Assembly (NCBI GenBank): GCA_003278195.1
Contig: QCGE01000007.1
Location: forward strand, 1-64,000
DNA: 64,000 bases
Source of the DNA: Prochlorococcus sp. AG-363-P08
GTDB taxonomy: Bacteria > Cyanobacteriota > Cyanobacteriia > PCC-6307 > Cyanobiaceae
Reading direction: 5' to 3'
In this document: positions 1 to 64,000 of the stretch, in pieces
Layout of the letters: every line of letters begins with the position of its first letter
How positions within the stretch are numbered: the first letter of the stretch is position 1
Translations under genes and position numbers: made by a program
Notes under the pieces: model-generated
Seen by the model: the letters and a program-made list of their open reading frames with translations, nothing else
The model's database searches: none
Told to the model about the DNA's origin: nothing

Positions 1-46
1 AGCTATTTGACCTCCTTATAGATTGAGCGGTTTCCATTCTTTTTTA

Positions 47-2587
47 TCAATTGATGAATTCTGGTATTTTGTCGAAATTTAGATATCTATAAATGTCTTT
101 AGATAATGGTCTTATTTTTTGTGCAGCTACTAGATTGTATTCTTCTAGACTAGGAATATGACCTAATAGAGCACATACAGCAGCAAGTTCGGCACTTCCT
201 AAGAAGACCTGTGCTCCGTTGCCAAGCCTATTATTGAAGTTACGTGTGCTGGTTGAGAAAACAGTAGAATTGTCTTCTACACGAGCTTGATTCCCCATGC
301 ATAATGAACATCCAGGCATTTCCATTCTGCTGCCTGATTTCTCAAATATTTTATAATAACCTTCAGCTTTTAGTATTTCTTCATCCATTCTTGTAGGTGG
401 ACAAACCCAAATTGTAGCTTTGCTTTTTCCTGCATTTTCTAATATTTTAGCAGCTGCTCTGTAATGACCTATGTTAGTCATACATGACCCGATAAAGACT
501 TCTTGAATAGGAGTGCCAGCAACTTCACTTAAAAGTTTTACGTTGTCTGGATCATTAGGGCATGCCAAAATTGGTTCCTTTAAGTCGTTTAAATCAATAT
601 CAATAATTTCCGCATACTCAGCATTTTTATCAGCTTTAATTAGTTTTGGATTAGCTAGCCAACTTTCCATATCCTCTATACGTCTTTGAATAGTTCTTGA
701 GTCTTCATATCCTTTCTTAATCATATTTTTTAGTAATGCAACATTGCTCCGTAGATATTCACTAACAGTATCTTCAGACAGCTTTATTGAACAACCTGCA
801 CAGGATCTTTCTGCAGTCGCATCTGTTAATTCAAATGCTTGTTCAAGCTTTAAGTTCGGGAGTCCTTCTATTTCCATTATTTTTCCATTGAATATATTTT
901 TTTTATTTTCTTTGGTAATGGTTAATAACCCTCTTTGAATTGCTATCCAAGGAATTCCATTCACTACATCTCTTAATGTGATTCCTGTTTGTAGTTCTCC
1001 TTTAAATCTGATTAATACTGATTCAGGCATATCCAGAGGCATTGCCCCAATCGCAGCAGCAAATGCAACAACTCCAGAACCTCCCGGGAATGATATTCCT
1101 AGTGGAAAGCGCGTATGACTGTCGCCTCCAGTGCCAACTGTATCTGGTAAAAGCATTCTATTTAGCCAGCTATGAATGATTCCGTCCCCAGGACGCAGTG
1201 CGACTCCTCCTCGTTGTGCAAAAAAATCGGGTAACTCTGCATGTGTTTTTAAATCGATAGGTTTTGGATAGGCAGCCGTATGGCAAAAGCTTTGCATTAC
1301 GAGATCAGCGGAGAAGCCCAGACATGCAAGTTCTTTCATCTCATCTCTTGTCATCGGACCTGTAGTGTCTTGACTTCCAACAGTTGTCATTATTGGTTCA
1401 CAACTGGTACCTGGACTAATTCCCTCGAGTCCACATGCCCGACCCACAATTTTCTGAGCTTGTGTATATCCCTTAAGTTCTTTCTTTAGTGAACTTGGAC
1501 GAATAAATATGTCAGAGGACCCAAGTTCTAATTTTGCTCTTACTTTATCAGTCAAGGCACGTCCAATCATTAATGGTATCCTTCCTCCGGCGCGGATTTC
1601 ATCAGTTATAGTTCTTGGATTCAGGTTAAATTCAGCTACGATTTCTTTTTGTTCATTTTCTATTTTTCCTTCCATAGTTTTAATGGTAATAATATCACCA
1701 CTTTTTAGGTTGCTTACCTCACATTCGATTGGCAGACTTCCTGAATCTTCAGCAGTATTAAAGAAAATAGGTGCGATTTTTCCTCCAATTATAATCCCAC
1801 CAGAACGTTTATTTGGAACATAAGGTATATCATTTCCTATATGCCAAAGAACAGAGTTAATAGCTGATTTCCTAGAACTACCAGTTCCTACTACATCACC
1901 TACAAAAGCTATCGGATGACCATTCTCTTTTAGCTGCTGTATTTCTTTTAGACTATTAGGAGCTCGTGTTTCAAGCATTGTCAAAGCATGCAGCGGAATA
2001 TCAGGCCTGGTAGTTGCATGTGTCGCTGGGGATAAATCATCTGTATTTATTTCTCCATCTACTTTGAAAATAGTTAGTGTTATTTCTGGCGAAATTTTAG
2101 CTTTAGAGGTGAACCATTCACCATTAGCCCAGCTATTGATTACTTGCTTTGCGAATTTGTTGGTTTTGGCAAGTTCTAATACATCATTTACTGAATCATA
2201 AACTAGTAATGTATTACTTAGTCCTTTAGCGGCACAAGCTGCTAAATCTTGATCATTATTTGTTAGAAATTCAATTAGTGCTGCAACGTTATAACCGCCA
2301 ATCATCGTCCCTAATAATCGAACTGCTTCATAAGGGCTCATTAAATTGCTTTTGATATTGCCAATGCCTACTGCTTTAAGCCAAGTTGCTTTTACATAAG
2401 ATGCTTCATCTACCCCAGGCGGTACTCGTTCTGTTAGCAGCTTGAGAAGTTCAGGACCCTTACCATCATTAAACTCTTCTTTTTCAAGCAGCTCTGTAAG
2501 GCTTTTGGTTTGATCTGCATCGAGTGGAAGAGGAGGAACCCCCATTTTCTCTCGTGCTGATGCGAGTTTTCGGTAGTTATCTATCAT
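47..2587 (-). CDS. acnB: Aconitate hydratase B (AcnB)
   Basis: Bifunctional aconitate hydratase / 2-methylisocitrate dehydratase, a cytosolic [4Fe-4S] enzyme converting citrate to isocitrate in the incomplete cyanobacterial TCA pathway that feeds 2-oxoglutarate to nitrogen assimilation. The 846 residues have the AcnB order: an N-terminal HEAT-like domain (about 1-160), then the swivel domain with DDLSPATHA and GTGSSRKSA, then the catalytic domains. Iron-sulfur ligand cysteines are visible in GSCMTNIGHYR and PGCSLCMGN near the C-terminus. The length is close to the usual 850-870 residues, so the gene looks intact. It is divergent from the DAHP synthase gene across a 128-bp gap. Family assignment is very secure. 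Confidence 0.97.
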   Translation of the reverse strand: MIDNYRKLASAREKMGVPPLPLDADQTKSLTELLEKEEFNDGKGPELLKLLTERVPPGVDEASYVKATWLKAVGIGNIKSNLMSPYEAVRLLGTMIGGYNVAALIEFLTNNDQDLAACAAKGLSNTLLVYDSVNDVLELAKTNKFAKQVINSWANGEWFTSKAKISPEITLTIFKVDGEINTDDLSPATHATTRPDIPLHALTMLETRAPNSLKEIQQLKENGHPIAFVGDVVGTGSSRKSAINSVLWHIGNDIPYVPNKRSGGIIIGGKIAPIFFNTAEDSGSLPIECEVSNLKSGDIITIKTMEGKIENEQKEIVAEFNLNPRTITDEIRAGGRIPLMIGRALTDKVRAKLELGSSDIFIRPSSLKKELKGYTQAQKIVGRACGLEGISPGTSCEPIMTTVGSQDTTGPMTRDEMKELACLGFSADLVMQSFCHTAAYPKPIDLKTHAELPDFFAQRGGVALRPGDGIIHSWLNRMLLPDTVGTGGDSHTRFPLGISFPGGSGVVAFAAAIGAMPLDMPESVLIRFKGELQTGITLRDVVNGIPWIAIQRGLLTITKENKKNIFNGKIMEIEGLPNLKLEQAFELTDATAERSCAGCSIKLSEDTVSEYLRSNVALLKNMIKKGYEDSRTIQRRIEDMESWLANPKLIKADKNAEYAEIIDIDLNDLKEPILACPNDPDNVKLLSEVAGTPIQEVFIGSCMTNIGHYRAAAKILENAGKSKATIWVCPPTRMDEEILKAEGYYKIFEKSGSRMEMPGCSLCMGNQARVEDNSTVFSTSTRNFNNRLGNGAQVFLGSAELAAVCALLGHIPSLEEYNLVAAQKIRPLSKDIYRYLNFDKIPEFIN

Positions 2588-2715
2588 TTTGAGGATTCCT
2601 CATTTCGCGAATCAGTTCCCATTCTTGTATGCCACCGATACCTTTTGTATCCATAATCATATTCAAATCAAATTCTGGCTGCTCTTGGGACCGTTGTTAA
2701 TTACCCTAGGGAGTC

Positions 2716-3789
2716 ATGATCATTCGCCATATGACCACCACTTCAGATCTACATGTGGTGGATACGCGACCTTTGGTTCCACCAGCACTTCTACATCGTG
2801 ATTTACCTATAGATGATGAGGCTCTTGAAACTGTCTCGTCTAGTCGAAGGAGAATTCAAGCTATTCTTCGAGGAGAAGATAAACGTTTATTAGTAATTGT
2901 TGGGCCATGCTCAGTTCATGATGTTGATGCGGCTAAGGATTATGCGGAACAACTGCATAACTTGCGGCATTTATATAGCTCTCAATTAGAGATAGTAATG
3001 AGAGTTTATTTTGAAAAACCTAGGACTACAGTGGGTTGGAAAGGCCTTATTAACGATCCTCATTTAGATGGTTCTTATGACATTAATACTGGTTTACGAA
3101 GAGCTCGGACTTTATTGTTGCATCTTGCGAGAGAAGGTATGCCATCAGCTACTGAGTTACTAGATCCTGTTGTACCGCAATATATTGCAGATCTAATTAG
3201 TTGGACAGCTATTGGTGCCCGAACTACCGAGAGTCAAACACATAGGGAAATGGCTTCAGGTTTGTCGATGCCAATTGGTTATAAGAATGGAACTGATGGA
3301 ACAGCAACTATTGCTATTAATGCAATGCAAGCGGCATCAAAACCACATCATTTTCTAGGTATAAATAAAGATGGTCATGCCTCTATAGTTACTACTACTG
3401 GTAACCCAGATGGTCATTTAGTTTTAAGAGGTGGTAAATCGGGCACTAATTATCATGAAGAAGCTGTTTGTCAAGTCTCACAAGAGTTAGCGAAAGTAAG
3501 TTTGCCTCAGAAATTAATGATTGATTGTAGTCATGGTAATTCAAATAAGGATTTCAAGAGGCAATCTGATGTTCTAAAAGAAGTTTCTAGTCAAATTATA
3601 AATGGTTCTAACAATATTATGGGAGTCATGTTGGAGAGTCATCTTGTAGAGGGTAATCAATCCATTCCAAGAGATTTGTCAACTCTTGTCTATGGGCAAA
3701 GCATCACAGATGCTTGCATAGATATAGAAACAACGGCGTCACTTCTAGAAGAGCTAGCAAGTTCAGTGACTTCTTCGGGTGTTAGTTAG
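2716..3789 (+). CDS. aroG: 3-deoxy-7-phosphoheptulonate (DAHP) synthase, class I
   Basis: First enzyme of the shikimate pathway, condensing phosphoenolpyruvate with erythrose 4-phosphate. The class I (AroF/G/H type) signatures are present in order: VGPCSVHD near residue 67, the FEKPRTTVGWKGL block near residue 100, and PIGYKNGTDG near residue 190. The 357-residue length is normal. Two starts are possible. The first ATG has a purine-rich AGGGAG only 2 nt upstream, which is too close; the ATG at 2731 (MTTTSDL) leaves a better gap and matches usual N-termini, so the protein may be 352 residues. It converges with the next gene, with only 8 bp between stop codons. Which allosteric isozyme type it is cannot be read from the sequence. 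Confidence 0.95.
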   Translation: MIIRHMTTTSDLHVVDTRPLVPPALLHRDLPIDDEALETVSSSRRRIQAILRGEDKRLLVIVGPCSVHDVDAAKDYAEQLHNLRHLYSSQLEIVMRVYFEKPRTTVGWKGLINDPHLDGSYDINTGLRRARTLLLHLAREGMPSATELLDPVVPQYIADLISWTAIGARTTESQTHREMASGLSMPIGYKNGTDGTATIAINAMQAASKPHHFLGINKDGHASIVTTTGNPDGHLVLRGGKSGTNYHEEAVCQVSQELAKVSLPQKLMIDCSHGNSNKDFKRQSDVLKEVSSQIINGSNNIMGVMLESHLVEGNQSIPRDLSTLVYGQSITDACIDIETTASLLEELASSVTSSGVS

Positions 3790-3797
3790 GTACAAAT

Positions 3798-4445
3798 TTA
3801 AGACAGAAATGACCAGCTAAAGGCAACGCCTAAAGGGACTGTTAGATTGTCAATTCCTAGGTTACCTATTTGTTCTAAGGATACAGCTAAAAGTGATATT
3901 CCTAAGATTTCAATTTGATTTAATTCATAACTACTATAAAAATTTATCATCCATAAGCTTACAAAACTAATTATAAACATTGTCAAAGTCCCAACGATTG
4001 ATTTTTCTTGGCCTGATACTTTCCATTTAAATGATTTAATTCGACTTCCTAGAAGCCCAGCAAAGCCATCACCAAATGCCATGACTAAAATTCCGGCAAT
4101 CATTGGTGCTGGCTGCTTTGTCCAGAAAAAATAAATCAGAATCGTTATTGATAGGGCATATGCAACGGTTCCATAGCTTCTGCGCTTTATGTCTTCAAAT
4201 GTTTTCAGTAAACCCCATTGAAGATTTGCTAGCAGACTAATTGTAATTGTTCCTGCAAAAATCAACGCAACTTCTTGGGGTATTTGAAACCACCATGCTA
4301 TCGGAATCGCTGGACCAGTGCCTATATGAACTATTTTACGACTTAGCTCTTTTTGGCTTGGAAATTTTTTCCCAGAAACTATTGCTACAAGCAATACAAA
4401 GATTATCCAACTAACAATAATGATTAGTGGAAGTATGCTTCTCAA
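3798..4445 (-). CDS. Phytol/dolichol kinase-family integral membrane protein
   Basis: A 215-residue polytopic membrane protein with about six or seven hydrophobic segments. It carries the RKIVHIGTG motif near residue 36 and the AFGDGFAGLLGSRI motif near residue 123, typical of the CTP-dependent polyprenol/phytol kinase and cytidylyltransferase-like superfamily. In cyanobacteria a relative recycles phytol from chlorophyll breakdown towards tocopherol or chlorophyll, so phytol kinase is the best guess; phosphatidate cytidylyltransferase-like annotation is the alternative. The substrate is inferred, not visible. It lies 8 bp downstream of the sigma factor gene on the same strand, so the two may be cotranscribed. 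Confidence 0.8.
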   Translation of the reverse strand: MRSILPLIIIVSWIIFVLLVAIVSGKKFPSQKELSRKIVHIGTGPAIPIAWWFQIPQEVALIFAGTITISLLANLQWGLLKTFEDIKRRSYGTVAYALSITILIYFFWTKQPAPMIAGILVMAFGDGFAGLLGSRIKSFKWKVSGQEKSIVGTLTMFIISFVSLWMINFYSSYELNQIEILGISLLAVSLEQIGNLGIDNLTVPLGVAFSWSFLS

Positions 4446-4453
4446 TTGAATAA

Positions 4454-5473
4454 CTATGCTGCCTCTTGATGTGTAGTCATTACACGTAATTTTAGGATCG
4501 CTTTTGCTTCTAGTTGCCGGACTCTTTCTCTAGACACATTAATTTGCCTACCAATTTCAGCGAGTGTCAAAGGCTCTTCTCCATCTAATCCAAATCTTAA
4601 TCGAAGTATTTTTTGTTCTCTTTCATTGAGTTGGGATAACCATCCGCCTAAATGTTCTTTTTGGATACTTCTATCCATTCCTTCCATTGGCTCAGATCCA
4701 TTTGGATCTGGGATTAGTTCACCTAAGGTACTTCTGTCTTCCTCTCCTCTTGCATGTGCATCTAGTGATGCACATGGTGCACTTTGTGCAACTAAATCTT
4801 CCAAGTCTTTTGGGTCTAGTCCCATCGCATTCGCCAGTTCTAATCTGTTGGGTTGACGCCCAAAACGATGTGACAACTCCCTTGAGATTCTTCTCATTTT
4901 AGAAAGTTTTTCACTTATATGAATTGGTAGGCGAATAGTTCTTGCACTGTTATCAATTGCTCTAGTCATTCCTTGCCTAATCCACCAATACGCATAAGTA
5001 GAAAATTTGTACCCCATAGCAGGGTCAAATTTATCTACTGCTCGTTCTAGTCCTATGGCACCTTCTTGAACAAGATCCAGTAGTTCTAGGCCTTGGTTTT
5101 GGTATTTTTTCGCGACACTTACTACTAAGCGTAGATTTGCGGCCATCATTCTGTCTCTAGCTCGTTTTCCCATTCGAATTTGATGCCTTTGCCTAGGTGT
5201 TTGTTCCTTAGGCGGAATTGAGAGAAGCTCTTTCATGGCTTGGACATGATGAGCTAGTTCAATTTCTTCAGCAGGAGTTAGGAGAGGAACTCTCCCAATG
5301 CTGCTTAGATAAAAACCAATTGAATCTGTAGCTAGTCGCCCACTTTGCTTTCCGTTGTTTTTTGAGCTTTGCTTTGTTCGATTTTTAGATTCTTGTTTTG
5401 TCTTGGATGCAAAAGACAAATCAGCACTAGATTGTGCAGAACTGCTCTTAGCAGACTCCAGAGGGATCCCCAT
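4454..5473 (-). CDS. Group 2 sigma-70 family RNA polymerase sigma factor
   Basis: Non-essential RpoD-like sigma factor. Sigma region 1.2 begins at YLSSIGRVPLLTPAEE. Region 2 contains DLVQEGAIGLERAVDKFDP and YAYWWIRQ, which bind core enzyme and recognise the -10 element. Region 4.2 ends the protein with TLAEIGRQINVSRERVRQLE, the -35 recognition helix. It lacks the long acidic N-terminus of the primary sigma factor, which places it in group 2. The reading frame extends upstream to a TTG at 5503, but I prefer the ATG at 5473 (MGIPLES), giving 339 residues. The N-terminal 60 residues are Ser/Lys-rich and low complexity. A paralogue lies at 38.5 kb; the two are clearly different genes. Confidence 0.93.
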   Translation of the reverse strand: MGIPLESAKSSSAQSSADLSFASKTKQESKNRTKQSSKNNGKQSGRLATDSIGFYLSSIGRVPLLTPAEEIELAHHVQAMKELLSIPPKEQTPRQRHQIRMGKRARDRMMAANLRLVVSVAKKYQNQGLELLDLVQEGAIGLERAVDKFDPAMGYKFSTYAYWWIRQGMTRAIDNSARTIRLPIHISEKLSKMRRISRELSHRFGRQPNRLELANAMGLDPKDLEDLVAQSAPCASLDAHARGEEDRSTLGELIPDPNGSEPMEGMDRSIQKEHLGGWLSQLNEREQKILRLRFGLDGEEPLTLAEIGRQINVSRERVRQLEAKAILKLRVMTTHQEAA

Positions 5474-5662
5474 CACCCTGACTCCTGAATTAGATTTGGT
5501 CAAAATTTAGCACCAACTTTCTAATTAAGCAGACATAAATATGAAATCTTTCAGTAGCTCATAGGCTAATTTGATCAAGTTAGAGATTGCTTCTAGGTAT
5601 AAATCCTGAGAATTCAAGCAAATTTATTTATATTTTTCAATTATCTTGATGCTGAGGATTAC

Positions 5663-5690
5663 ATTCACAGTGTGTCACTGCACAGTGAAT
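5663..5690. repeat. Interrupted inverted repeat next to the ppk stop codon
   Basis: Two 10-bp arms, ATTCACAGTG and CACAGTGAAT, flank an 8-bp spacer and pair except for one mismatch. The dyad starts directly after the ppk stop codon on the minus strand. No T-tract follows in either direction, so it is not a convincing intrinsic terminator. It could be a 3'-end stabilising hairpin or part of the regulatory region between ppk and the sigma gene. Confidence 0.4.
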
Positions 5691-7805
5691 CTATTTCCAG
5701 AAATCAATTATTTTTCTTTGCGAAGAAGATGGATTTCCTTTTGGTTTTCGACGAACGAAGGTTCCACTGCCTAACATATCCCAGGCACCATAATTATCTT
5801 TGAGATAAATCTCTAAAAGATCTTCTATACGTTTAAGCAATTCTGGCTCTTCAATAGGCGTAATTGCTTCTACACGCCTATCCAAATTCCTGCGCATCCA
5901 GTCCGCACTGCCTATATATGCTTCTGAGCTGCCATCATTAAAGAACCAAAACACTCTAGAATGCTCTAAGAATTGACCAATGATGCTTACTACGGTGATG
6001 TTCTCACTTTGGTTAATGATCCCAGGATAAAGACAACACATCCCTCTTATGATTAGCTCGATTTTGACGCCTGCTTGCGAGGCTTCATATAAAAGATTAA
6101 TTATTGATGTATCAACTAGTGAATTCATCTTTGCTCGAATATGACCTTTTTTACCTTCTTTCGCATTTTTGATTTCTCTGCGTATTAAAGATTCCATACC
6201 TTTGCGTAGTGTTACAGGAGCTACTAGTAGCTTTCGAAAAGTTTGTTGTTTTGAAAAACCTGTTAAGTAATTAAATAATTCGACTAAATCTTTTCCTAAG
6301 TCTTCTCTCGCAGTTAGTAGGCCAAGATCAGTATATATTTTAGATGTTTTTGAATTGTAATTTCCTGTACCAATATGCATGTAACTTTGTAGTCCTTTTG
6401 TTTCATTTCTGATAACTAGTACTATTTTTGTATGAGTTTTTAGGCCTACAACGCCATAAACAACATGTACTCCAGATTGTTCTAAGTGACGGGCCCACTG
6501 GATATTATTATCTTCATCAAATCTAGCCTTTAACTCCACAAGAGCCATTACCTGCTTTCCATTTTCAGCAGCTCGTATGAGTGCGTCAATTATAGGGGAG
6601 TCTTTGGATATTCTGTAGAGGGTCATTTTTATAGCTAAGACTTTAGGGTCATCTGCTGATTGACTGATGAATTCTTCTACTGTTGTGGAAAATAGATCAT
6701 ATGGGTGATGTAACAGGATATCTTTACTGCGAATTACTGAGAATATACTTTCGAACTCCTCTTTTTTTAAAGATAATTCCTCTTGCTCACTTGTTTGACT
6801 TCTGGAAAGGGTTTTTGGAGTTTTCCCCTGATGTTTTGAATATTTGAGGGTGGGGCTAGGTAAATTTGTTAATTCAAATATGTCGTCATATCCAAGCAAA
6901 CTATTTGACAAATAGAGATCTTCTCTTTTTATATCAAGACCTTTGCTAAGTAAATTAATTACACTATTAGGCATATTACGTGATACCTCTAGCCTTACAA
7001 TTTCTCCACCAATACGTCGTTTTCTAAGTCCTTCCTCCATAGCAATCATGAGATCATCAGCTTCAATATCTCTTAGCTCAAGGTCAGCATCTCTAGTTAC
7101 TCTGAAGCAATAATGCTCTATGATCTTCATTCCTGGGAAGAGCAGGCTTAAATTGAAACTCAATAATTGTTCAAGAGGAACTAAGGTCTGACTATATTCA
7201 GATTTCTTATCTATAAGCTTATTTGGTATTTGAATAAACCTGTTAATACTTTTTTGAGGAACTTTTACACGAACAAACTGTTGCTTTCCATTTGATGGAT
7301 TGCTTATAATGGCAGCAACATTTAGACTTAGATTGCTAACGAATGGAAATGGATGTGCGGGATCTACAGCTAAGGGTGTGAGGATTGGAAATATCTCTTT
7401 TTGAAAGTAATCATTAATCCAAATTGTTTGATCTTTATTTAAACATTTGTAGTCGCATATGTTGATACCTTCTTTTTTTAACTCTACTTTTAGTTGCTTT
7501 TCATAATGGTTTTCTTGTAATTTAAGTAAAGGTAATAGATGTGCACGAATTTCTTCTAATTGATCTAAAGGTGTTTTACCATCTTCACTTAGCTTTGTAA
7601 TACCTGCTTCTACTTGCGATTTAAGTGAAGCAACACGAACCATAAAGAACTCGTCTAAATTATTGCTAAAAATAGCGCTAAATTTTGCTTGTTCTAATAA
7701 TGGAGTATTTTTGTCAAGAGCAAGAGCAAGAACGCGTTTATTGAACTCAAGCCAACTCAACTCACGATTTAAATAAAGCTTTTTAATTTGAACATCTTTC
7801 TTCAT
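5691..7805 (-). CDS. ppk: Polyphosphate kinase 1
   Basis: Makes inorganic polyphosphate reversibly from ATP, a phosphorus store that matters in phosphate-poor ocean water. The 704 residues span the four PPK1 domains: an N-terminal helical domain (LNRELSWLEFN at 12-22), the head domain, and two phospholipase-D-like catalytic domains. His458 in GLKTHTK is the expected autophosphorylated residue, and His615 in FLEHSR is the second conserved histidine. The region about 320-350 is a divergent Ser/Lys-rich linker. Full length and intact. The gene follows the MFS transporter gene on the same strand after an 82-bp gap. No Pho box was identified. Confidence 0.97.
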   Translation of the reverse strand: MKKDVQIKKLYLNRELSWLEFNKRVLALALDKNTPLLEQAKFSAIFSNNLDEFFMVRVASLKSQVEAGITKLSEDGKTPLDQLEEIRAHLLPLLKLQENHYEKQLKVELKKEGINICDYKCLNKDQTIWINDYFQKEIFPILTPLAVDPAHPFPFVSNLSLNVAAIISNPSNGKQQFVRVKVPQKSINRFIQIPNKLIDKKSEYSQTLVPLEQLLSFNLSLLFPGMKIIEHYCFRVTRDADLELRDIEADDLMIAMEEGLRKRRIGGEIVRLEVSRNMPNSVINLLSKGLDIKREDLYLSNSLLGYDDIFELTNLPSPTLKYSKHQGKTPKTLSRSQTSEQEELSLKKEEFESIFSVIRSKDILLHHPYDLFSTTVEEFISQSADDPKVLAIKMTLYRISKDSPIIDALIRAAENGKQVMALVELKARFDEDNNIQWARHLEQSGVHVVYGVVGLKTHTKIVLVIRNETKGLQSYMHIGTGNYNSKTSKIYTDLGLLTAREDLGKDLVELFNYLTGFSKQQTFRKLLVAPVTLRKGMESLIRREIKNAKEGKKGHIRAKMNSLVDTSIINLLYEASQAGVKIELIIRGMCCLYPGIINQSENITVVSIIGQFLEHSRVFWFFNDGSSEAYIGSADWMRRNLDRRVEAITPIEEPELLKRIEDLLEIYLKDNYGAWDMLGSGTFVRRKPKGNPSSSQRKIIDFWK

Positions 7806-7887
7806 GTCGACTTGTATGTGAGGTTAACCAAGAAAAATACTAATTCTTTCTTTAGCTACATTATTATAGCTACTCATCTAGCATTTT

Positions 7888-9114
7888 TTAGTAATTCATT
7901 CTCTTTATAGATTTTTTACTTACTAATGTTATAACTAATGCAACGAAGCCAGATGCTATTACAAAAGGACTTTTCGGACCTATCAAGTCATAACTTAATC
8001 CAGCCAAAGGAGGTCCAAGAAAACTTCCAAGACTCTGTAGTGCCTGGAGACTACCTAATGCTGCGCCCTGGCCATTGGTATTCAGCCTTCTAGAAACCAA
8101 ACTTCGTAAACAAGGTGTCACCAGCCCTGTTCCAAACGCCAAAATCGCGACAGCAGTGAAGATATATTGCTTTGCATCTTCAATATTGCTTAAAGGAATA
8201 ATTAAACAGCCTGTTATCACAAAAATCAAACCTATTATCGTTAACTTTTTTTCACCGAATCTTTTTACTAATGGTCCAATTAATCCACCCTGGACCACAG
8301 TTGCCACTATTCCAACAATCAGGAATGCAGTGGTTGATAGTTCAGGTCCCCAGTTAAATCTCTCTTTGAAATAGAGAACAAGTATCGCTGTAAATCCATT
8401 AAAAGCAAGAAAGAATAGAAAAAAACCTACACACAATCCACCTACAGATGGATTAAGTATTATTTCCTTCACTTTTTTGATAGGGTTAAGTTCTCTTTTT
8501 TTTGGCATAGAAGTAGTACGAGCTTCTATTGGGTGGGTTTCAGGTAAAAGTATTAGAACTACAGCAAGATTTATCAATGCAAATCCAGTAGCTACCCATA
8601 CAGGAAGCGAAAAAGATAAGCGAGCTAGTTGTCCTCCTAAAAATGGTCCTAATATGAAGCCCAACCCAAATGCAACTCCGATAAGTCCAAAAGCCTTTGC
8701 TCGTTTTTCTGGAGTGCTTATATCGGCAAGAACAGCTCCTGCAGTAGCAGCAGTCCCTCCACTAATCCCATCAATTAGCCTACCTGCAAAGAGCAACATC
8801 AATGGGATTGTTGATCCTTTAGGCCATTCCAGACTGATTGTTATTGCAAAAAGACCTAGACCAAAGACCGATCCAGCCACGCATGATGCAATTATTGGAC
8901 GCCTACCAAAACGGTCACTTAATGCTCCTATTAAAGGAGTCGCTACAAATTGAGCCAGTGCATAGCTTCCTGCTAGTAGTCCTAATGTACGTCCATCAGT
9001 ATGAAAATCTGCTAATAGAAATGGTAGAAGCGGAAAAACGATGCTTTCTCCAAGTCTGTCATTTAGCAGTGTAAGGAAGGTGCTTAGTAGGATTGGAATT
9101 TTTGGTTTTTTCAT
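7888..9114 (-). CDS. Major facilitator superfamily efflux transporter
   Basis: A 408-residue inner-membrane protein with about 12 hydrophobic segments in two halves. The MFS motif A appears as GALSDRFGRRP after the second helix (near residue 65), with a degenerate copy in the second half. The RLIDGISGG motif (near residue 113) and the overall pattern resemble the TetA/drug:H+ antiporter group, so export of a small molecule by proton antiport is the likely activity. The substrate cannot be deduced. It sits 11 bp downstream of the TrpD-like gene on the same strand. Nothing suggests truncation. Confidence 0.88.
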   Translation of the reverse strand: MKKPKIPILLSTFLTLLNDRLGESIVFPLLPFLLADFHTDGRTLGLLAGSYALAQFVATPLIGALSDRFGRRPIIASCVAGSVFGLGLFAITISLEWPKGSTIPLMLLFAGRLIDGISGGTAATAGAVLADISTPEKRAKAFGLIGVAFGLGFILGPFLGGQLARLSFSLPVWVATGFALINLAVVLILLPETHPIEARTTSMPKKRELNPIKKVKEIILNPSVGGLCVGFFLFFLAFNGFTAILVLYFKERFNWGPELSTTAFLIVGIVATVVQGGLIGPLVKRFGEKKLTIIGLIFVITGCLIIPLSNIEDAKQYIFTAVAILAFGTGLVTPCLRSLVSRRLNTNGQGAALGSLQALQSLGSFLGPPLAGLSYDLIGPKSPFVIASGFVALVITLVSKKSIKRMNY

Positions 9115-9125
9115 TTGTATAATTT

Positions 9126-10208
9126 TTAAATATATTTTTGTTCAGATAACTTCTCTTGACTCAGACTTTGTCTCCACGAAATTAGATTTCTAAGAGTTTT
9201 TTTGGCTAAACCAGAAGTGATAATTCGTTCGGCTTCTATTAAACCATCTCTAATTGACTTTGTAATTCCAGAAAACCAAAAATAAGTTCCTGCATTCCAA
9301 AGAAGACTTGTCTTTAAAGGACCTTTATTATCTAGGGCCAACAATGCATCTTTTTTCCAATCCTGAAGATTTGTCCATATAACATCTTTTTCAAATAAAG
9401 AGTAATCACGTGGATGCAGAATTACTCTTTTATTATCATTATTTTTGATGTGCTTAGTGATACATGTTCTACTAGTTGGTAGATCTATACTGCCCTCTAG
9501 TCCCTTTACTAGTATTATATGATTTTCTCCTAGTATTTGTAGGCTTTTCCATGCTCTTTCTTCAGTTGGTGGATGTACAAAGCCACTAATGATTAAATGA
9601 TCCCCCTGATGTGCAGTCCAAATTAGTTCCATAGATGCTAATGGGGGCCGCTTCCCTAATTCATCACGATAATTAATAAGAGTATCTGCAAGAGGAAAAT
9701 GATCTGGTTGGTATACCATTGCAAGACCATGATTTTCAAAACCAGCTTGTAATTCGTCTCTTGATAAACCTTTTAGACTGAGACCTATTGATGAAAATAA
9801 TTCTTCAGAAGTTACACCATATTTAATAGGCATTCTTTTCCCACCTTGTAAAATCACTGGTTTGCCAGCACTTAGCAGTAATAATGTTGTCAAGGGATAT
9901 ATAGGGGATATTTTGGTTCTACCATCAAAAGGCATTCCAAAAGAAATAGGTGTTATTTGATTTTGTTTCGAAGTTAATTTAGGTCCTAATTCCTTGTATG
10001 TATCAATCATGCCCGCCAGTTCTTGTGGCTCTGGCCGCCGAATACGGTGCGCAATCATGAACGCTCCTATTTGTATAGGACTTGCGCTGCCTTCCAGGAT
10101 AAGCCTTAGGGCTTCCGAAGACTCCTCTCTGGTTAGGCTTTTACTGGTATTTTCCCCGCTTCCAATTTTGCCTAAGAGCTCTTTAAAACGTTCTTTATTA
10201 GAAGTCAC
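9126..10208 (-). CDS. Anthranilate phosphoribosyltransferase-like protein (TrpD2/YbiB type)
   Basis: 360 residues with the glycosyltransferase family 3 architecture: a small helical N-terminal domain (ESSEALRLILEG, IGAFMIAHRIRR) followed by the alpha/beta domain. The canonical TrpD phosphoribosyl-diphosphate-binding glycine motif is replaced by SFGMPFDGR and LQGGKRMPIKYG, as in TrpD2/YbiB proteins, which bind nucleic acid rather than make phosphoribosylanthranilate. It is therefore probably not the tryptophan-pathway enzyme, although many annotations call it TrpD. The start is a GTG at 10208. It is followed 11 bp later by the MFS transporter. The cellular role is unknown; DNA binding is inferred from the family only. 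Confidence 0.8.
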   Translation of the reverse strand: MTSNKERFKELLGKIGSGENTSKSLTREESSEALRLILEGSASPIQIGAFMIAHRIRRPEPQELAGMIDTYKELGPKLTSKQNQITPISFGMPFDGRTKISPIYPLTTLLLLSAGKPVILQGGKRMPIKYGVTSEELFSSIGLSLKGLSRDELQAGFENHGLAMVYQPDHFPLADTLINYRDELGKRPPLASMELIWTAHQGDHLIISGFVHPPTEERAWKSLQILGENHIILVKGLEGSIDLPTSRTCITKHIKNNDNKRVILHPRDYSLFEKDVIWTNLQDWKKDALLALDNKGPLKTSLLWNAGTYFWFSGITKSIRDGLIEAERIITSGLAKKTLRNLISWRQSLSQEKLSEQKYI

Positions 10209-10287
10209 TTTTATTTTCTGCGTATAGGGAATTGGTTAGTTAAAGATTTGCGATGTCTTCCTAATAAGTTTACAACTATAACCTTTG

Positions 10288-11082
10288 TCAATCTCTATAC
10301 TGATGTCTAAGTTGTTTTTTTGCTAAATTACGTCGAATCTCTGTAGGGAGGTTTTGACTAAGATCAATCAACATTGCTTTACTATATTCTGAGCATATAG
10401 ATCCTATTGCTTGTAAGGCGAATTTTGAGGTGTTTTCAGAGCCTTTTTGGGCGATCTCACAAAGTAGATTACAAATATCTTCACTATCTCTACGTTGAAT
10501 TATTTTAATCGCAGTAATAACTACTTCTTCTCTTGGATCGTTTATAATTTCTGTACAAATGTCTATTAGCTCACTGTCGGAAAGTTGATGTGCCTTGAAA
10601 GCGAGCAGATCTAGTCCAGAAATGCGTATTTCTAAAGAATGTTCCTTTAAGATTCGACTAATCACTTTTTTAGAAATAGATCCACCCCAACAGCTAAGTG
10701 CTTTCAAGACTTCTAAATTAATTTCATTATTACTCTCAAGTTTACTAAGTAGCCAATCTCTAGCTTCTTTTTTTTGACATAAACCTGTAGCATAGATGAG
10801 TTCTTTTTTGTCGCCATATTTTTTTAATAGAAACTTGATTTCTTCCCAACCTTTGTCTTGATTTGTTCCTATTAGTGATACTAGAGTTTGTCGTAACTCC
10901 ACTGAAAGCTTTGGAGAATATATGTTACTTGCCCACTTGACATCTGGCTTTTTTGTCCCCATAGCATTAATTATTAGCCAGATCTCCTCTTCCTGCATTA
11001 CAATAGTTCTGTTACCAGCTTTTTCTCTTGGAAGTTTAACCTGACTTTTAGTAGCTAAAGCGTTTTGATTATTTTTGTTCAA
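10288..11082 (-). CDS. HEAT-repeat domain protein
   Basis: A 264-residue soluble helical protein whose second half has regularly spaced about 30-residue helix pairs, for example EIINDPREEVVITAIKIIQ and SKFALQAIGSICS, typical of HEAT or PBS-lyase-like repeats. Such proteins act as protein-protein scaffolds; some cyanobacterial relatives attach bilins to phycobiliproteins, but no lyase-specific motif or phycobiliprotein gene is nearby. No catalytic motif and no signal peptide are visible. The frame begins at a TTG at 11082; an internal ATG at 10995 (MQEEEIW) is a reasonable alternative start, giving 235 residues. Function unknown. Confidence 0.72.
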   Translation of the reverse strand: MNKNNQNALATKSQVKLPREKAGNRTIVMQEEEIWLIINAMGTKKPDVKWASNIYSPKLSVELRQTLVSLIGTNQDKGWEEIKFLLKKYGDKKELIYATGLCQKKEARDWLLSKLESNNEINLEVLKALSCWGGSISKKVISRILKEHSLEIRISGLDLLAFKAHQLSDSELIDICTEIINDPREEVVITAIKIIQRRDSEDICNLLCEIAQKGSENTSKFALQAIGSICSEYSKAMLIDLSQNLPTEIRRNLAKKQLRHQYRD

Positions 11083-11180
11083 CGCTTTCTAGCTTTAGGT
11101 TTCGGAATGATTGATTTTTCATTAAATTTTATGGTTTAAATGATTTGTCTGCCTAGAAAGAAATTAGGCGATTTAAAGTA

Positions 11181-11468
11181 ATGATTAAAAACACTAGTGC
11201 CTCACAAGCAGTCTCAGGGTCAATTAGCACATCTTTTCTCGATTCTAAAGAATCCCGGGTGAGAAATGATAGACAAACCGTTTTTTCTTTAACTAGAGAG
11301 TTAGTCCATGCACAGTTTGAGATTGCAGATCAGGAATTGACAAGACGTTTATGGCAAGAGGTTGCTGAGCGAAATCTAGATATAGATAGAATCATAAATC
11401 TTATGTATGGATCTACTTCCTATGATGATGAGGCGATGCTAATGGCTGATTTAGCATACCAAAACTGA
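11181..11468 (+). CDS. Conserved hypothetical protein, 95 aa
   Basis: A small soluble, acidic, mostly helical protein with no signal peptide or membrane segment. The first 30 residues are Ser/Thr-rich and likely disordered; the remainder (FSLTRELVHAQFEIADQEL and on to the end) looks like two or three amphipathic helices. I do not recognise a named domain, although it looks like a picocyanobacterium-specific conserved protein. It is transcribed divergently from the HEAT-repeat gene and convergently with focA. ATG start at 11181, with no strong Shine-Dalgarno sequence. Confidence 0.65.
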   Translation: MIKNTSASQAVSGSISTSFLDSKESRVRNDRQTVFSLTRELVHAQFEIADQELTRRLWQEVAERNLDIDRIINLMYGSTSYDDEAMLMADLAYQN

Positions 11469-11562
11469 TGAATACATTTTACTTTTTCATTATTATAAAT
11501 TTAAGCGATTAATTTAATCATCTGTTCTTATATTTTGACTTAAAGCTAGAGTTTGTTTGGCA

Positions 11563-12474
11563 TTAACGAGCACCTAGCTCAGCTGCAAGCTCTCGTTCAA
11601 GTTTTTCATCATGAACATTAGGTAGTACATTGCTCATCTTAGTTCTATGAGTTCCATAGAAGAGCATGCCTATAAATACCATTCCCCCAAGAATATTTCC
11701 TAATGTTACTGGGAGGAAGTTCCAAAATATTACCTTAACAAAAGGAACTCCGGACCCCAGTAATGGTCCTGCAGTATGAAGGAACATGTTAACTACTATG
11801 TGTTCCATTCCCATAGTTTGGAAAGCAGTTATTGGTAACCAGCATGCAAGAATTTTTCCAGGAACACTTTTGCTAACTAAAGCCATCGTTACGCCAAGAC
11901 ATACTAGCCAGTTTGCAATTACACCTCTTAAGAAAGCCAGAAAAAGACCTGTACTGCCTAACTCTTCATATTTAACTAGAACATTTGTTTTGTTTATAGC
12001 AATTATTTTAGCCGCAACTACTGCCCATCCTTTACCACCATCAACAGCACTCATCGGCTCAACAGTACCACCACTAGTTAGGCTTATAGATAATAGTAGA
12101 GCTACCAAAGCAGTCCCTAAAAAATTTCCAATCCATACCCACATCCAATTTCTAAATGTTGCCCTCCATGAGCTTTTTCCTGCCCATGTTGCCATAGGCA
12201 ATAAAGCAAAATTACCTGTAACAAGCTCCATTCCAAAAAGTACAATACTTGCAAATCCAAAAGGGAAGATTACAGATCCCAAAAAAGGCATTCCTGATTG
12301 AATTCCTACAGTTATTGCAAGGCAAGTTGCTAAACCAAGAATAGCTCCAGAATAAAAACCTCTTAATAAAAGATTTTTGATGCTAACAGTTGATTTCTTT
12401 CCTCCCGCTGTGATCATTCCATCAACTAATTCATTGGGCAGGACATAATCCATTTGCGAAGTGCTTGAGTTCAT
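11563..12474 (-). CDS. focA: Formate/nitrite transporter family protein, probable nitrite channel
   Basis: A 303-residue FNT-family membrane channel with about six transmembrane helices. Typical FNT features are FPFGFASIVLFGMELVTGNF in the first half and the broken-helix segment with NWLVCLGVTMA in the second. FNT proteins pass small monovalent anions such as nitrite, formate or bicarbonate. The genome context decides: it is the last gene of a run with nirA and a small ORF, so nitrite uptake is the likely role. It starts 22 bp after the small ORF on the same strand. It probably shares the NtcA-controlled transcript that begins upstream of nirA. Confidence 0.93.
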   Translation of the reverse strand: MNSSTSQMDYVLPNELVDGMITAGGKKSTVSIKNLLLRGFYSGAILGLATCLAITVGIQSGMPFLGSVIFPFGFASIVLFGMELVTGNFALLPMATWAGKSSWRATFRNWMWVWIGNFLGTALVALLLSISLTSGGTVEPMSAVDGGKGWAVVAAKIIAINKTNVLVKYEELGSTGLFLAFLRGVIANWLVCLGVTMALVSKSVPGKILACWLPITAFQTMGMEHIVVNMFLHTAGPLLGSGVPFVKVIFWNFLPVTLGNILGGMVFIGMLFYGTHRTKMSNVLPNVHDEKLERELAAELGAR

Positions 12475-12496
12475 GGCTTTAGTTTTAGATGTTTAG

Positions 12497-12640
12497 TTAG
12501 TTGCTGATTCTGTTCATTAATTTAGAGAAGAAATCCTGTCCACCTCCTTCTCTATTAGTAGCTGGAAAATCTTTGCCTAATCTATTCATCAATGCAAATA
12601 GAGGAGATAAAAGGGTTTTAATGTTTCTGGTGGATTTCAT
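12497..12640 (-). CDS. Small ORF (47 aa) between nirA and focA
   Basis: An ATG at 12640 opens a 47-codon frame ending in TAA at 12497. The product starts MKSTRNIKTLLSPLF and ends FFSKLMNRISN; it is basic, with a possible N-terminal amphipathic helix, a Gly-rich stretch (REGGGQD) and a second helix. It lies 47 bp after nirA and 22 bp before focA on the same strand, so it fits exactly between the two. No Shine-Dalgarno sequence is visible, which is common in this group. I recognise no family. It could be a regulator or accessory protein of nitrite use, or a chance frame; conservation is not testable here. Confidence 0.5.
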   Translation of the reverse strand: MKSTRNIKTLLSPLFALMNRLGKDFPATNREGGGQDFFSKLMNRISN

Positions 12641-12687
12641 GGAGTTAACTAAATAAAATAGGTATAGAGGGAGATAGAAAGCAGCTT

Positions 12688-14322
12688 TTAGGAAGTATTA
12701 CTGCTTTTGATTGATAAGTTAAACATTTTAAATAATCTAGCTAAAGAGTTATGATTAATATTCGATTTTGATTCCCTAGGAATAGCTGCGTACTTTTCTA
12801 TCATTATCTCTTTAAGAACACTCTTAAGCTCCTCCACAGGTATTGCTTTGTGTTCCAATTGTCCTATTTTTCTGTTTTCTCCTTGAGAGCCTCCGATCGA
12901 TATGTCATATGCCTCGACTATTTCCCCATTTGCATTTTTAGCTTTTTTCCCTGTTAATCCTATTGCACCCATATATGCTTGCCCACAACTATTAGGACAA
13001 CCAGTCCAATGAACTTTTAATTCCTCAGGAAGAATGAGTTCTTTATCCAGTGCTTCAGCAATTTCTATAGCTTTGTCTTTAGTATTAGTAAGAGCAAAGC
13101 TACAATATGTATTTCCTGTACATGAGACTGTACCAGCAGAGATACTTTTAGGATGAATAGAGAATCTTTCCAATAAGGAATGTTTTTTAAATTCCTCTAA
13201 TCTTTCTGAATTTATGTTCACAATCAAAATATTTTGATCTTCAGTAAGTCTTATTTCACCATTACCGTACTCTTGACTTACTTCTGCGAAGTTCTGAATA
13301 TCCTCACCAGTTAATCTTCCTACTGGGATATGAATTCCAGCAAAATACTTCCCTTCTTGTTTTTGTTTGTGGACTCCTAGAAATGAGCGCGGATTTTTCG
13401 AAAAGATTGATCCAGGATCTTCTTCTAAATGACCAAATCTTTCTTCAACCAACTCTCTAAGCTTTTTAATACCTATCTCATTTATAAAAAATCTAAACCG
13501 CCCTTTCGGACGTTTATCTCTTTCACCATTGTCTCTCCATATTGATATTACATCACCCGTAATCTTGCATACATCTTTTTGCTCTACCCAAGCATTTAAT
13601 GGGATTGCATAATCATTTAATTGTGAAGACAGGATTCCACCTACCCATATAGAAAATCCCAGCTTTCCATCTTTTTTAACTGGATGAAAAACCATGTCAT
13701 TATGAAGTAAGAAGTTATCTTTAGAACCAGCAACGGCTGTATTCCACTTTCTAGGTAAATTTGAAAACTCTTGATTCCCAAGTCCATCTCTGGTTAAGTA
13801 TTTTTCTAATTCTTTAGTAAATAATCTTGTATCAATTATCTCTTCAGGATCAATCCCAGCAAGTGGATTACCTGTTACGTTTCTTGGGTTATCGAAACCG
13901 GATTGTATTGTGCTAATTTTAGCCTCATTTAGGCGTTTAAGTATTTCTGGTAGATCACTAATGAGAATCCCACGTAGTTGTAAATTTTGTCGAGTAGTGA
14001 TGTCGCAACTTCCATCTTCTCCATATCTAAAAACTATCGACGCGATAACTTTTAGTTGTTTGTTGTTAAGAATTCCATTGGGAACTCTCAAGCGAAGCAT
14101 GAATTTACCAGGAGTTTTTGGTCTCCAAAACATTCCATACCATTTTAATCTTAGTTCTAGGTCTACTTTATCCATATTTTCCCAGCCTTTTTCTGCATAA
14201 CTTTCCAATTCTCCTCCGACTTCCAGGCCATCTTTAGCAGCTTTATTTTTTTCAATCCTATTAAGCTTCTTTCCTGTTAGATAGGCCCTTGAACCTGAAT
14301 TTGATTTCATTTTTGTCTCCAT
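12688..14322 (-). CDS. nirA: Ferredoxin-nitrite reductase
   Basis: Reduces nitrite to ammonium with six electrons from photosynthetic ferredoxin. The 544-residue protein has the two sulfite/nitrite-reductase half-repeats. The siroheme-[4Fe-4S] ligands are Cys401, Cys407, Cys442 and Cys446 in SCTGNTYC and TGCPNSC. The siroheme-contact block TRQNLQLRG is near residue 110. Its length suits cyanobacterial NirA of the ferredoxin type. An ATG four codons in (14310, MKSNSGS) is an equally possible start. It is preceded by a perfect NtcA box and followed by the 47-aa ORF and focA. No nitrate reductase or molybdopterin gene is in the window, which suggests nitrite-only use. Confidence 0.96.
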   Translation of the reverse strand: METKMKSNSGSRAYLTGKKLNRIEKNKAAKDGLEVGGELESYAEKGWENMDKVDLELRLKWYGMFWRPKTPGKFMLRLRVPNGILNNKQLKVIASIVFRYGEDGSCDITTRQNLQLRGILISDLPEILKRLNEAKISTIQSGFDNPRNVTGNPLAGIDPEEIIDTRLFTKELEKYLTRDGLGNQEFSNLPRKWNTAVAGSKDNFLLHNDMVFHPVKKDGKLGFSIWVGGILSSQLNDYAIPLNAWVEQKDVCKITGDVISIWRDNGERDKRPKGRFRFFINEIGIKKLRELVEERFGHLEEDPGSIFSKNPRSFLGVHKQKQEGKYFAGIHIPVGRLTGEDIQNFAEVSQEYGNGEIRLTEDQNILIVNINSERLEEFKKHSLLERFSIHPKSISAGTVSCTGNTYCSFALTNTKDKAIEIAEALDKELILPEELKVHWTGCPNSCGQAYMGAIGLTGKKAKNANGEIVEAYDISIGGSQGENRKIGQLEHKAIPVEELKSVLKEIMIEKYAAIPRESKSNINHNSLARLFKMFNLSIKSSNTS

Positions 14323-14417
14323 TTATGAAAAATATTTCCTATTTATCGAACTTTTTAATTTGATTTAGTTTCATAGCCATTTCTTAGTTGAGAGTGGATA
14401 AGTTAATCATTCATTCC

Positions 14418-14423
14418 ATTAAC
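14418..14423 (-). promoter_or_regulatory. nirA: Candidate -10 element of the nirA promoter
   Basis: GTTAAT on the minus strand lies 22 bp downstream of the NtcA box, the spacing expected for class II NtcA-activated promoters. It matches TATAAT at four of six positions. It is assigned by spacing rather than by a strong sequence match. Confidence 0.45.
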
Positions 14424-14445
14424 CATCATTCTTTCAGATCCCTCA

Positions 14446-14459
14446 GTAGCAATAATTAC
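14446..14459 (-). promoter_or_regulatory. NtcA binding site upstream of nirA
   Basis: GTA-N8-TAC (GTAGCAATAATTAC) matches the NtcA consensus exactly. It is centred at 14452.5, about 130 bp upstream of the nirA start codon. NtcA is the cyanobacterial global nitrogen activator and typically sits at -41.5; this placement predicts a start site near 14411. The hexamer at 14418-14423 on the minus strand, GTTAAT, then falls at -12 to -7 and matches four of six positions of TATAAT. Confidence 0.75.
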
Positions 14460-14557
14460 AATTTTCTAAATTCACCTCAAGTTCTTATTTTGTTGTTTTT
14501 GATACATCACGCTGTCCTGGCTGTTTGATAAATGTTTCTCTTAAATCATTCAGAAAC

Positions 14558-14752
14558 TTAGTATTGTCTACCTACTTCCCCCACCCATTTAATAGCTCCT
14601 TCTTTGAGCATTTCCCAAACTTTGTACATTGCAAGTAAATCTCGTTCAAAGTTGTTCTTGTATCCTTTTGATCTTTTATTCTTTCCTAGTGTCTTTTTTG
14701 TGCCTGAGCTTTCAGGCCTCACACGATTACTTCTGTAGTGACGACTACCCAT
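14558..14752 (-). CDS. Small basic conserved hypothetical protein, 64 aa
   Basis: A lysine/arginine-rich small protein starting MGSRHYRSNRVR, with a disordered basic first half and a helical second half (FERDLLAMYKVWEMLKEGA). The frame continues three codons further upstream to another ATG at 14761. I think it is a conserved picocyanobacterial protein but I cannot name a domain; the basic N-terminus suggests nucleic-acid or ribosome contact, which is inference. It overlaps the GTG start of the chelatase gene head-to-head by about 15 bp, so one of the two starts may be wrong. It is transcribed towards nirA and ends 100 bp before the NtcA box. Confidence 0.55.
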   Translation of the reverse strand: MGSRHYRSNRVRPESSGTKKTLGKNKRSKGYKNNFERDLLAMYKVWEMLKEGAIKWVGEVGRQY

Positions 14753-15454
14753 CTTTTGCAACAGTTCAAAACCTCACTTAATACTTCATCATTAGGCGGT
14801 TACCCCGATCCGTGGCAATTGCTACGGAATTCAAATCTTCCTTTGAAGGAAAGGCAAATTAGATTAGTAGTTCATGGAGGTTTGAATGGAGTGATTGATC
14901 CTGCGTTCACTCATTTAGCAGAAGAACTCAGTAATAACCGTGACTATCCAGTTCAAATTGAGGCTTTAACTGCCACAGACTCTCCTGCACCTTTGTCAGA
15001 TTCTGTTTGGATTGTTCCACTTCTGCTGTTACCTGGCGTACACGTCACTTCTGATCTTCCGCGAATTCGTAATCGCCTTCGAGCTCAAGGGACTAATGCA
15101 ACATTGCTTCCATTTTTAGGGTGTTGGCCTGGTTGGCTTTGTATTTTAAAAAACTTGGTGGACCACGAATCAAAGTTCGGGTCCCCAGTATTACTCCATC
15201 ACCCTTTAGGGCATTTGGTAGGCCAACGTTACTTGTCTTTATTATCTAAAATCTTGAATGTTCCTGTTTTATCTTGGGCGCATTGGAATGACTTCAGAAT
15301 TGGGGCAATAGGCGAAGAGCACTGCCCTATCACTTGCTCTTTAATCCGTAATCGACAAACAGATGCGATCATTCAGAAAAGAGGTTATGCATCATTGCTC
15401 GAGATCGATTCCTTTGAAAAAGGTTTGACTGAGTTTTTGAGCTTATTACCATGA
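14738..15454 (+). CDS. Sirohydrochlorin chelatase-like protein (CbiX family)
   Basis: 238 residues with a CbiX-like chelatase fold. RLVVHGGLNG near residue 42 replaces the usual HG(S/R) start of the family, and LLLLPGVHVTSDLPRIRNR near residue 96 matches the family's second metal-binding histidine block. It most probably inserts iron into sirohydrochlorin to make siroheme for NirA. The next gene, cobA, overlaps it by four bases (ATGA) and supplies the preceding step, which supports this role strongly. The start is a GTG at 14738; TTG at 14753 is an alternative. The protein is divergent enough that the metal specificity is inferred from context. Confidence 0.78.
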   Translation: MTTTHLLQQFKTSLNTSSLGGYPDPWQLLRNSNLPLKERQIRLVVHGGLNGVIDPAFTHLAEELSNNRDYPVQIEALTATDSPAPLSDSVWIVPLLLLPGVHVTSDLPRIRNRLRAQGTNATLLPFLGCWPGWLCILKNLVDHESKFGSPVLLHHPLGHLVGQRYLSLLSKILNVPVLSWAHWNDFRIGAIGEEHCPITCSLIRNRQTDAIIQKRGYASLLEIDSFEKGLTEFLSLLP

Positions 15455-16236
15455 TTGAAATGCATTTCGGAAAGGTTTTTCTGGTTGGCTCTGGACCTGG
15501 TGACCCAGACTTACTGACTGTTAAGGCACATCGTTTAATTTCTGAATGTGATGCTCTTGTATATGATTCACTTATACCGAAAGAGGTCTTGGATCTTGTT
15601 AAAGATTCTTGTGTATTAAAATTTGTTGGAAAGAGAAAGGGACATCATTCTATTCCGCAGTCAAAAACTAATGCTCTTCTAGTTGAATTTGCGAATAATT
15701 TTGATTGTGTTGTGCGATTAAAAGGAGGCGATCCATTTGTTTTTGGTAGAGGTGGAGAGGAGGCTGCTTATTTAGAAAAACATGGAATTCCTGTAGAGGT
15801 TGTACCAGGTGTTACTGCTGGTATTGCAGCACCAGCCTATTTGGGCATTCCAGTAACTCATCGATTATCAGGATCTTCTGTAACTTTTGTGAGTGGTCAT
15901 GAGGAGATTGATAAAAAACGAGCATCTGTGCATTGGGAGTTACTTGCAAAGGGAAGTGATGTATTAGTTGTCTATATGGGTTTACATAACCTTCAGTACA
16001 TTGTTAAAAGGTTGCTTGCTGGAGGAATGAATTCATCTACACCAGTAGTTGTTATTCAACAAGCAACTGTAATTGGCCAACGCTTTTTAAAGACTTCTTT
16101 GGCTGAACTCTTGGATGATGTTCAACTTGCAACTTTTTCTTCTCCATCTATCGTTTTAATAGGCAAGGTAATTGAGAATCAAGTAGAAGCTTCTTCGCCA
16201 GAGCCTGCAAATGTGACAATGCCAATTCCATTTTGA
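15451..16236 (+). CDS. cobA: Uroporphyrinogen-III C-methyltransferase
   Basis: SAM-dependent enzyme methylating uroporphyrinogen III at C2 and C7 to give precorrin-2, the branch-point to siroheme and cobalamin. The 261-residue protein shows the SUMT signatures VGSGPGDPDLLTVKA near the N-terminus, the GGDPFVFGRGGEE loop near residue 92 and VVPGVTAG near residue 113. It is a stand-alone methyltransferase without the CysG dehydrogenase/chelatase half. The start overlaps the chelatase stop codon by ATGA, indicating translational coupling. Together they sit back-to-back with nirA. It also serves B12 synthesis, so expression may not be strictly nitrogen-controlled. Confidence 0.96.
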   Translation: MIEMHFGKVFLVGSGPGDPDLLTVKAHRLISECDALVYDSLIPKEVLDLVKDSCVLKFVGKRKGHHSIPQSKTNALLVEFANNFDCVVRLKGGDPFVFGRGGEEAAYLEKHGIPVEVVPGVTAGIAAPAYLGIPVTHRLSGSSVTFVSGHEEIDKKRASVHWELLAKGSDVLVVYMGLHNLQYIVKRLLAGGMNSSTPVVVIQQATVIGQRFLKTSLAELLDDVQLATFSSPSIVLIGKVIENQVEASSPEPANVTMPIPF

Positions 16237-16274
16237 TGTTTAATTAAGGCTAGGATTTTAGAAGTTTTCTTTGC

Positions 16275-17105
16275 TTAGGTTAAAAGGCTAATCCACAGAC
16301 TTTTTGCATCATTATATGGATCTAGCTTATGAATACCTACTTGTGTAATTGGATGACAGCTCAGACTATTGATCAGCATCCATTGATCTTTTTTTAGAGG
16401 TGTTTCTTTGATCTCTGCTTCTTGAAAGATTCCTTTGTTTATACCTTGTTGCCTCATAATGCCTGGCAGGCATCCAGATCTCAGGTTAGGAGTAAGCCAT
16501 TTACCGTCTCTTTTGATTAAAAGATTGGAGCTACTCCCGCAAGAAAGATGGCCAGTTGTGCTTAATAAAATACCATCGTCGTTTCCAGAAGTAATAGCTT
16601 CATGTCTCACTTGAATGGCTTGATTGTATGCAAAAGTTTTACATTGAGTTGACCTGCTGAACGAATTTCTACGCTCATGTTGACTAATTATAGTAGAAAC
16701 ATTACTAAAAGATGGTTCATGCTCATTTATTTCTAGCCAAAATCTTCCTCCATAGTTGGTTGATGTCTTTACCGGCATCGTTATGCCACGATTATGATTA
16801 TCACCTCTGCTCCAATTTATTCGAACTGAGCCATTAATTATGCCAGTTTTATGTATGCCTTCTTCGATTAATCGTATCACCCACTCCCTATTTGGAGGGG
16901 ATTCCATACCTAGAATTGATGCACTTCTTTCCCATCTAATTAAGTGCTCAAATATAAGTTTTGGACTTCGTTTAAGGATCAGTATGGTTTCAAAAATACC
17001 ATCCGAGAAATTCAAACCACGATCTTGTAAAGGAATTGATAAGTTACTATTAGAACCCCATTTACCTTCTATCCAGCTAATGGTTTGATTGGTTTCTTTT
17101 TTCAT
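16275..17105 (-). CDS. pabC: Aminodeoxychorismate lyase, class IV PLP enzyme
   Basis: Class IV pyridoxal-phosphate aminotransferase fold (LQDRGLNFSDGIFETIL near the N-terminus, then a lysine-bearing TQCKTFAYNQAIQ segment and SCGSSSNLLI). It is the likely lyase releasing p-aminobenzoate from aminodeoxychorismate. Adjacent pabB settles the choice between PabC and a branched-chain aminotransferase. The frame is open upstream to an ATG at 17138, but the ATG at 17105 gives a perfect ATGA overlap with the pabB stop codon and is preferred (276 residues). It converges with cobA, with 38 bp between stops. Confidence 0.88.
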   Translation of the reverse strand: MKKETNQTISWIEGKWGSNSNLSIPLQDRGLNFSDGIFETILILKRSPKLIFEHLIRWERSASILGMESPPNREWVIRLIEEGIHKTGIINGSVRINWSRGDNHNRGITMPVKTSTNYGGRFWLEINEHEPSFSNVSTIISQHERRNSFSRSTQCKTFAYNQAIQVRHEAITSGNDDGILLSTTGHLSCGSSSNLLIKRDGKWLTPNLRSGCLPGIMRQQGINKGIFQEAEIKETPLKKDQWMLINSLSCHPITQVGIHKLDPYNDAKSLWISLLT

Positions 17106-18460
17106 TCTAATGCTTTTAAGATAGGAAGTAGTTTCCATTTAAGTTCTTCGGCTTCATTGCTAGGTATTGAATCCGCAACGATGCCACAACCACCATGAAC
17201 TTTAATTGTTTTGCCATTAAGTATTACAGTTCGAATCAGAAGATTACTGTCTAGTGTTCCATCCCAGTCCATATGGATTAATGATCCACAATATGGACCT
17301 CGTGAGCCTATTTCTAGTTCGTTCAATCTTTGGCAAGCTCGAATTTTAGGTGCTCCACTTATTGAACCGCCTGGCCAACAAGCTTCAATTAAGTCTACCC
17401 AAGTTTGATTATTATCTAGCAATCCTTCCACTACGGATGTCAAATGATGAACCTGTTGATAACTTTCTAAGCCAACTAGTTGAGTAACATTGATAGACCC
17501 TGGAGTACAAACCTTCCCAAGATCATTACGTAAAATATCCACAATCATTATGTTTTCCGCACGATCCTTAGAACTACATATCAAATCTGCTGCATTATCT
17601 AGATCTTTTATTACCTCTTTGTGACGAGGTCTCGTTCCTTTGATTGGTCGAGTCTCAACCTTTCCGGAATTACTTTTTCTTAAGAATCTTTCTGGTGATG
17701 AAGACAAAATTGCTTGTCCTTGTGCTTCACCATTCGCAACAACTAGTCCCGAAAATGGAGCAGGGCAAGCTTTTCTCAGCTTTTTATAGAGTTCAAGTAT
17801 AGAGTATTCCTTAGGCAAATTAGCTATACAGTGAGTTGATAGATTTGCTTGAAAAATATCACCTTTCTTGATTAGATCCTTTATTTTTTCTACTTGTTGA
17901 GCATAAATCTCAATATCTGTTGACCATGTCCAGGAATTTATATCAATTCCTTTGTATTCCTTTTTAATTGTTATTTGTCTTTTGGCTTTTTTAGAGTTGT
18001 CAACTTGATTTAATTGTTCAATAAAATTTAAAAATATTTTGAATCTTTCTTTGTCATTTCCTTCAATCCAAAGCTCTTTTCTTTGTAAGTCTAATTTAAA
18101 AACAGGATCATGTTTTGCTACCCAAAGTATTGACATATTTGACGGCTTCCATGAATTTTTAGGTTCAATCCAAGCTCCTGCTTCGTAGCTGAGCCATCCA
18201 GTCCAATGACCCGAACCAAGCTTTCTTAGCTCATTAAATGGGTTCTTCGCATTTATATCTGAAGGGACCCCGTGGCAACAGATTTGTTGTACAGGATCAA
18301 CTCCTAAAATCGCTTTTTTGCCAAGCTTGCTTCCATCTCCATCTAACCAAATTAAACCGTCTATACCCCAAATTTCTGTCAATTTTTCTGCCAGAAAATC
18401 TGGCTCAAGCCATTTACATTGTTTTTGCATTAGAGGAATCACAATTCTGGACCACGGCAT
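17102..18460 (-). CDS. pabB: Aminodeoxychorismate synthase component I
   Basis: Chorismate-binding enzyme that aminates chorismate at C4 to aminodeoxychorismate for folate. The C-terminal chorismate-binding domain is complete: [48 protein letters not shown] and GGCGIVADS. The lysine in PIKGTRP points to PabB rather than TrpE. The N-terminal domain is short and divergent. The start at 18460 overlaps the queC end by 22 bp; an internal ATG at 18430 (MQKQCKW) would avoid the overlap. pabC follows with an ATGA overlap. The glutamine amidotransferase subunit PabA is not in the window. Confidence 0.93.
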
Positions 18461-19119
18461 AGATCGTTTCTTCCAACTTGAGTTAAGGCATTATTTCGTA
18501 TCCGACAGCTATCACATATTCCACATGGCTCTATTTCTCCTTTGTAGCAACTCCATGTATCTTCTATGGGGATATTGAGTCGTAATGCTTCATTGACAAT
18601 ATCTTTCTTGTTCCAATTAATAAGTGGTGCCCATAATATAGCCCCCTGCCCTTTCCTTCCTGCCTTACTAGAAAGGTTCGCGAGATTTTGATATGCCTTT
18701 AAATAGTCAGGTCGGCAATCAGGGTAGCCTGAGTAATCCAATGCATTGATCCCGAGAATTAGCTTTTTTGCTCCTTTTGCTTCTGCAAGGCTTAGACCTA
18801 TAGCAATAAAAACTGTGTTACGGCCTGGAACATATGTATTTGGGATTACATTTGGATTGACTCCACTTGTTGGGATTTCTTGTTTAGTATCAGTAAGGGA
18901 AGACCCTCCCCATAGAGACAGGTCTATATTTATTGTGTGATGTTCCGAAATGCCTAAAAATTGAGATATTTTATTAGCTGCATCTAATTCTTTTTGATGT
19001 CGTTGTCCATAATTAAACGATAATCCAATTACATTCTCTCCAGCTTCAATTGCCATAGCTGCCGCCGTACTGGAATCTAGGCCTCCTGATAACAGTGCAA
19101 TTGTTGTGGTTCTTGCCAT
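18439..19119 (-). CDS. queC: 7-cyano-7-deazaguanine synthase (QueC)
   Basis: ATP-dependent conversion of 7-carboxy-7-deazaguanine to preQ0, a precursor of queuosine in tRNA. The PP-loop motif LLSGGLDSS is at residues 9-17, and the C-terminal zinc site is [11 protein letters not shown] together with the upstream Cys of [10 protein letters not shown]. At 226 residues it is full length. queE lies 115 bp upstream on the same strand, giving two steps of one pathway. The 3' end overlaps the longest pabB frame by 22 bp. Confidence 0.97.
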
Positions 19120-19234
19120 AAATGATATTCCGTTGTGACTTGGATGATCCTTCTGGAGTTGTGATTAATTTAACTCAAATAAGATAGTTTTTTCGATTTT
19201 ATTCGCTATCAAGACTTAACTATTTAAAATTATT

Positions 19235-19899
19235 TTATTGAATCCCTAGCCATTTATGAGCTTGAATGCTTAGTTTCCAATGTGAATTAGATTTTACATG
19301 TGCTATAGCTAGTTCCATGCCTTGTTTGCTATCCCAGCCAGGTTGTAAGAACAGCATTGGCTGTAATGATAAAGATTTATTATTAATGCCTGCTTGTAAA
19401 TCGATCGCCTTTTGAGCCATTTCCTCAGCAAAGAGAATATCTTCTTGTTGATGTATTACCACTTTAATCTCATCACATCTTTCTAATATTTCTTTTGTAG
19501 GTATGGAATGACGCTTTGGTGAAAGTGTTATCCAATTGGGATTTCCAGTAATTTTATTTACTCCACTTGTCTCTATATGAAGTGGAATTTCTTTATTGAA
19601 TGTATATTTGCTAATTTTTCTAATTTCCTGAAAAAGTGAATCAAGATTATGATGTAATGGCTCACCTCCTGTTATAACTATAAATGCTGCACCATTTACA
19701 ATAGCTTCCTTAGCTTGTGAAGCTATTTCCTTGATAGATTTTTTTGGGAAAAGACTTTCATCCCACGAAATCTTTGTGTCACACCATGGACACCCTACTT
19801 TACATCCAGCCAACCTGATGAAGAAAGCACTTCGTCCAGCATGCTTTCCTTCCCCTTGAATGGAATGAAAAGTTTCTACTACCGGAAGGGCAGTGTTCA

Positions 19900-19900
<1 letters not shown>
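19235..19900 (-). CDS. queE: 7-carboxy-7-deazaguanine synthase (QueE)
   Basis: Radical-SAM enzyme that contracts 6-carboxytetrahydropterin to 7-carboxy-7-deazaguanine. The substrate-binding FHSIQGEGKHAGR is at residues 11-23, and the cluster ligands are Cys33, Cys37 and Cys40 (CKVGCPWC), the standard CX3CX2C. ITGGEPLHH follows near residue 75. The 221-residue length is normal. Its ATG shares one base with the pyrG stop codon (TAATG), so it is translationally coupled to CTP synthase, a cotranscription that is probably fortuitous in function. Confidence 0.96.
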
Positions 19901-21573
<1,673 letters not shown>

Positions 21574-21694
21574 TTAGGTGACTCTTTAAGTTACTTGGAC
21601 TCTTCTAATCTCTCCAGTCTCTTTTTCACCTTTTGGAATCTTTTAGGTTTTCACACTGCCTTTATATTCTCTAAGGTTATCGAGGATGTCTTCC

Positions 21695-23515
21695 TTAGTC
21701 TGGTTCTACCCAGGTACTTTGGACGTGAAGCTCTTTTAATTGATTTTCTAATGCTTCAGCAGGTGCTTGGGTCATTAGACAGCGGGCCTGTTGAGTTTTC
21801 GGGAAAGCAATGGACTCACGAATTGAATCTTCTTCGGTAAGAAGCATGAGCATTCTGTCTAGACCAAATGCCAAGCCTCCATGGGGTGGTGCCCCCATGT
21901 CTAATGCTTCTAATAAAAAGCCAAATTGCTTCTTTGCTTCTTCAGCTTCTAATCCGATTGCTTTTAGAACTTCTTTTTGCAGTTCAGCATGATGAATCCG
22001 CAGTGACCCACCTCCAAGTTCCAGGCCATTGAGGACTAGGTCATAAGCCTGGGCTCGAGCCCTTGGCAGGGTCTTCGACCAAGCTTTTGGATTGTCACCA
22101 AGGTCTTTTTCGTTTGGAGCACAAAAAGGGTGATGTAAGGCTTCTAACCGTTTTTCGTCTTGATTAACTTCAAACATTGGGAAGTCAACCACCCATACAA
22201 ACTTCCAGTCATCTGTGTTGTTGTGTATGGGAATTAAGTTGAGCTCCTTTGCAAGAAATTGTCTAACTCGATCAAGAGTTTTATTTACAATTTGAGTCGT
22301 TCCTGCTCCAAATAAGATCAAATCTCCGGCTTTAGCATCTGCAATCTTTAAAAGTTCTGCTTTTTGCTCGGGAGCCAGGTTGTCTTTGATAGCACCAATG
22401 CTATCAATTTCTAATGACTCTCTGACTCTGATAAAAGCCAACCCACCTGCACCAGCTTTTTGAGCTTCAGTGAAAATATCTCCGCCTGGTTTAATTCGTA
22501 CATTACTTATTAAGTTGTTTCCATTTTTTACAGTTATACATTTAACTGAACCACCCTTCTTAACGGCTCCTGAGAACACTTTGAAATTCATTTTCTCTGC
22601 AATAGCACTAATATCTTTAAGCTCCATTCCAAACCGTGTATCAGGCCTGTCTGTCCCGAAACGATTCATAGACTCTTCCCATGTGATTTTCGGGAATGGT
22701 CTTGGCAACTCAATATCTTTTATTTTTTTCCAGATAGTTCTAATTAGTCTTTCGTTCAAGTCAAGAATTTCTTCTTGCTTCATGAAGCTCATCTCAATAT
22801 CAAGCTGAGTGAATTCTGGTTGTCGATCAGCACGTAAATCTTCATCACGAAAGCATCTAGCAACTTGATAATATTTTTCAAGTCCTCCAACCATTAGTAA
22901 TTGTTTGAAAATCTGAGGAGATTGCGGTAATGCAAACCATTGACCTCCACAGACTCTTGATGGGACTAGATAATCTCTTGCTCCTTCAGGTGTAGATTTT
23001 GTAAGAACAGGTGTTTCGATCTCTATAAAACCCTCATTTTCTAAAAAATTTCTTGCTGCTTGAATCGTTGCATGACGGGTGCGAAGGTTTTTACTCATTC
23101 TTTCGCGTCGAAGATCTAAATACCGGTACTTCAATCGCAATTCCTCTTTGATAGGTTCCTCATCATGAATAGAGACAGTGAAGGGAAGGTTCCCTTGGAC
23201 AGAATTCAAAAGATTGAGATCTTTTGCTATTACCTCAATTTCACCTGTAGCGAGCTTTGTGTTGATTGCTTCTTCGGGTCTCGCTCGAACTAGTCCCTTT
23301 ATCTGCAGCACAGATTCATTTCGTAAGGTTTCAGCAATTTTGAAAATCTCCGGACCCTGGTCTGGATCAACGGTTATTTGAATAGTTCCAGTGCTGTCAC
23401 GGAGATCAATAAAAATCACTCCACCATGATCCCTACAGCGATCTACCCAGCCGCACAAAGTAACTTCTGAACTGATGTGTTTTTTATTCAGTTGTCCGCA
23501 ATTATTGCTGCGCAT
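21695..23515 (-). CDS. aspS: Aspartyl-tRNA synthetase, bacterial type
   Basis: Class II aminoacyl-tRNA synthetase of 606 residues. It has an N-terminal OB-fold anticodon-binding domain ([20 protein letters not shown]), motif 2 ([21 protein letters not shown]), the bacterial GAD insertion domain, and motif 3 ([13 protein letters not shown]) near the C-terminus. This is the long bacterial AspRS, which may be discriminating or non-discriminating between tRNA-Asp and tRNA-Asn; that depends on gatCAB elsewhere. It is followed by pyrG 127 bp downstream on the same strand and preceded by gcvT. Confidence 0.97.
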
Positions 23516-23571
23516 AGTTGGATAAAGTTAAATACCAGAAAGAGTTTCCCATAAGGGCCTTCCAATTTTTT

Positions 23572-24708
23572 CTATGTGGTCGGCACAGGACTCTTTTTAC
23601 GATGATAAAAGGGCAGCTTCACTACATTTGCCTTATGAGACTTTCCTCGGATCTCTACATCTAGTTGGGTGCCTGTTTTGGCAAATTGCTTCGATACGTA
23701 ACCAAGGGCAATGCCTTTTTTTAGAGTTGGTGACCAGGTCCCACTTGTGATTTGACCTATTTGTACATTTTCACAAAATATTTTGTAGCCACTACGTGCA
23801 ATAGCCTTTTCAGGGAGTTCTATTCCAACAAGTCGTTTCTTGATTCCCTCTTCTGCCTGTTTTTCTAGCGATGACCTCCCAATGAAGTCATTGCACATTT
23901 CAAGGTGGACTAGCCAGCCGAGACCCGCTTCAAAAGGCGTTGTTTCGATATTCATATCGTTTCCATATAGATGCATTCCTGCTTCCAAACGGAGAGTGTC
24001 TCGTGCGCCTAGGCCGCATGGAGTTACACCTTGATTTTGCAGCTCTTTCCATAGGTTCTTCCCCAGATTTTCATGGATAAGTATTTCGAAGCCATCTTCA
24101 CCTGTATAGCCAGTTCTTGATATAAATACTTTCTCTGAAAAATTCCGATTTAGCTTATCTAGTTTAATCCAGCGATGACCAAATCTAGGGATATTAGTGA
24201 TTGGTTGGCTGGTTAAACTTTGCAGATGTTTACTGGCAAAAGGACCTTGCAATGCTAATAAGAGTTGATTTTCTTTTTTATCAGTTATAGAAATATTTTT
24301 GGAAGCAAAGTGGCTAGCCAACCATTCTTGATCAGTATTTGTGGAGGCAGCATTAATTATGAGTATTAACTTCTCTATTCCTTCATCATTAACTCCAAGG
24401 TCGTAAATGATTAGATCATCAATAATGCCACCTGATTGATTTAGCAATACCGTGTAGCAAGCTTCATCTGGTCCAATGCGGTATAGATCAGATGGAACTA
24501 GACCTTGCAAGATGTTTTTAGTATTCATTCCTGCAAGTTCCACTACGCCCATATGAGAAATGTCAAATACGCCTGCTTGATTTCTGACTGCATGATGCTC
24601 TTTTATTAGCCCCGAAAATTGGATTGGCATTTCCCAACCAGCAAAAGGAACCAACCGAGCTTCGCTCTTAAGGAATTCTTCAAATAAAGGTGTTTTGCGT
24701 AGTTCCAT
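23572..24708 (-). CDS. gcvT: Glycine cleavage system T protein (aminomethyltransferase)
   Basis: Transfers the methylene group from the lipoyl-bound aminomethyl intermediate to tetrahydrofolate, part of photorespiratory glycine breakdown. Recognisable blocks are GWEMPIQFSGLIKEHHAVR, FDISHMG, the TGYTGEDGFE loop near the middle and DTLRLEAGMHLYGND. The open frame runs 45 codons further upstream, but the ATG at 24708 (MELRKTPLFEEF) matches usual N-termini and leaves room for the promoter of the divergent small gene; the protein is then 378 residues. GcvP and GcvH are not in the window. Confidence 0.95.
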   Translation of the reverse strand: MELRKTPLFEEFLKSEARLVPFAGWEMPIQFSGLIKEHHAVRNQAGVFDISHMGVVELAGMNTKNILQGLVPSDLYRIGPDEACYTVLLNQSGGIIDDLIIYDLGVNDEGIEKLILIINAASTNTDQEWLASHFASKNISITDKKENQLLLALQGPFASKHLQSLTSQPITNIPRFGHRWIKLDKLNRNFSEKVFISRTGYTGEDGFEILIHENLGKNLWKELQNQGVTPCGLGARDTLRLEAGMHLYGNDMNIETTPFEAGLGWLVHLEMCNDFIGRSSLEKQAEEGIKKRLVGIELPEKAIARSGYKIFCENVQIGQITSGTWSPTLKKGIALGYVSKQFAKTGTQLDVEIRGKSHKANVVKLPFYHRKKSPVPTT

Positions 24709-24845
24709 GGAGGAGTTGGTAGTGTGAGTCAGCCTTTTTGGTTTAAAGCTTGCCTTTATGAACTGGAAGGAAAGCCGCAGATTTTCTGTTTGATCAAGAT
24801 AGATCCTTGAACTGTCTTTAACCTGTGGTCCTTGGAGGAACATCA

Positions 24846-25085
24846 GTGTTTACAAAAGACTGTTGCAGTACTTGCCAGCATTATGGATCTGGCCCGTTGC
24901 CTTCCCAGCAGTGGTGTCGGTTGAGGCAACTTACTGTTACCACTGAATTGGCCAAAGTTGCTTTTTGCCATCATTGGACGAAGAGATCTCCTGCTTTACC
25001 TTCGTTAGAAGAAACAATTAATTCTCCGATTGATCGCCAATTGGAGCTTGATCGTTCTTTGTCCACTGTGATACAAGGGGACTGA
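24846..25085 (+). CDS. Small cysteine-rich conserved hypothetical protein, 79 aa
   Basis: The best start is the GTG at 24846: a GGAGG Shine-Dalgarno sequence lies at 24834-24838 with a 7-nt gap. This gives a 79-residue protein. It has six cysteines/histidine-type ligands in a pattern that looks metal-binding: CCSTCQHY, then WCRLRQL, then FCHHW. A zinc-ribbon or iron-sulfur site is plausible but unproven. The last 25 residues look like a short helix. It is divergent from gcvT. I do not recognise a named family; it resembles small conserved proteins of marine Synechococcus and Prochlorococcus. Confidence 0.65.
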   Translation: MFTKDCCSTCQHYGSGPLPSQQWCRLRQLTVTTELAKVAFCHHWTKRSPALPSLEETINSPIDRQLELDRSLSTVIQGD

Positions 25086-25137
25086 TTTATGATCAAATAA
25101 TATTCAAGATACTTAATTGAGAATAGAGTTTTTAGAA

Positions 25138-26001
25138 CTATAGGCTTAAAAGCATTATTAAACTCCTCGCTACTTTTGCTGCAAAGATACTACTAATACC
25201 AGAAGGATCAAGTTGTGGCGATAGTTCAACTATGTCTGCGGAAATAAGATTATGCTCTCGTAATACTTCTAGAATTGAAGCAAAATCTTTCCATGTATAG
25301 CCTCCAGGTTCTGGTGTTCCAGTTCCTGGCATTACAGATGGATCAAACCAATCGAGATCAACAGTTAAGTAAATAGGTTTTGCTTTGTGGACTTCTAAAG
25401 CTTTTGAGAGTCCAGAAGCTTTTTCTCCACTGGTGTATTTAATCAAACGGTGGCTTGTATGTAATTCATCGAATTCTGCACGTGTTCCACTTCGGATACC
25501 TACTTGTAAAAGTTGTTTGCTTGGCAATACTTCTAGACATCTGCGCATTGCACAAGCATGGCTATGAGGTGTCCCTTGCCATTCATGACGCAGGTCTGCA
25601 TGCGCATCGAGTTGTATCATTATTAATTCAGGATAGGTTTTTGCTATTGCTGAAATAGCTCCAGAAGTAATGGAATGCTCTCCTCCTAGAAGAAGGGGCT
25701 TTAGACTCATATTTATTAATTTTTTTGTTGCCTGATTAGTTTTTTTAATAACTTTTTCCGTTGATTCTATTGAAATATCTAAGTTACCAATATCTGCATA
25801 ACAAAAGTCTTCAAGATCAAGATTTAATTCAGGGCAATAAGTTTCTAGGCCATTACTTACATCTCTTATGGCATTTGGACCAAACCGTGTTCCTGGTCTA
25901 AAAGAAGTAGTGCCATCGTATGGAACTCCAAAAATCCCTACCTTTGAGTTATTTGGGTTACGATTACTTCCCATAAATATGGGGCCTTCAGAGTTGAACA
26001 T
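25138..26001 (-). CDS. speB: Agmatinase / arginase-family ureohydrolase
   Basis: Mn-dependent ureohydrolase family, 287 residues. The metal-binding motifs are GGEHSIT, DAHADLR and DLDWFDPS, in order. It most likely hydrolyses agmatine to putrescine and urea. In marine picocyanobacteria it is normally next to speE, and here the speE remnant precedes it, separated by four bases. The C-terminal SPQLDPSGISS block is typical. With SpeE lost, any putrescine made could not be converted to spermidine by the local partner. Agmatinase versus guanidino-hydrolase specificity cannot be fixed from sequence alone. Confidence 0.93.
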   Translation of the reverse strand: MFNSEGPIFMGSNRNPNNSKVGIFGVPYDGTTSFRPGTRFGPNAIRDVSNGLETYCPELNLDLEDFCYADIGNLDISIESTEKVIKKTNQATKKLINMSLKPLLLGGEHSITSGAISAIAKTYPELIMIQLDAHADLRHEWQGTPHSHACAMRRCLEVLPSKQLLQVGIRSGTRAEFDELHTSHRLIKYTSGEKASGLSKALEVHKAKPIYLTVDLDWFDPSVMPGTGTPEPGGYTWKDFASILEVLREHNLISADIVELSPQLDPSGISSIFAAKVARSLIMLLSL

Positions 26002-26005
26002 TGCC

Positions 26006-26191
26006 TTAATGGGTTGCGATAAATTTCTCTTGAGTCAGAGCTCTTTCTACGAAAGCTGGCATAGCTTCAAAGGCGCCTTGTTGCCATCGTGTGCTCCAGA
26101 TATGACAATCATATGAAATTTCTTCTGCTCTTTTTTGAATTGGTTTGAGGTAGTGAGGATTTTCAATTGAAGCAAATGTCCAACTCCACCG
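26006..26191 (-). pseudogene. speE: Remnant of speE (spermidine synthase), C-terminal fragment only
   Basis: Reading the minus strand from 26191 to a TAA at 26006 gives about 61 codons: [18 protein letters not shown], then the [17 protein letters not shown] block and a normal stop. This is the C-terminal end of spermidine synthase as found in marine picocyanobacteria. Nothing upstream continues the protein: the nucleotide- and substrate-binding core of about 220 residues is absent. The remnant stops exactly where DUF1517-coding sequence begins on the opposite strand (about 26190). It sits four bases from speB, the normal position of speE. Assignment from motif memory; no alignment was run. 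Confidence 0.75.
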
Positions 26192-26222
26192 CGGATATGG
26201 CAGAGGCTACAGAGGCGGCGGA

Positions 26223-26951
26223 ATGGGCTTCCCATTCATATTCCCATTTTTCTTTGGCGGTGGAGGGCTCTTTGGATTTTTTATTCTTATGGCAATTGTT
26301 GGGGTATTGGTTAACTCAATCAAAGGCATTGGTGGCGGCGGAGGGCAAACAATGGAAAGAAATAATCAATTAGCTACAAGCCCCTCAAGTCCTATAACAA
26401 TGGTTCAAGTTCAAGTTGGACTCTTGGCAAGTGCAAAATCCTTACAAGAAGACCTTCGTGATTTGGCCAAATCTGCTGACACAAATACAACAAAAGGATT
26501 GCAAAGGGTTCTTCAAGACACAACTTTGGCACTTCTGCGCCAACCAGATCTATGGGTTTATTCAAATACAGAAACAGGTCAAGTGCCTTTTAATTCCGCG
26601 GAGGCCACATTCAACCAGCTATCAATAACTGAAAGAAGCAAGCTAAGTGCTGAGGTGACCTCAAACTATTCCGGAGAGCTAATAAAAGATGATTCCATAA
26701 AGGCAATTGCTGGAGAAGCCGCTAAGACTAGTGAATTCATAGTTGTAACTTTATTAATTGCTTCCAAGAAGCATCTAAAGGTCAATCAAACAGCAACAAG
26801 CGAACAACTCCGAGAAAATCTTCGGATAATTGGTTCCCTATCCTCGGAAGAATTAATTGCACTTGAAGTGATTTGGCAACCTGATGGCCTTGGAGACAAC
26901 CTCAGCACAGAGGAACTAATTACTTCCTACCCAAATCTTCTCCATCTTTAA
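26223..26951 (+). CDS. DUF1517 membrane-anchored protein, N-terminally truncated
   Basis: DUF1517 family protein, 242 residues from the first ATG. The Gly-rich lead-in [11 protein letters not shown], typical of the linker before the membrane helix in this family, is still encoded in frame just upstream (26190-26222), but no start codon or signal peptide precedes it; a stop lies at 26154. The transmembrane segment (FGFFILMAIVGVLVNS, about 16-31) and the full conserved soluble domain (VQVGLLASAKSLQEDL to YPNLLHL) remain. Family function is unknown; plant and cyanobacterial homologues are plastid or thylakoid associated. It may be expressed from the ATG at 26223 or be a young pseudogene. Confidence 0.75.
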   Translation: MGFPFIFPFFFGGGGLFGFFILMAIVGVLVNSIKGIGGGGGQTMERNNQLATSPSSPITMVQVQVGLLASAKSLQEDLRDLAKSADTNTTKGLQRVLQDTTLALLRQPDLWVYSNTETGQVPFNSAEATFNQLSITERSKLSAEVTSNYSGELIKDDSIKAIAGEAAKTSEFIVVTLLIASKKHLKVNQTATSEQLRENLRIIGSLSSEELIALEVIWQPDGLGDNLSTEELITSYPNLLHL

Positions 26952-26954
26952 ACC

Positions 26955-26979
26955 AGAGCCTAAAAATCCTGCTCTTTTT
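26955..26979 (+). terminator. Possible intrinsic terminator after the DUF1517 gene
   Basis: AGAGC and GCTCT form a 5-bp stem around an 11-base loop, followed by TTTTC. It begins four bases after the stop codon. The stem is short, so this is a weak candidate. Confidence 0.35.
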
Positions 26980-27106
26980 CGATTTCTTAATAAAATCTTT
27001 CGCTAATATTGTGCAACACGAACGAAATCAGGGCTTCAACACAGATATCTTGACATGAAATATTTTTAATCCCTTGCCAGCCCCCTCACCTACAGACCCA
27101 AGAGCA

Positions 27107-27241
27107 ATGAAATGGGAGACCAATGGTGAGCTGGCTCACCGTGATTTATCTGAACTAGTAAGTCGCTTACTAGACGTCGAATCTCAGAGCAATGGGAATG
27201 AGCTCTCAAGACTTGGCAACAAATACAACGATTCAGAGTAA
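27107..27241 (+). CDS. Small conserved-looking ORF, 44 aa (possibly 55 aa from a TTG)
   Basis: ATG at 27107 to TAA at 27241 encodes a hydrophilic acidic peptide, MKWETNGELAHRDLSELV and onward, with a helical middle (LSELVSRLLDVES). The frame continues in phase upstream through PAPSPTDPRA to a TTG at 27074, a possible true start. The sequence reads like a real small protein rather than random frame: no rare stop-avoiding composition and a well-formed amphipathic helix. It lies in the 519-bp stretch between the DUF1517 gene and larB. No function is suggested. Confidence 0.45.
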   Translation: MKWETNGELAHRDLSELVSRLLDVESQSNGNELSRLGNKYNDSE

Positions 27242-27308
27242 AGAAACAATCAAAGGCTTGCTTTTATCAAAAAAGTGCTCCACATTTTGCTGAATAGAGA
27301 AAAGCTAC

Positions 27309-27461
27309 ATGAGACAAAGAATGCTTCATTGGGTAAACACACCTGTATTGATGGAAGCAATAAATAGGTATCAGCAGAATCGATTGCCAAGGTCGATGCG
27401 CCTTTGGGTCGAACAATTGCTTGAATTGAACTCAAAAGAAGATTCTCTTATCTCAAAATAA
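27309..27461 (+). CDS. Small ORF, 50 aa
   Basis: ATG at 27309 to TAA at 27461. The peptide is basic and helical: MRQRMLHWVNTPVLMEAI followed by NRYQQNRLPRSMRLWVEQL. It reads like a genuine small cyanobacterial protein, although a minus-strand frame of 61 codons covers the same DNA and lacks protein-like character. It is in a different frame from the preceding 44-aa ORF, so the two could also be parts of one frameshifted gene. It ends 9 bp from the larB stop codon, convergently. The rest of the 26952-27470 gap shows nothing else I can support. Confidence 0.4.
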   Translation: MRQRMLHWVNTPVLMEAINRYQQNRLPRSMRLWVEQLLELNSKEDSLISK

Positions 27462-27470
27462 AAAATCCAT

Positions 27471-28133
27471 TTAAAGCTCTAATTGCATTATTCGTAATGC
27501 TGCCATAGCTGCTCCATATCCATTATCAATATTCACGACCACCAAGCCTGGCGCACAACTTGCGAGCATTCCATCAAGTGCTGCCCTACCCCCCAAACTA
27601 ACTCCATAACCAACTGAGACAGGAACACCTATTACTGGTTGAGGGACTAATCCACCTAGAACAGTAGGCAAGGCTCCTTCCATGCCAGCACAGGCAATGA
27701 TCACTTTTGTGAGTTTTAATCTTTCCAGTTGACTCAAAATTCTTTCCAAGTAAGCGACTCCCACATCGAACAAAAGATGTGTCTTTACTCCATGCCAGCG
27801 CAAGCACAGCTCAGCTTCAGATGCGACAGGAACATCACTAGTTCCTCCACTCAAAACAACTACTTCACCTTTGCTATATAGAGATTTTGTTGGCCTCCCA
27901 AGAGTCAGACACCTTGCTTTTGGATGAAATTCAACACTAGGACCAAAAATCCCAAGGATTTGATCTGCTTTATTCTGATCAACCCTAGTAACAAGGGCCG
28001 TTTCACCAGCAGCTTCAAAAGCTCGCAATATCGAAGAAATTTGACCAGTAGTTTTATGTTCTCCCCAGACAGCCTCTACCATTCCAAGGCGTTTTCTACG
28101 ATTAAAATCAAGTCTTGCCTCTGGGTCAGTCAC
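27471..28133 (-). CDS. larB: LarB, nickel pincer cofactor biosynthesis carboxylase/hydrolase
   Basis: PurE-like (NCAIR mutase-related) protein of 220 residues. LarB carboxylates nicotinic acid adenine dinucleotide and hydrolyses it to form the pincer nicotinic-acid precursor used by lactate racemase. The features are LDFNRRKRLGMVEAVWGEHK at the N-terminus, VVLSGGTSDVPVA in the middle, and the ACAGMEGALPTVLGGL and GYGAAMAALR stretches of the PurE fold. LarC, LarE and LarA are not in the window, so the pathway may be partial or serve another purpose. The start overlaps the stop of the upstream gene by ATGA. Confidence 0.9.
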   Translation of the reverse strand: MTDPEARLDFNRRKRLGMVEAVWGEHKTTGQISSILRAFEAAGETALVTRVDQNKADQILGIFGPSVEFHPKARCLTLGRPTKSLYSKGEVVVLSGGTSDVPVASEAELCLRWHGVKTHLLFDVGVAYLERILSQLERLKLTKVIIACAGMEGALPTVLGGLVPQPVIGVPVSVGYGVSLGGRAALDGMLASCAPGLVVVNIDNGYGAAMAALRIMQLEL

Positions 28134-28570
28134 TGAGGTAACAACTCGCCTTCATATTTCAAAGGAAATGGGTTTGAAGTCTTTGAGCCAACTTGCTCTC
28201 TTGCAACTTCTTCAAAGTGCTTTTGGACCTGATCAATCTCTGATTTTAAAATGGACTTCCAATCTTTACGACTTGCCCAACTAATTAAAATAATTGCTTC
28301 CTGATTCTTTTCATCCCATAGCAATTGCCTACCTAAAAAACCTTTCTTACTAAGTAGCCAAGGTTCCCAACTTTCTTTTTCTGCTTTTAACCAAGCCTCC
28401 CTAGATTCTGAAGGAACAGCGATTCGTAGATATTCGATAGAAGTTCCCTGAGTCATCTCAGCTTTTAGAGGGAAAGGGTTGGCAAGTGAAATCATCAAGG
28501 CTCCTATCATGAAAAAGATGACAAGATGAAAACATCTAAAAGCCTTTCTCAAGTAAACCACCAAACTCAT
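28130..28570 (-). CDS. TIGR03792-like protein with N-terminal membrane segment
   Basis: 146 residues. The N-terminus has one hydrophobic segment ([17 protein letters not shown], about 14-30), either an uncleaved anchor or a signal peptide. The rest, [20 protein letters not shown] to the end, resembles the small dimeric alpha+beta barrel (antibiotic-biosynthesis-monooxygenase-like) domain known in cyanobacteria as TIGR03792, with [20 protein letters not shown] as its core. No catalytic function is known for the family. It overlaps both neighbours by ATGA, between trmD-ispF and larB, so it is in a tight operon. Confidence 0.78.
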
Positions 28571-29793
28571 TTCTTTTGAAGGAGAGCTACTGCCTGGCAG
28601 CTAATTCCCTTTTCTCGACCTTCTGGACCTAAGGATTCATTTGTAGTTGCCTTAACTCCTACAGAATCAACTGAAAGGTCCAATTTTGCCGCAAGATTTT
28701 TTCTCATTAAATCTATATGAGGTTTTAACTTGGGCCTTTCTGCAATAACAACTGCATCAACGTTTACAACTTTCCAACCTTTGTTAATCACTAATTTGAC
28801 TACCTCTTCAAGCAATTGCAAGCTATCAGATCCCTTCCAATTTGGATCTTCGGGAGGAAAATATTTTCCAATATCACCTAAAGCTAGAGCCCCTAAAAGA
28901 GCATCCATAACAGCATGCACCAGCACATCTGCGTCACTATGCCCTTGTAATCCTTTCCCCTCAGGATGTTCAAGTAAGACTCCACCAATAATCAATGGCC
29001 TTCCAGATACCAGCCTATGAATGTCATATCCGTTGCCAATTCGTAAATCCACTAATTCAGAGAGAGATTCATCCATTTTTGTCAAAGTCGAAAGGTTTTG
29101 CTTTTTTAACCAACGAGCATAGAGATCAGGTCGACGAACTTTAGTCCTTCTCTCACGCTGGTTTTGTCTCCAATATGCAATAGCTGCATGATCTCCGCTT
29201 CTTAAAACTTCAGGAACAACCATTCCTCGAAAATCCGCAGGCCTTGTGTAATGAGGGTGCTCAAGAAGTCCTTCACTATGGCTCTCATCTAACAAAGACG
29301 CTTGAGATCCAACCGTACCTGGCAACAACCTCACTAAACCATTAATCAATACCATCGCTGGGATTTCTCCACCAGTGAGGATGAAATCACCTAAAGAGAT
29401 CTCCTCATCTACAAGAGTTCTAATCCTTTCATCAAAACCTTCATAATTACCACAAAAGAAAATCAACTGATCATTTTCTTGCGCCCAGGTAAGCAGATCG
29501 CTCTGAATAAGTTGGCGCCCTTGCGGAGTCAACAAGAGTTTCTTTGAACGTCTTCTTAAAGGAATCGATTCAAAGGCTTCAAAAAATGGCTCTGGTTTTA
29601 GAACCATACCAGCTCCTCCACCATAAGGAAGATCGTCGACTTTTCGATAGTGATCCTTTGCATAATCACGAGGATTATGTATATGCAATTCGGCAATGCC
29701 CGACTCAAAAGCGCGCCCAATAACTCCAAGCTCTTTCAATCGAGAAAAAGCTTCGGGGAAAAGACTAATTACATCAAGTCGATAAGGAGTCAT
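28567..29793 (-). CDS. trmD-ispF: Bifunctional TrmD-IspF fusion: tRNA (guanine37-N1)-methyltransferase / MECDP synthase
   Basis: One uninterrupted frame encodes two enzymes. Residues 1-240 (counting from 29805) are TrmD, the trefoil-knot methyltransferase making m1G37 in tRNA, with NYEGFDERI (120-128) and [10 protein letters not shown] (142-151). After a 12-residue linker, residues 254-412 are IspF, the 2-C-methyl-D-erythritol 2,4-cyclodiphosphate synthase of the non-mevalonate isoprenoid route, with GYDIHR and HSDADVL metal-binding motifs and a C-terminal TTNESLG block. Best start is the ATG at 29793 (MTPYRLDV). An internal Met244 could allow separate IspF translation. The next gene overlaps by ATGA. 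Confidence 0.93.
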
Positions 29794-29923
29794 AAGCATT
29801 TTCAATTAAAAGCATAAAAAATGAAGTCAAGGCAATTCCATAAGTAGAAAATTTTTTTCCAGATAATCATTAATTAAATATGCATCAATTAAAGTCCTGA
29901 ACACATTTCCAAATAAAACCACG

Positions 29924-30877
29924 TCAAATGTCCTCATAACCTAGCTCTGCAAGTTTTGCTGGCTTGCTTCGCCAATTAGGTACAACCTTTACGAATAATT
30001 CTAAGTAAACAGAACCATTTATTAGTTTTTGCATCTGCATACGCGCACCAGTCCCTATAGTTTTCAACATAGCTCCTCCTTTGCCAATTACGATCCCTTT
30101 TTGACTTTTTCGTTCAACTAAAATTGTAGCTAAAACTGCCGTCTTGATTTGCGAGTCTATTTTTTTGTCTTTTTTAGGAATCTCTTCTACACGTTCTATT
30201 TGCACTGCAACACTATGCGGAATCTCCTCTCTTGTATGAATAAGGACTTGTTCTCTAATAAGTTCTGCTAACAAGAAATTCTCTGGTTGATCTGAGACAA
30301 AGCCAGGTGGATATAGGTAAGGACCTTTTGGCATCATTGCTGATATTGCATCGATCAATTCAATACATCCATCCCCAACTATTGCACTAGAAGGATATAA
30401 AGGCCAGGAAACATCTCCTAAGAAATTTTTATAAGTATCAAATACATGATTTTTTTTATTCTCAATCACAAGGTCCCATTTATTTAAAGCAACAATTACA
30501 TTAAGTTGTTGTTTTTTAAGCATGTTAACAATGAATTCGTCTCCTCTACCAGGTTCATTAGAAGCATCAAATAATAACAAAACTAAATCAACTTCCCCTA
30601 TCGTTGAGCAAGCGCTATTTACAAGCCTTTCTCCAAGTAAATGATGCGGCTTATGAATACCCGGAGTATCCACAATTATCATCTGGGCATGTGATGTAGT
30701 AAGAATCGCCCTAAGCCGATTCCTCGTTGTCTGTGCAATAGGAGAGGTGATCGCAACTTTTTCACCAACTAATCTATTAACCAAAGTCGACTTACCAACA
30801 TTTGGCCTGCCTATTAGTGCAACAAACCCTGAACGATAATCTTTATCTGTTTCCTGAGAAAATGTCATAACATTCAA
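29924..30877 (-). CDS. era: GTPase Era
   Basis: Essential GTPase that binds the 3' end of 16S rRNA and assists 30S assembly. Motifs: G1 GRPNVGKST near residue 23, G3 DTPGI near residue 70, G4 NKWD near residue 136, and the C-terminal KH domain with IVIGKGGAMLKTIGTGAR near residue 265. The 317-residue length is slightly longer than usual because of a short N-terminal extension; ATG at codon 4 is an alternative start. It precedes trmD-ispF on the same strand by 118 bp. Confidence 0.97.
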   Translation of the reverse strand: MNVMTFSQETDKDYRSGFVALIGRPNVGKSTLVNRLVGEKVAITSPIAQTTRNRLRAILTTSHAQMIIVDTPGIHKPHHLLGERLVNSACSTIGEVDLVLLLFDASNEPGRGDEFIVNMLKKQQLNVIVALNKWDLVIENKKNHVFDTYKNFLGDVSWPLYPSSAIVGDGCIELIDAISAMMPKGPYLYPPGFVSDQPENFLLAELIREQVLIHTREEIPHSVAVQIERVEEIPKKDKKIDSQIKTAVLATILVERKSQKGIVIGKGGAMLKTIGTGARMQMQKLINGSVYLELFVKVVPNWRSKPAKLAELGYEDI

Positions 30878-30918
30878 AGAGGGTTTATAAAACCTTTAAG
30901 GAGCAAAGTTTGTAAATC

Positions 30919-31437
30919 ATGAATGAACTAAAGCCAAGCTTCAAACAAGCAGTGGAGTTTTCAATGCTCTGGTGTGATGCTTGGAATGAAGGGGAGCTAA
31001 GTGATGAAGTACTAGCCGATAGAGTTAGTGAGCTAGTTAACAGTGAGAATGGGGCTCGTGGTTTCTTGGCTGTAAGCCTTTCAACTAACACCCCTCTAAT
31101 AGACAGGCTTCCTGATTCCTTAGTTATTCAACTAAGAGCTGCAGGGGATTTAATAGTAGATCTCACAGTCAAGAACTTAGCTATGAGTACTGCAATGAGT
31201 ATTCATCATCACAGAAACTCAAGCATCAATCAACAAAGAGGATCTGAAAGGGTTACAGCTAGATGCATTGATTTACTGCGTGTACTTGATCCAAATTCAG
31301 TAAAGAATAGATTAGAAAAAATGCTCAATGGAATAGAAGGACTAGGTCCTGATATCGAATTCTTAAAGAAATGGCAATATGACAAAGAACAAAAACTTGC
31401 AATTGCAACAAAGATAAACCAAGTAGCAGATCAATAA
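30919..31437 (+). CDS. Conserved hypothetical protein, 172 aa
   Basis: Soluble, mainly helical protein without signal peptide or membrane helices. Conserved-looking blocks are FSMLWCDAWNEGELSDEVLADR and ENGARGFLAVSLS near residues 15-60. It looks like a cyanobacterium-specific family; I recognise no catalytic motif. A histidine pair region (SIHHHRNSS) is near residue 94. It is divergent from era and convergent with the BI-1 family gene. Function unknown. Confidence 0.7.
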   Translation: MNELKPSFKQAVEFSMLWCDAWNEGELSDEVLADRVSELVNSENGARGFLAVSLSTNTPLIDRLPDSLVIQLRAAGDLIVDLTVKNLAMSTAMSIHHHRNSSINQQRGSERVTARCIDLLRVLDPNSVKNRLEKMLNGIEGLGPDIEFLKKWQYDKEQKLAIATKINQVADQ

Positions 31438-31465
31438 AAAAAGGCCATTTCTGACCCTTTTTATT
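31434..31465. terminator. Possible bidirectional terminator between convergent genes
   Basis: AAAAAGG and CCTTTTT pair around a short loop immediately after the stop codon of the upstream gene, with A- and T-runs on the two sides that allow termination in either direction. Stem GC content is low, so strength is uncertain. Confidence 0.4.
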
Positions 31466-31497
31466 CTTAGTAAAGAGAGAAGATAGAAAAGAGTTAA

Positions 31498-32235
31498 TTA
31501 ATCTCTCCTGCCACCACCTTGCAGAGCAATCATCAAGCGCAAAATAAATACAAAAAGATTTATATATGTGAGATACATTCCTAATGCTCCAGCAAGATAT
31601 TGATCGTCCCGATAAGTACGGGGCATTGTGTAGAAGTCTACAAATGACATTCCTACAAATAGAACGGTACCAAAACCTGCAATCATCAACTCGAAACTAC
31701 TACTTCCAAATAAGCCTGGAGCAAAGATCCCTCCAACTATTTGAACCAACATTGCAATTATCAATCCAATCAAACCCAGGCCAACAACACCTGACAAAGC
31801 CTGGCCAACACTGTCACTCATTCGTCTACCAACAACAGAAGCCACTCCAAAAGTGATTCCTGTTGCAAGAGCAGCAGTTCCTACTGAACCAATACCAGCG
31901 GCTCCAATCGCGATGGCAACTATCCCACTCAAAGTAAATCCTGTAATCAAGCTATAAGCACTTAGCAAAGGCAAGGCAGTACTGTTATTGGCCTTCATGG
32001 CCACGTTCTGAGCTACAAAAAACAAAATTAAATTACCTAAAAGAGCAACCCAGAAAAGAGGCATAAAGATACCTGGATTGCTGACTTGAATAGAGAGACC
32101 TCCTATAACTCCCCCTGCGGTAAGGATCATTCCCCCACCTACATAGGGAAGTGCCTTGTTAACTACATTTGGTCCAACTAGAGCACTTGATTGTGCCTCT
32201 CGTATGGCCTGTTGGAAATTGCTGCTTGCTGGCAT
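31498..32235 (-). CDS. Bax inhibitor-1 / YccA family membrane protein
   Basis: A 245-residue (from the ATG at 32235) integral membrane protein with about seven hydrophobic helices. Family features include GFTLSGIVAIAIGAAGIGSV, the C-terminal FVDFYTMPRTYRDDQYL block, and a final helix with YINLFVFILRLMIALQGG. Bacterial members are pH-sensitive calcium leak channels or regulators of FtsH; which applies here cannot be said. The longer frame to GTG at 32256 is less likely. It is followed by a convergent gene and preceded by phoH, both on separate transcripts or weakly coupled. Confidence 0.88.
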   Translation of the reverse strand: MPASSNFQQAIREAQSSALVGPNVVNKALPYVGGGMILTAGGVIGGLSIQVSNPGIFMPLFWVALLGNLILFFVAQNVAMKANNSTALPLLSAYSLITGFTLSGIVAIAIGAAGIGSVGTAALATGITFGVASVVGRRMSDSVGQALSGVVGLGLIGLIIAMLVQIVGGIFAPGLFGSSSFELMIAGFGTVLFVGMSFVDFYTMPRTYRDDQYLAGALGMYLTYINLFVFILRLMIALQGGGRRD

Positions 32236-32317
32236 AGTTGAAAATAACCAGATCACTTAACTTATTCACTTTGCCAGCAAAAATTGGTTGATGCAGTAAT
32301 TCTTAGTGCGGTTCTCC

Positions 32318-33289
32318 CTATCGGTTCTCCCGAAGTGCATATGCATCAACAACTTTCTGCACAAGACTGTGTCTAACTACATCTTCAGAAGTCAGCGTAG
32401 ATTTAGCAACTCCATCTACTTTGCTAAGGACCTCGCAAGCCTCAACTAATCCACTTATTTGTCCAAAAGGAAGATCTACCTGTGTAATGTCACCAGTAAC
32501 AACCATTCGTGAACCTTTCCCAAGTCTGGTAAGAACCATTTTCATTTGAGCTGAAGTTGTATTTTGCGCCTCATCAAGAATCACGAAAGAGTTTTCTAAA
32601 GTCCTGCCTCTCATATATGCCAATGGTGCAACCTCTATCATCCCTTTTTCGATAAGCGTATTAGTTTTTTCAAGTCCCAAAAGAGCGTGAAGTGCATCGT
32701 ATAAAGGACGAAGATAAGGATCTACTTTCTGCTGAAGGTCACCAGGCAAAAAACCTAACCTTTCACCAGCTTCAACAGCCGGTCTAGTGAGGACAAGACG
32801 TTCTACTCTCCTTTCCATAAGCATCCGAACCGCTAAGACTGCAGCTAAAAATGTCTTCCCAGTCCCAGCTGGACCTATAACAAGAGTAAGTTCATGGCTT
32901 TCCATGGCTTGCACATAAGACTTTTGGCGTAGGGTCCTAGGACGTAAAGAAGTTCCACTTAAGCTCCTTGCTAATACTTGAGAATTTAAGGAAGCATGAT
33001 CATTTTCACGCCCATTATCTAGAGCAGTAAATGCTGCACGCAAATCAACCGCAGAGATCTCTTGACCCTCTTGCCATAAAGGTCTAATTAATTCAAGAAC
33101 ACCAACTGCTTTCTCTAATTGAGTTGGAAATCCTTTAACAACTAACTGGAGTCCTCTAACAACTATTGAGGCCCCAGTCCTATTCTCAATATCGCTCAAA
33201 GTATTTTTACCAACACCGCCCAAAGCAAGAGCAGCATCAGTACTAGGTAAATCAATAACGAAGCGACCTTGCGCGGTGGCTTCGGTCAT
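32318..33289 (-). CDS. phoH: PhoH-like ATPase
   Basis: Cytosolic P-loop protein of 323 residues, with a KH-like N-terminal part followed by the PhoH domain. The Walker A motif is VIGPAGTGKT near residue 137, Walker B is SFVILDEAQNTT near residue 232, and DITQVDLPFGQISGL follows. PhoH proteins are linked to RNA metabolism and phosphate stress in cyanobacteria and cyanophages. The gene lies 8 bp downstream of rpsP on the same strand. No Pho box was found upstream. Confidence 0.94.
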   Translation of the reverse strand: MTEATAQGRFVIDLPSTDAALALGGVGKNTLSDIENRTGASIVVRGLQLVVKGFPTQLEKAVGVLELIRPLWQEGQEISAVDLRAAFTALDNGRENDHASLNSQVLARSLSGTSLRPRTLRQKSYVQAMESHELTLVIGPAGTGKTFLAAVLAVRMLMERRVERLVLTRPAVEAGERLGFLPGDLQQKVDPYLRPLYDALHALLGLEKTNTLIEKGMIEVAPLAYMRGRTLENSFVILDEAQNTTSAQMKMVLTRLGKGSRMVVTGDITQVDLPFGQISGLVEACEVLSKVDGVAKSTLTSEDVVRHSLVQKVVDAYALRENR

Positions 33290-33297
33290 AGAAATCC

Positions 33298-33675
33298 TCA
33301 GTCTTCAGATGGTTCTTCTTTAACAGTCTTATCTTCTTCTACTGCTGGCTTCTCTTCTTTCGCAACCTTTTGATTAGCAGATTTTTTTCTAGCCTCTGCT
33401 TGTTTAGCCTTACCAACAATTTCTGCAGGACGAACACGCTTCTCTAATAATCCACCTTTCTCAAGCAGTGCTCTGACTGCATCAGTTGGCTGCGCCCCCT
33501 GGCTTAATCGTGCTCGAAGTGCTTCGGTATCTAAACGTGTCTCTTTAGTACGTGGATTATAAAAACCCAACTCTTGTAAAGGACGTCCATCACGCCTAGA
33601 AGTGCTATTAGAAGCAACCAGTCGAAAACTTGCTTCCCTCTTCTTCCCGAACCGCTTAAGGCGGAGCTTGATCAT
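33298..33675 (-). CDS. rpsP: 30S ribosomal protein S16
   Basis: S16 in its usual form: [23 protein letters not shown] at the N-terminus, then [17 protein letters not shown]. The 125-residue length exceeds the usual 80-90 because of a Lys/Glu-rich C-terminal tail (about residues 85-125, with [18 protein letters not shown]), an extension common in picocyanobacteria. The order ffh-rpsP on one strand is standard. It ends 8 bp before phoH. Confidence 0.98.
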
Positions 33676-33762
33676 TTTTGTTCTGACCTAAATAAACGTT
33701 ATTTATTAATGGCGCAATAGCCTTAGACCATTAGCCATCTGACCACAATAGCCTGAAGGTGA

Positions 33763-35226
33763 TCAAAGATCACCAAAACCCTTCTTTTTCTTCAGTGGGC
33801 GTTGTCGCTTTAAAGGTCCTGGGCCGCGAGCTGGTCTTCCAGGAACTTGATTGTTTCCCAAAGCAGGCATATTAAATCCTGCATCTCCGAGACCAGGTCC
33901 TCCCATTCCAGGCATCCCAGGAAGTCCCTGCCCCTTAGACATTTGTTGCATGAATCCCCTCATTTTCTGAAAATCAGCCAAAACCTTGTCTACTTCTGCA
34001 GGACTATGGCCACTCCCAAAAGCAACTCGCCTTCTTCTGGATGGATGAGCTGCAAGCAGTTCTGGTTGAACACGTTCATTAGGGGTCATTGAGCCAATCA
34101 TTGCTTCAATCCTCTTGAACTGTTCCTCTCCCTGCTTAAGCATTCCATCATCAATTTTATTCATACCTGGAATCATCTTCATTAGCCCACCAAGCGAACC
34201 CATTCTTTTAATTAATCTCATTTGCTTGAGAAAATCGGAGAAGTCAAAAGTGGCCTCCTCCAACTTTTTCTGCATCTTTTCAACATCAGCAATTTCAACT
34301 TCCTTCTGAGCTTTTTCTACCAAAGTCAAGACATCTCCCATCCCAAGGATTCGACTTGCCATTCGCTCTGGATGAAAAGCCTGTAAAGCCTCAACTTTTT
34401 CACCAGTACCAATGAACTTGATAGGCATTCCGCTAACTTTTCTGATTGAAAGCGCCGCCCCCCCGCGTGAGTCGCCATCAAGTTTTGTAAGGACAGCCCC
34501 AGTTATTCCAACTTTTTCATGAAAAGCTTTGGTCAGATCAGCTGCTTCCTGGCCAATCATCGAGTCAACCACTAATAAGACTTCATCTGGGTTAACAGCA
34601 GATCGAATCCTTACCATTTCCTCCATCATTTCTAGATCGATCTGTAACCGCCCTGCCGTATCTACAAGAACAGTGTCTATTGATTCCTCACGAGCCTTAG
34701 CAAGACCAGCAGCTGCAATCTCTTCGGGCTTCTGATTTGAACCTAGTGAAAAAACATCAACTCCTATTTGTTCTCCAAGAGTCTTCAACTGATCAATTGC
34801 TGCAGGCCTATAAACATCTGCTGCAACCAACAAGGCCTTCCTCCCCTGATCCTTCAAATAAAGACCCAGTTTTGCGGTTGCTGTGGTCTTTCCCGCTCCT
34901 TGCAACCCTGCCATCAAAACAACAGTTGGGGATTGCTCGCCTATTGCCAAAGGAGCGTTTCCCCCTCCCATAACCTCTACAAGTTGCTCGTGTACAACCT
35001 GAATGAATTTCTGATCTGGACTAACACCCCTCACAACCTCCGCACCAACGGCCTTCTCTCGTACCTCTTCTACAAATTCACGAACAACAGGCAAACTGAC
35101 ATCAGCCTCTAATAGTGCTCGTCTTACATCTTTAAGAGCCTCATCAATATTGGTCTCAGAAATTGCATCCTGGCCTCGAAGACTTTTTACAGCATCTTCA
35201 AAACGGGCTGAAAGCTCATCAAACAT
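33763..35226 (-). CDS. ffh: Signal recognition particle protein Ffh
   Basis: GTPase of the signal recognition particle that delivers nascent membrane proteins. N and G domains: GLQGAGKTT near residue 110, DTAGRLQIDLEMM near residue 190, LTKLDGDSRGGAA near residue 245. The C-terminal M domain is methionine-rich (FMQQMSKGQGLPGMPGMGG), where signal peptides and SRP RNA bind. The gene for the SRP RNA is also in this window, at 62.8 kb. The preferred start is the ATG at 35226 (MFDELSARF). rpsP follows downstream. Confidence 0.98.
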   Translation of the reverse strand: MFDELSARFEDAVKSLRGQDAISETNIDEALKDVRRALLEADVSLPVVREFVEEVREKAVGAEVVRGVSPDQKFIQVVHEQLVEVMGGGNAPLAIGEQSPTVVLMAGLQGAGKTTATAKLGLYLKDQGRKALLVAADVYRPAAIDQLKTLGEQIGVDVFSLGSNQKPEEIAAAGLAKAREESIDTVLVDTAGRLQIDLEMMEEMVRIRSAVNPDEVLLVVDSMIGQEAADLTKAFHEKVGITGAVLTKLDGDSRGGAALSIRKVSGMPIKFIGTGEKVEALQAFHPERMASRILGMGDVLTLVEKAQKEVEIADVEKMQKKLEEATFDFSDFLKQMRLIKRMGSLGGLMKMIPGMNKIDDGMLKQGEEQFKRIEAMIGSMTPNERVQPELLAAHPSRRRRVAFGSGHSPAEVDKVLADFQKMRGFMQQMSKGQGLPGMPGMGGPGLGDAGFNMPALGNNQVPGRPARGPGPLKRQRPLKKKKGFGDL

Positions 35227-35289
35227 AAAATCCAAAAGACCTTTTTCTGATCCTAAAAAAACTTTGCCAATTGATCAAACCTAAAAACT

Positions 35290-37314
35290 TTAAACACCAC
35301 TTATATAGGCCTGTAATCTCCATCCATCTGGATCTCTACCAAGGATATATTTGACTTTCAACTTTGGAAAGCTACTTTCAGCAACAGTTTCACCTTTAGA
35401 ATTAATTCGTTTATCCGAATATTTTATCTCTGCATCTAGCTCGATTCTTTGCGGACTTCTTTTAATTACTTTTAAATTAGATATTTCTGAAATTATTTCC
35501 TGTCTTTTCCCTTGTGACTTATCTTTTTGTCGCTCTTCTTTAACTCTTTTCAAGAGATCAGGCCTTGCAACATTAGCCAAGAAAGAACTGTCTTTATTTC
35601 CTGAAAGGACCTGAGCCTTTCCTTTAAGCCAAGTATCGATCAAAATAAACAGTTCTTCTTTTTTAGGCTTGCCAGTAGTTAGAAGCTTTACCTTGATTGG
35701 TTCCTTTACAATGTTTTCTGAGGCTTTCTTCTGAATAGAGTTTTCAGTAGATTTTTCTATCTCATTAGTAGTTTTAGGATTGGTAAATTGCTTAGAGACA
35801 AAGCTTGATAGTCGATAACGCTGAGAGACCAAACTCAATGAGATATAAGAAGCTCCTGATAAAATTAAAATAAAGAATATAAGTTTTAAAGCCTTTTTTG
35901 ATGGTCTTATCTTAATAAAAATTCTCAATAAACTTTTTACCGATCCTCTTAGGAAATCCAGACCTCTCTCTAAACCAATTAGTTTTCTTAAGCTCAATTT
36001 AGAAGTTAGTTCTTCAACACTTTCAGTGGGCAAACTTTCAGGCTTAGGAACCATCACGTTGTCTAAAGAATCGTCTTGTGAATCAGAAGGAAAAACATCT
36101 GAAGCAACATTAGTAAAAAATTTAAAAGTCCTTTCTCTTACTCCTTTTCGTTCTAAACGATCGACATATTCCTGAATATCCCTATCAGCAAACCATGCTT
36201 CTAAATCAACTTCCTGTGAATTGACATCCCTATAACCAGGCAAAGCATCTCTCTTAAGCCAATCTCTTGTGTAATCACATATTGCAGCAAGACTATCAGC
36301 AGGGTAATTATTCAACCAATCTTGCAATCTTGGGTCAGGACTATTTAAAAAGCTCTTTTTAGCTAAATCAATATCAGCCAATAAAAGGTCTAAGGAACCC
36401 AACAATGGCAAAGGATCAACGCCCTCAAGCCTTAATCCTTCAAGATATTTACGTGCTTCAAAAATACGTTCTGGTTTTCTACAAGAAAATCCAGATGCAG
36501 CAAGAGCAAGAACAGCTAAAAAGCCTGCATCAGAAGAACCTTTCTTCTGCCAACGAACAAACAAATCCACTTGCTCTTGTACTGTTAAAAAATTTCTTAT
36601 CTGCTGAAAAAAAAGCTCGAATTCTGACTGTTCTAAAACTGTTTCTTCACTAGTTGGAGTCCTACCCTCAAGACCTCCTCTTTTCAGAACAAATTCATCT
36701 AACAAACTCAAGCCTAATTGCCGGGACTTCTCATCACTTAAATCTCTACTTAACAAATCAAGTATTCGGTATGGGAGAAGATCCTTCAAGTCCTCTTCAA
36801 ATAATTTACGCTGCTCAGGCAGCTTCCCCATGCGTTGCAAAAGCTTCATTCCCTCCCTAAGTAGGTCAGCAGCAGATTCGTAATGTCGATCTTCTTGTTC
36901 TTGCCAAGAGGCAGCCCTGCAGGAGAGGGCCGCAAGGAGTGTCAGGTCTGCTTCACGACCGCTGCCAAGTGCTGGGGCTTGCGGAGGCTGCAAAGACTTG
37001 CAAGCCAGCTGGAATGCCTCAAAAGGAGCTTTGGCCTCCCAAAGCAAAATCAAACCTCCAATTTCTTTGTTTGAAGAGATTTCAAGTCCTACTGCACCAG
37101 CCAGCAAAGCGGACTCATATTCTTCACGGCGAGTCTGATCTGTGAGCAGATCTGCAGAAAGTCGCAGTAAATTTGCTCTCTGTGTAAGCGCTTCTCTTGT
37201 GAAGCCATCTTCAGGAAAATGATCCAGGCGAACCTGCAAAGCCCGCAATACAGCTTCGGTCTCAACAGATGGACTTACACCTAGTAATCGGAAATGATCG
37301 ATGGGAAGTTCCAA
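35290..37314 (-). CDS. ftn2: Cell division protein Ftn2/ZipN (ARC6-type)
   Basis: 674 residues. The N-terminus (MELPIDHFRLLGVSPSVETEAVLRALQVR) is the J-like domain of Ftn2/ARC6, followed by a long helical cytoplasmic region. A single transmembrane helix lies around residues 470-490 (LIFFILILSGASYISLSLV). The C-terminal domain (DTWLKGKAQVLSGNKD to YISGV) is the IMS/DUF4101 domain on the other face of the membrane. Ftn2 anchors the FtsZ ring to the membrane in cyanobacteria; FtsZ is also in this window. It is divergent from pdhA. Family assignment rests on N- and C-terminal domains. Confidence 0.9.
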   Translation of the reverse strand: MELPIDHFRLLGVSPSVETEAVLRALQVRLDHFPEDGFTREALTQRANLLRLSADLLTDQTRREEYESALLAGAVGLEISSNKEIGGLILLWEAKAPFEAFQLACKSLQPPQAPALGSGREADLTLLAALSCRAASWQEQEDRHYESAADLLREGMKLLQRMGKLPEQRKLFEEDLKDLLPYRILDLLSRDLSDEKSRQLGLSLLDEFVLKRGGLEGRTPTSEETVLEQSEFELFFQQIRNFLTVQEQVDLFVRWQKKGSSDAGFLAVLALAASGFSCRKPERIFEARKYLEGLRLEGVDPLPLLGSLDLLLADIDLAKKSFLNSPDPRLQDWLNNYPADSLAAICDYTRDWLKRDALPGYRDVNSQEVDLEAWFADRDIQEYVDRLERKGVRERTFKFFTNVASDVFPSDSQDDSLDNVMVPKPESLPTESVEELTSKLSLRKLIGLERGLDFLRGSVKSLLRIFIKIRPSKKALKLIFFILILSGASYISLSLVSQRYRLSSFVSKQFTNPKTTNEIEKSTENSIQKKASENIVKEPIKVKLLTTGKPKKEELFILIDTWLKGKAQVLSGNKDSSFLANVARPDLLKRVKEERQKDKSQGKRQEIISEISNLKVIKRSPQRIELDAEIKYSDKRINSKGETVAESSFPKLKVKYILGRDPDGWRLQAYISGV

Positions 37315-37417
37315 CTCAGCTACGCTATTGAGATAAAACTCTAGACAGAGAGAGGGGTTTTGCCTATTTCAACTCAACAGGCTCTTACAGTCTTAAATCA
37401 ATTAGGCGTAATGTGAC

Positions 37418-38509
37418 ATGAGCAAGCAAACTATGAGTCCTTCTAGCAAGGACAGAGAAAAGTCCGTGAAATCAGAAGAACATGCCGAACGTCTCTCCAA
37501 TCTGATCTCTGGAGAACAAGCAATTATCGATCGAGCCACAGGGCTAGAGCTTTTCCGAGACATGACTCTCGGACGTCGATTTGAGGACAAATGTGCGGAA
37601 ATGTATTACCGCGGAAAAATGTTTGGTTTCGTCCATCTATACAACGGGCAGGAAGCTGTTAGTTCAGGCGTCATTGGTGCGATGAAGAAAAAACATGATT
37701 GGTTTTGCAGCACATACAGAGACCATGTACATGCTCTAAGCGCAGGGGTCCCTGCACGAGAAGTGATGAGTGAACTTTTCGGTAAAGAAACTGGCTGCAG
37801 TAAAGGGCGGGGAGGCTCAATGCATCTTTTCTCAAAAGAGCACCATCTCTTAGGCGGCTATGCATTTATCGGGGAAGGTATACCTGTTGCTCTAGGTTCA
37901 GCATTTACAAGCAGATACAAAAAAGATGCACTAGGCGAAAAAAATAGTGATTCTGTTACAGCAGCTTTTTTCGGCGATGGAACTTGCAACAACGGCCAAT
38001 TTTTTGAATGTTTAAATATGGCCCAACTTTGGAAATTGCCAATCCTTTTTGTCGTTGAAAACAATAAATGGGCTATTGGAATGGCCCACGATCGAGCCAC
38101 GAGTGATCCTGAGATATGGAGAAAAGCAAGTGCATATGGAATGGCAGGTGAAGAAGTCAATGGAATGGATGTTCTAGCTGTTCGTGCAGCAGCAGAAAGG
38201 GCTGTTCAGAGAGCCAGAAATGGAGAAGGTCCAACCCTTCTTGAATGCCTTACCTATCGATACCGTGGTCATTCACTTGCCGACCCAGATGAACTAAGAG
38301 AAGAGGAAGAAAAGCAATTCTGGTCAAAACGTGATCCTTTGATTTCACTAGAAAAAGATCTTATTGAAAAGTCTCTAGTAAGTAGTGATGAACTTAGAGC
38401 AATAGAAAAGGAGATTGACAGTGAAGTTTCTGATGCTGTTGAATTTGCATTAGATGCTCCTGAGCCAAAAGCAGAGGAATTAACTAGATATATATGGGCA
38501 GAAGATTAA
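37418..38509 (+). CDS. pdhA: Pyruvate dehydrogenase E1 component, alpha subunit
   Basis: Thiamine-diphosphate subunit that decarboxylates pyruvate. The 363-residue protein has the TPP-binding motif [23 protein letters not shown] near residue 187 and the phosphorylation-loop-like region [13 protein letters not shown] near residue 284. It follows the plastid-type E1-alpha pattern. LpdA (E3) is at 47.4 kb in this window; the beta and E2 subunits are not. It is divergent from ftn2, with a 103-bp promoter region. Confidence 0.96.
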
Positions 38510-38540
38510 GCTATATTTTCAGAATCTAAGCAAATTAAAA

Positions 38541-39482
38541 TTAAATTCCTCCAGGTAATTTTCTAGTTAGATTCCTTAGCTTTCTTAAAGCTTTTAACTC
38601 AACTTGGCGAACCCTTTCTCGAGAGACCTCTAAAAGTCGACCTATTTCAGCAAGGGTATGCCTTTCATTTCCTTCTAACCCAAAACGGAGTTTCAAAACA
38701 TGCTGCTCTTGCTCACTTAAGTGAGCAAGCCATCTACCCAGTTGCTCCTGATGAATTCGTTGTTCAACGATCTCCAACGGTTCATCCAAGGAAGCATCAG
38801 AAATAAGATCACCTAAAAAACTCCTCCCATCATCGCCATTCACTGGTGCATCAAGACTGCTAGTTGTTAACGCTTGTCTTAGTAATGAATCAAGCTCCTC
38901 GAGAGGCATATCAAGTTCTTCAGCAATCTCTGCCCGACTAGGCATAGCTCCAAGTTTGTGAGCCAAATCAAGGCTTACCTTTCTAATGGTTGTAAGTCTT
39001 TCACTCAGATGAACTGGCAAACGAATAGTTCGAGACTGACAAGCAATTGCACGAGTCATGCTCTGTCGAATCCACCAAAAAGCATACGTTGAGAACTTAT
39101 AACCACGAGTGGGATCAAACTTCTCTACTGCACGCTCTAAGCCAAGAGAGCCTTCTTGAATTAGATCAAGTAGTTCCAAGCCCTTACCTTGGTATTTCTT
39201 AGCGACACTTACAACTAGTCTCAAGTTTGCCTTCATCATCCTCTCCTTCGCTCGACGACCAATGCGGATCAAGCGTCGTTGATGTGAAGTCAATTTCTCA
39301 CTTGTATCAGGAATAGAATCATCCTCTGTGAGACTCATCATCATTTGAACTTGATTGCCGAGTTCTATTTCCTCAGCTGGAGTCAGCAAAGGTATACGTC
39401 CAATAGTTGCTAAGTACCAACTAATTGGGTCACTACTCCGCCTCCTATGAGAATCAGTAGCCTTAGGAGCTGAAGAAACCAT
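38541..39482 (-). CDS. Group 2 sigma-70 family RNA polymerase sigma factor (second copy)
   Basis: 313-residue sigma factor with region 1.2 (WYLATIGRIPLLTPAEE), region 2 (DLIQEGSLGLERAVEKFDP and YAFWWIRQ), region 3 and region 4.2 (TLAEIGRLLEVSRERVRQVE). It is a paralogue of the 4.5-kb sigma factor, sharing the same architecture but with different region 3 and linker sequences. It lacks the large acidic insertion of the primary sigma factor, so it is group 2. It converges with pdhA, 31 bp between stops. Group 2 sigma factors handle light, nutrient or stationary-phase responses; which signal is unknown here. Confidence 0.94.
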   Translation of the reverse strand: MVSSAPKATDSHRRRSSDPISWYLATIGRIPLLTPAEEIELGNQVQMMMSLTEDDSIPDTSEKLTSHQRRLIRIGRRAKERMMKANLRLVVSVAKKYQGKGLELLDLIQEGSLGLERAVEKFDPTRGYKFSTYAFWWIRQSMTRAIACQSRTIRLPVHLSERLTTIRKVSLDLAHKLGAMPSRAEIAEELDMPLEELDSLLRQALTTSSLDAPVNGDDGRSFLGDLISDASLDEPLEIVEQRIHQEQLGRWLAHLSEQEQHVLKLRFGLEGNERHTLAEIGRLLEVSRERVRQVELKALRKLRNLTRKLPGGI

Positions 39483-39611
39483 TGCTGGCTAATCCCTTAT
39501 TGAGTCATGTGACTTTGGTACAAATATTCCAAAAGAGCGCCTAGTTTCAAAAACCCTTCAGATTCATGCGTGTAAAACTACACATTTCCATCGAAAAAGC
39601 CTCATTTTTGA

Positions 39612-41241
39612 CTATTCAGTGTGTGCAAAGCAACATTTACTAGCTTGAACAGAAAGTGTCATTTTTTCAAGAGTCTTGCCTATTGAGCTCGCCGAGCTTG
39701 CCATCATGGATCGACAGGCAGCCTCAGAATGAAGAAACATTCCTAAAGCCAACAACTCACCATCACAATTATGCGAAGCAGAAATACCCATGGCTCCTAG
39801 ACCTGCAATATATCCAGAAAGCAAATCTCCTAGTCCACATCTAGCGGCCCAAGGAACACTTGCAGCATTTTGCCAACTTTCACCTAAGCCATCAGCAACC
39901 CAACTATGTGCTCCTTTAAGCAAAACACCTCCATCTATTAGTTTTGCTGCTTCAATAACTGCATTCCAAGGCTTTAGGTTTTTTTAATTCTGGAAAAATT
40001 CTAGAAAACTCACCCCTATGAGGAGTAATCCAAACTGGAGAATCTCTAGCAATCAACCATTCCACTCCACCTGCAAAAGAAGCTAAATTATTTAAAGCAT
40101 CGGCATCTAATACCAATAAACCTTTAAAGGAAGACAATGAATCTGACCAACAATTAAAATGTGAATCTGATGAACCAATCCCTGGTCCTATAAGTATTGA
40201 ATCAAAACGATCTAAATTTATTTCTGATAATGAGTTACCGATTTTTTCAACCACATCATCCTCCCCATTAAAAGAATCTTCTAAAACTATTTCTGGAAAC
40301 TGCTGCCATAATTTTGTCCCAACACAATCTGGGACTATTGCTTTTACATTACCGGCACCACTAGCTAAAGCTCCCTGAAGAGACAAAGATGCCGCCCCTG
40401 GGAATTTATTGCTTCCAGCAACAACTAAAACTCTTCCTCGCTCATATTTCATAGACCCAATTGAGGGACTAGGCCATGGAGCGGTATCGATATCAGCAGG
40501 GAAGATAAGACGTTTATTGGTCGAATGCAATTTTGATAACAACTCAAAAGGTATGCCAAGATCTAACCTTTCAACACGTCCTACATTATTTAAAGCGGCA
40601 TCCTGATAAAGGCCCTGCTTAATCAAGCCAACGGTAAGAGTTACAGAAGCTACTGCTGCACCATTAGAAAATAAATTTCCACTATCCGAACAAATACCAG
40701 TCGGTACATCAATACTTATTAATCTGTAGGGCTGCTCTAGTTGTCTACTAATAAAAAGATCTGAAATGAATTTCGGGAGTTTTCTACTCTGACCAAGCCC
40801 GAAGATGGCATCAATCCAGAGTGCAGGAGAATTCATTTCTGGAGAGGATTCTATATTCTCAATTCCCAACCATTCACAATGGGCTAAGTGCTCAGCTGTT
40901 AATGACTTTTTGATAGGAAATGGGCACCATATCTGCACATCTACTCCAGACAAATGCAATTCTCTTGCCACAACCAACCCATCCCCACCATTATGTCCTG
41001 GTCCAACAAGAACAACGACTCCTTTCTCTAGCAAACCTTCTTGGGCTTGCAACCAAGAGAACATCATCTGTCCTACTTTCTCCATTAACGAGGCCACTGG
41101 CATCCCATTCCTAATCAAGGCTCCCTCTATATCAGCCATTTCTTGAGCAGTAACTAAAAGATGCTCAGCATCTAAAGAAGGCCATTTCACGTCAAAGATT
41201 GCTAAAGAACACACTATGGAGGGATACCGGCGGAACTGCAT
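39612..41241 (-). pseudogene. nnr: NAD(P)H-hydrate repair enzyme (Nnr) split by a frameshift
   Basis: Bifunctional NAD(P)HX epimerase/ADP-dependent dehydratase. The epimerase half (VVLVGPGHNGGDGLVVARELH, near residue 77) and the start of the dehydratase half lie in one frame (429 residues) ending at FPELKKPKALECSY. The rest (LLKGAHSWVADG and GLGDLLSGYIAGLGA, the conserved nucleotide-binding motif) lies in the +1 frame to the stop at 39612. Removing one base at the T7/A7 run (39979-39985) restores a continuous 542-residue protein of normal length. The frame could be broken by a real mutation, rescued by polymerase slippage on the A7, or be a sequencing error. Confidence 0.85.
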
Positions 41242-41269
41242 AGCCGCCTGTAATTAAATCTGAACGATC

Positions 41270-42454
41270 ATGAAAAAGAATTCACCGGCCACAGCCGCCG
41301 GTGCAAAAACTCTAAAAAGGTTCCAAGATCTACCTGGTGAACATCGTGTAGTAGTAGGCCTTTCCGGGGGGGTAGACAGCTCACTTACTGCTGCTTTACT
41401 AGCAGAAGCAGGTTGGGAAGTAAATGGCTTGACACTCTGGTTGATGAGTGGGAAAGGTGCATGCTGCTCCGACGGTCTAATTGATGCAGCAGGCATCTGT
41501 GATGAACTTGGCATAACACATCATATTGTTGATTCAAGAGAAACTTTTGAAAAAGAAATTGTCAACAATCTAATCAAGGGATACGAGAAAGGAATCACGC
41601 CTTTACCATGCTCACAATGCAATCGCTCGGTTAAATTTCGTCCAATGATTGATTGGGCAAGAACAAAACTAAATACAAACATAATTGCAACAGGCCATTA
41701 TGCAAGAATCAGAAAATCCAATGAGAAAGAATGCATTTCAGGAATGCCTGGGATGGGACTAAGACGCAACAAACTTCTAAGAGGAATTGACCGAAATAAA
41801 GACCAAAGTTATTTCCTATATGACATCAATGAAAATCTTCTTGATAACATAATTTTTCCACTTGGTGAATTGACAAAAGAAGATACTAGAAAAGAAGCTG
41901 CTCGACATGGTCTAAGGACTGCAGATAAACCTGAAAGCCAGGATCTATGCCTTATAGACCTTCATGGTTCAATGAAGGATTTCTTAGCTAAGCATATACC
42001 TGAAAAAGAAGGGAAAATCTTGCTGCCGGATGGAACAATTTTAGGAACACATAATGGTATTCATAATTTCACTATTGGTCAAAGGAAAGGGCTAGGAGTC
42101 TCATGGAAAGAGCCACTTCATGTAATACGAATAGAAGCAGATACAAATGAAATCTATGTGGCTCCAAGAGCCCTAGCTGGTAAATCTAAATGTATTGTAG
42201 GTAGAGTAAATTGGATATCAATTGATCCTCCTAAGCAGGCAATAGATGTTGAAGTTCAATTACGTTATCGCAGTCAACCGACCAATGCAAAGTTAACTCC
42301 AACCAAACCAACAGACTACGATTTATCTAATTCCCGTCCTTATCGCTGTGAATTAGTTTTTGAACATGAACAGTTCTCTATAACTCCAGGACAAGCAGCT
42401 GTATTTTACTCCGGAGATGTAGTACTCGGCGGAGGGATCATCATCAAAGATTAG
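41270..42454 (+). CDS. mnmA: tRNA-specific 2-thiouridylase MnmA
   Basis: Thiolates U34 of tRNA-Lys, -Glu and -Gln. The PP-loop motif [10 protein letters not shown] is at residues 29-38. The catalytic cysteines are in [15 protein letters not shown] (near 108-113) and [11 protein letters not shown] (near 224). The C-terminal OB-like domain ends [14 protein letters not shown]. At 394 residues it is full length. The gene is divergent from nnr with 28 bp between start codons, so both promoters overlap. It converges with lnt. Confidence 0.97.
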
Positions 42455-42468
42455 TCACCTAAAAAGAT

Positions 42469-43950
42469 TTAATAATTATCTTCTATCTTTACAAAGTAAA
42501 CACCGGTCAAGCCAACCAATAGAGAGAAGAATAAAGGCAACTCTCTCCATCTAGTATACAAAGTAAAATGTTTATTTAGATTTAAATTGCTAACTGCAAT
42601 TCCTTCCCTAAAAGGCGGCAGCAAATTCTTAACCTCTCCAGACTGCAAAAACAATGCAGATGGCCCAGTGTTAGCAACACTTAGAAGATTCCTTCCATTT
42701 TCAATACTTCTTAGTTGCGCTAGTGAAATAAATTCTCTTTGAAGTGAAACTGGGTAAGGATCTAAGTTTGCAACCGCAAGAATCCATTCGGCTCCATTCA
42801 AAACAGCTCCAGCAATTGCATTTCCATTACTTAACTCATAACAAATAGCAACTGAAGCGTTAGGGCCTTTCCATTCCAACAATCTCGAGGGCTCTCCTGG
42901 ATACAAGCCTCCAACTGCAGAAAGGCCAGGGAGGTTTAGCCCTGACAAAGTTGGAACCCACTCACCAAGAGGAACTAATCGATGCTTATCAAGAAAAACA
43001 GAGGGTAAAGCCTTGTTTTCATCAAATACCAAAAGAGAGCTTCTTTGCTGACCTTTCTCCCATCTAAAACCTCCTATAAGCAAAGGGATATGCGGAGTTT
43101 CAATTAAAGCTTTTTTAGGAGTTAATGTGCCTTCTGGGGCAACCAAAAAATCAGCACCTTTTTTCTCGGATATATTCAAAGCTTCTTGAAGAGAATATGG
43201 CAAAAGTTCTTGTTGTTCCTCAGAGAACTTCTCCCTAGTAGGTATTGCTGGTTGCCACAATCCAATAGATATTGACGAGTTTCCTACCTCAGGACGAAGA
43301 AGAGTAAATCCTATGCTATGTACAAGAAAAATAGTTATTCCACCAACTATTAAGTGCTTCTTACGCAAAAATTTATTACGGCGAACCACATATAAGCGCC
43401 ATATAAGCCAGGCAATTAACAACTCTATGGCAGCCAAACCACCAGTCCCAAACCAACGAGCTAAGGCCAAAAGTAATTTGTCTTGGACAACCAAAGAGCT
43501 GCTAAGTCCCACCCAGAAGAATGGTGTTCTTGCTAATAGAACTTCTCCAAGCCCCCAAAAAGAAGCCATCACAAGAGCATAAAAAAAATGTCCTCTTTCA
43601 GTTGCAATATTTAAATCTAAAAGATTCGGAAATTTACCAATTAAAGACCATACAAAAACAAGAGCACCGCCTATCACGCCACATGCAATCCATACAAAAA
43701 CTGCTATAGGAATGCTAAGAGGTGCAGGGACTCCAATCCAATCAAGAGGGTGCAGAGAAAGCAACCACCGATGACTGACTAATACTGCACAAAAACCCCA
43801 CAAAAAAGCAGTCTCGGCATTCCTCCGAATTGACCAAAGAAATGCCAAGCCAGGAATGCTTAGTAAGCAAAGTCCATTAGAAATTCCAAAACCAGTAAAA
43901 AGGCCACCTAAAGCAGCTATGAATAGAAGCTGATAGCGCTCTTTCCTCAT
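42469..43950 (-). CDS. lnt: Apolipoprotein N-acyltransferase Lnt
   Basis: Inner-membrane enzyme that N-acylates the lipoprotein cysteine in the last step of bacterial lipoprotein maturation. The N-terminal half has about six hydrophobic helices; the C-terminal half is a nitrilase domain with the expected Glu-Lys-Cys triad in APEGTLTP, FLDKHRLVPLGEW and VAICYELSNG. A last transmembrane helix (FFSLLVGLTGVYF) closes the protein. The ATG at 43950 (MRKERYQ) is preferred over the frame's upstream TTG at 43965. At about 493 residues the length is normal for the family. Confidence 0.92.
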   Translation of the reverse strand: MRKERYQLLFIAALGGLFTGFGISNGLCLLSIPGLAFLWSIRRNAETAFLWGFCAVLVSHRWLLSLHPLDWIGVPAPLSIPIAVFVWIACGVIGGALVFVWSLIGKFPNLLDLNIATERGHFFYALVMASFWGLGEVLLARTPFFWVGLSSSLVVQDKLLLALARWFGTGGLAAIELLIAWLIWRLYVVRRNKFLRKKHLIVGGITIFLVHSIGFTLLRPEVGNSSISIGLWQPAIPTREKFSEEQQELLPYSLQEALNISEKKGADFLVAPEGTLTPKKALIETPHIPLLIGGFRWEKGQQRSSLLVFDENKALPSVFLDKHRLVPLGEWVPTLSGLNLPGLSAVGGLYPGEPSRLLEWKGPNASVAICYELSNGNAIAGAVLNGAEWILAVANLDPYPVSLQREFISLAQLRSIENGRNLLSVANTGPSALFLQSGEVKNLLPPFREGIAVSNLNLNKHFTLYTRWRELPLFFSLLVGLTGVYFVKIEDNY

Positions 43951-44136
43951 ATGAATTCCTAGCAAATCAAAAAACTAAACAACTTTTTTTAAAAAACTGG
44001 AATATTGCAAGCTTCTGAATAACCTCTAGCTCCAAGCGCTCATACAAAGACCAATCATCACAAAATATATGGAGCATCGCCATACTTTGGCAGATAACGA
44101 ATTATCAGGAATGATAGGAACTCAACTACTGCAAGA

Positions 44137-44769
44137 ATGATGAGAAGCAAGCCTCTAATTCCAGTGCGAGACATTCTGATCAGTACCTGCATCTTTATCT
44201 CCTTTGTCATCTTGGCAGTGGGCAGCCAAATCATTTCGCCAACTCCTGTTGCTGCATCTAAAGATGTTTCAAACTTTCAAGCTCAGATAATTCAAACCGA
44301 GTCGAAGACTCCTCAGAGCTCCCTATTTGAACTTGACCCTGATGATCCAAACCCAACTCTTTTCGCTATGGCACCTGAAGAAAACGACAAAAACAATATT
44401 TCTTCTCTTGGAGGGCCTCTAGAAACAGACAAGGAAAGACTTACTTCAACTGGACTTCGAATCACTGATCTAAAAGTTGGTGACGGGCCAGAAGCAACTG
44501 CAGGTCAAACAGTTTCGGTGAATTATCGAGGAACCCTCGAAAATGGGAAAGAATTTGATAGCAGTTATGAACGTGGTCCCTTCACCTTCCCTCTAGGTTC
44601 AGGTCGAGTAATTAAAGGTTGGGACGAGGGTGTTGAGGGCATGAAAGTAGGCGGAAAGAGAAAGCTAGTTATACCGCCTGATCTTGGCTATGGGAGTAGA
44701 GGAGCAGGAAGAGTTATCCCACCCAATTCCACTCTCATCTTCGAAGTTGAATTACTTGACGCAGTTTGA
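44137..44769 (+). CDS. FKBP-type peptidyl-prolyl cis-trans isomerase, membrane/exported
   Basis: 210 residues. An N-terminal hydrophobic segment ([18 protein letters not shown], about 13-30) acts as a signal or anchor, followed by a roughly 75-residue low-complexity linker. The FKBP domain ([19 protein letters not shown] to LIFEVELL) covers the last 100 residues, with the canonical [15 protein letters not shown] block and the ligand-binding aromatic and Asp residues present. It catalyses proline isomerisation in the periplasm or thylakoid lumen. It lies divergent from lnt and upstream of the NiSOD genes, with no obvious operon to them. Confidence 0.93.
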
Positions 44770-44854
44770 ATCGTTTTCAAACCACATCAAATAATTGACT
44801 TAACACTTAGGTACTTGCCGGGCTAACCTTATAAAGGGTTTCTTCTCATAAGAG

Positions 44855-45328
44855 ATGTTGCGAACGGCACTTTCAAATCTTTTCAATATCCTTCCCACAC
44901 CAACGGTGAAGGCACATTGCGATGGGCCCTGCGGGGTCTACGACTCCGCTTCTGCTCGAGTTGCAGCTGAAGCAGTCCTATCTATGACCAAAAAACTTTT
45001 AGCAATGGAGCCACCCCAAAGCAGTGATGCTGCTGCTTGGGCTACATATAACAACACATTCTCAAGATATGTAGCTATCAAGGAAGAGCAAGCTCAAGAA
45101 GCTAAAGAAGAACTTCTTATCCTCTGGACTGATTATTTCAAGCCGGAGCATTTATCTTCCTATCCGGATCTTCATGACACATTCTGGCAAGCAGCAAAAT
45201 TATGCAGTGCCTGCAAAGTAAACATTGATCAGGCTAAAGCAGAAGAATTGATGAAGGCAGTTGAAAAGATCCACCATATGTTTTGGAAATCTAAAGGTCG
45301 TAGCGACGCCTGGGTCACAGCGAGCTAG
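44855..45328 (+). CDS. sodN: Nickel superoxide dismutase
   Basis: NiSOD, 157 residues. The N-terminal prosequence MLRTALSNLFNILPTPTVKA (1-20) precedes His21-Cys22-Asp-Gly-Pro-Cys-Gly-Val-Tyr, the nickel-hook motif HCxxPCGxY; after SodX cleavage His21 is the new N-terminal nickel ligand, with Cys22 and Cys26 as thiolate ligands. The rest is a helical bundle (up to WVTAS). Marine picocyanobacteria use NiSOD in place of Fe-SOD, sparing iron. The gene start has an AAGAG-like Shine-Dalgarno sequence. The maturation protease gene overlaps its 3' end. Confidence 0.97.
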   Translation: MLRTALSNLFNILPTPTVKAHCDGPCGVYDSASARVAAEAVLSMTKKLLAMEPPQSSDAAAWATYNNTFSRYVAIKEEQAQEAKEELLILWTDYFKPEHLSSYPDLHDTFWQAAKLCSACKVNIDQAKAEELMKAVEKIHHMFWKSKGRSDAWVTAS

Positions 45329-45686
45329 TAAAGACAAAACAAAACTACTAGGAATAGGTTTTCTACTAGAACTTTTAACGGGCAAATTACGAATTTTGCG
45401 TGTCAAGGGTGAATCAATGAGACCATTTCTCCTTCCTGGAGATATGGTGATTTATCGTCCATTCAACAAAAACATATGTTCTTTAAATAAGGGATGCATA
45501 GTTGTAGTCAAGGACCCAAGAAACTACAAGAATTTGATCATTAAAAGAGTACATAAATTAAACAGCTTAGGAATCGAAATAAGAGGTGATAATAAAGAAA
45601 GAAGTACTGACAGCCGGCAATTTGGAATGGTAAGCATGCAAAATATATGCGGAATTGTTGAACAAATTATACCTAAAAATAAATAA
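45261..45686 (+). CDS. sodX: NiSOD maturation protease SodX (S26 signal-peptidase family)
   Basis: Membrane-associated serine protease of the S26 family that removes the SodN prosequence. The catalytic serine is Ser52 in VKGESMRPF and the Lys general base is Lys95 in LIIKRVHKL. It has the VIYRPF beta-strand and the C-terminal GDNKERSTDSR. The frame begins at an ATG inside sodN (68-bp overlap); the protein's first 40 residues read poorly, so the true start may be a non-ATG codon further in. Coupling to sodN by overlap fits one operon. Confidence 0.92.
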   Translation: MKRSTICFGNLKVVATPGSQRASKDKTKLLGIGFLLELLTGKLRILRVKGESMRPFLLPGDMVIYRPFNKNICSLNKGCIVVVKDPRNYKNLIIKRVHKLNSLGIEIRGDNKERSTDSRQFGMVSMQNICGIVEQIIPKNK

Positions 45687-45700
45687 TAAGTTAATTAAAA

Positions 45701-46369
45701 CTATATTACCTGAATAGAGGTCTTATGAATCCATGCCAAACCTGTAAAGATAGAAAGAAGTCCTGCAAATCCAAAAACAAAAGGTAAGGACCTAATACCT
45801 ACTTTAGAACTAGCAAATGATAGCGCGAGCAGGAAAATACCCATAGTTGCTATAGACCCAAACAAATAAGCAGCCATATATGCAATTGCAGCTATAGGTG
45901 GCAATGCTAAAGCAGGTATCACTGCTAATAAATGGCTGGCCCCAGCCAACCCATGCAAAACACCTAAACCAGTCACTGCATGAGTATGCCTACGGTGTCT
46001 TTTTCTCCCTCGGAAATGCAAATGAATATGATCATGATTCTCTCCATTTCCATGCCTGTGACTATGGGTGTGGATATCAAGTCCTAAGGCAGTACGAATT
46101 GTCAGCCCTCCTACGACTAACAAAGCCATCCCAACACTAAATTCTGCCAACGAAGACATCCGCTGAATATGGACAAGATCCTTTGCTATTACTGCAACAC
46201 CAGAAAGGCACAAAACACCTGTGGAATGGCCTACCCCCCAGGCCAATCCATCTCGAAAAGCAACCCTTGGATGCCTTAGTGCAGTGGGTGTCATTGCAAC
46301 TAAATGATCAGCTCCGCCGACCACATGAACCGCTCCTGCTGCAATACCTGTAGCAATGCTGATCAACAT
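45701..46369 (-). CDS. Nickel/cobalt transporter (NicO/HupE-UreJ-like; NiSOD-associated)
   Basis: 222-residue membrane protein with about six helices and a histidine-rich cytoplasmic loop (HTHSHRHGNGENHDHIHLHF near residues 100-119), typical of metal transporters. VHVVGGADHLVAMTP near residue 14 and LHGLAGASHLLAVIP near residue 138 carry the conserved HX4-5DH/SH-like metal sites of the NicO/UreH families. It lies convergently to sodN-sodX, 14 bp apart, so its product most likely supplies nickel for NiSOD (sodT function). Context makes nickel more likely than cobalt; the substrate is inferred. Confidence 0.85.
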   Translation of the reverse strand: MLISIATGIAAGAVHVVGGADHLVAMTPTALRHPRVAFRDGLAWGVGHSTGVLCLSGVAVIAKDLVHIQRMSSLAEFSVGMALLVVGGLTIRTALGLDIHTHSHRHGNGENHDHIHLHFRGRKRHRRHTHAVTGLGVLHGLAGASHLLAVIPALALPPIAAIAYMAAYLFGSIATMGIFLLALSFASSKVGIRSLPFVFGFAGLLSIFTGLAWIHKTSIQVI

Positions 46370-46466
46370 ATAGAAAAACAGGTCAAATTAATTCTGCCTT
46401 ATCGGAATAAGTAAATGCTCATCTAACCACTTTTAAACAAATACCTATAAAGAAGTACATTTGTCT

Positions 46467-47354
46467 TCAACCTCTGATTAATTTCCTAAGTGCTGAGCAA
46501 ATATCCACCTGTCGCATTAAGGATTCACCAACCAAAACTGCGCCTACCCCAGCTTTATGAACTCGATCCAAATCAGCCCTATTAAACAAACCAGATTCAC
46601 TTACCAAAATTGACTGATCAGTCTCTTTGACTTTATTTTTATATTCTTTCGCAAGCTTCTCAGTTGTAGATAAGTCCGTCTGGAAGGTCGTTAAATCTCG
46701 ATTATTTATTCCTATCAAAGAAAAACTACCGATTTTTATTATACGAGCCAACTCTTCTGAATCATGAACTTCAACCAACACGCATAAACCAAGTGATTCT
46801 GCAACCTTTGTTAGATAGATCAAGTCTTGGTCAGTAAGTATTGCTGCAATCAATAAAACCGCATCCGCGCCTGCTGCCCTTGCTTGATAAATCTGATAAG
46901 GAAAAAGAATAAAGTCCTTACAAAGGATAGGAATTCCTACTGTTTTTCTAACCTCAACTAATACATCAAAACCACCTTGAAAAAAAGTTTTATCAGTAAG
47001 TACTGAAAGGCAACTAGCTCCACCCTCTGAATACCCCTTTGATATAGCTACTGGATCAAAATCTTCTCTAATAACTCCTTTACTCGGGCTAGCCTTCTTA
47101 ACTTCTGCAATCACTGCAGGAGGAACAGAAGCATTCTGCAAAGCTTTTAGGAAATCAAGTGTTTCTGGCAACGAAGAGATCTTTAGCTTTAGATCCTCCA
47201 ATGAGACACGCTTTCGAGCAATCTCTATTTCGTGATCCTTTTCCCAAACAATTTTTTCCAAAATATTCCTAGGCTCCCCTTCTAAATGTGGAATAGAATA
47301 TTGCAAATTAGCTACTTTAATACTCGGATTAGGTGGGCGACGACGGATCTTCAT
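46467..47354 (-). CDS. trpC: Indole-3-glycerol phosphate synthase
   Basis: (beta/alpha)8-barrel enzyme closing the indole ring in tryptophan synthesis. Conserved blocks: [21 protein letters not shown] (near residue 80), [44 protein letters not shown] and [15 protein letters not shown]. The protein is a stand-alone TrpC of 295 residues with a 30-residue N-terminal lead. It lies 65 bp downstream of lpdA on the same strand. Length and motifs are typical. Confidence 0.97.
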
Positions 47355-47419
47355 AGAGAAAAAATAGTAAATTAAAAGATCAAACTAAAATGAATAGATA
47401 CTGACATTAACTTATATTT

Positions 47420-48865
47420 TTATGATTTATCTAACTGTTTCAAAGCTTGTTTATACGCGACCTCAACAACCTCACTAAGAGTGGGGTGTGTGTGAACTTC
47501 TTTCGATAATTCCAATACGCTTTGACGTCTTGCTATTGCATTTGCAACTTCCTGTATCAGATCCGCTGCATGCAAACCGTATATATGTGCACCTAAAACT
47601 TCACCAGTATCTTTTCTAAAAAGCAATTTCATTAATCCGTCGCTCTCTAATTCAGCCAATGCCTTTGAGTTGGCCTTGAAATAACTTCTAACAATTCCAA
47701 GCTCAAAGATCTCTTCTTTAGATAATTCCTGAGCTTCTTCTTCAGTTAAGCCTACTGAACTTATCTCAGGGTGAGTAAAAGTTGCAGCTGGAATACTTCG
47801 ATAATCAATCTTCAAAATATTACCAATAATATTTTCAACAGCAACAGTGCCTTGAGCAGCTGCTGTATGAGCCAACATCAACTTCCCAGTAACATCTCCT
47901 ACTGCCCAAAGATTAGATTTGGGCTTTCCATTAACAAGAACTCGCATGTTGTCATCAACAGGTATGAATCCCCTGTTGGTTTCTACACAAACTGAACTCA
48001 AATTCAAATCTTTACTTCTTGGTACTCTTCCTGTTGCAACTAAAACTGCATCTACTTCTAATTCTTCTATAAAATCTCTTTTCTTCGCATCAGACAACTC
48101 TATACGAACTGGACAGCCAGGTTTGATTTTGCTTGCTAGCACACCTGCACGTGCATCAATATCTCTTTTGTCAATAAGATTTCGTTTTGCAATTTTTGTT
48201 AGATCTTGATCAAAAGTAGGCATTACACGGTCCAGGGCTTCAATGATCGTCACCTCGCATCCCAAGGCGGTATAAACATCAGCAAATTCAAGTCCTATAT
48301 AACCACTTCCTACTATTGCTATCCATCTAGGAAGCCATTCAAGATTCACTGCTTGATCACTAGTAAAAACAGTACGGCCATCAATCTCAATTCCAGGGGG
48401 AACAAAGGGATCTGAGCCAGTAGCAATGATGACATCTTTGGCTTTTAAAACTTGATCTACACCATTGAGTTCTCTTAACCCAACTCGCTGATCTCCTTCT
48501 AATCTTCCTATCCCTTTCAAAATAGTTACTCCTGCTCTTTCCAAAGTCTTAGTTAAATTGCTACGAATAGTTGCAACCAGATTATTTGCGTGATCAGCAA
48601 TCTTCTGTCTTTCAAATCGAACTGGAGCTGCATGAATACCAAAGTCAGCTAAATGCTGTACATCCGCTAACTCTCGAACCCTTCCACTAGCCGCCAATAA
48701 AGCCTTAGAGGGAACACAACCTCTGTTTACACAGGTCCCTCCCATCTCGCCGGACTCGATTATCGCGACTTTCAACCCATGTTCAGCCGCATGCTTAGCA
48801 GCATCAAAGCCGCCATAGCCTGCGCCTATGACAATTAAATCGAAATCGAAAATTACTTCACTCAC
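47420..48865 (-). CDS. lpdA: Dihydrolipoamide dehydrogenase
   Basis: E3 of the pyruvate dehydrogenase complex and the glycine cleavage system. FAD-binding VIGAGYGGFDAA near residue 12, the redox disulfide GGTCVNRGCVPSKALLAA near residue 42, the NAD motif IVGSGYIGLEFADVYTALGCEVT near residue 183 and the C-terminal HTHPTLSEVVE with the catalytic histidine are all present. At 481 residues it is full length. The start is a GTG overlapping the spoU stop codon (GTGA). pdhA (E1) and gcvT are elsewhere in this window. Confidence 0.96.
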   Translation of the reverse strand: MSEVIFDFDLIVIGAGYGGFDAAKHAAEHGLKVAIIESGEMGGTCVNRGCVPSKALLAASGRVRELADVQHLADFGIHAAPVRFERQKIADHANNLVATIRSNLTKTLERAGVTILKGIGRLEGDQRVGLRELNGVDQVLKAKDVIIATGSDPFVPPGIEIDGRTVFTSDQAVNLEWLPRWIAIVGSGYIGLEFADVYTALGCEVTIIEALDRVMPTFDQDLTKIAKRNLIDKRDIDARAGVLASKIKPGCPVRIELSDAKKRDFIEELEVDAVLVATGRVPRSKDLNLSSVCVETNRGFIPVDDNMRVLVNGKPKSNLWAVGDVTGKLMLAHTAAAQGTVAVENIIGNILKIDYRSIPAATFTHPEISSVGLTEEEAQELSKEEIFELGIVRSYFKANSKALAELESDGLMKLLFRKDTGEVLGAHIYGLHAADLIQEVANAIARRQSVLELSKEVHTHPTLSEVVEVAYKQALKQLDKS

Positions 48866-49719
48866 CTGTTTATTTGAATCTCATCTGTCATTTTGGCTCT
48901 TCGTCGTTCCAAAAGCATTGGGACTGCCGCTGATGCCACATTTAGTGATTCCACCGCTGAGCTATGAGGCAAGGTTATTTCATGAGTACAGCGTCGCTTA
49001 AGAAGAGGATGAAGTCCAGAGCCTTCATTTCCAAGCACTAAAACAGTCGGGATAGTCCAATCAAGTTCCCAATAAGGCAGTACCTTCTTTGCACTAGAGG
49101 TTCCAGGAACAGAAGTTGCGACAACTTGATAACCCCTATCTGCTTGATTGCTCAATCTATTTGCTAGTTCTTCTAAAGCAACTTCTTCATTTACACCCAA
49201 TCTCTCATATGGAAGCTTAAGGACTGCTCCAGATGATGCTCTCAGAACCTTTTGATTGAGTGGGTCGACTCCTAATGCAAGCCACAGGACATCTACATCT
49301 GCTGCAAGTGCTGTACGAAATAAATTGCCTAAATTACCTGGATCCTGTAATCGATCAAGCGCTAAGACCAAGTCAACGGAATCCCGAGGCTTCGGCAAGC
49401 CATCTAATGGGAGAAGAGCTGCTACACCATCAGGGTTTTTAAGAGACAATGCAGCTTCAAGTACAGAATTAGTTACTTCTATTAAAAGAGTTGAATCAGA
49501 AATAGAGTCCAAAAAGCCAGGATGCTTTCTCAGCCAATCAGCTGTAGCAAAAACCTCCAAAGGAGATACCGAACTTTCTATTGCCTCTTTTAATAGATTT
49601 GTTCCCTCAACCAAAAAAATTGAATTCTCTTCTCGTGCTTCTCGAGTGGAAAGAGCTTTTAATCGCCTTACCAAAGGATTACGGCGACTTGAAATTAATG
49701 GGGAATCATTTAACTGAAT
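48862..49719 (-). CDS. SpoU/TrmH-family RNA 2'-O-methyltransferase
   Basis: SPOUT-family methyltransferase. The N-terminal substrate-binding domain reads LISSRRNPLVRRLKAL, then the knot region ALDRLQDPGNLGNLFRTA, VLVLGNEGSGLHPL and LPHSSAVESLNVASAA. Canonical starts place the first codon at a TTG (49674), but this cuts off the conserved ISSRRNP lead-in. Upstream in frame lies an ATT at 49719 preceded by AGGAGG at the ideal 8-nt spacing, so an ATT start giving about 285 residues is likely. The rRNA/tRNA target is not predictable. It ends in an overlap with lpdA (GTGA). Confidence 0.88.
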   Translation of the reverse strand: MQLNDSPLISSRRNPLVRRLKALSTREAREENSIFLVEGTNLLKEAIESSVSPLEVFATADWLRKHPGFLDSISDSTLLIEVTNSVLEAALSLKNPDGVAALLPLDGLPKPRDSVDLVLALDRLQDPGNLGNLFRTALAADVDVLWLALGVDPLNQKVLRASSGAVLKLPYERLGVNEEVALEELANRLSNQADRGYQVVATSVPGTSSAKKVLPYWELDWTIPTVLVLGNEGSGLHPLLKRRCTHEITLPHSSAVESLNVASAAVPMLLERRRAKMTDEIQINR

Positions 49720-49727
49720 GTCTACAT

Positions 49728-49733
49728 CCTCCT
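49728..49733 (-). promoter_or_regulatory. Shine-Dalgarno AGGAGG for the ATT-started spoU gene
   Basis: Perfect AGGAGG overlapping the stop codon of the upstream gene (TAGGAGG). It is 8 nt from the in-frame ATT at 49719. The nearby out-of-frame ATGs run into stops within a few codons, so it most plausibly serves the ATT start. Confidence 0.6.
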
Positions 49734-49980
49734 AAAAGACTTGATGGTTCCTAACTTTAAAATCCTTACTAACTATCAATTGCTCATCCTTCACATGAAT
49801 CCCATTTACAACAGTAATTTCACCCATAACACCCTCACTTGATAGGTTCTGAATCATTTCTTTTACAATAGTACTTTCAACCATCGACTTATCAATCTTC
49901 TCAGGACTCAGTCTTTCAAGAAGCTCACCAAGCTTTAAAGCAACTAAATCAGATGAGTTGGAAATTTGCAATAAAATCAT
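49732..49980 (-). CDS. Conserved hypothetical protein, 82 aa
   Basis: Small soluble acidic protein, MILLQISNSSDLVALKLGEL and onward, with a helix (LKLGELLERLSPEKID) and a beta-like C-terminal half (EGVMGEITVVNGIHVKDEQLIVSKD). No signal peptide or known motif. It is in the same frame as the SpoU methyltransferase, ends with a TAG that overlaps its Shine-Dalgarno sequence, and is four codons upstream of its ATT start. It looks like a small picocyanobacterial conserved protein, cotranscribed with spoU and lpdA. Confidence 0.65.
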   Translation of the reverse strand: MILLQISNSSDLVALKLGELLERLSPEKIDKSMVESTIVKEMIQNLSSEGVMGEITVVNGIHVKDEQLIVSKDFKVRNHQVF

Positions 49981-50206
49981 CTCTAAAAATGGTTTCTTTA
50001 CTAACTAATAATAATTGGGAAGGATGTATTTAGATTCTAAATTTTAATTTATAAATAGTTGCGTATATAGACCGGATCTAAGAAAAAGGTTTTGAGAACT
50101 TGATAAAAATAGAAAGCCATGCCTAGTGCTTGATTGAAGTGTGCAAAAAATAGTCAGCTCTTTCGGTAATTGAAATCACTAAGCAATTCCTCTAAGAATT
50201 TAAAAA

Positions 50207-50290
50207 TGCGGATGAGGAGACTTGAACTCCTATGGTGTTGCCACCACCGGCACCTGAAGCCGGCGCGTCTACCGATTCCGCCACATCCGC
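50207..50290 (-). tRNA. tRNA-Leu (anticodon CAG)
   Basis: On the minus strand the 5' acceptor GCGGATG pairs with CATCCGC; the discriminator base is A. The anticodon stem CCGGC/GCCGG encloses TTCAGGT, giving anticodon CAG (reads CTG). A long variable arm is present as in class II tRNAs, and the T-arm contains GTTCAAG. CCA is not encoded. No gene overlaps. Confidence 0.92.
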
Positions 50291-50424
50291 AAAGGATCTA
50301 GACGATTGCTTAGGCCAAATCCCAGACTACACAGGAGAGTTTTAAAAATTAGCCAAGCCCCCCCTGTAAAAGCAACCTTGCTTCCAAAGATTAAAAACCC
50401 ACGCAAAATACACATTTCGCCAGC

Positions 50425-50438
50425 TGTCCATATGGACA
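50425..50438. promoter_or_regulatory. Perfect 14-bp palindrome upstream of murA
   Basis: TGTCCATATGGACA is self-complementary along its whole length, about 46 bp before the murA start. It could be an operator for a dimeric regulator. The only other feature here is the 193-bp gap between tRNA-Leu and murA, which contains no other gene I can support. Confidence 0.3.
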
Positions 50439-50483
50439 TACATCTGAAACTTGGCAGAATGAAAAACCAAAGTCACTCAAAGC

Positions 50484-51779
50484 ATGCCGAATGCGGCAAC
50501 CATCTCAAAAGGGATTCTCAAGCCGCACTTTGAGATAAAAGGCCTTAGCAATCTTTCGGGTGACGTTGAAGTGAGTGGTGCCAAGAACTCTGCTCTTGTT
50601 CTTATGACTGCTTCACTTCTAACAGAAGAAGTCATAAGCCTAAATAATGTTCCTGAACTAACTGACATAAAAGGAATGGGAGAGATACTCCTGGCAATGG
50701 GAGTTGAATTAAGACAAAGTCCAAGCAGCCTGGAGCTATGCGCAAAAAATTTAAAAAATTCAGAACCACCTTACGAACTAGTTAATGGATTACGAGCAAG
50801 TTTTTTCTGCATAGGACCACTTCTTGGAAAACTCGGGCAAGCAAAAATCCCACTCCCTGGTGGCTGCAGAATCGGTGCAAGGCCTGTGATAGAACACATC
50901 AAAGGATTAAAAGCTCTTGGAGCGATAGTTACCGTTGAGCACGGAGTTGTTTCCGCATCAGTCCCTGGTACAGCTAAAAAGCTAAGAGGATCAGCAATTG
51001 TCTTGGACTGTCCCAGCGTTGGGGCAACAGAAACCATTCTCATGGCTGCAGTTCTTGCTAGCGGAAAAACAACCATCGAGAATGCCGCTCAAGAACCTGA
51101 GGTGCAAGACCTTGCAAATATGCTCAATAAAATGGGGGCTTCTATTTCTGGCGCAGGGGGGCCAACAATCACAATTAATGGTGTTGAGAAGTTAAATGGA
51201 TGTTCTTACAACGTAATACCAGATCGCATTGAAGCAGGAACCTTTCTAATAGCAGCAGCAATAACTCGTTCAACCCTACGAATTAAATCTGTTTTTCCAG
51301 ACCATTTAAGTTCAGTACTTCAAAAACTAAGAGATTGTGGTTGTGCAATAGAAATAGACGAAGATTCTATAACTATTATTCCAGGTGATATCAATGGAGT
51401 TGATATCACTACTCAACCTTTCCCAGGCTTCCCGACTGATTTACAAGCTCCCTTCATGGCTTTATTAGCGACTGCTAAGGGAACAAGTGTTGTAACGGAA
51501 AAAATCTATGAAAACCGCATGCAACATGTTGCAGAGCTGCAGAGAATGGGGGCTTCTATTCGCGTTCAAGGAAATTCAGCCGTTATTGAGGGAATCCCAC
51601 AGTTAAGTGCTGCTCCAGTTACAGGAGGTGACCTGAGATCTACAGCGGCAATGGTATTAGCAGGCCTTGCAGCTAAAGGTACAAGCAAAGTCGAAGGTCT
51701 AAATCACCTTGATCGTGGCTATGCAGAATTAGAAGTCAAACTAAATTCAGTTGGGGGTCAAATTCAAAGACTCCCATAA
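50484..51779 (+). CDS. murA: UDP-N-acetylglucosamine 1-carboxyvinyltransferase (MurA)
   Basis: First committed step of peptidoglycan synthesis: transfers enolpyruvate from PEP to UDP-GlcNAc; fosfomycin target. 431 residues of two inverse alpha/beta domains. The catalytic Cys128 lies in PGGCRIGARP, so the protein is likely fosfomycin-sensitive rather than the Asp-variant. EVSGAKNSALVLM marks the N-terminal substrate site; GLAAKGTSKVEGLNHLDRGY the C-terminal one. A 14-bp palindrome lies upstream. tRNA-Leu(CAA) follows 39 bp downstream. Confidence 0.96.
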   Translation: MPNAATISKGILKPHFEIKGLSNLSGDVEVSGAKNSALVLMTASLLTEEVISLNNVPELTDIKGMGEILLAMGVELRQSPSSLELCAKNLKNSEPPYELVNGLRASFFCIGPLLGKLGQAKIPLPGGCRIGARPVIEHIKGLKALGAIVTVEHGVVSASVPGTAKKLRGSAIVLDCPSVGATETILMAAVLASGKTTIENAAQEPEVQDLANMLNKMGASISGAGGPTITINGVEKLNGCSYNVIPDRIEAGTFLIAAAITRSTLRIKSVFPDHLSSVLQKLRDCGCAIEIDEDSITIIPGDINGVDITTQPFPGFPTDLQAPFMALLATAKGTSVVTEKIYENRMQHVAELQRMGASIRVQGNSAVIEGIPQLSAAPVTGGDLRSTAAMVLAGLAAKGTSKVEGLNHLDRGYAELEVKLNSVGGQIQRLP

Positions 51780-51818
51780 CTCAAGACAGGGTTCTGTCCT
51801 CACATAAAATCAAGGAAT

Positions 51819-51900
51819 GGGAGCGTGCCGGAATTGGTAGACGGACTCGACTCAAAATCGAGCGCCTTCGGGCATGTGGGTTCAAGTCCCACCGCTCCCA
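51819..51900 (+). tRNA. tRNA-Leu (anticodon CAA)
   Basis: The acceptor GGGAGCG pairs with CGCTCCC and the discriminator is A. The anticodon stem CTCGA/TCGAG encloses CTCAAAA, giving anticodon CAA (reads TTG). The variable arm is long, as in leucine tRNAs, and the T-arm contains GTTCAAG. CCA is not encoded. It lies 8 bp before the argD start codon. Confidence 0.93.
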
Positions 51901-51908
51901 CATCACTA

Positions 51909-53090
51909 ATGGAGACTTACAACAGATTTCCTCTTTCCATTGAAAGGGGAAAAGGTTGTTGGGTATGGGATAAAGAAGGTCGTTGTTATCTTGATGGCAT
52001 AGCAGGTATTGCAACTTGCAGCCTGGGACATAGTGACAAGGCTCTTCGCAAAGAACTTACCAAGCAGTTAGATCGTATCCAACATGTATCTAATCTTTAT
52101 CGAATTCCAGAGCAAGAGGAACTAGCAAATTACCTAGTTAAAAAAAGTTGTGCTGAAAAAGTTTTCTTCTGTAATAGCGGTGCTGAAGCCAACGAAGCAG
52201 CTATAAAACTTTCTAGAAAGTATGGACATAAAGTCAGAGGAATTGAAGAGCCTTTAATTCTCACTGCACATTCAAGTTTTCATGGAAGAACACTTGCTGC
52301 CGTTAGTGCCACAGGTCAAAAGAACTACCACAAAGGATTTGAACCACTTGTTAAAGGGTTTGAGTTCTTCAATTACAACAACATTGAGTCTTTCGAAAAG
52401 TTAGTCAATCGCCTAGAAGAGGAAAAGCCCAATATCGCATCTGTACTGATTGAACCTATTCAAGGCGAAGGTGGTGTGAATCCTGGGGATAAAGTATTTT
52501 TCCAACAACTAAGGGAAATATGTGATAGAAAAAAAATACTTCTAATCTTTGACGAAATTCAAATTGGAATGGGGAGAAGTGGTTTTTGGTGGGGCTACGA
52601 GAAGTTAGGCATAGAGCCAGATGCTTTCACAATTGCTAAGGGACTTGGAGGAGGACATGCAATAGGAGCCTTACTTGTAAAAGACAAAGCAGATCTATTC
52701 TGTCATGGTGATCATGCAAGCACCTTTGGTGGGAATCCTTTCGCCTGCAAGGCTGGTCTTACAGTCGCAAAAGAAATCACTAAAAGAAATTTACTTTCAA
52801 ATGTACAAGAACGTGGATTACAAATTGAAGAGGGGCTAAAGGGTATTTTAAACCTTTTACCAAATGACATTGAGCAAATTCGTGGTTGGGGACTGCTTCA
52901 AGGATTGGTAATCAAAAAAGACTCAAAATTAACTGCACAGATAATTGCTAGAAATGCATTAAATGAAAATCTTTTAATTGGTTCAGCGGGTCAGAAAGTT
53001 ATCAGACTTGCACCAGCACTAGTCATCAACGAACATGAGGTAAAAGAACTAATAAGCAAATTAAAGGCAGCAATTATTAATTCAATATGA
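51909..53090 (+). CDS. argD: Acetylornithine aminotransferase
   Basis: PLP-dependent class III aminotransferase of arginine synthesis (converts N-acetylglutamate semialdehyde to N-acetylornithine). FCNSGAEANEAAIKLSRKY near residue 90, the FDEIQIGMGRSG block near 210 and the PLP-lysine in FTIAKGLGGGHAIGALL near 240 are typical. The frame is open through the tRNA-Leu gene, but the ATG at 51909 (METYNRF), 8 bp after it, is the start: 393 residues. folC follows with an ATGA overlap. Confidence 0.95.
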   Translation: METYNRFPLSIERGKGCWVWDKEGRCYLDGIAGIATCSLGHSDKALRKELTKQLDRIQHVSNLYRIPEQEELANYLVKKSCAEKVFFCNSGAEANEAAIKLSRKYGHKVRGIEEPLILTAHSSFHGRTLAAVSATGQKNYHKGFEPLVKGFEFFNYNNIESFEKLVNRLEEEKPNIASVLIEPIQGEGGVNPGDKVFFQQLREICDRKKILLIFDEIQIGMGRSGFWWGYEKLGIEPDAFTIAKGLGGGHAIGALLVKDKADLFCHGDHASTFGGNPFACKAGLTVAKEITKRNLLSNVQERGLQIEEGLKGILNLLPNDIEQIRGWGLLQGLVIKKDSKLTAQIIARNALNENLLIGSAGQKVIRLAPALVINEHEVKELISKLKAAIINSI

Positions 53091-54328
53091 GTGATTTAAA
53101 AGATAAGTCTTCTGAATCTACTTTAAATGAGTTAATCCCAAAGTTCAGTAATAGAGGGTTAGTTCTTGGGTTAGATCGTATTAGGTCTGCTTTGCATCAG
53201 ATGAACGACCCTTGTGAAAATATCCCAGCAATACAAGTCATTGGGACAAATGGGAAAGGTTCAATTTGTAGCTTTATTGAAAGCTGCCTACTTAATACAA
53301 GCATAAAAGTAGGCATGACTACATCCCCTCACCTGGTGAGCTGGTGTGAAAGAATTAGAATCAATGGGGAAATGATAAGTAGTGTAGATTTAAAACATAT
53401 TTTCCTAAAACTAAAGCCAATATTTGAATATCACAAACTTACTCCTTTTGAATCTATATTAACAGTTGCTTTCGATTACTTTTCAATAAAGAAGGTAGAT
53501 ATTCTTATTTTAGAAGTAGGCTTAGGCGGGAGACTTGATGCCACTACTGTCCACCCAAACAGACCAATAATCGCTATTGGTGCAATAGGAATAGATCATT
53601 GTGAGCACCTTGGTAAAACTATAAAAGAAATAACCTTAGAGAAAATAAGTGTATTAACAGAGGGATGCCATGTAGTTAGTTGCATCCAAAAAGATGAAGT
53701 TAGAGAAATTATCGAGCAAAAGGCTAAAGAAAAAAATGCAACACTTAAATGGGTAGATCCAATTGAAAAAGATTGGGCTTTAGGCATCCCAGGAAAAATA
53801 CAACGTCAAAATGCTGCTGTTGCAAAAGGCGCCATTGAGGCACTATCCCATATAGGGTTGAAACTAAGCCAAAAAGCAATCAAAGAAGGTCTAGCCAAAG
53901 CAAAGTGGCCTGGAAGATTACAATCGGCTACATGGAAGAACTACCCATTATTAATAGATGGTGCTCATAACCCACAAGCTTCTAAGGAATTATCAATTGA
54001 AAGAAGCAATTGGAATAACCAGAAAAATGGTGTTAATTGGATAATAGGAATACAGGCGAATAAAGAAGGTCCAAAAATACTTCGAATTTTGCTCAAAAAA
54101 AATGACCTCGCATGGATCGTTCCAATACCAGGGCATAAAAGTTGGTCAAAGTTTGATCTTCAAAAAAAATGCCATGATCTTTCCGGTCAAATAAAGAATG
54201 CAAGCTCTGTTGAAGATTGTTTATTAACACTATATGAAAAAGGTTGGCCTAATCCACCTCCAGTGGTAACTGGTTCTCTTTATCTTCTTGGGGATCTCTT
54301 CTCAAAGAAATTAATTGAAACACAATGA
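53087..54328 (+). CDS. folC: Folylpolyglutamate synthase / dihydrofolate synthase
   Basis: Adds L-glutamates to folates and may condense dihydropteroate with glutamate. Mur-ligase fold: ATP-binding VIGTNGKGSICSFIE (near residue 51) and the TSPHLVSWCERIRINGE block, VGLGGRLDATTVHPNR, IGIDHCEHLGKTI and PLLIDGAHNPQASKEL near residue 285. Full length at 413 residues. The ATG overlaps the argD stop codon. It complements pabB/pabC in the folate route. Confidence 0.95.
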   Translation: MSDLKDKSSESTLNELIPKFSNRGLVLGLDRIRSALHQMNDPCENIPAIQVIGTNGKGSICSFIESCLLNTSIKVGMTTSPHLVSWCERIRINGEMISSVDLKHIFLKLKPIFEYHKLTPFESILTVAFDYFSIKKVDILILEVGLGGRLDATTVHPNRPIIAIGAIGIDHCEHLGKTIKEITLEKISVLTEGCHVVSCIQKDEVREIIEQKAKEKNATLKWVDPIEKDWALGIPGKIQRQNAAVAKGAIEALSHIGLKLSQKAIKEGLAKAKWPGRLQSATWKNYPLLIDGAHNPQASKELSIERSNWNNQKNGVNWIIGIQANKEGPKILRILLKKNDLAWIVPIPGHKSWSKFDLQKKCHDLSGQIKNASSVEDCLLTLYEKGWPNPPPVVTGSLYLLGDLFSKKLIETQ

Positions 54329-54374
54329 ACTTATTTAGATAATTTATCTACTAACAATGAATAGAATAATTATA

Positions 54375-55718
54375 TTATTCAATCCATCCCTTAAGTTTGC
54401 CTGGATTCATAAGACCATAAGGATCATATTTCTTCTTGGCTTTTACTTGATCTACATCCACAATCCCTAATCCACCCTCTTCAACAGTTAAGACATGAGG
54501 GTTAAATATAATCGCTCCTAAGTCCTTGCAATTTTCAATAACTTCATTAAGTGATTTCTCCCCGGACCATTTTATTAATGGCAAAGCAGCTAAACGTTGG
54601 CTTCCATTCTGACGAACAGACTCTAAATGCCAAAGAAGGCTATCCCCCCACCTAGCTTTTAATTCTTCCAAAGCATTTAATTCAGGCTGAGGTAGAAGCA
54701 TCTGTAGATATGTCCAGCTGGAATCCTTTGCACGCAGGTGAAGAGTTGTGTGGTTCCATGAAAGCTCTCTTAACCCAAACCCTTTTTGCTCTTTTTCTAA
54801 ACCTAAAAATCTAAAAGTTCCTCCTTTATCAGATGCTAATCGTTCAAGTGTTGACACCCCATCAGGAGATACTAGAAAAAGCAATCTGTTCTTTCCATGG
54901 GGTAAATTGTACCAATTTGGCAACTGTTCTACTATATTTTTCTCAAGCAAACTACAAAGATTAAGTTCAATCGCTGAACTTGAACAACTTAGTAGTAACT
55001 CAACTGAACTTCTCCAGTTTTCAGAATCAATGCATACCTCCTGCCAAGAAACTGCTTGAGAAGTACATAAAGTTATCGCGGTAATAATGCCATTAGTTCC
55101 ATAAGCGTGATTTAAGCCCTCAGCCTCCAAAGCATTTAATTTCAACTTTTTAGGTGTTGGCTCCAAAGTAATAATTTCCAAAGAAAGCAAGTGTCCTGGA
55201 TCCCTTAAAAAACCCCAACGGACTGAGCCAATTCCCCCCGAACCCCCAGAAAGAAAGCCACCTATTGAAGCGCTACGCCATGTACTGGGCATCAAACGCA
55301 ACTGACGCCCATGAAGAGATAAATACCTTTCTAAATCGGAAATAAGACATCCAGGTTCAACTGTTACCACCCCTGTTTCCTTATCAAAATGTCGAATATT
55401 CGATAAGGAATTCATTAGCATTACTACCCCTCCATGAAGAGGGACACATTGCCCATAATTACCAGTTCCTGAACCTCGAATCGTTAAAGAGACTTTTTTC
55501 CTTGCGCATGTCGATGCTATTAATTGAACTGCTTCTAAAGATTTTGGTCTTACAACTATTTCCGAGCAACAGTTCTTTAACCGCTGAGCTAAGACAGGTG
55601 AGTAATCGTAAAAGTCCTTAGAAAACCTAACCAATTCGGATTGGGTTGTAATCAAATCAATGTCATCAAACGATGCAAATTCATCACATAATTCTGCGAT
55701 TATCTCAGGATTTGTCAT
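54375..55718 (-). CDS. FAD-linked oxidase (GlcD/BBE-like)
   Basis: 447 residues. The FAD-binding PCMH fold is at the N-terminus: RGSGTGNYGQCVPLHGGVVMLM near residue 80, PSTWRSASIGGFLSGGSGGIGSV near residue 144 and YGTNGIITAITL near residue 207. The second half is a divergent substrate domain. Members oxidise hydroxy acids such as glycolate or D-lactate; here the substrate is unknown. It is the last of three genes with almost no spacing (3 bp from the amidohydrolase). It converges with folC across AT-rich dyads. Confidence 0.85.
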   Translation of the reverse strand: MTNPEIIAELCDEFASFDDIDLITTQSELVRFSKDFYDYSPVLAQRLKNCCSEIVVRPKSLEAVQLIASTCARKKVSLTIRGSGTGNYGQCVPLHGGVVMLMNSLSNIRHFDKETGVVTVEPGCLISDLERYLSLHGRQLRLMPSTWRSASIGGFLSGGSGGIGSVRWGFLRDPGHLLSLEIITLEPTPKKLKLNALEAEGLNHAYGTNGIITAITLCTSQAVSWQEVCIDSENWRSSVELLLSCSSSAIELNLCSLLEKNIVEQLPNWYNLPHGKNRLLFLVSPDGVSTLERLASDKGGTFRFLGLEKEQKGFGLRELSWNHTTLHLRAKDSSWTYLQMLLPQPELNALEELKARWGDSLLWHLESVRQNGSQRLAALPLIKWSGEKSLNEVIENCKDLGAIIFNPHVLTVEEGGLGIVDVDQVKAKKKYDPYGLMNPGKLKGWIE

Positions 55719-55721
55719 AAA

Positions 55722-56990
55722 TTAATCAAAAAGTTTAGGAGAGTTAAATGTAAAATTTTCCCCTTCTTCTAGAAGGACCCCATTAATAATTACCTTACGT
55801 CTTACACCGAAAGATATAACATCTGTCCAACTATTACCTTCTATAAGTAAAAAACTTGCCGGACAACCCTCATAAAAAGTTCCATCCCAGACTAAATTCA
55901 TAAGGTTTGCAGGCGAAGTAGTAAATGGGGCTAGCCCTAATCTCTCCCAGGGAGCCATTTGTGCAAAAGGAAGAGAAAAAGCCATCAAAGAAAGAATGTC
56001 ATAACTACCACCAGGGAACCACGCATCACGAACATTGTCTCCCCCCACTCCTACTATGACACCTGCTTTCTGCAGGTGATCAATAGGGGCAAATGGACGG
56101 AGATTAGGATTCAGAGATCTTCGCCCGCCTAGCAACCAACCATTAGAAAGAGGCAATGCCACTACTCCAACTCTATGGATTGCCAAACGATCGGCAAATC
56201 GACGAATTTGATCTATAGGCAATAAACCCAAGCTACTCAAATGACTGCATGTAACAGGTATTTCAATATTCATTCCATCCAAAACAATTAACAACTGCCG
56301 CAAACCAGCAGCAGGATATTTATCACTCTCATCAATATGGAAATCAACCCCACAGCCCAACTCATCTGCTAGTGAAAGCATATTTGCCAAATGTCTCTTA
56401 AAAGAACTTCCGTTAAAAGGTGGAAGAACTACTCCACCAAGTAATCCGCCTAGAGAAGCAATATCTGAAGCAAATTTCCTCCCCTCTGAAGTACTCCAAA
56501 ATTCAACAGGAGAGAGGGCAACAAATTGCAATTCTATATATCTACTCCACTTTTCCTTTAAGTGAATAAGAGCCTCCCAGCTTGGTTCATTAATTGATCC
56601 AAAGCTATCTACATGAGTCCTAATTGCACGAATACCATTTTCAAGAGCTAGTGCAAGAGCACGTTCAGCCCTTTTTGATACTGACAAATTTGTCCTAGTT
56701 TTATGTTCCGAGAAATTAGCGTCTAAAGCATCAAAATAATTTCCAGAAAAGTTTGAGAATTCGCCCCAGGAAAATGTTTTATCTAAATGTGAATGAGGTT
56801 CAACTAATCTAGGCAAGATAATTTGATTGGGAAGTTTTGATGATCTACTTACTGCTTCAATGTTTGTAACAAGACCAGAACTCAATTGCACACGTATGTG
56901 GCTGAATCCTTCTGGATTTGCATTTAAACTTAAATTCTTATCCCCAAGATTTAGCAATCCGCGAGGGACCAAAGCATCAATTTGATTCAT
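55722..56990 (-). CDS. Cytosine deaminase-like amidohydrolase (CodA family)
   Basis: 422 residues of the metal-dependent amidohydrolase superfamily. Metal site motifs: EPHSHLDKTF near residue 62, VDFHIDESDK near residue 215, a SHLSSLG histidine near residue 245, and GDNVRDAWFPGG near residue 310, closely following the order seen in cytosine deaminase. The real substrate could be cytosine, another purine/pyrimidine or an N-substituted amide. The next gene starts 3 bp after its stop; DUF4359 overlaps its start by ATGA. All three appear to be one operon. Confidence 0.85.
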   Translation of the reverse strand: MNQIDALVPRGLLNLGDKNLSLNANPEGFSHIRVQLSSGLVTNIEAVSRSSKLPNQIILPRLVEPHSHLDKTFSWGEFSNFSGNYFDALDANFSEHKTRTNLSVSKRAERALALALENGIRAIRTHVDSFGSINEPSWEALIHLKEKWSRYIELQFVALSPVEFWSTSEGRKFASDIASLGGLLGGVVLPPFNGSSFKRHLANMLSLADELGCGVDFHIDESDKYPAAGLRQLLIVLDGMNIEIPVTCSHLSSLGLLPIDQIRRFADRLAIHRVGVVALPLSNGWLLGGRRSLNPNLRPFAPIDHLQKAGVIVGVGGDNVRDAWFPGGSYDILSLMAFSLPFAQMAPWERLGLAPFTTSPANLMNLVWDGTFYEGCPASFLLIEGNSWTDVISFGVRRKVIINGVLLEEGENFTFNSPKLFD

Positions 56991-57436
56991 CTGTTTTGCA
57001 AGCTATATGACCATTCCCTATCTATATGAACTCTTATTGTGAAAAATTCACCCGCTGCTGCGAAGGTAGTAACAGTATATTTGGGTAGTTCTAAAAACTT
57101 CAAGAAATCCTCTCCACCAAAACTTGTCCTATAAATACTAAACAAACCATAATTAAATCTTTTAGTGAAATTAATAGTGATATTTGATAAAGCCTGCTTT
57201 TGTGAAGATATCAATCTTGGACAATTATCTATCCAGCCCTGCAAAACAAAAGGAAGAGCTTTGCGATTACAAAATTCTTCTGTTGCAAGTTCAACCAACT
57301 TCTCACCTGCATACCCACTGTATTCCTCAAAAGAGGGGTTTGTAAAAAGCAACACCGAGGCAGATCCAGCAATTGCAACAAAGCCAAGTAGCCAGTTGCC
57401 AGAGGGGAAAAAGCTACGACAAGAATTGTTTTTCAA
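56987..57436 (-). CDS. DUF4359 family protein with N-terminal membrane helix
   Basis: 149 residues. One hydrophobic segment (WLLGFVAIAGSASVLLF, about 14-30) near the N-terminus, then the exported domain with NPSFEEYSGYAGEKLVE (about 33-49), an FCNRK..CPRLI cysteine pair, and the IYRTSFGG block that marks DUF4359, a cyanobacterial family of unknown function. The gene ends overlapping the amidohydrolase start by ATGA and so may be coupled to it. It is divergent from tRNA-His, 38 bp away. Confidence 0.78.
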   Translation of the reverse strand: MKNNSCRSFFPSGNWLLGFVAIAGSASVLLFTNPSFEEYSGYAGEKLVELATEEFCNRKALPFVLQGWIDNCPRLISSQKQALSNITINFTKRFNYGLFSIYRTSFGGEDFLKFLELPKYTVTTFAAAGEFFTIRVHIDREWSYSLQNR

Positions 57437-57474
57437 CTTTCCTTACCGATGAATTGGTAAATTCTTACTTAAGC

Positions 57475-57548
57475 GGCGGGCGTCGCCAAGTGGTTAAGGC
57501 AGCGGCTTGTGGCGCCGCTATTCGGGGGTTCGAATCCCCTCGCTCGCC
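57475..57548 (+). tRNA. tRNA-His (anticodon GTG)
   Basis: An 8-bp acceptor GGCGGGCG/CGCTCGCC, in which the extra G-1 pairs with C73, is the tRNA-His identity element. The anticodon stem GCGGC/GCCGC encloses TTGTGGC, giving anticodon GTG. The T-arm is GGGGGTTCGAATCCCC. CCA is not encoded. Confidence 0.95.
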
Positions 57549-57568
57549 CTACTCCCTTACAAGGAAAA

Positions 57569-57605
57569 CACTTTGGAAATAAAATAGATTCCAAAGTGGC
57601 TTTTC
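57569..57605 (+). terminator. Hairpin terminator candidate after tRNA-His
   Basis: CACTTTGGAA and TTCCAAAGTG pair perfectly (10 bp) around a 10-base AT-rich loop and are followed by GCTTTTCT. It is 20 bp after the tRNA end, so it most likely terminates the tRNA transcript. Loop size and weak T-tract keep the confidence moderate. Confidence 0.5.
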
Positions 57606-57615
57606 TAAAGACCAA

Positions 57616-57645
57616 AAGCTTAAAAGAACCAATTCTTTTAAGCTT
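57616..57645. repeat. Perfect 13-bp inverted repeat in the miaB leader
   Basis: AAGCTTAAAAGAA and TTCTTTTAAGCTT pair perfectly around a 4-base CCAA loop. No T-tract follows, so it is not a clear terminator. It sits 79 bp upstream of the miaB start, right after the tRNA-His terminator. Confidence 0.55.
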
Positions 57646-57724
57646 AAACACTGCCTCTCCAATCACACCAAAAAGGGTGGCACATCACACGAACCACTTC
57701 ATTACTAACTAATGGCATCTGACC

Positions 57725-59122
57725 TTGATAGCCCAAGCCCCTTCAAACCTCAATAAAGAGTCCCAGAAGAAAGAAAACTCAAAAGGGAGTTACTGGATCA
57801 CCACATTTGGCTGCCAGATGAATAAGGCTGATTCCGAACGGATGGCAGGGATTTTAGAAGCAATGGGTTACTTCCAAGCAAGTACAGAGCTGGAAGCGGA
57901 TCTTGTCCTATACAACACTTGTACTATTAGAGACAATGCTGAGCAAAAGGTCTACAGCTATTTAGGCCGTCAGGCACGTCGAAAAAGAACAAATCCAAAT
58001 CTAAAGCTTGTACTTGCTGGTTGTGTAGCTCAACAAGAAGGTGAGGCACTTTTAAGAAGAGTTCCTGAGATTGATCTCGTTATGGGTCCTCAGCATGCAA
58101 ACCGTCTGGAGACTCTTCTAACGCAAGTAGATACAGGTCAACAGGTTGTTGCAACAAATGATTCTCATATTGTTGAAGATATAACTACAGCCCGAAGAGC
58201 AAGCAAGGTATGTGCCTGGGTAAATGTAATTTATGGCTGTAACGAACGTTGTACTTATTGTGTTGTACCTTCTGTAAGAGGCAAAGAACAATCAAGAGAA
58301 CCCACTTCAATTAAATTAGAAATGGAGGGCCTGGCCATTGAGGGTTTCAAAGAAGTAACCCTCTTGGGACAAAACATAGATGCATATGGAAGAGATTTAC
58401 CTGGCATCACACCTAGTGGTCGAAGAGAAAATACACTCACAGACTTACTTAACTTTATTCATGATGTAAAAGGCATAGAACGAATTCGTTTTGCTACAAG
58501 TCACCCACGATATTTCACTGAACGCCTTATCGAATCTTGTTCAAATTTACCAAAAGTATGTGAACATTTTCATATTCCCTTTCAAAGTGGCAATAATGAA
58601 ATCCTCAAGCTGATGGGAAGAGGTTATACAATTGAGAGATACCGAAGAATTATCAAACAAATTCGAGAAAGAATGCCTTATGCAGCAATAAGTGGAGATG
58701 TAATAGTTGCATTTCCTGGTGAAAGTGAAGAACAATTCAATGAAACATTGGCTATTATTGAAGAAATTGGATTTGATCAAATAAATACTGCTGCATATTC
58801 ACCAAGACCAAATACTCCAGCGGCAACGTGGCCAAACCAATTACCTGAAGAGATCAAAGTTGCTCGACTAAAAAAGTTAAATCAACTCGTAGAAAATGTT
58901 GCTTTAAAGGTTAACTCTAAATACAAAGGTAATACTGAGGAGATCTTGGTAGAAGGAATAAACCCTAAGGACAAGAATCAATTTATGGGAAGGACCAGAA
59001 CAAACAGGCTAACTTTCTTTGAATCAACTTTAGCAAAAGAAGATTCTTATAAGCCAGGCGAACTAGTCCAAGTTAATATTACAAATATAAGGGCTTTCTC
59101 CCTTAGCGGTAAAGCCATCTAA
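57725..59122 (+). CDS. miaB: tRNA-2-methylthio-N6-dimethylallyladenosine synthase MiaB
   Basis: Radical-SAM methylthiotransferase that makes ms2i6A37 in tRNA. N-terminal UPF0004 domain cysteines in TFGCQMN and CTIRDNAE; central radical-SAM [20 protein letters not shown] (CX3CX2C) near residue 178; C-terminal TRAM domain. At 465 residues it is full length. The start is a TTG at 57725 (MIAQAP); an ATG at 57712 is out of frame and stops after 14 codons, so the N-terminus is uncertain by a few residues. ddl follows 18 bp later. Confidence 0.95.
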
Positions 59123-59143
59123 TAGCTTTAGGAACTAAGCTTG

Positions 59144-60247
59144 ATGAACTACCAAGATTCAATAAAGTCTCAATTAGAAGCCCCTAAACACTGTCTAAAT
59201 AAATCTATAGGTGTTGTGTTTGGTGGCATAAGTGGAGAACACGACGTATCAATTAAATCGGCATTAACTGTAATTAATGCACTGAACATAGGAGCAAACA
59301 AAGACCTCTTTAAAGTCTTACCTATATATATTGATATACAAGGGCAATGGTGGGGACAAGATATTGCTGAAAAGGCCCTCAAGAAAGGATCAAAATTAGA
59401 GTTAGATTCTTTGCCAGGGTCATCTAAGGAAATAGGTCTAAAGAGTTTTCCAATAGAAATCAAAAACGTCGACATATGGTATCCGGTTCTTCATGGTCCA
59501 AATGGGGAAGATGGGACAATTCAAGGTCTTTTTACTTTGATGAATAAACCTTTTGTTGGTTCTGGAGTTCTTAGCTCCGCTTTAGGAATGGACAAACTAG
59601 CTATGAAAGCAGCCTTCAAAGAAGCTGGTTTGTCGCAGGTCCCTTATAAGGGCATAAGTACAAAAGATATAAGAGAAGAAAAAAGCCTGGAGGAAATCAT
59701 CAAAAGAATTGAATGCGAACTGGAATACCCGTATTTTGTGAAGCCTGCAAATCTTGGATCCTCGGTTGGAATTAGCAAAGTTAAAAATAAAATAGAACTG
59801 ATAAATGGATTAAAAAAAGCAAGTGAATATGACAACAGATTAGTCGTTGAGCAAGGAGTGCTAGCAAGAGAGCTCGAATGCGGAGTACTTGGGAAAAGTA
59901 AAATGAGAGCTTCTGTTGTCGGAGAGATAAGCTTTACGGGAGAGTGGTATGACTACGAAACAAAATATTCAGAAGGGACTAGCCAACCAATTATTCCTGC
60001 CATCATAAGTGAATCTGTTGCCGAAATAGTACGCAAACAATCTATAAAAGCTTGCAATGCAATAGGCGCAGAAGGAATGGCAAGAGTAGATTTCTTTTAT
60101 GACGACAAAGAGGACCGACTTTGGATCAATGAAATCAATACGCTTCCTGGCTTTACAGAACAAAGTATGTACCCATTGTTATGGGAGGCGACAGGTGTCC
60201 CACTCGAAAAGCTTGTAGCCAATCTGGTTTCTACCGCACAAGAATGA
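59144..60247 (+). CDS. ddl: D-alanine-D-alanine ligase
   Basis: ATP-grasp ligase joining two D-alanines for peptidoglycan. GVVFGGISGEHDVSIKSA near residue 24, HGPNGEDGTIQGLF near residue 119, PYFVKPANLGSSVGISK near residue 194 and the C-terminal INEINTLPGFTEQSMYP. The preferred start is the ATG at 59144, one codon after the TTG at 59141. 367 residues. It begins the picocyanobacterial cluster ddl - hypothetical - ftsQ - ftsZ. Confidence 0.96.
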   Translation: MNYQDSIKSQLEAPKHCLNKSIGVVFGGISGEHDVSIKSALTVINALNIGANKDLFKVLPIYIDIQGQWWGQDIAEKALKKGSKLELDSLPGSSKEIGLKSFPIEIKNVDIWYPVLHGPNGEDGTIQGLFTLMNKPFVGSGVLSSALGMDKLAMKAAFKEAGLSQVPYKGISTKDIREEKSLEEIIKRIECELEYPYFVKPANLGSSVGISKVKNKIELINGLKKASEYDNRLVVEQGVLARELECGVLGKSKMRASVVGEISFTGEWYDYETKYSEGTSQPIIPAIISESVAEIVRKQSIKACNAIGAEGMARVDFFYDDKEDRLWINEINTLPGFTEQSMYPLLWEATGVPLEKLVANLVSTAQE

Positions 60248-60295
60248 AAAATCCAAACAAACAATCACTGAATTCTTCGCTCTCTTAACCTGAAA

Positions 60296-60706
60296 ATGAT
60301 CCACGGTCTGCTCTGGTTACCACTTCTACTAGCTTTTGTGCTTTTAACAGCATTGGGATGGCTGGAAAGACGTAGACAAAACTTGTTTAGAAGCTGGGCG
60401 AAAGGGTCTGAGATTTCTAAATTGGATAGCTCTGGCGCAGCTCGTCTTAAAGAAGGCATACTCACTTGGAGCAGCTTTGAGGCCGGCAGCTTTCAAGAGA
60501 AGGGAGATTTTGAGGTTAAGCAACTAGAACTTGTTGAGTTAATGGCACTTACTTCTGGAGAAGCCCCCCTAACAGAAGAATCTCAGGGCAGATGCCGAAT
60601 AAGACTTGTTGGGAACGGGAAAGAAATGGATGTACCCTTTACTGATGCAGAACGTGCTCGCTCATGGATGGATCAACTCATGTCTAAATCACGCTGTGAA
60701 TTGTGA
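60296..60706 (+). CDS. Conserved hypothetical protein with N-terminal membrane helix, upstream of ftsQ
   Basis: 136 residues. One hydrophobic segment (LLWLPLLLAFVLLTALGWL, about 5-23) at the N-terminus, followed by WLERRRQNLFRSWAKG and a soluble mixed-alpha/beta tail with RIRLVGNGKEMDVPFTDAERARSW. The fixed position between ddl and ftsQ in marine picocyanobacteria suggests a link to the cell wall or division, but no motif identifies a function. It overlaps the GTG start of ftsQ by four bases (GTGA), so the two are translationally coupled. Confidence 0.7.
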   Translation: MIHGLLWLPLLLAFVLLTALGWLERRRQNLFRSWAKGSEISKLDSSGAARLKEGILTWSSFEAGSFQEKGDFEVKQLELVELMALTSGEAPLTEESQGRCRIRLVGNGKEMDVPFTDAERARSWMDQLMSKSRCEL

Positions 60707-61545
60707 CGGAATCAGATAGAGAAGAAACTTCTTCTCGCAGTAATGAACAAAAAGCAAAAGGAGGCAAAAAGCAAGTCCTGACTGAAAAAATTGAAAAGCT
60801 TATTAATATATGGAGATGCCTTTTCTATTCAACGGTGTCTGGAAGTATGTTATGGCTGATAATGTTAAATGGATGGCATCCAATCAACCAAGAGGATATT
60901 GAGATTAAAGGAAGTAAAAATATCAAAATTAAAACCATTATTAATGAATCTGGAATATCACTACCGCAGACTCTTTTAAGCTTGGATCCAAGAAAATTTG
61001 AAAAAGAAATTATGAGAACTTTACCAGTAGATGTTGCTCATGTCAGAAGATATTTGATGCCTCCCAGTCTTGAGATATATCTTCAAGAAAAAAAGCCAAT
61101 CGCATATGCGACAAAAAGGAAAGGAAAGCTCAAAGAAAAGGGTTTGTTAGATAAAAATGCAGATTGGATAGAAAACAAATTCTCAAAAAACCTTCAAACA
61201 CCCCCAAGCTCGATATATGTAGAAGGTTGGATGCCGAGTCGTAAAAAGAGAATTTCAACAATTTTCAGCTATATGGATCAACTGGGCGCCCCTATCAAAA
61301 CAATCATGTTTTCTTCGAATGGAGAGCTAGACCTAGAAACACAAAACCTGGGAATAATCCAACTTGGTCCAAACAGTGGAAAACTCATTAGCCAGCTAAA
61401 GGCCATAGCTCAACTAAGCAGAAATCTCCCAACAAAGTTCCTTAACAAGCCAGGTATGAGAATCGATATGAGTGATCCTGCTAAACCAGAATTACAATTT
61501 TCAAGCCCCAACAGCTCTACAAAATACGAAAGCAACCAACCTTGA
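60703..61545 (+). CDS. ftsQ: Cell division protein FtsQ
   Basis: Bitopic division protein: a cytoplasmic basic tail, one transmembrane helix (FYSTVSGSMLWLIMLNGW, about 40-57), then a POTRA domain (EIKGSKNIKIKTIINESGI, near residue 66) and a beta domain. FtsQ recruits the late divisome. Starts at GTG 60703, overlapping the previous gene. 280 residues, typical of cyanobacterial FtsQ. Sequence identity in this family is low, so the call relies on topology, POTRA pattern and its place before ftsZ. Confidence 0.88.
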   Translation: MTESDREETSSRSNEQKAKGGKKQVLTEKIEKLINIWRCLFYSTVSGSMLWLIMLNGWHPINQEDIEIKGSKNIKIKTIINESGISLPQTLLSLDPRKFEKEIMRTLPVDVAHVRRYLMPPSLEIYLQEKKPIAYATKRKGKLKEKGLLDKNADWIENKFSKNLQTPPSSIYVEGWMPSRKKRISTIFSYMDQLGAPIKTIMFSSNGELDLETQNLGIIQLGPNSGKLISQLKAIAQLSRNLPTKFLNKPGMRIDMSDPAKPELQFSSPNSSTKYESNQP

Positions 61546-61678
61546 AACTTCTTCAAGAAACTTGGATTCGTTAACTAAGGGTTGCAGAAGCTATCAAAAA
61601 TAGGAACGATATTGAAAATCCAAACAAAATGTTCTTTCAAGGACATAATGCTCCAAAATTCAGCCCTTATTACTTGAT

Positions 61679-62800
61679 ATGGAGATGGTGAGCGGAAACA
61701 GATCCAGCTCCATGCAGAGCTCAGGGATTAGTCCAAGTCAATCTGCCCGGATTGAAGTCATTGGAGTAGGTGGAGGAGGCAGCAATGCTGTAAATCGAAT
61801 GATTCAGAGTGACCTTGAAGGGGTCGCTTACAGAGTTCTCAATACAGATGCTCAAGCCCTGCTTCAATCCGCAGCCAAAAACCGAGTTCAATTAGGTGAG
61901 ACTCTCACTAGGGGCTTAGGTGCAGGAGGCAATCCAAGTATTGGCCAAAAGGCTGCTGAAGAATCAAGAGCAGAACTTCAACAAGCCCTAGAAGGTGCAG
62001 ATCTAGTCTTCATTGCTGCAGGAATGGGGGGTGGAACTGGAACAGGTGCAGCACCAGTAGTAGCCGAAGTCGCCAAAGAAAGTGGCGCTTTAACAGTTGG
62101 GATCGTCACAAAACCTTTTGGGTTTGAAGGACGTCGACGAATGAGACAAGCCGACGAAGGTATAGCCAGACTGGCTGAAAACGTAGATACCTTGATAGTC
62201 ATTCCCAATGACAGACTAAAAGATGTCATTTCTGGAGCACCATTACAGGAGGCCTTTAGAAACGCTGATGACGTCTTGAGAATGGGAGTCAAAGGGATAA
62301 GCGACATAATCACTTGCCCAGGTTTAGTAAATGTCGATTTTGCTGATGTTCGTTCAGTAATGACGGAGGCAGGAACAGCTTTACTTGGCATAGGTATGGG
62401 ATCAGGAAGATCACGTGCCTTAGAGGCAGCCCAAGCAGCTATAAACAGCCCCCTTCTAGAAGCAGCTAGGATTGATGGTGCTAAAGGATGTGTAATAAAT
62501 ATCAGTGGAGGAAAGGACATGACGCTCGAAGACATGACCTCAGCCTCAGAAGTCATATATGACGTTGTTGATCCAGAAGCAAACATTATTGTTGGAGCTG
62601 TGGTCGACGAGGCACTAGAAGGAGAAGTACAGGTAACAGTTATCGCAACAGGGTTCCAAAGCAATCAACCCTATAGAACTGAAAAAGGAAGAAATAAAAT
62701 TTCTAGTAATACAAACAGAAGAAATGACATTAAAGAACCTGGTGCAAGTATTCCTGAATTCTTACGACGCCGCCAACAAAGGAAAGAAGACGAAAACTAA
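61679..62800 (+). CDS. ftsZ: Cell division protein FtsZ
   Basis: Tubulin-like GTPase that forms the division ring. The GTP-binding [14 protein letters not shown] (near residue 30), the tubulin signature [19 protein letters not shown] (near 115) and the [17 protein letters not shown] block are present. The C-terminal [13 protein letters not shown] peptide, the usual contact point for membrane anchors such as Ftn2, is intact. 373 residues with a short N-terminal extension and a C-terminal linker. It has its own 133-bp leader after ftsQ, with no strong promoter match found. Confidence 0.98.
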
Positions 62801-62823
62801 TTATTAGAGTCTTAAAAGTTTGG

Positions 62824-62920
62824 GTGACCCGGAATCCACGCCTGCTTCGAGCATCCCATTTGGCTGCTACCTTCCGGTCCTGACCAGGTTTGGGCGTCGA
62901 GGCTGCATGGGCCCGAGTCC
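62824..62920 (-). ncRNA. ffs: Signal recognition particle RNA (4.5S type)
   Basis: On the minus strand the conserved SRP core appears as CCTGGTCAGGACCGGAAGG followed by TAGCAGCC, the Ffh-binding loop. The flanking ends pair (GACTCGGG with CCGGGTC), giving the single long hairpin of about 97 nt. It is between ftsZ and panB, the conserved picocyanobacterial location. The exact ends are estimated from base pairing. Confidence 0.9.
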
Positions 62921-62966
62921 GTCAAATGCTAGCAATGCATCAAAAAAGTTTGAATAAACAAGAAAA

Positions 62967-63737
62967 ATGCGCACAAGTGACTTACTCCAGTTCAAGAAAG
63001 AAAACAGGCAAATTACAGTCCTTACGGCATGGGACTCCATTTCATCTTCAATAGTCGAAGCTGCTGGTACTGATGTAGTCCTTGTAGGAGACTCCTTATC
63101 AATGGTTGTTCTTGGACATTCCACAACCTTGCCAGTGACCTTGGACGAGATGCTGCATCATGCACAAGCAGTAGGACGTGGTTTTTCTAAACCCTTAAAC
63201 GACCAGCCCCTAGTAATTTGTGACCTCCCTTTTTTGAGTTATCAATGCGGAGAAGATGAGGCAACTGCTGCTGCAGGAAAACTCCTAAAGCATTCCTGTA
63301 CAGCTGCCGTGAAATTAGAAGGGGCTGAGCCCGAAGTTCTCGTGGTCATTGAGCGTTTAGTAAGAATGGGAATTCCTGTCATGGGACATTTAGGACTAAC
63401 GCCTCAATCAGTTCATAAAACTGGCTACCAGCAACAGGCAAAGGATTCATTTAGCCAAGATCAATTAATCAAAAAGGCTGAGCAACTTCAAGAAGCTGGT
63501 TGTTTTTCTTTGGTGATAGAACATGTCCCTTCTAAACTTGGTAGTCATTTAAAAAATCAATTAAAAATTCCTGTAATAGGAATTGGAGCAGGCAGCGATT
63601 GCGATGGACAAGTAAGAGTTACGGCTGATTTACTTGGTCTTACAACGAACCAACCTCCCTTTAGCCCCAAAATAATTCCTGGTCGAGAAATGTTTATCAA
63701 TGTCCTCAATAATTGGGTGGAGAAACAGCGTTCTTAG
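62967..63737 (+). CDS. panB: 3-methyl-2-oxobutanoate hydroxymethyltransferase (PanB)
   Basis: Ketopantoate synthase of pantothenate/CoA synthesis: adds a hydroxymethyl group from methylene-tetrahydrofolate to 3-methyl-2-oxobutanoate. (beta/alpha)8 enzyme of 256 residues. [21 protein letters not shown] near residue 36, [15 protein letters not shown] near residue 145 and [20 protein letters not shown] near residue 209 are typical. The 3' end overlaps the opposite-strand hemW end by 32 bp. Metal and substrate residues look intact. Confidence 0.96.
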
Positions 63738-64000
63738 GCAAAGATTCCCACCAAGAAACAACCTCGGATAAAACGTGATTACTAATAGCCATTCCAACTG
63801 GTTGACTTAGCCTTACTCTGCCTCCAATTCGTTCAATCCAGCCATTTGTAAAGGCCTCGCACCAACGTATTTCTAAAGCAGAAAGATACACCTTGCTTTG
63901 CTTACTATCCCATCCCCAACTGTTAGCAATCTCAGAAAGATCAATACCTTCTCTTCGTCTTAACCCAAGTATCAATCTTTCATCTAAAGGAAAATAATTT
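63706..64000 (-). CDS. HemW-like radical-SAM protein, C-terminal part (runs off the window)
   Basis: Partial gene: the minus-strand frame remains open to the window edge and ends at a stop at 63706. The visible part, [19 protein letters not shown] and on to the end, is the C-terminal domain of oxygen-independent coproporphyrinogen-oxidase-like proteins (HemW), which insert or carry heme and lack coproporphyrinogen oxidase activity. The catalytic radical-SAM cysteines are outside the window. The frame overlaps panB's 3' end by 32 bp in a convergent arrangement. Confidence 0.82.

Follow-up and report, generated by a model that had tools for sequence, protein, structure and literature searches.

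The nitrite channel NitM of alpha-cyanobacteria, the FocA of this report, carries a C-terminal regulatory tail and is predicted to need an activating partner (PMC4390861). Full-length NitM of strains CC9311 and MIT9313 was inactive in S. elongatus and became active once the tail was removed, the naturally tail-less NitM of CC9605 was active in the same organism, and the authors inferred an unknown mechanism that activates NitM via the tail (PMC4390861). How the inhibited nitrite channel of oceanic cyanobacteria switches on was left open by Maeda et al. (2015; PMC4390861), and the accessible text of that study neither names nor assays a small ORF at the locus. The nearest described counterpart of the small gene analyzed here is SynWH7803_RSS12335 of strain WH7803, a 135-bp ORF for 44 amino acids with two predicted helices that lies between nirA and nitM, is cotranscribed with both, is strongly induced (on nitrate or N starvation), goes up 194- and 239-fold and resembles NirA of strains CB0101 and NATL2A (PMC9430850). 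In the accessible text of that paper the ORF is neither given a function nor assigned to a family, and it is not connected with the FocA tail. For MIT9313, an "uncharacterized gene" located between nirA and focA has been cited as co-expressed with both, in a paper that also describes a nitrite cassette of a cyanomyophage in which a small uncharacterized gene separates focA from nirA (PMC8115048). Elsewhere the cassette is given as focA, nirA and nirX, and the available portion of that paper mentions no intergenic ORF (PMC6370341). Apart from PMC9430850 and this mention in PMC8115048, we found no report on the small ORF in the open-licence literature. NirP1 is another small cyanobacterial protein connected with nitrite reductase and the handling of nitrite; it has 81 residues (mostly 76-86), four beta strands, a conserved Cys and three Trp (PMC10907346).

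The window examined here is a stretch of 64,000 nucleotides from Prochlorococcus sp. AG-363-P08. On its minus strand, an ATG-to-TAA frame for 47 amino acids (MKSTRNIKTLLSPLFALMNRLGKDFPATNREGGGQDFFSKLMNRISN) runs from 12640 to 12497, 47 bp after nirA and 22 bp before focA, and on the same strand as both; the initial annotation had placed it exactly so, and its coordinates were reproduced. In the plus strand over the same interval, stops interrupt the frame. Upstream, nirA (12688-14322, minus strand; 544 amino acids; NF007125, 828 bits, and Pfam) encodes the ferredoxin-nitrite reductase, and downstream, focA (11563-12474, minus strand; 303 amino acids; Pfam PF01226, 209 bits) encodes an FNT-family nitrite channel. 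The minus strand of the spacer showed neither promoter- nor terminator-like sites, and Rfam gave no match between 11000 and 15500 of the window. An NtcA-type consensus, GTAGCAATAATTAC, was matched by pattern at 14446-14459, 123 bp before the nirA start; sites of this type number 11 in the window against 6.35 expected by chance. NtcA control, as proposed in the initial annotation, is for the window copy no more than suggested, by this one consensus site. A HEAT-repeat gene (10288-11082, minus strand; Pfam HEAT_2) is the downstream neighbor of the cassette and is possibly the nirX or NirB of the literature. A further ORF of 95 amino acids on the plus strand (11181-11468) has no family match; homologues of it occur in 17 of the 104 small-ORF loci whose sequence reaches far enough downstream.

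Length is weak evidence that the small ORF is a gene: when the 213-bp nirA-focA spacer was shuffled 5000 times by mononucleotide, 105 of the shuffles gave a minus-strand ATG frame of at least 47 amino acids, and relatives were therefore needed to judge it. We searched 300 genomes of the family to which the window genome (1.58 Mb, 37 contigs) belongs, built a profile from the intergenic ORFs and inspected all 133 focA loci. A homologous ORF stands at the same place in 113 of these 133 loci, and the family evolves under purifying selection, with a dN/dS of 0.32 (378 synonymous changes over 1404 sites and 533 nonsynonymous over 5307, in 51 independent pairs). Changes in these pairs fall 259/194/458 on the three codon positions. 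Other frames give ratios of 1.19-1.37, except one antisense frame at 0.47, a shadow to be expected from codon structure. The window copy has no close relative (nearest pN 0.29, pS 0.62-0.83), and the ratio of 0.32 is a family-level figure. Because of this conserved placement and selection, we regard the ORF as almost certainly a coding gene; neither of the refuting outcomes named at the outset, lack of conservation in related loci or a neutral substitution pattern, was observed. The same frame was initially considered unrecognized, which does not stand: its orthologue in WH7803 has a locus tag and was published as strongly induced and cotranscribed (PMC9430850). In our genome set, G245, taken as WH7803, has a 135-bp ORF at the same place, and it aligns with the window ORF. 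The two agree in position between nirA and nitM, strand, homology and two predicted helices; they differ in that the WH7803 product has 44 residues and the window copy 47, with a diverged first motif. The orthologue is thus already in print as an uncharacterized ORF, and the family itself is named by no library that we searched: searches of Pfam, NCBIfam, PHROGs and the PDB sequences yielded no credible match, the best PHROG match (E 0.0073) having been obtained with a phage copy of the family.

The family consensus is MxxxxxxxDxFSRFVNWxSxxGxDxPxINRxxGxQDxFSKLMNRISG. An amphipathic motif, DxFSR[FL][VM]N[WR][IL]S, occurs in it twice, with a Gly-rich loop between the copies, and D36, S39, M42 and S46 are invariant across 54 aligned sequences. 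A profile of motif 2 detects motif 1 in 101 of the 113 ORFs (shuffle p<0.01), which shows that the two halves are the same motif. By alignment, motif 2 is intact in the window copy (residues 36-46, DFFSKLMNRIS; 12503-12535, minus strand), and motif 1 has diverged (residues 9-21; 12578-12616, minus strand), with A16-L17 in place of the family Asn-Trp. The window copy reaches 73.4 bits, and its relatives up to 99.4, with a profile that had included the window copy itself. AlphaFold2 predicts helices at residues 4-21 and 38-46 with modest confidence (mean pLDDT 67), in line with the initial description of two helices and a Gly-rich turn. Homology to NirP1 was our first lead and was rejected: with 47 residues, no Cys, no Trp and a predicted helical structure in a modest-confidence model, the window ORF differs from NirP1 in length, residues and fold, and NirP1 was not found in Prochlorococcus (PMC10907346).

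In the family, focA occurs in 133 of 300 genomes and nirA in 227 (E<=1e-100), with nirA but no focA in at least 94. The free small ORF lies 8-80 bp upstream of focA in all 113 loci that have it. Adjacent nirA genes whose product has no copy of the motif account for 84 of these loci, a further 24 combine the free ORF with another copy on the NirA C-terminus, and in 5 the ORF stands beside focA with nirA not adjacent. Three of the 133 loci carry the motif solely on the NirA tail. Neither a free nor a fused copy is present in 17, namely ten genomes of genus g9, G026, G056, G077, G215, G278, and G240 and G014, whose loci are cut by contig ends. A whole-genome profile search matched 117 of 300 genomes at E<=0.01; of these matches, 116 fall among the 133 genomes with focA, and a single one (G001, 74% complete) falls among the 167 that lack it. 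The small ORF is linked to focA more than to nirA. The initial proposal of an accessory or regulatory protein of nitrite uptake or reduction survives as the best reading, with the tie to be corrected toward focA. Three FocA positions separate genomes with and without the small ORF, which may reflect kinship. Among 388 genomes of the class, we found no credible member beyond the family; four class genomes outside it with E values of 0.002-0.009 were taken as chance matches.

The invariably short distance to focA could mean that the ORF is a leader that sets focA translation by coupling, its product being without a role. We consider this very improbable, since selection acts at the amino acid level, the motifs are conserved, and copies exist fused to NirA, free-standing far from focA, and in cyanophage. 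Alternatively, the product could be the picocyanobacterial counterpart of NirP1, a protein not found in Prochlorococcus that elsewhere among cyanobacteria binds nitrite reductase and tunes its activity (PMC10907346); the NirA tails would then be built-in versions of such a regulator. The motif that the small ORF and the NirA tails have in common, with its repeated changes on the tree (below), speaks for this. Against it, the domain follows focA, being nearly absent from focA-less genomes though at least 94 of them have nirA; the ORF remains by focA where nirA is not adjacent; and it decays together with the FocA tail. A NirA regulator is, in our judgment, unlikely.

A motif match at the NirA C-terminus (profile E<=0.01) was found at 27 of the 133 loci, with at least five changes on a FocA tree that is a quick tree with many open forks. 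Motif 1 was matched at shuffle p<0.01 by 34 of 62 NirA tails of at least 15 amino acids, about half of the 34 being near-identical rows of genus g56; the other 62 NirA examined have a short tail of 3-10 amino acids or, in four cases, were left uncut by the pattern. In the window, NirA extends 31 amino acids past its core (12691-12783, minus strand), with a weak likeness to motif 1 (shuffle p 0.18). In genus g56 the NirA tail reproduces the small protein almost exactly, and genomes differ in how many copies they carry: the fused copy is the only one in G214 and G283, and in G087 it is accompanied by two free ORFs that form a 203-bp tandem. This tandem repeat of G087, 700 bp before focA, accounts both for the extra copies of the small ORF and for its fusion to NirA. 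Motifs on NirA tails would explain the published likeness of the WH7803 ORF to NirA of CB0101 and NATL2A. In a low-confidence model of a fused NirA, the tail is unpacked and disordered (pLDDT 27-38); because it is disordered there, the tail probably binds elsewhere than on NirA itself, which again weighs against a NirA regulator. Such an arrangement would also suit a purely scaffolding role, in which the bivalent peptide links NirA, or oligomers of it, to FocA or to some other partner in the membrane and does not gate the channel. One motif occurs twice in a short, probably disordered chain, and single copies sit on NirA tails after flexible linkers. By itself a scaffold gives no account of why loss of the inhibitory FocA tail accompanies loss of the ORF, and we hold it to be about as unlikely as a NirA regulator.

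The tail of FocA provides the other line of evidence. In the window, it is a conserved charged segment (ending in HDEKLERELAAELGAR) at 11566-11628 on the minus strand, the proposed target of the small protein and the 63-nt stretch whose deletion activated the orthologues (PMC4390861). FocA matches extend to residue 303 in 130 of 133 genomes, with the tails of genus g56 and of locus L084 scored by eye and by the extent of the FocA match. Of the three exceptions, the FocA of G005 is cut by a contig end, and those of G215 and G278 are truly tail-less. Tails of FNT channels reportedly matter in E. coli as well. The domain is present in 115 of the 130 genomes with a FocA tail and in neither of the two tail-less ones, where the small ORF is absent and a decayed remnant lies in a spacer of normal size (223 bp). 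No other FocA in the family lacks the tail, and only those two loci hold a decayed small ORF (Fisher p about 0.016, computed by hand and ignoring kinship). Since G215 and G278 are near relatives, tail loss and ORF decay count as one event. G215, with its tail-less FocA, is probably strain CC9605, whose NitM is the naturally tail-less, active form (PMC4390861). Both tail and domain are absent from six FocA proteins of other families, which may indicate a single origin of both within the family. Thirteen genomes with a readable locus (G026, G056, G077 and the ten of genus g9) have a tailed FocA and neither a free nor a fused copy.

Taken with cotranscription and induction in WH7803 (PMC9430850) and tail inhibition of NitM (PMC4390861), these patterns suggest a mechanism to which we assign a probability of about one in three. 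A small cytoplasmic protein, with two amphipathic helices that each carry one 11-residue motif and a Gly-rich loop between them, would be produced from the nirA-small ORF-focA mRNA. It would contact the cytoplasmic face of the FocA pentamer through or near the charged C-terminal tail and relieve the inhibition that the tail exerts. The second motif and the related motif on many NirA tails may place nitrite reductase at the pore, so that nitrite would enter only where it can be reduced immediately. Several observations count against this mechanism: the 13 genomes with a tailed FocA and no copy, the restriction of joint tail and ORF loss to one lineage, a phage with a tailed focA and no copy (below), the missing Asn-Trp of motif 1 in the window copy, and the low confidence of the structure models.

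The motif could instead dock a third partner, such as the downstream HEAT-repeat protein, ferredoxin or the membrane. Peptide binding is common among HEAT proteins, the motifs are amphipathic, and the HEAT gene lies beside the cassette in 99 of the 104 small-ORF loci with sufficient sequence downstream. Five loci (L096, L097, L099, L141 and L145) have the ORF and focA with no HEAT gene near, and several others have the HEAT gene without the small ORF; we think a third partner quite unlikely.

A wider version of the FocA-activation reading is a rather doubtful proposition as a whole: the bivalent peptide would be the missing activator that acts on autoinhibited FocA via its tail and holds nitrite reductase at the pore; repeated copying would have placed its motif on NirA tails, in some cases in lieu of the free peptide, and the copy in a cyanophage would open or rewire host nitrite uptake. 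The small ORF is in any case a concrete, testable candidate for the NitM-activating factor. If it is that factor, it would explain how uptake of toxic nitrite is coupled to reduction, and it is relevant to the release of nitrite by Prochlorococcus and to its cross-feeding. The family, the motif copies on NirA tails, the cyanophage copy and the correlated loss with the FocA tail are new here.

The phage copy is a free-standing member of 48 amino acids with both motifs intact (L254:4001-4147, IMGVR_UViG_3300025118_000016, and L255), on a contig that also has psbA and a phage DNA polymerase; it would be a new kind of auxiliary metabolic gene. The stretches L256 and L257 are identical over 20144 bases, so the two contigs represent one phage. 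Among INPHARED phages, tblastn at E<=1 found no family member. A DNA pattern for motif 1 matched ten viral stretches, of which two were the known phage copy and eight, unrelated short frames, were set aside. Another phage contig (L268, IMGVR_UViG_3300026265_000014) resembles the published cyanomyophage cassette (PMC8115048), with a tailed focA, a gene in between and nirA; here the intervening gene is an ORF of 62 amino acids that lacks the motif, and no motif copy was found on the contig.

A second paralogue (MDFFSAF.NWFS..G.DLP...) occurs away from focA in three genomes: the window genome G000 (L002:1489-1605; G000:C9:65695-65802), G001 (L121:2994-3107) and G099 (L120:2999-3130). The copies of G000 and G099 are 69% identical, and those of G000 and G001 lie near the same secreted-protein gene. 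In G000, this paralogue has kept motif 1 and is cut short in motif 2, the opposite of what is seen in the focA-linked copy of the window.
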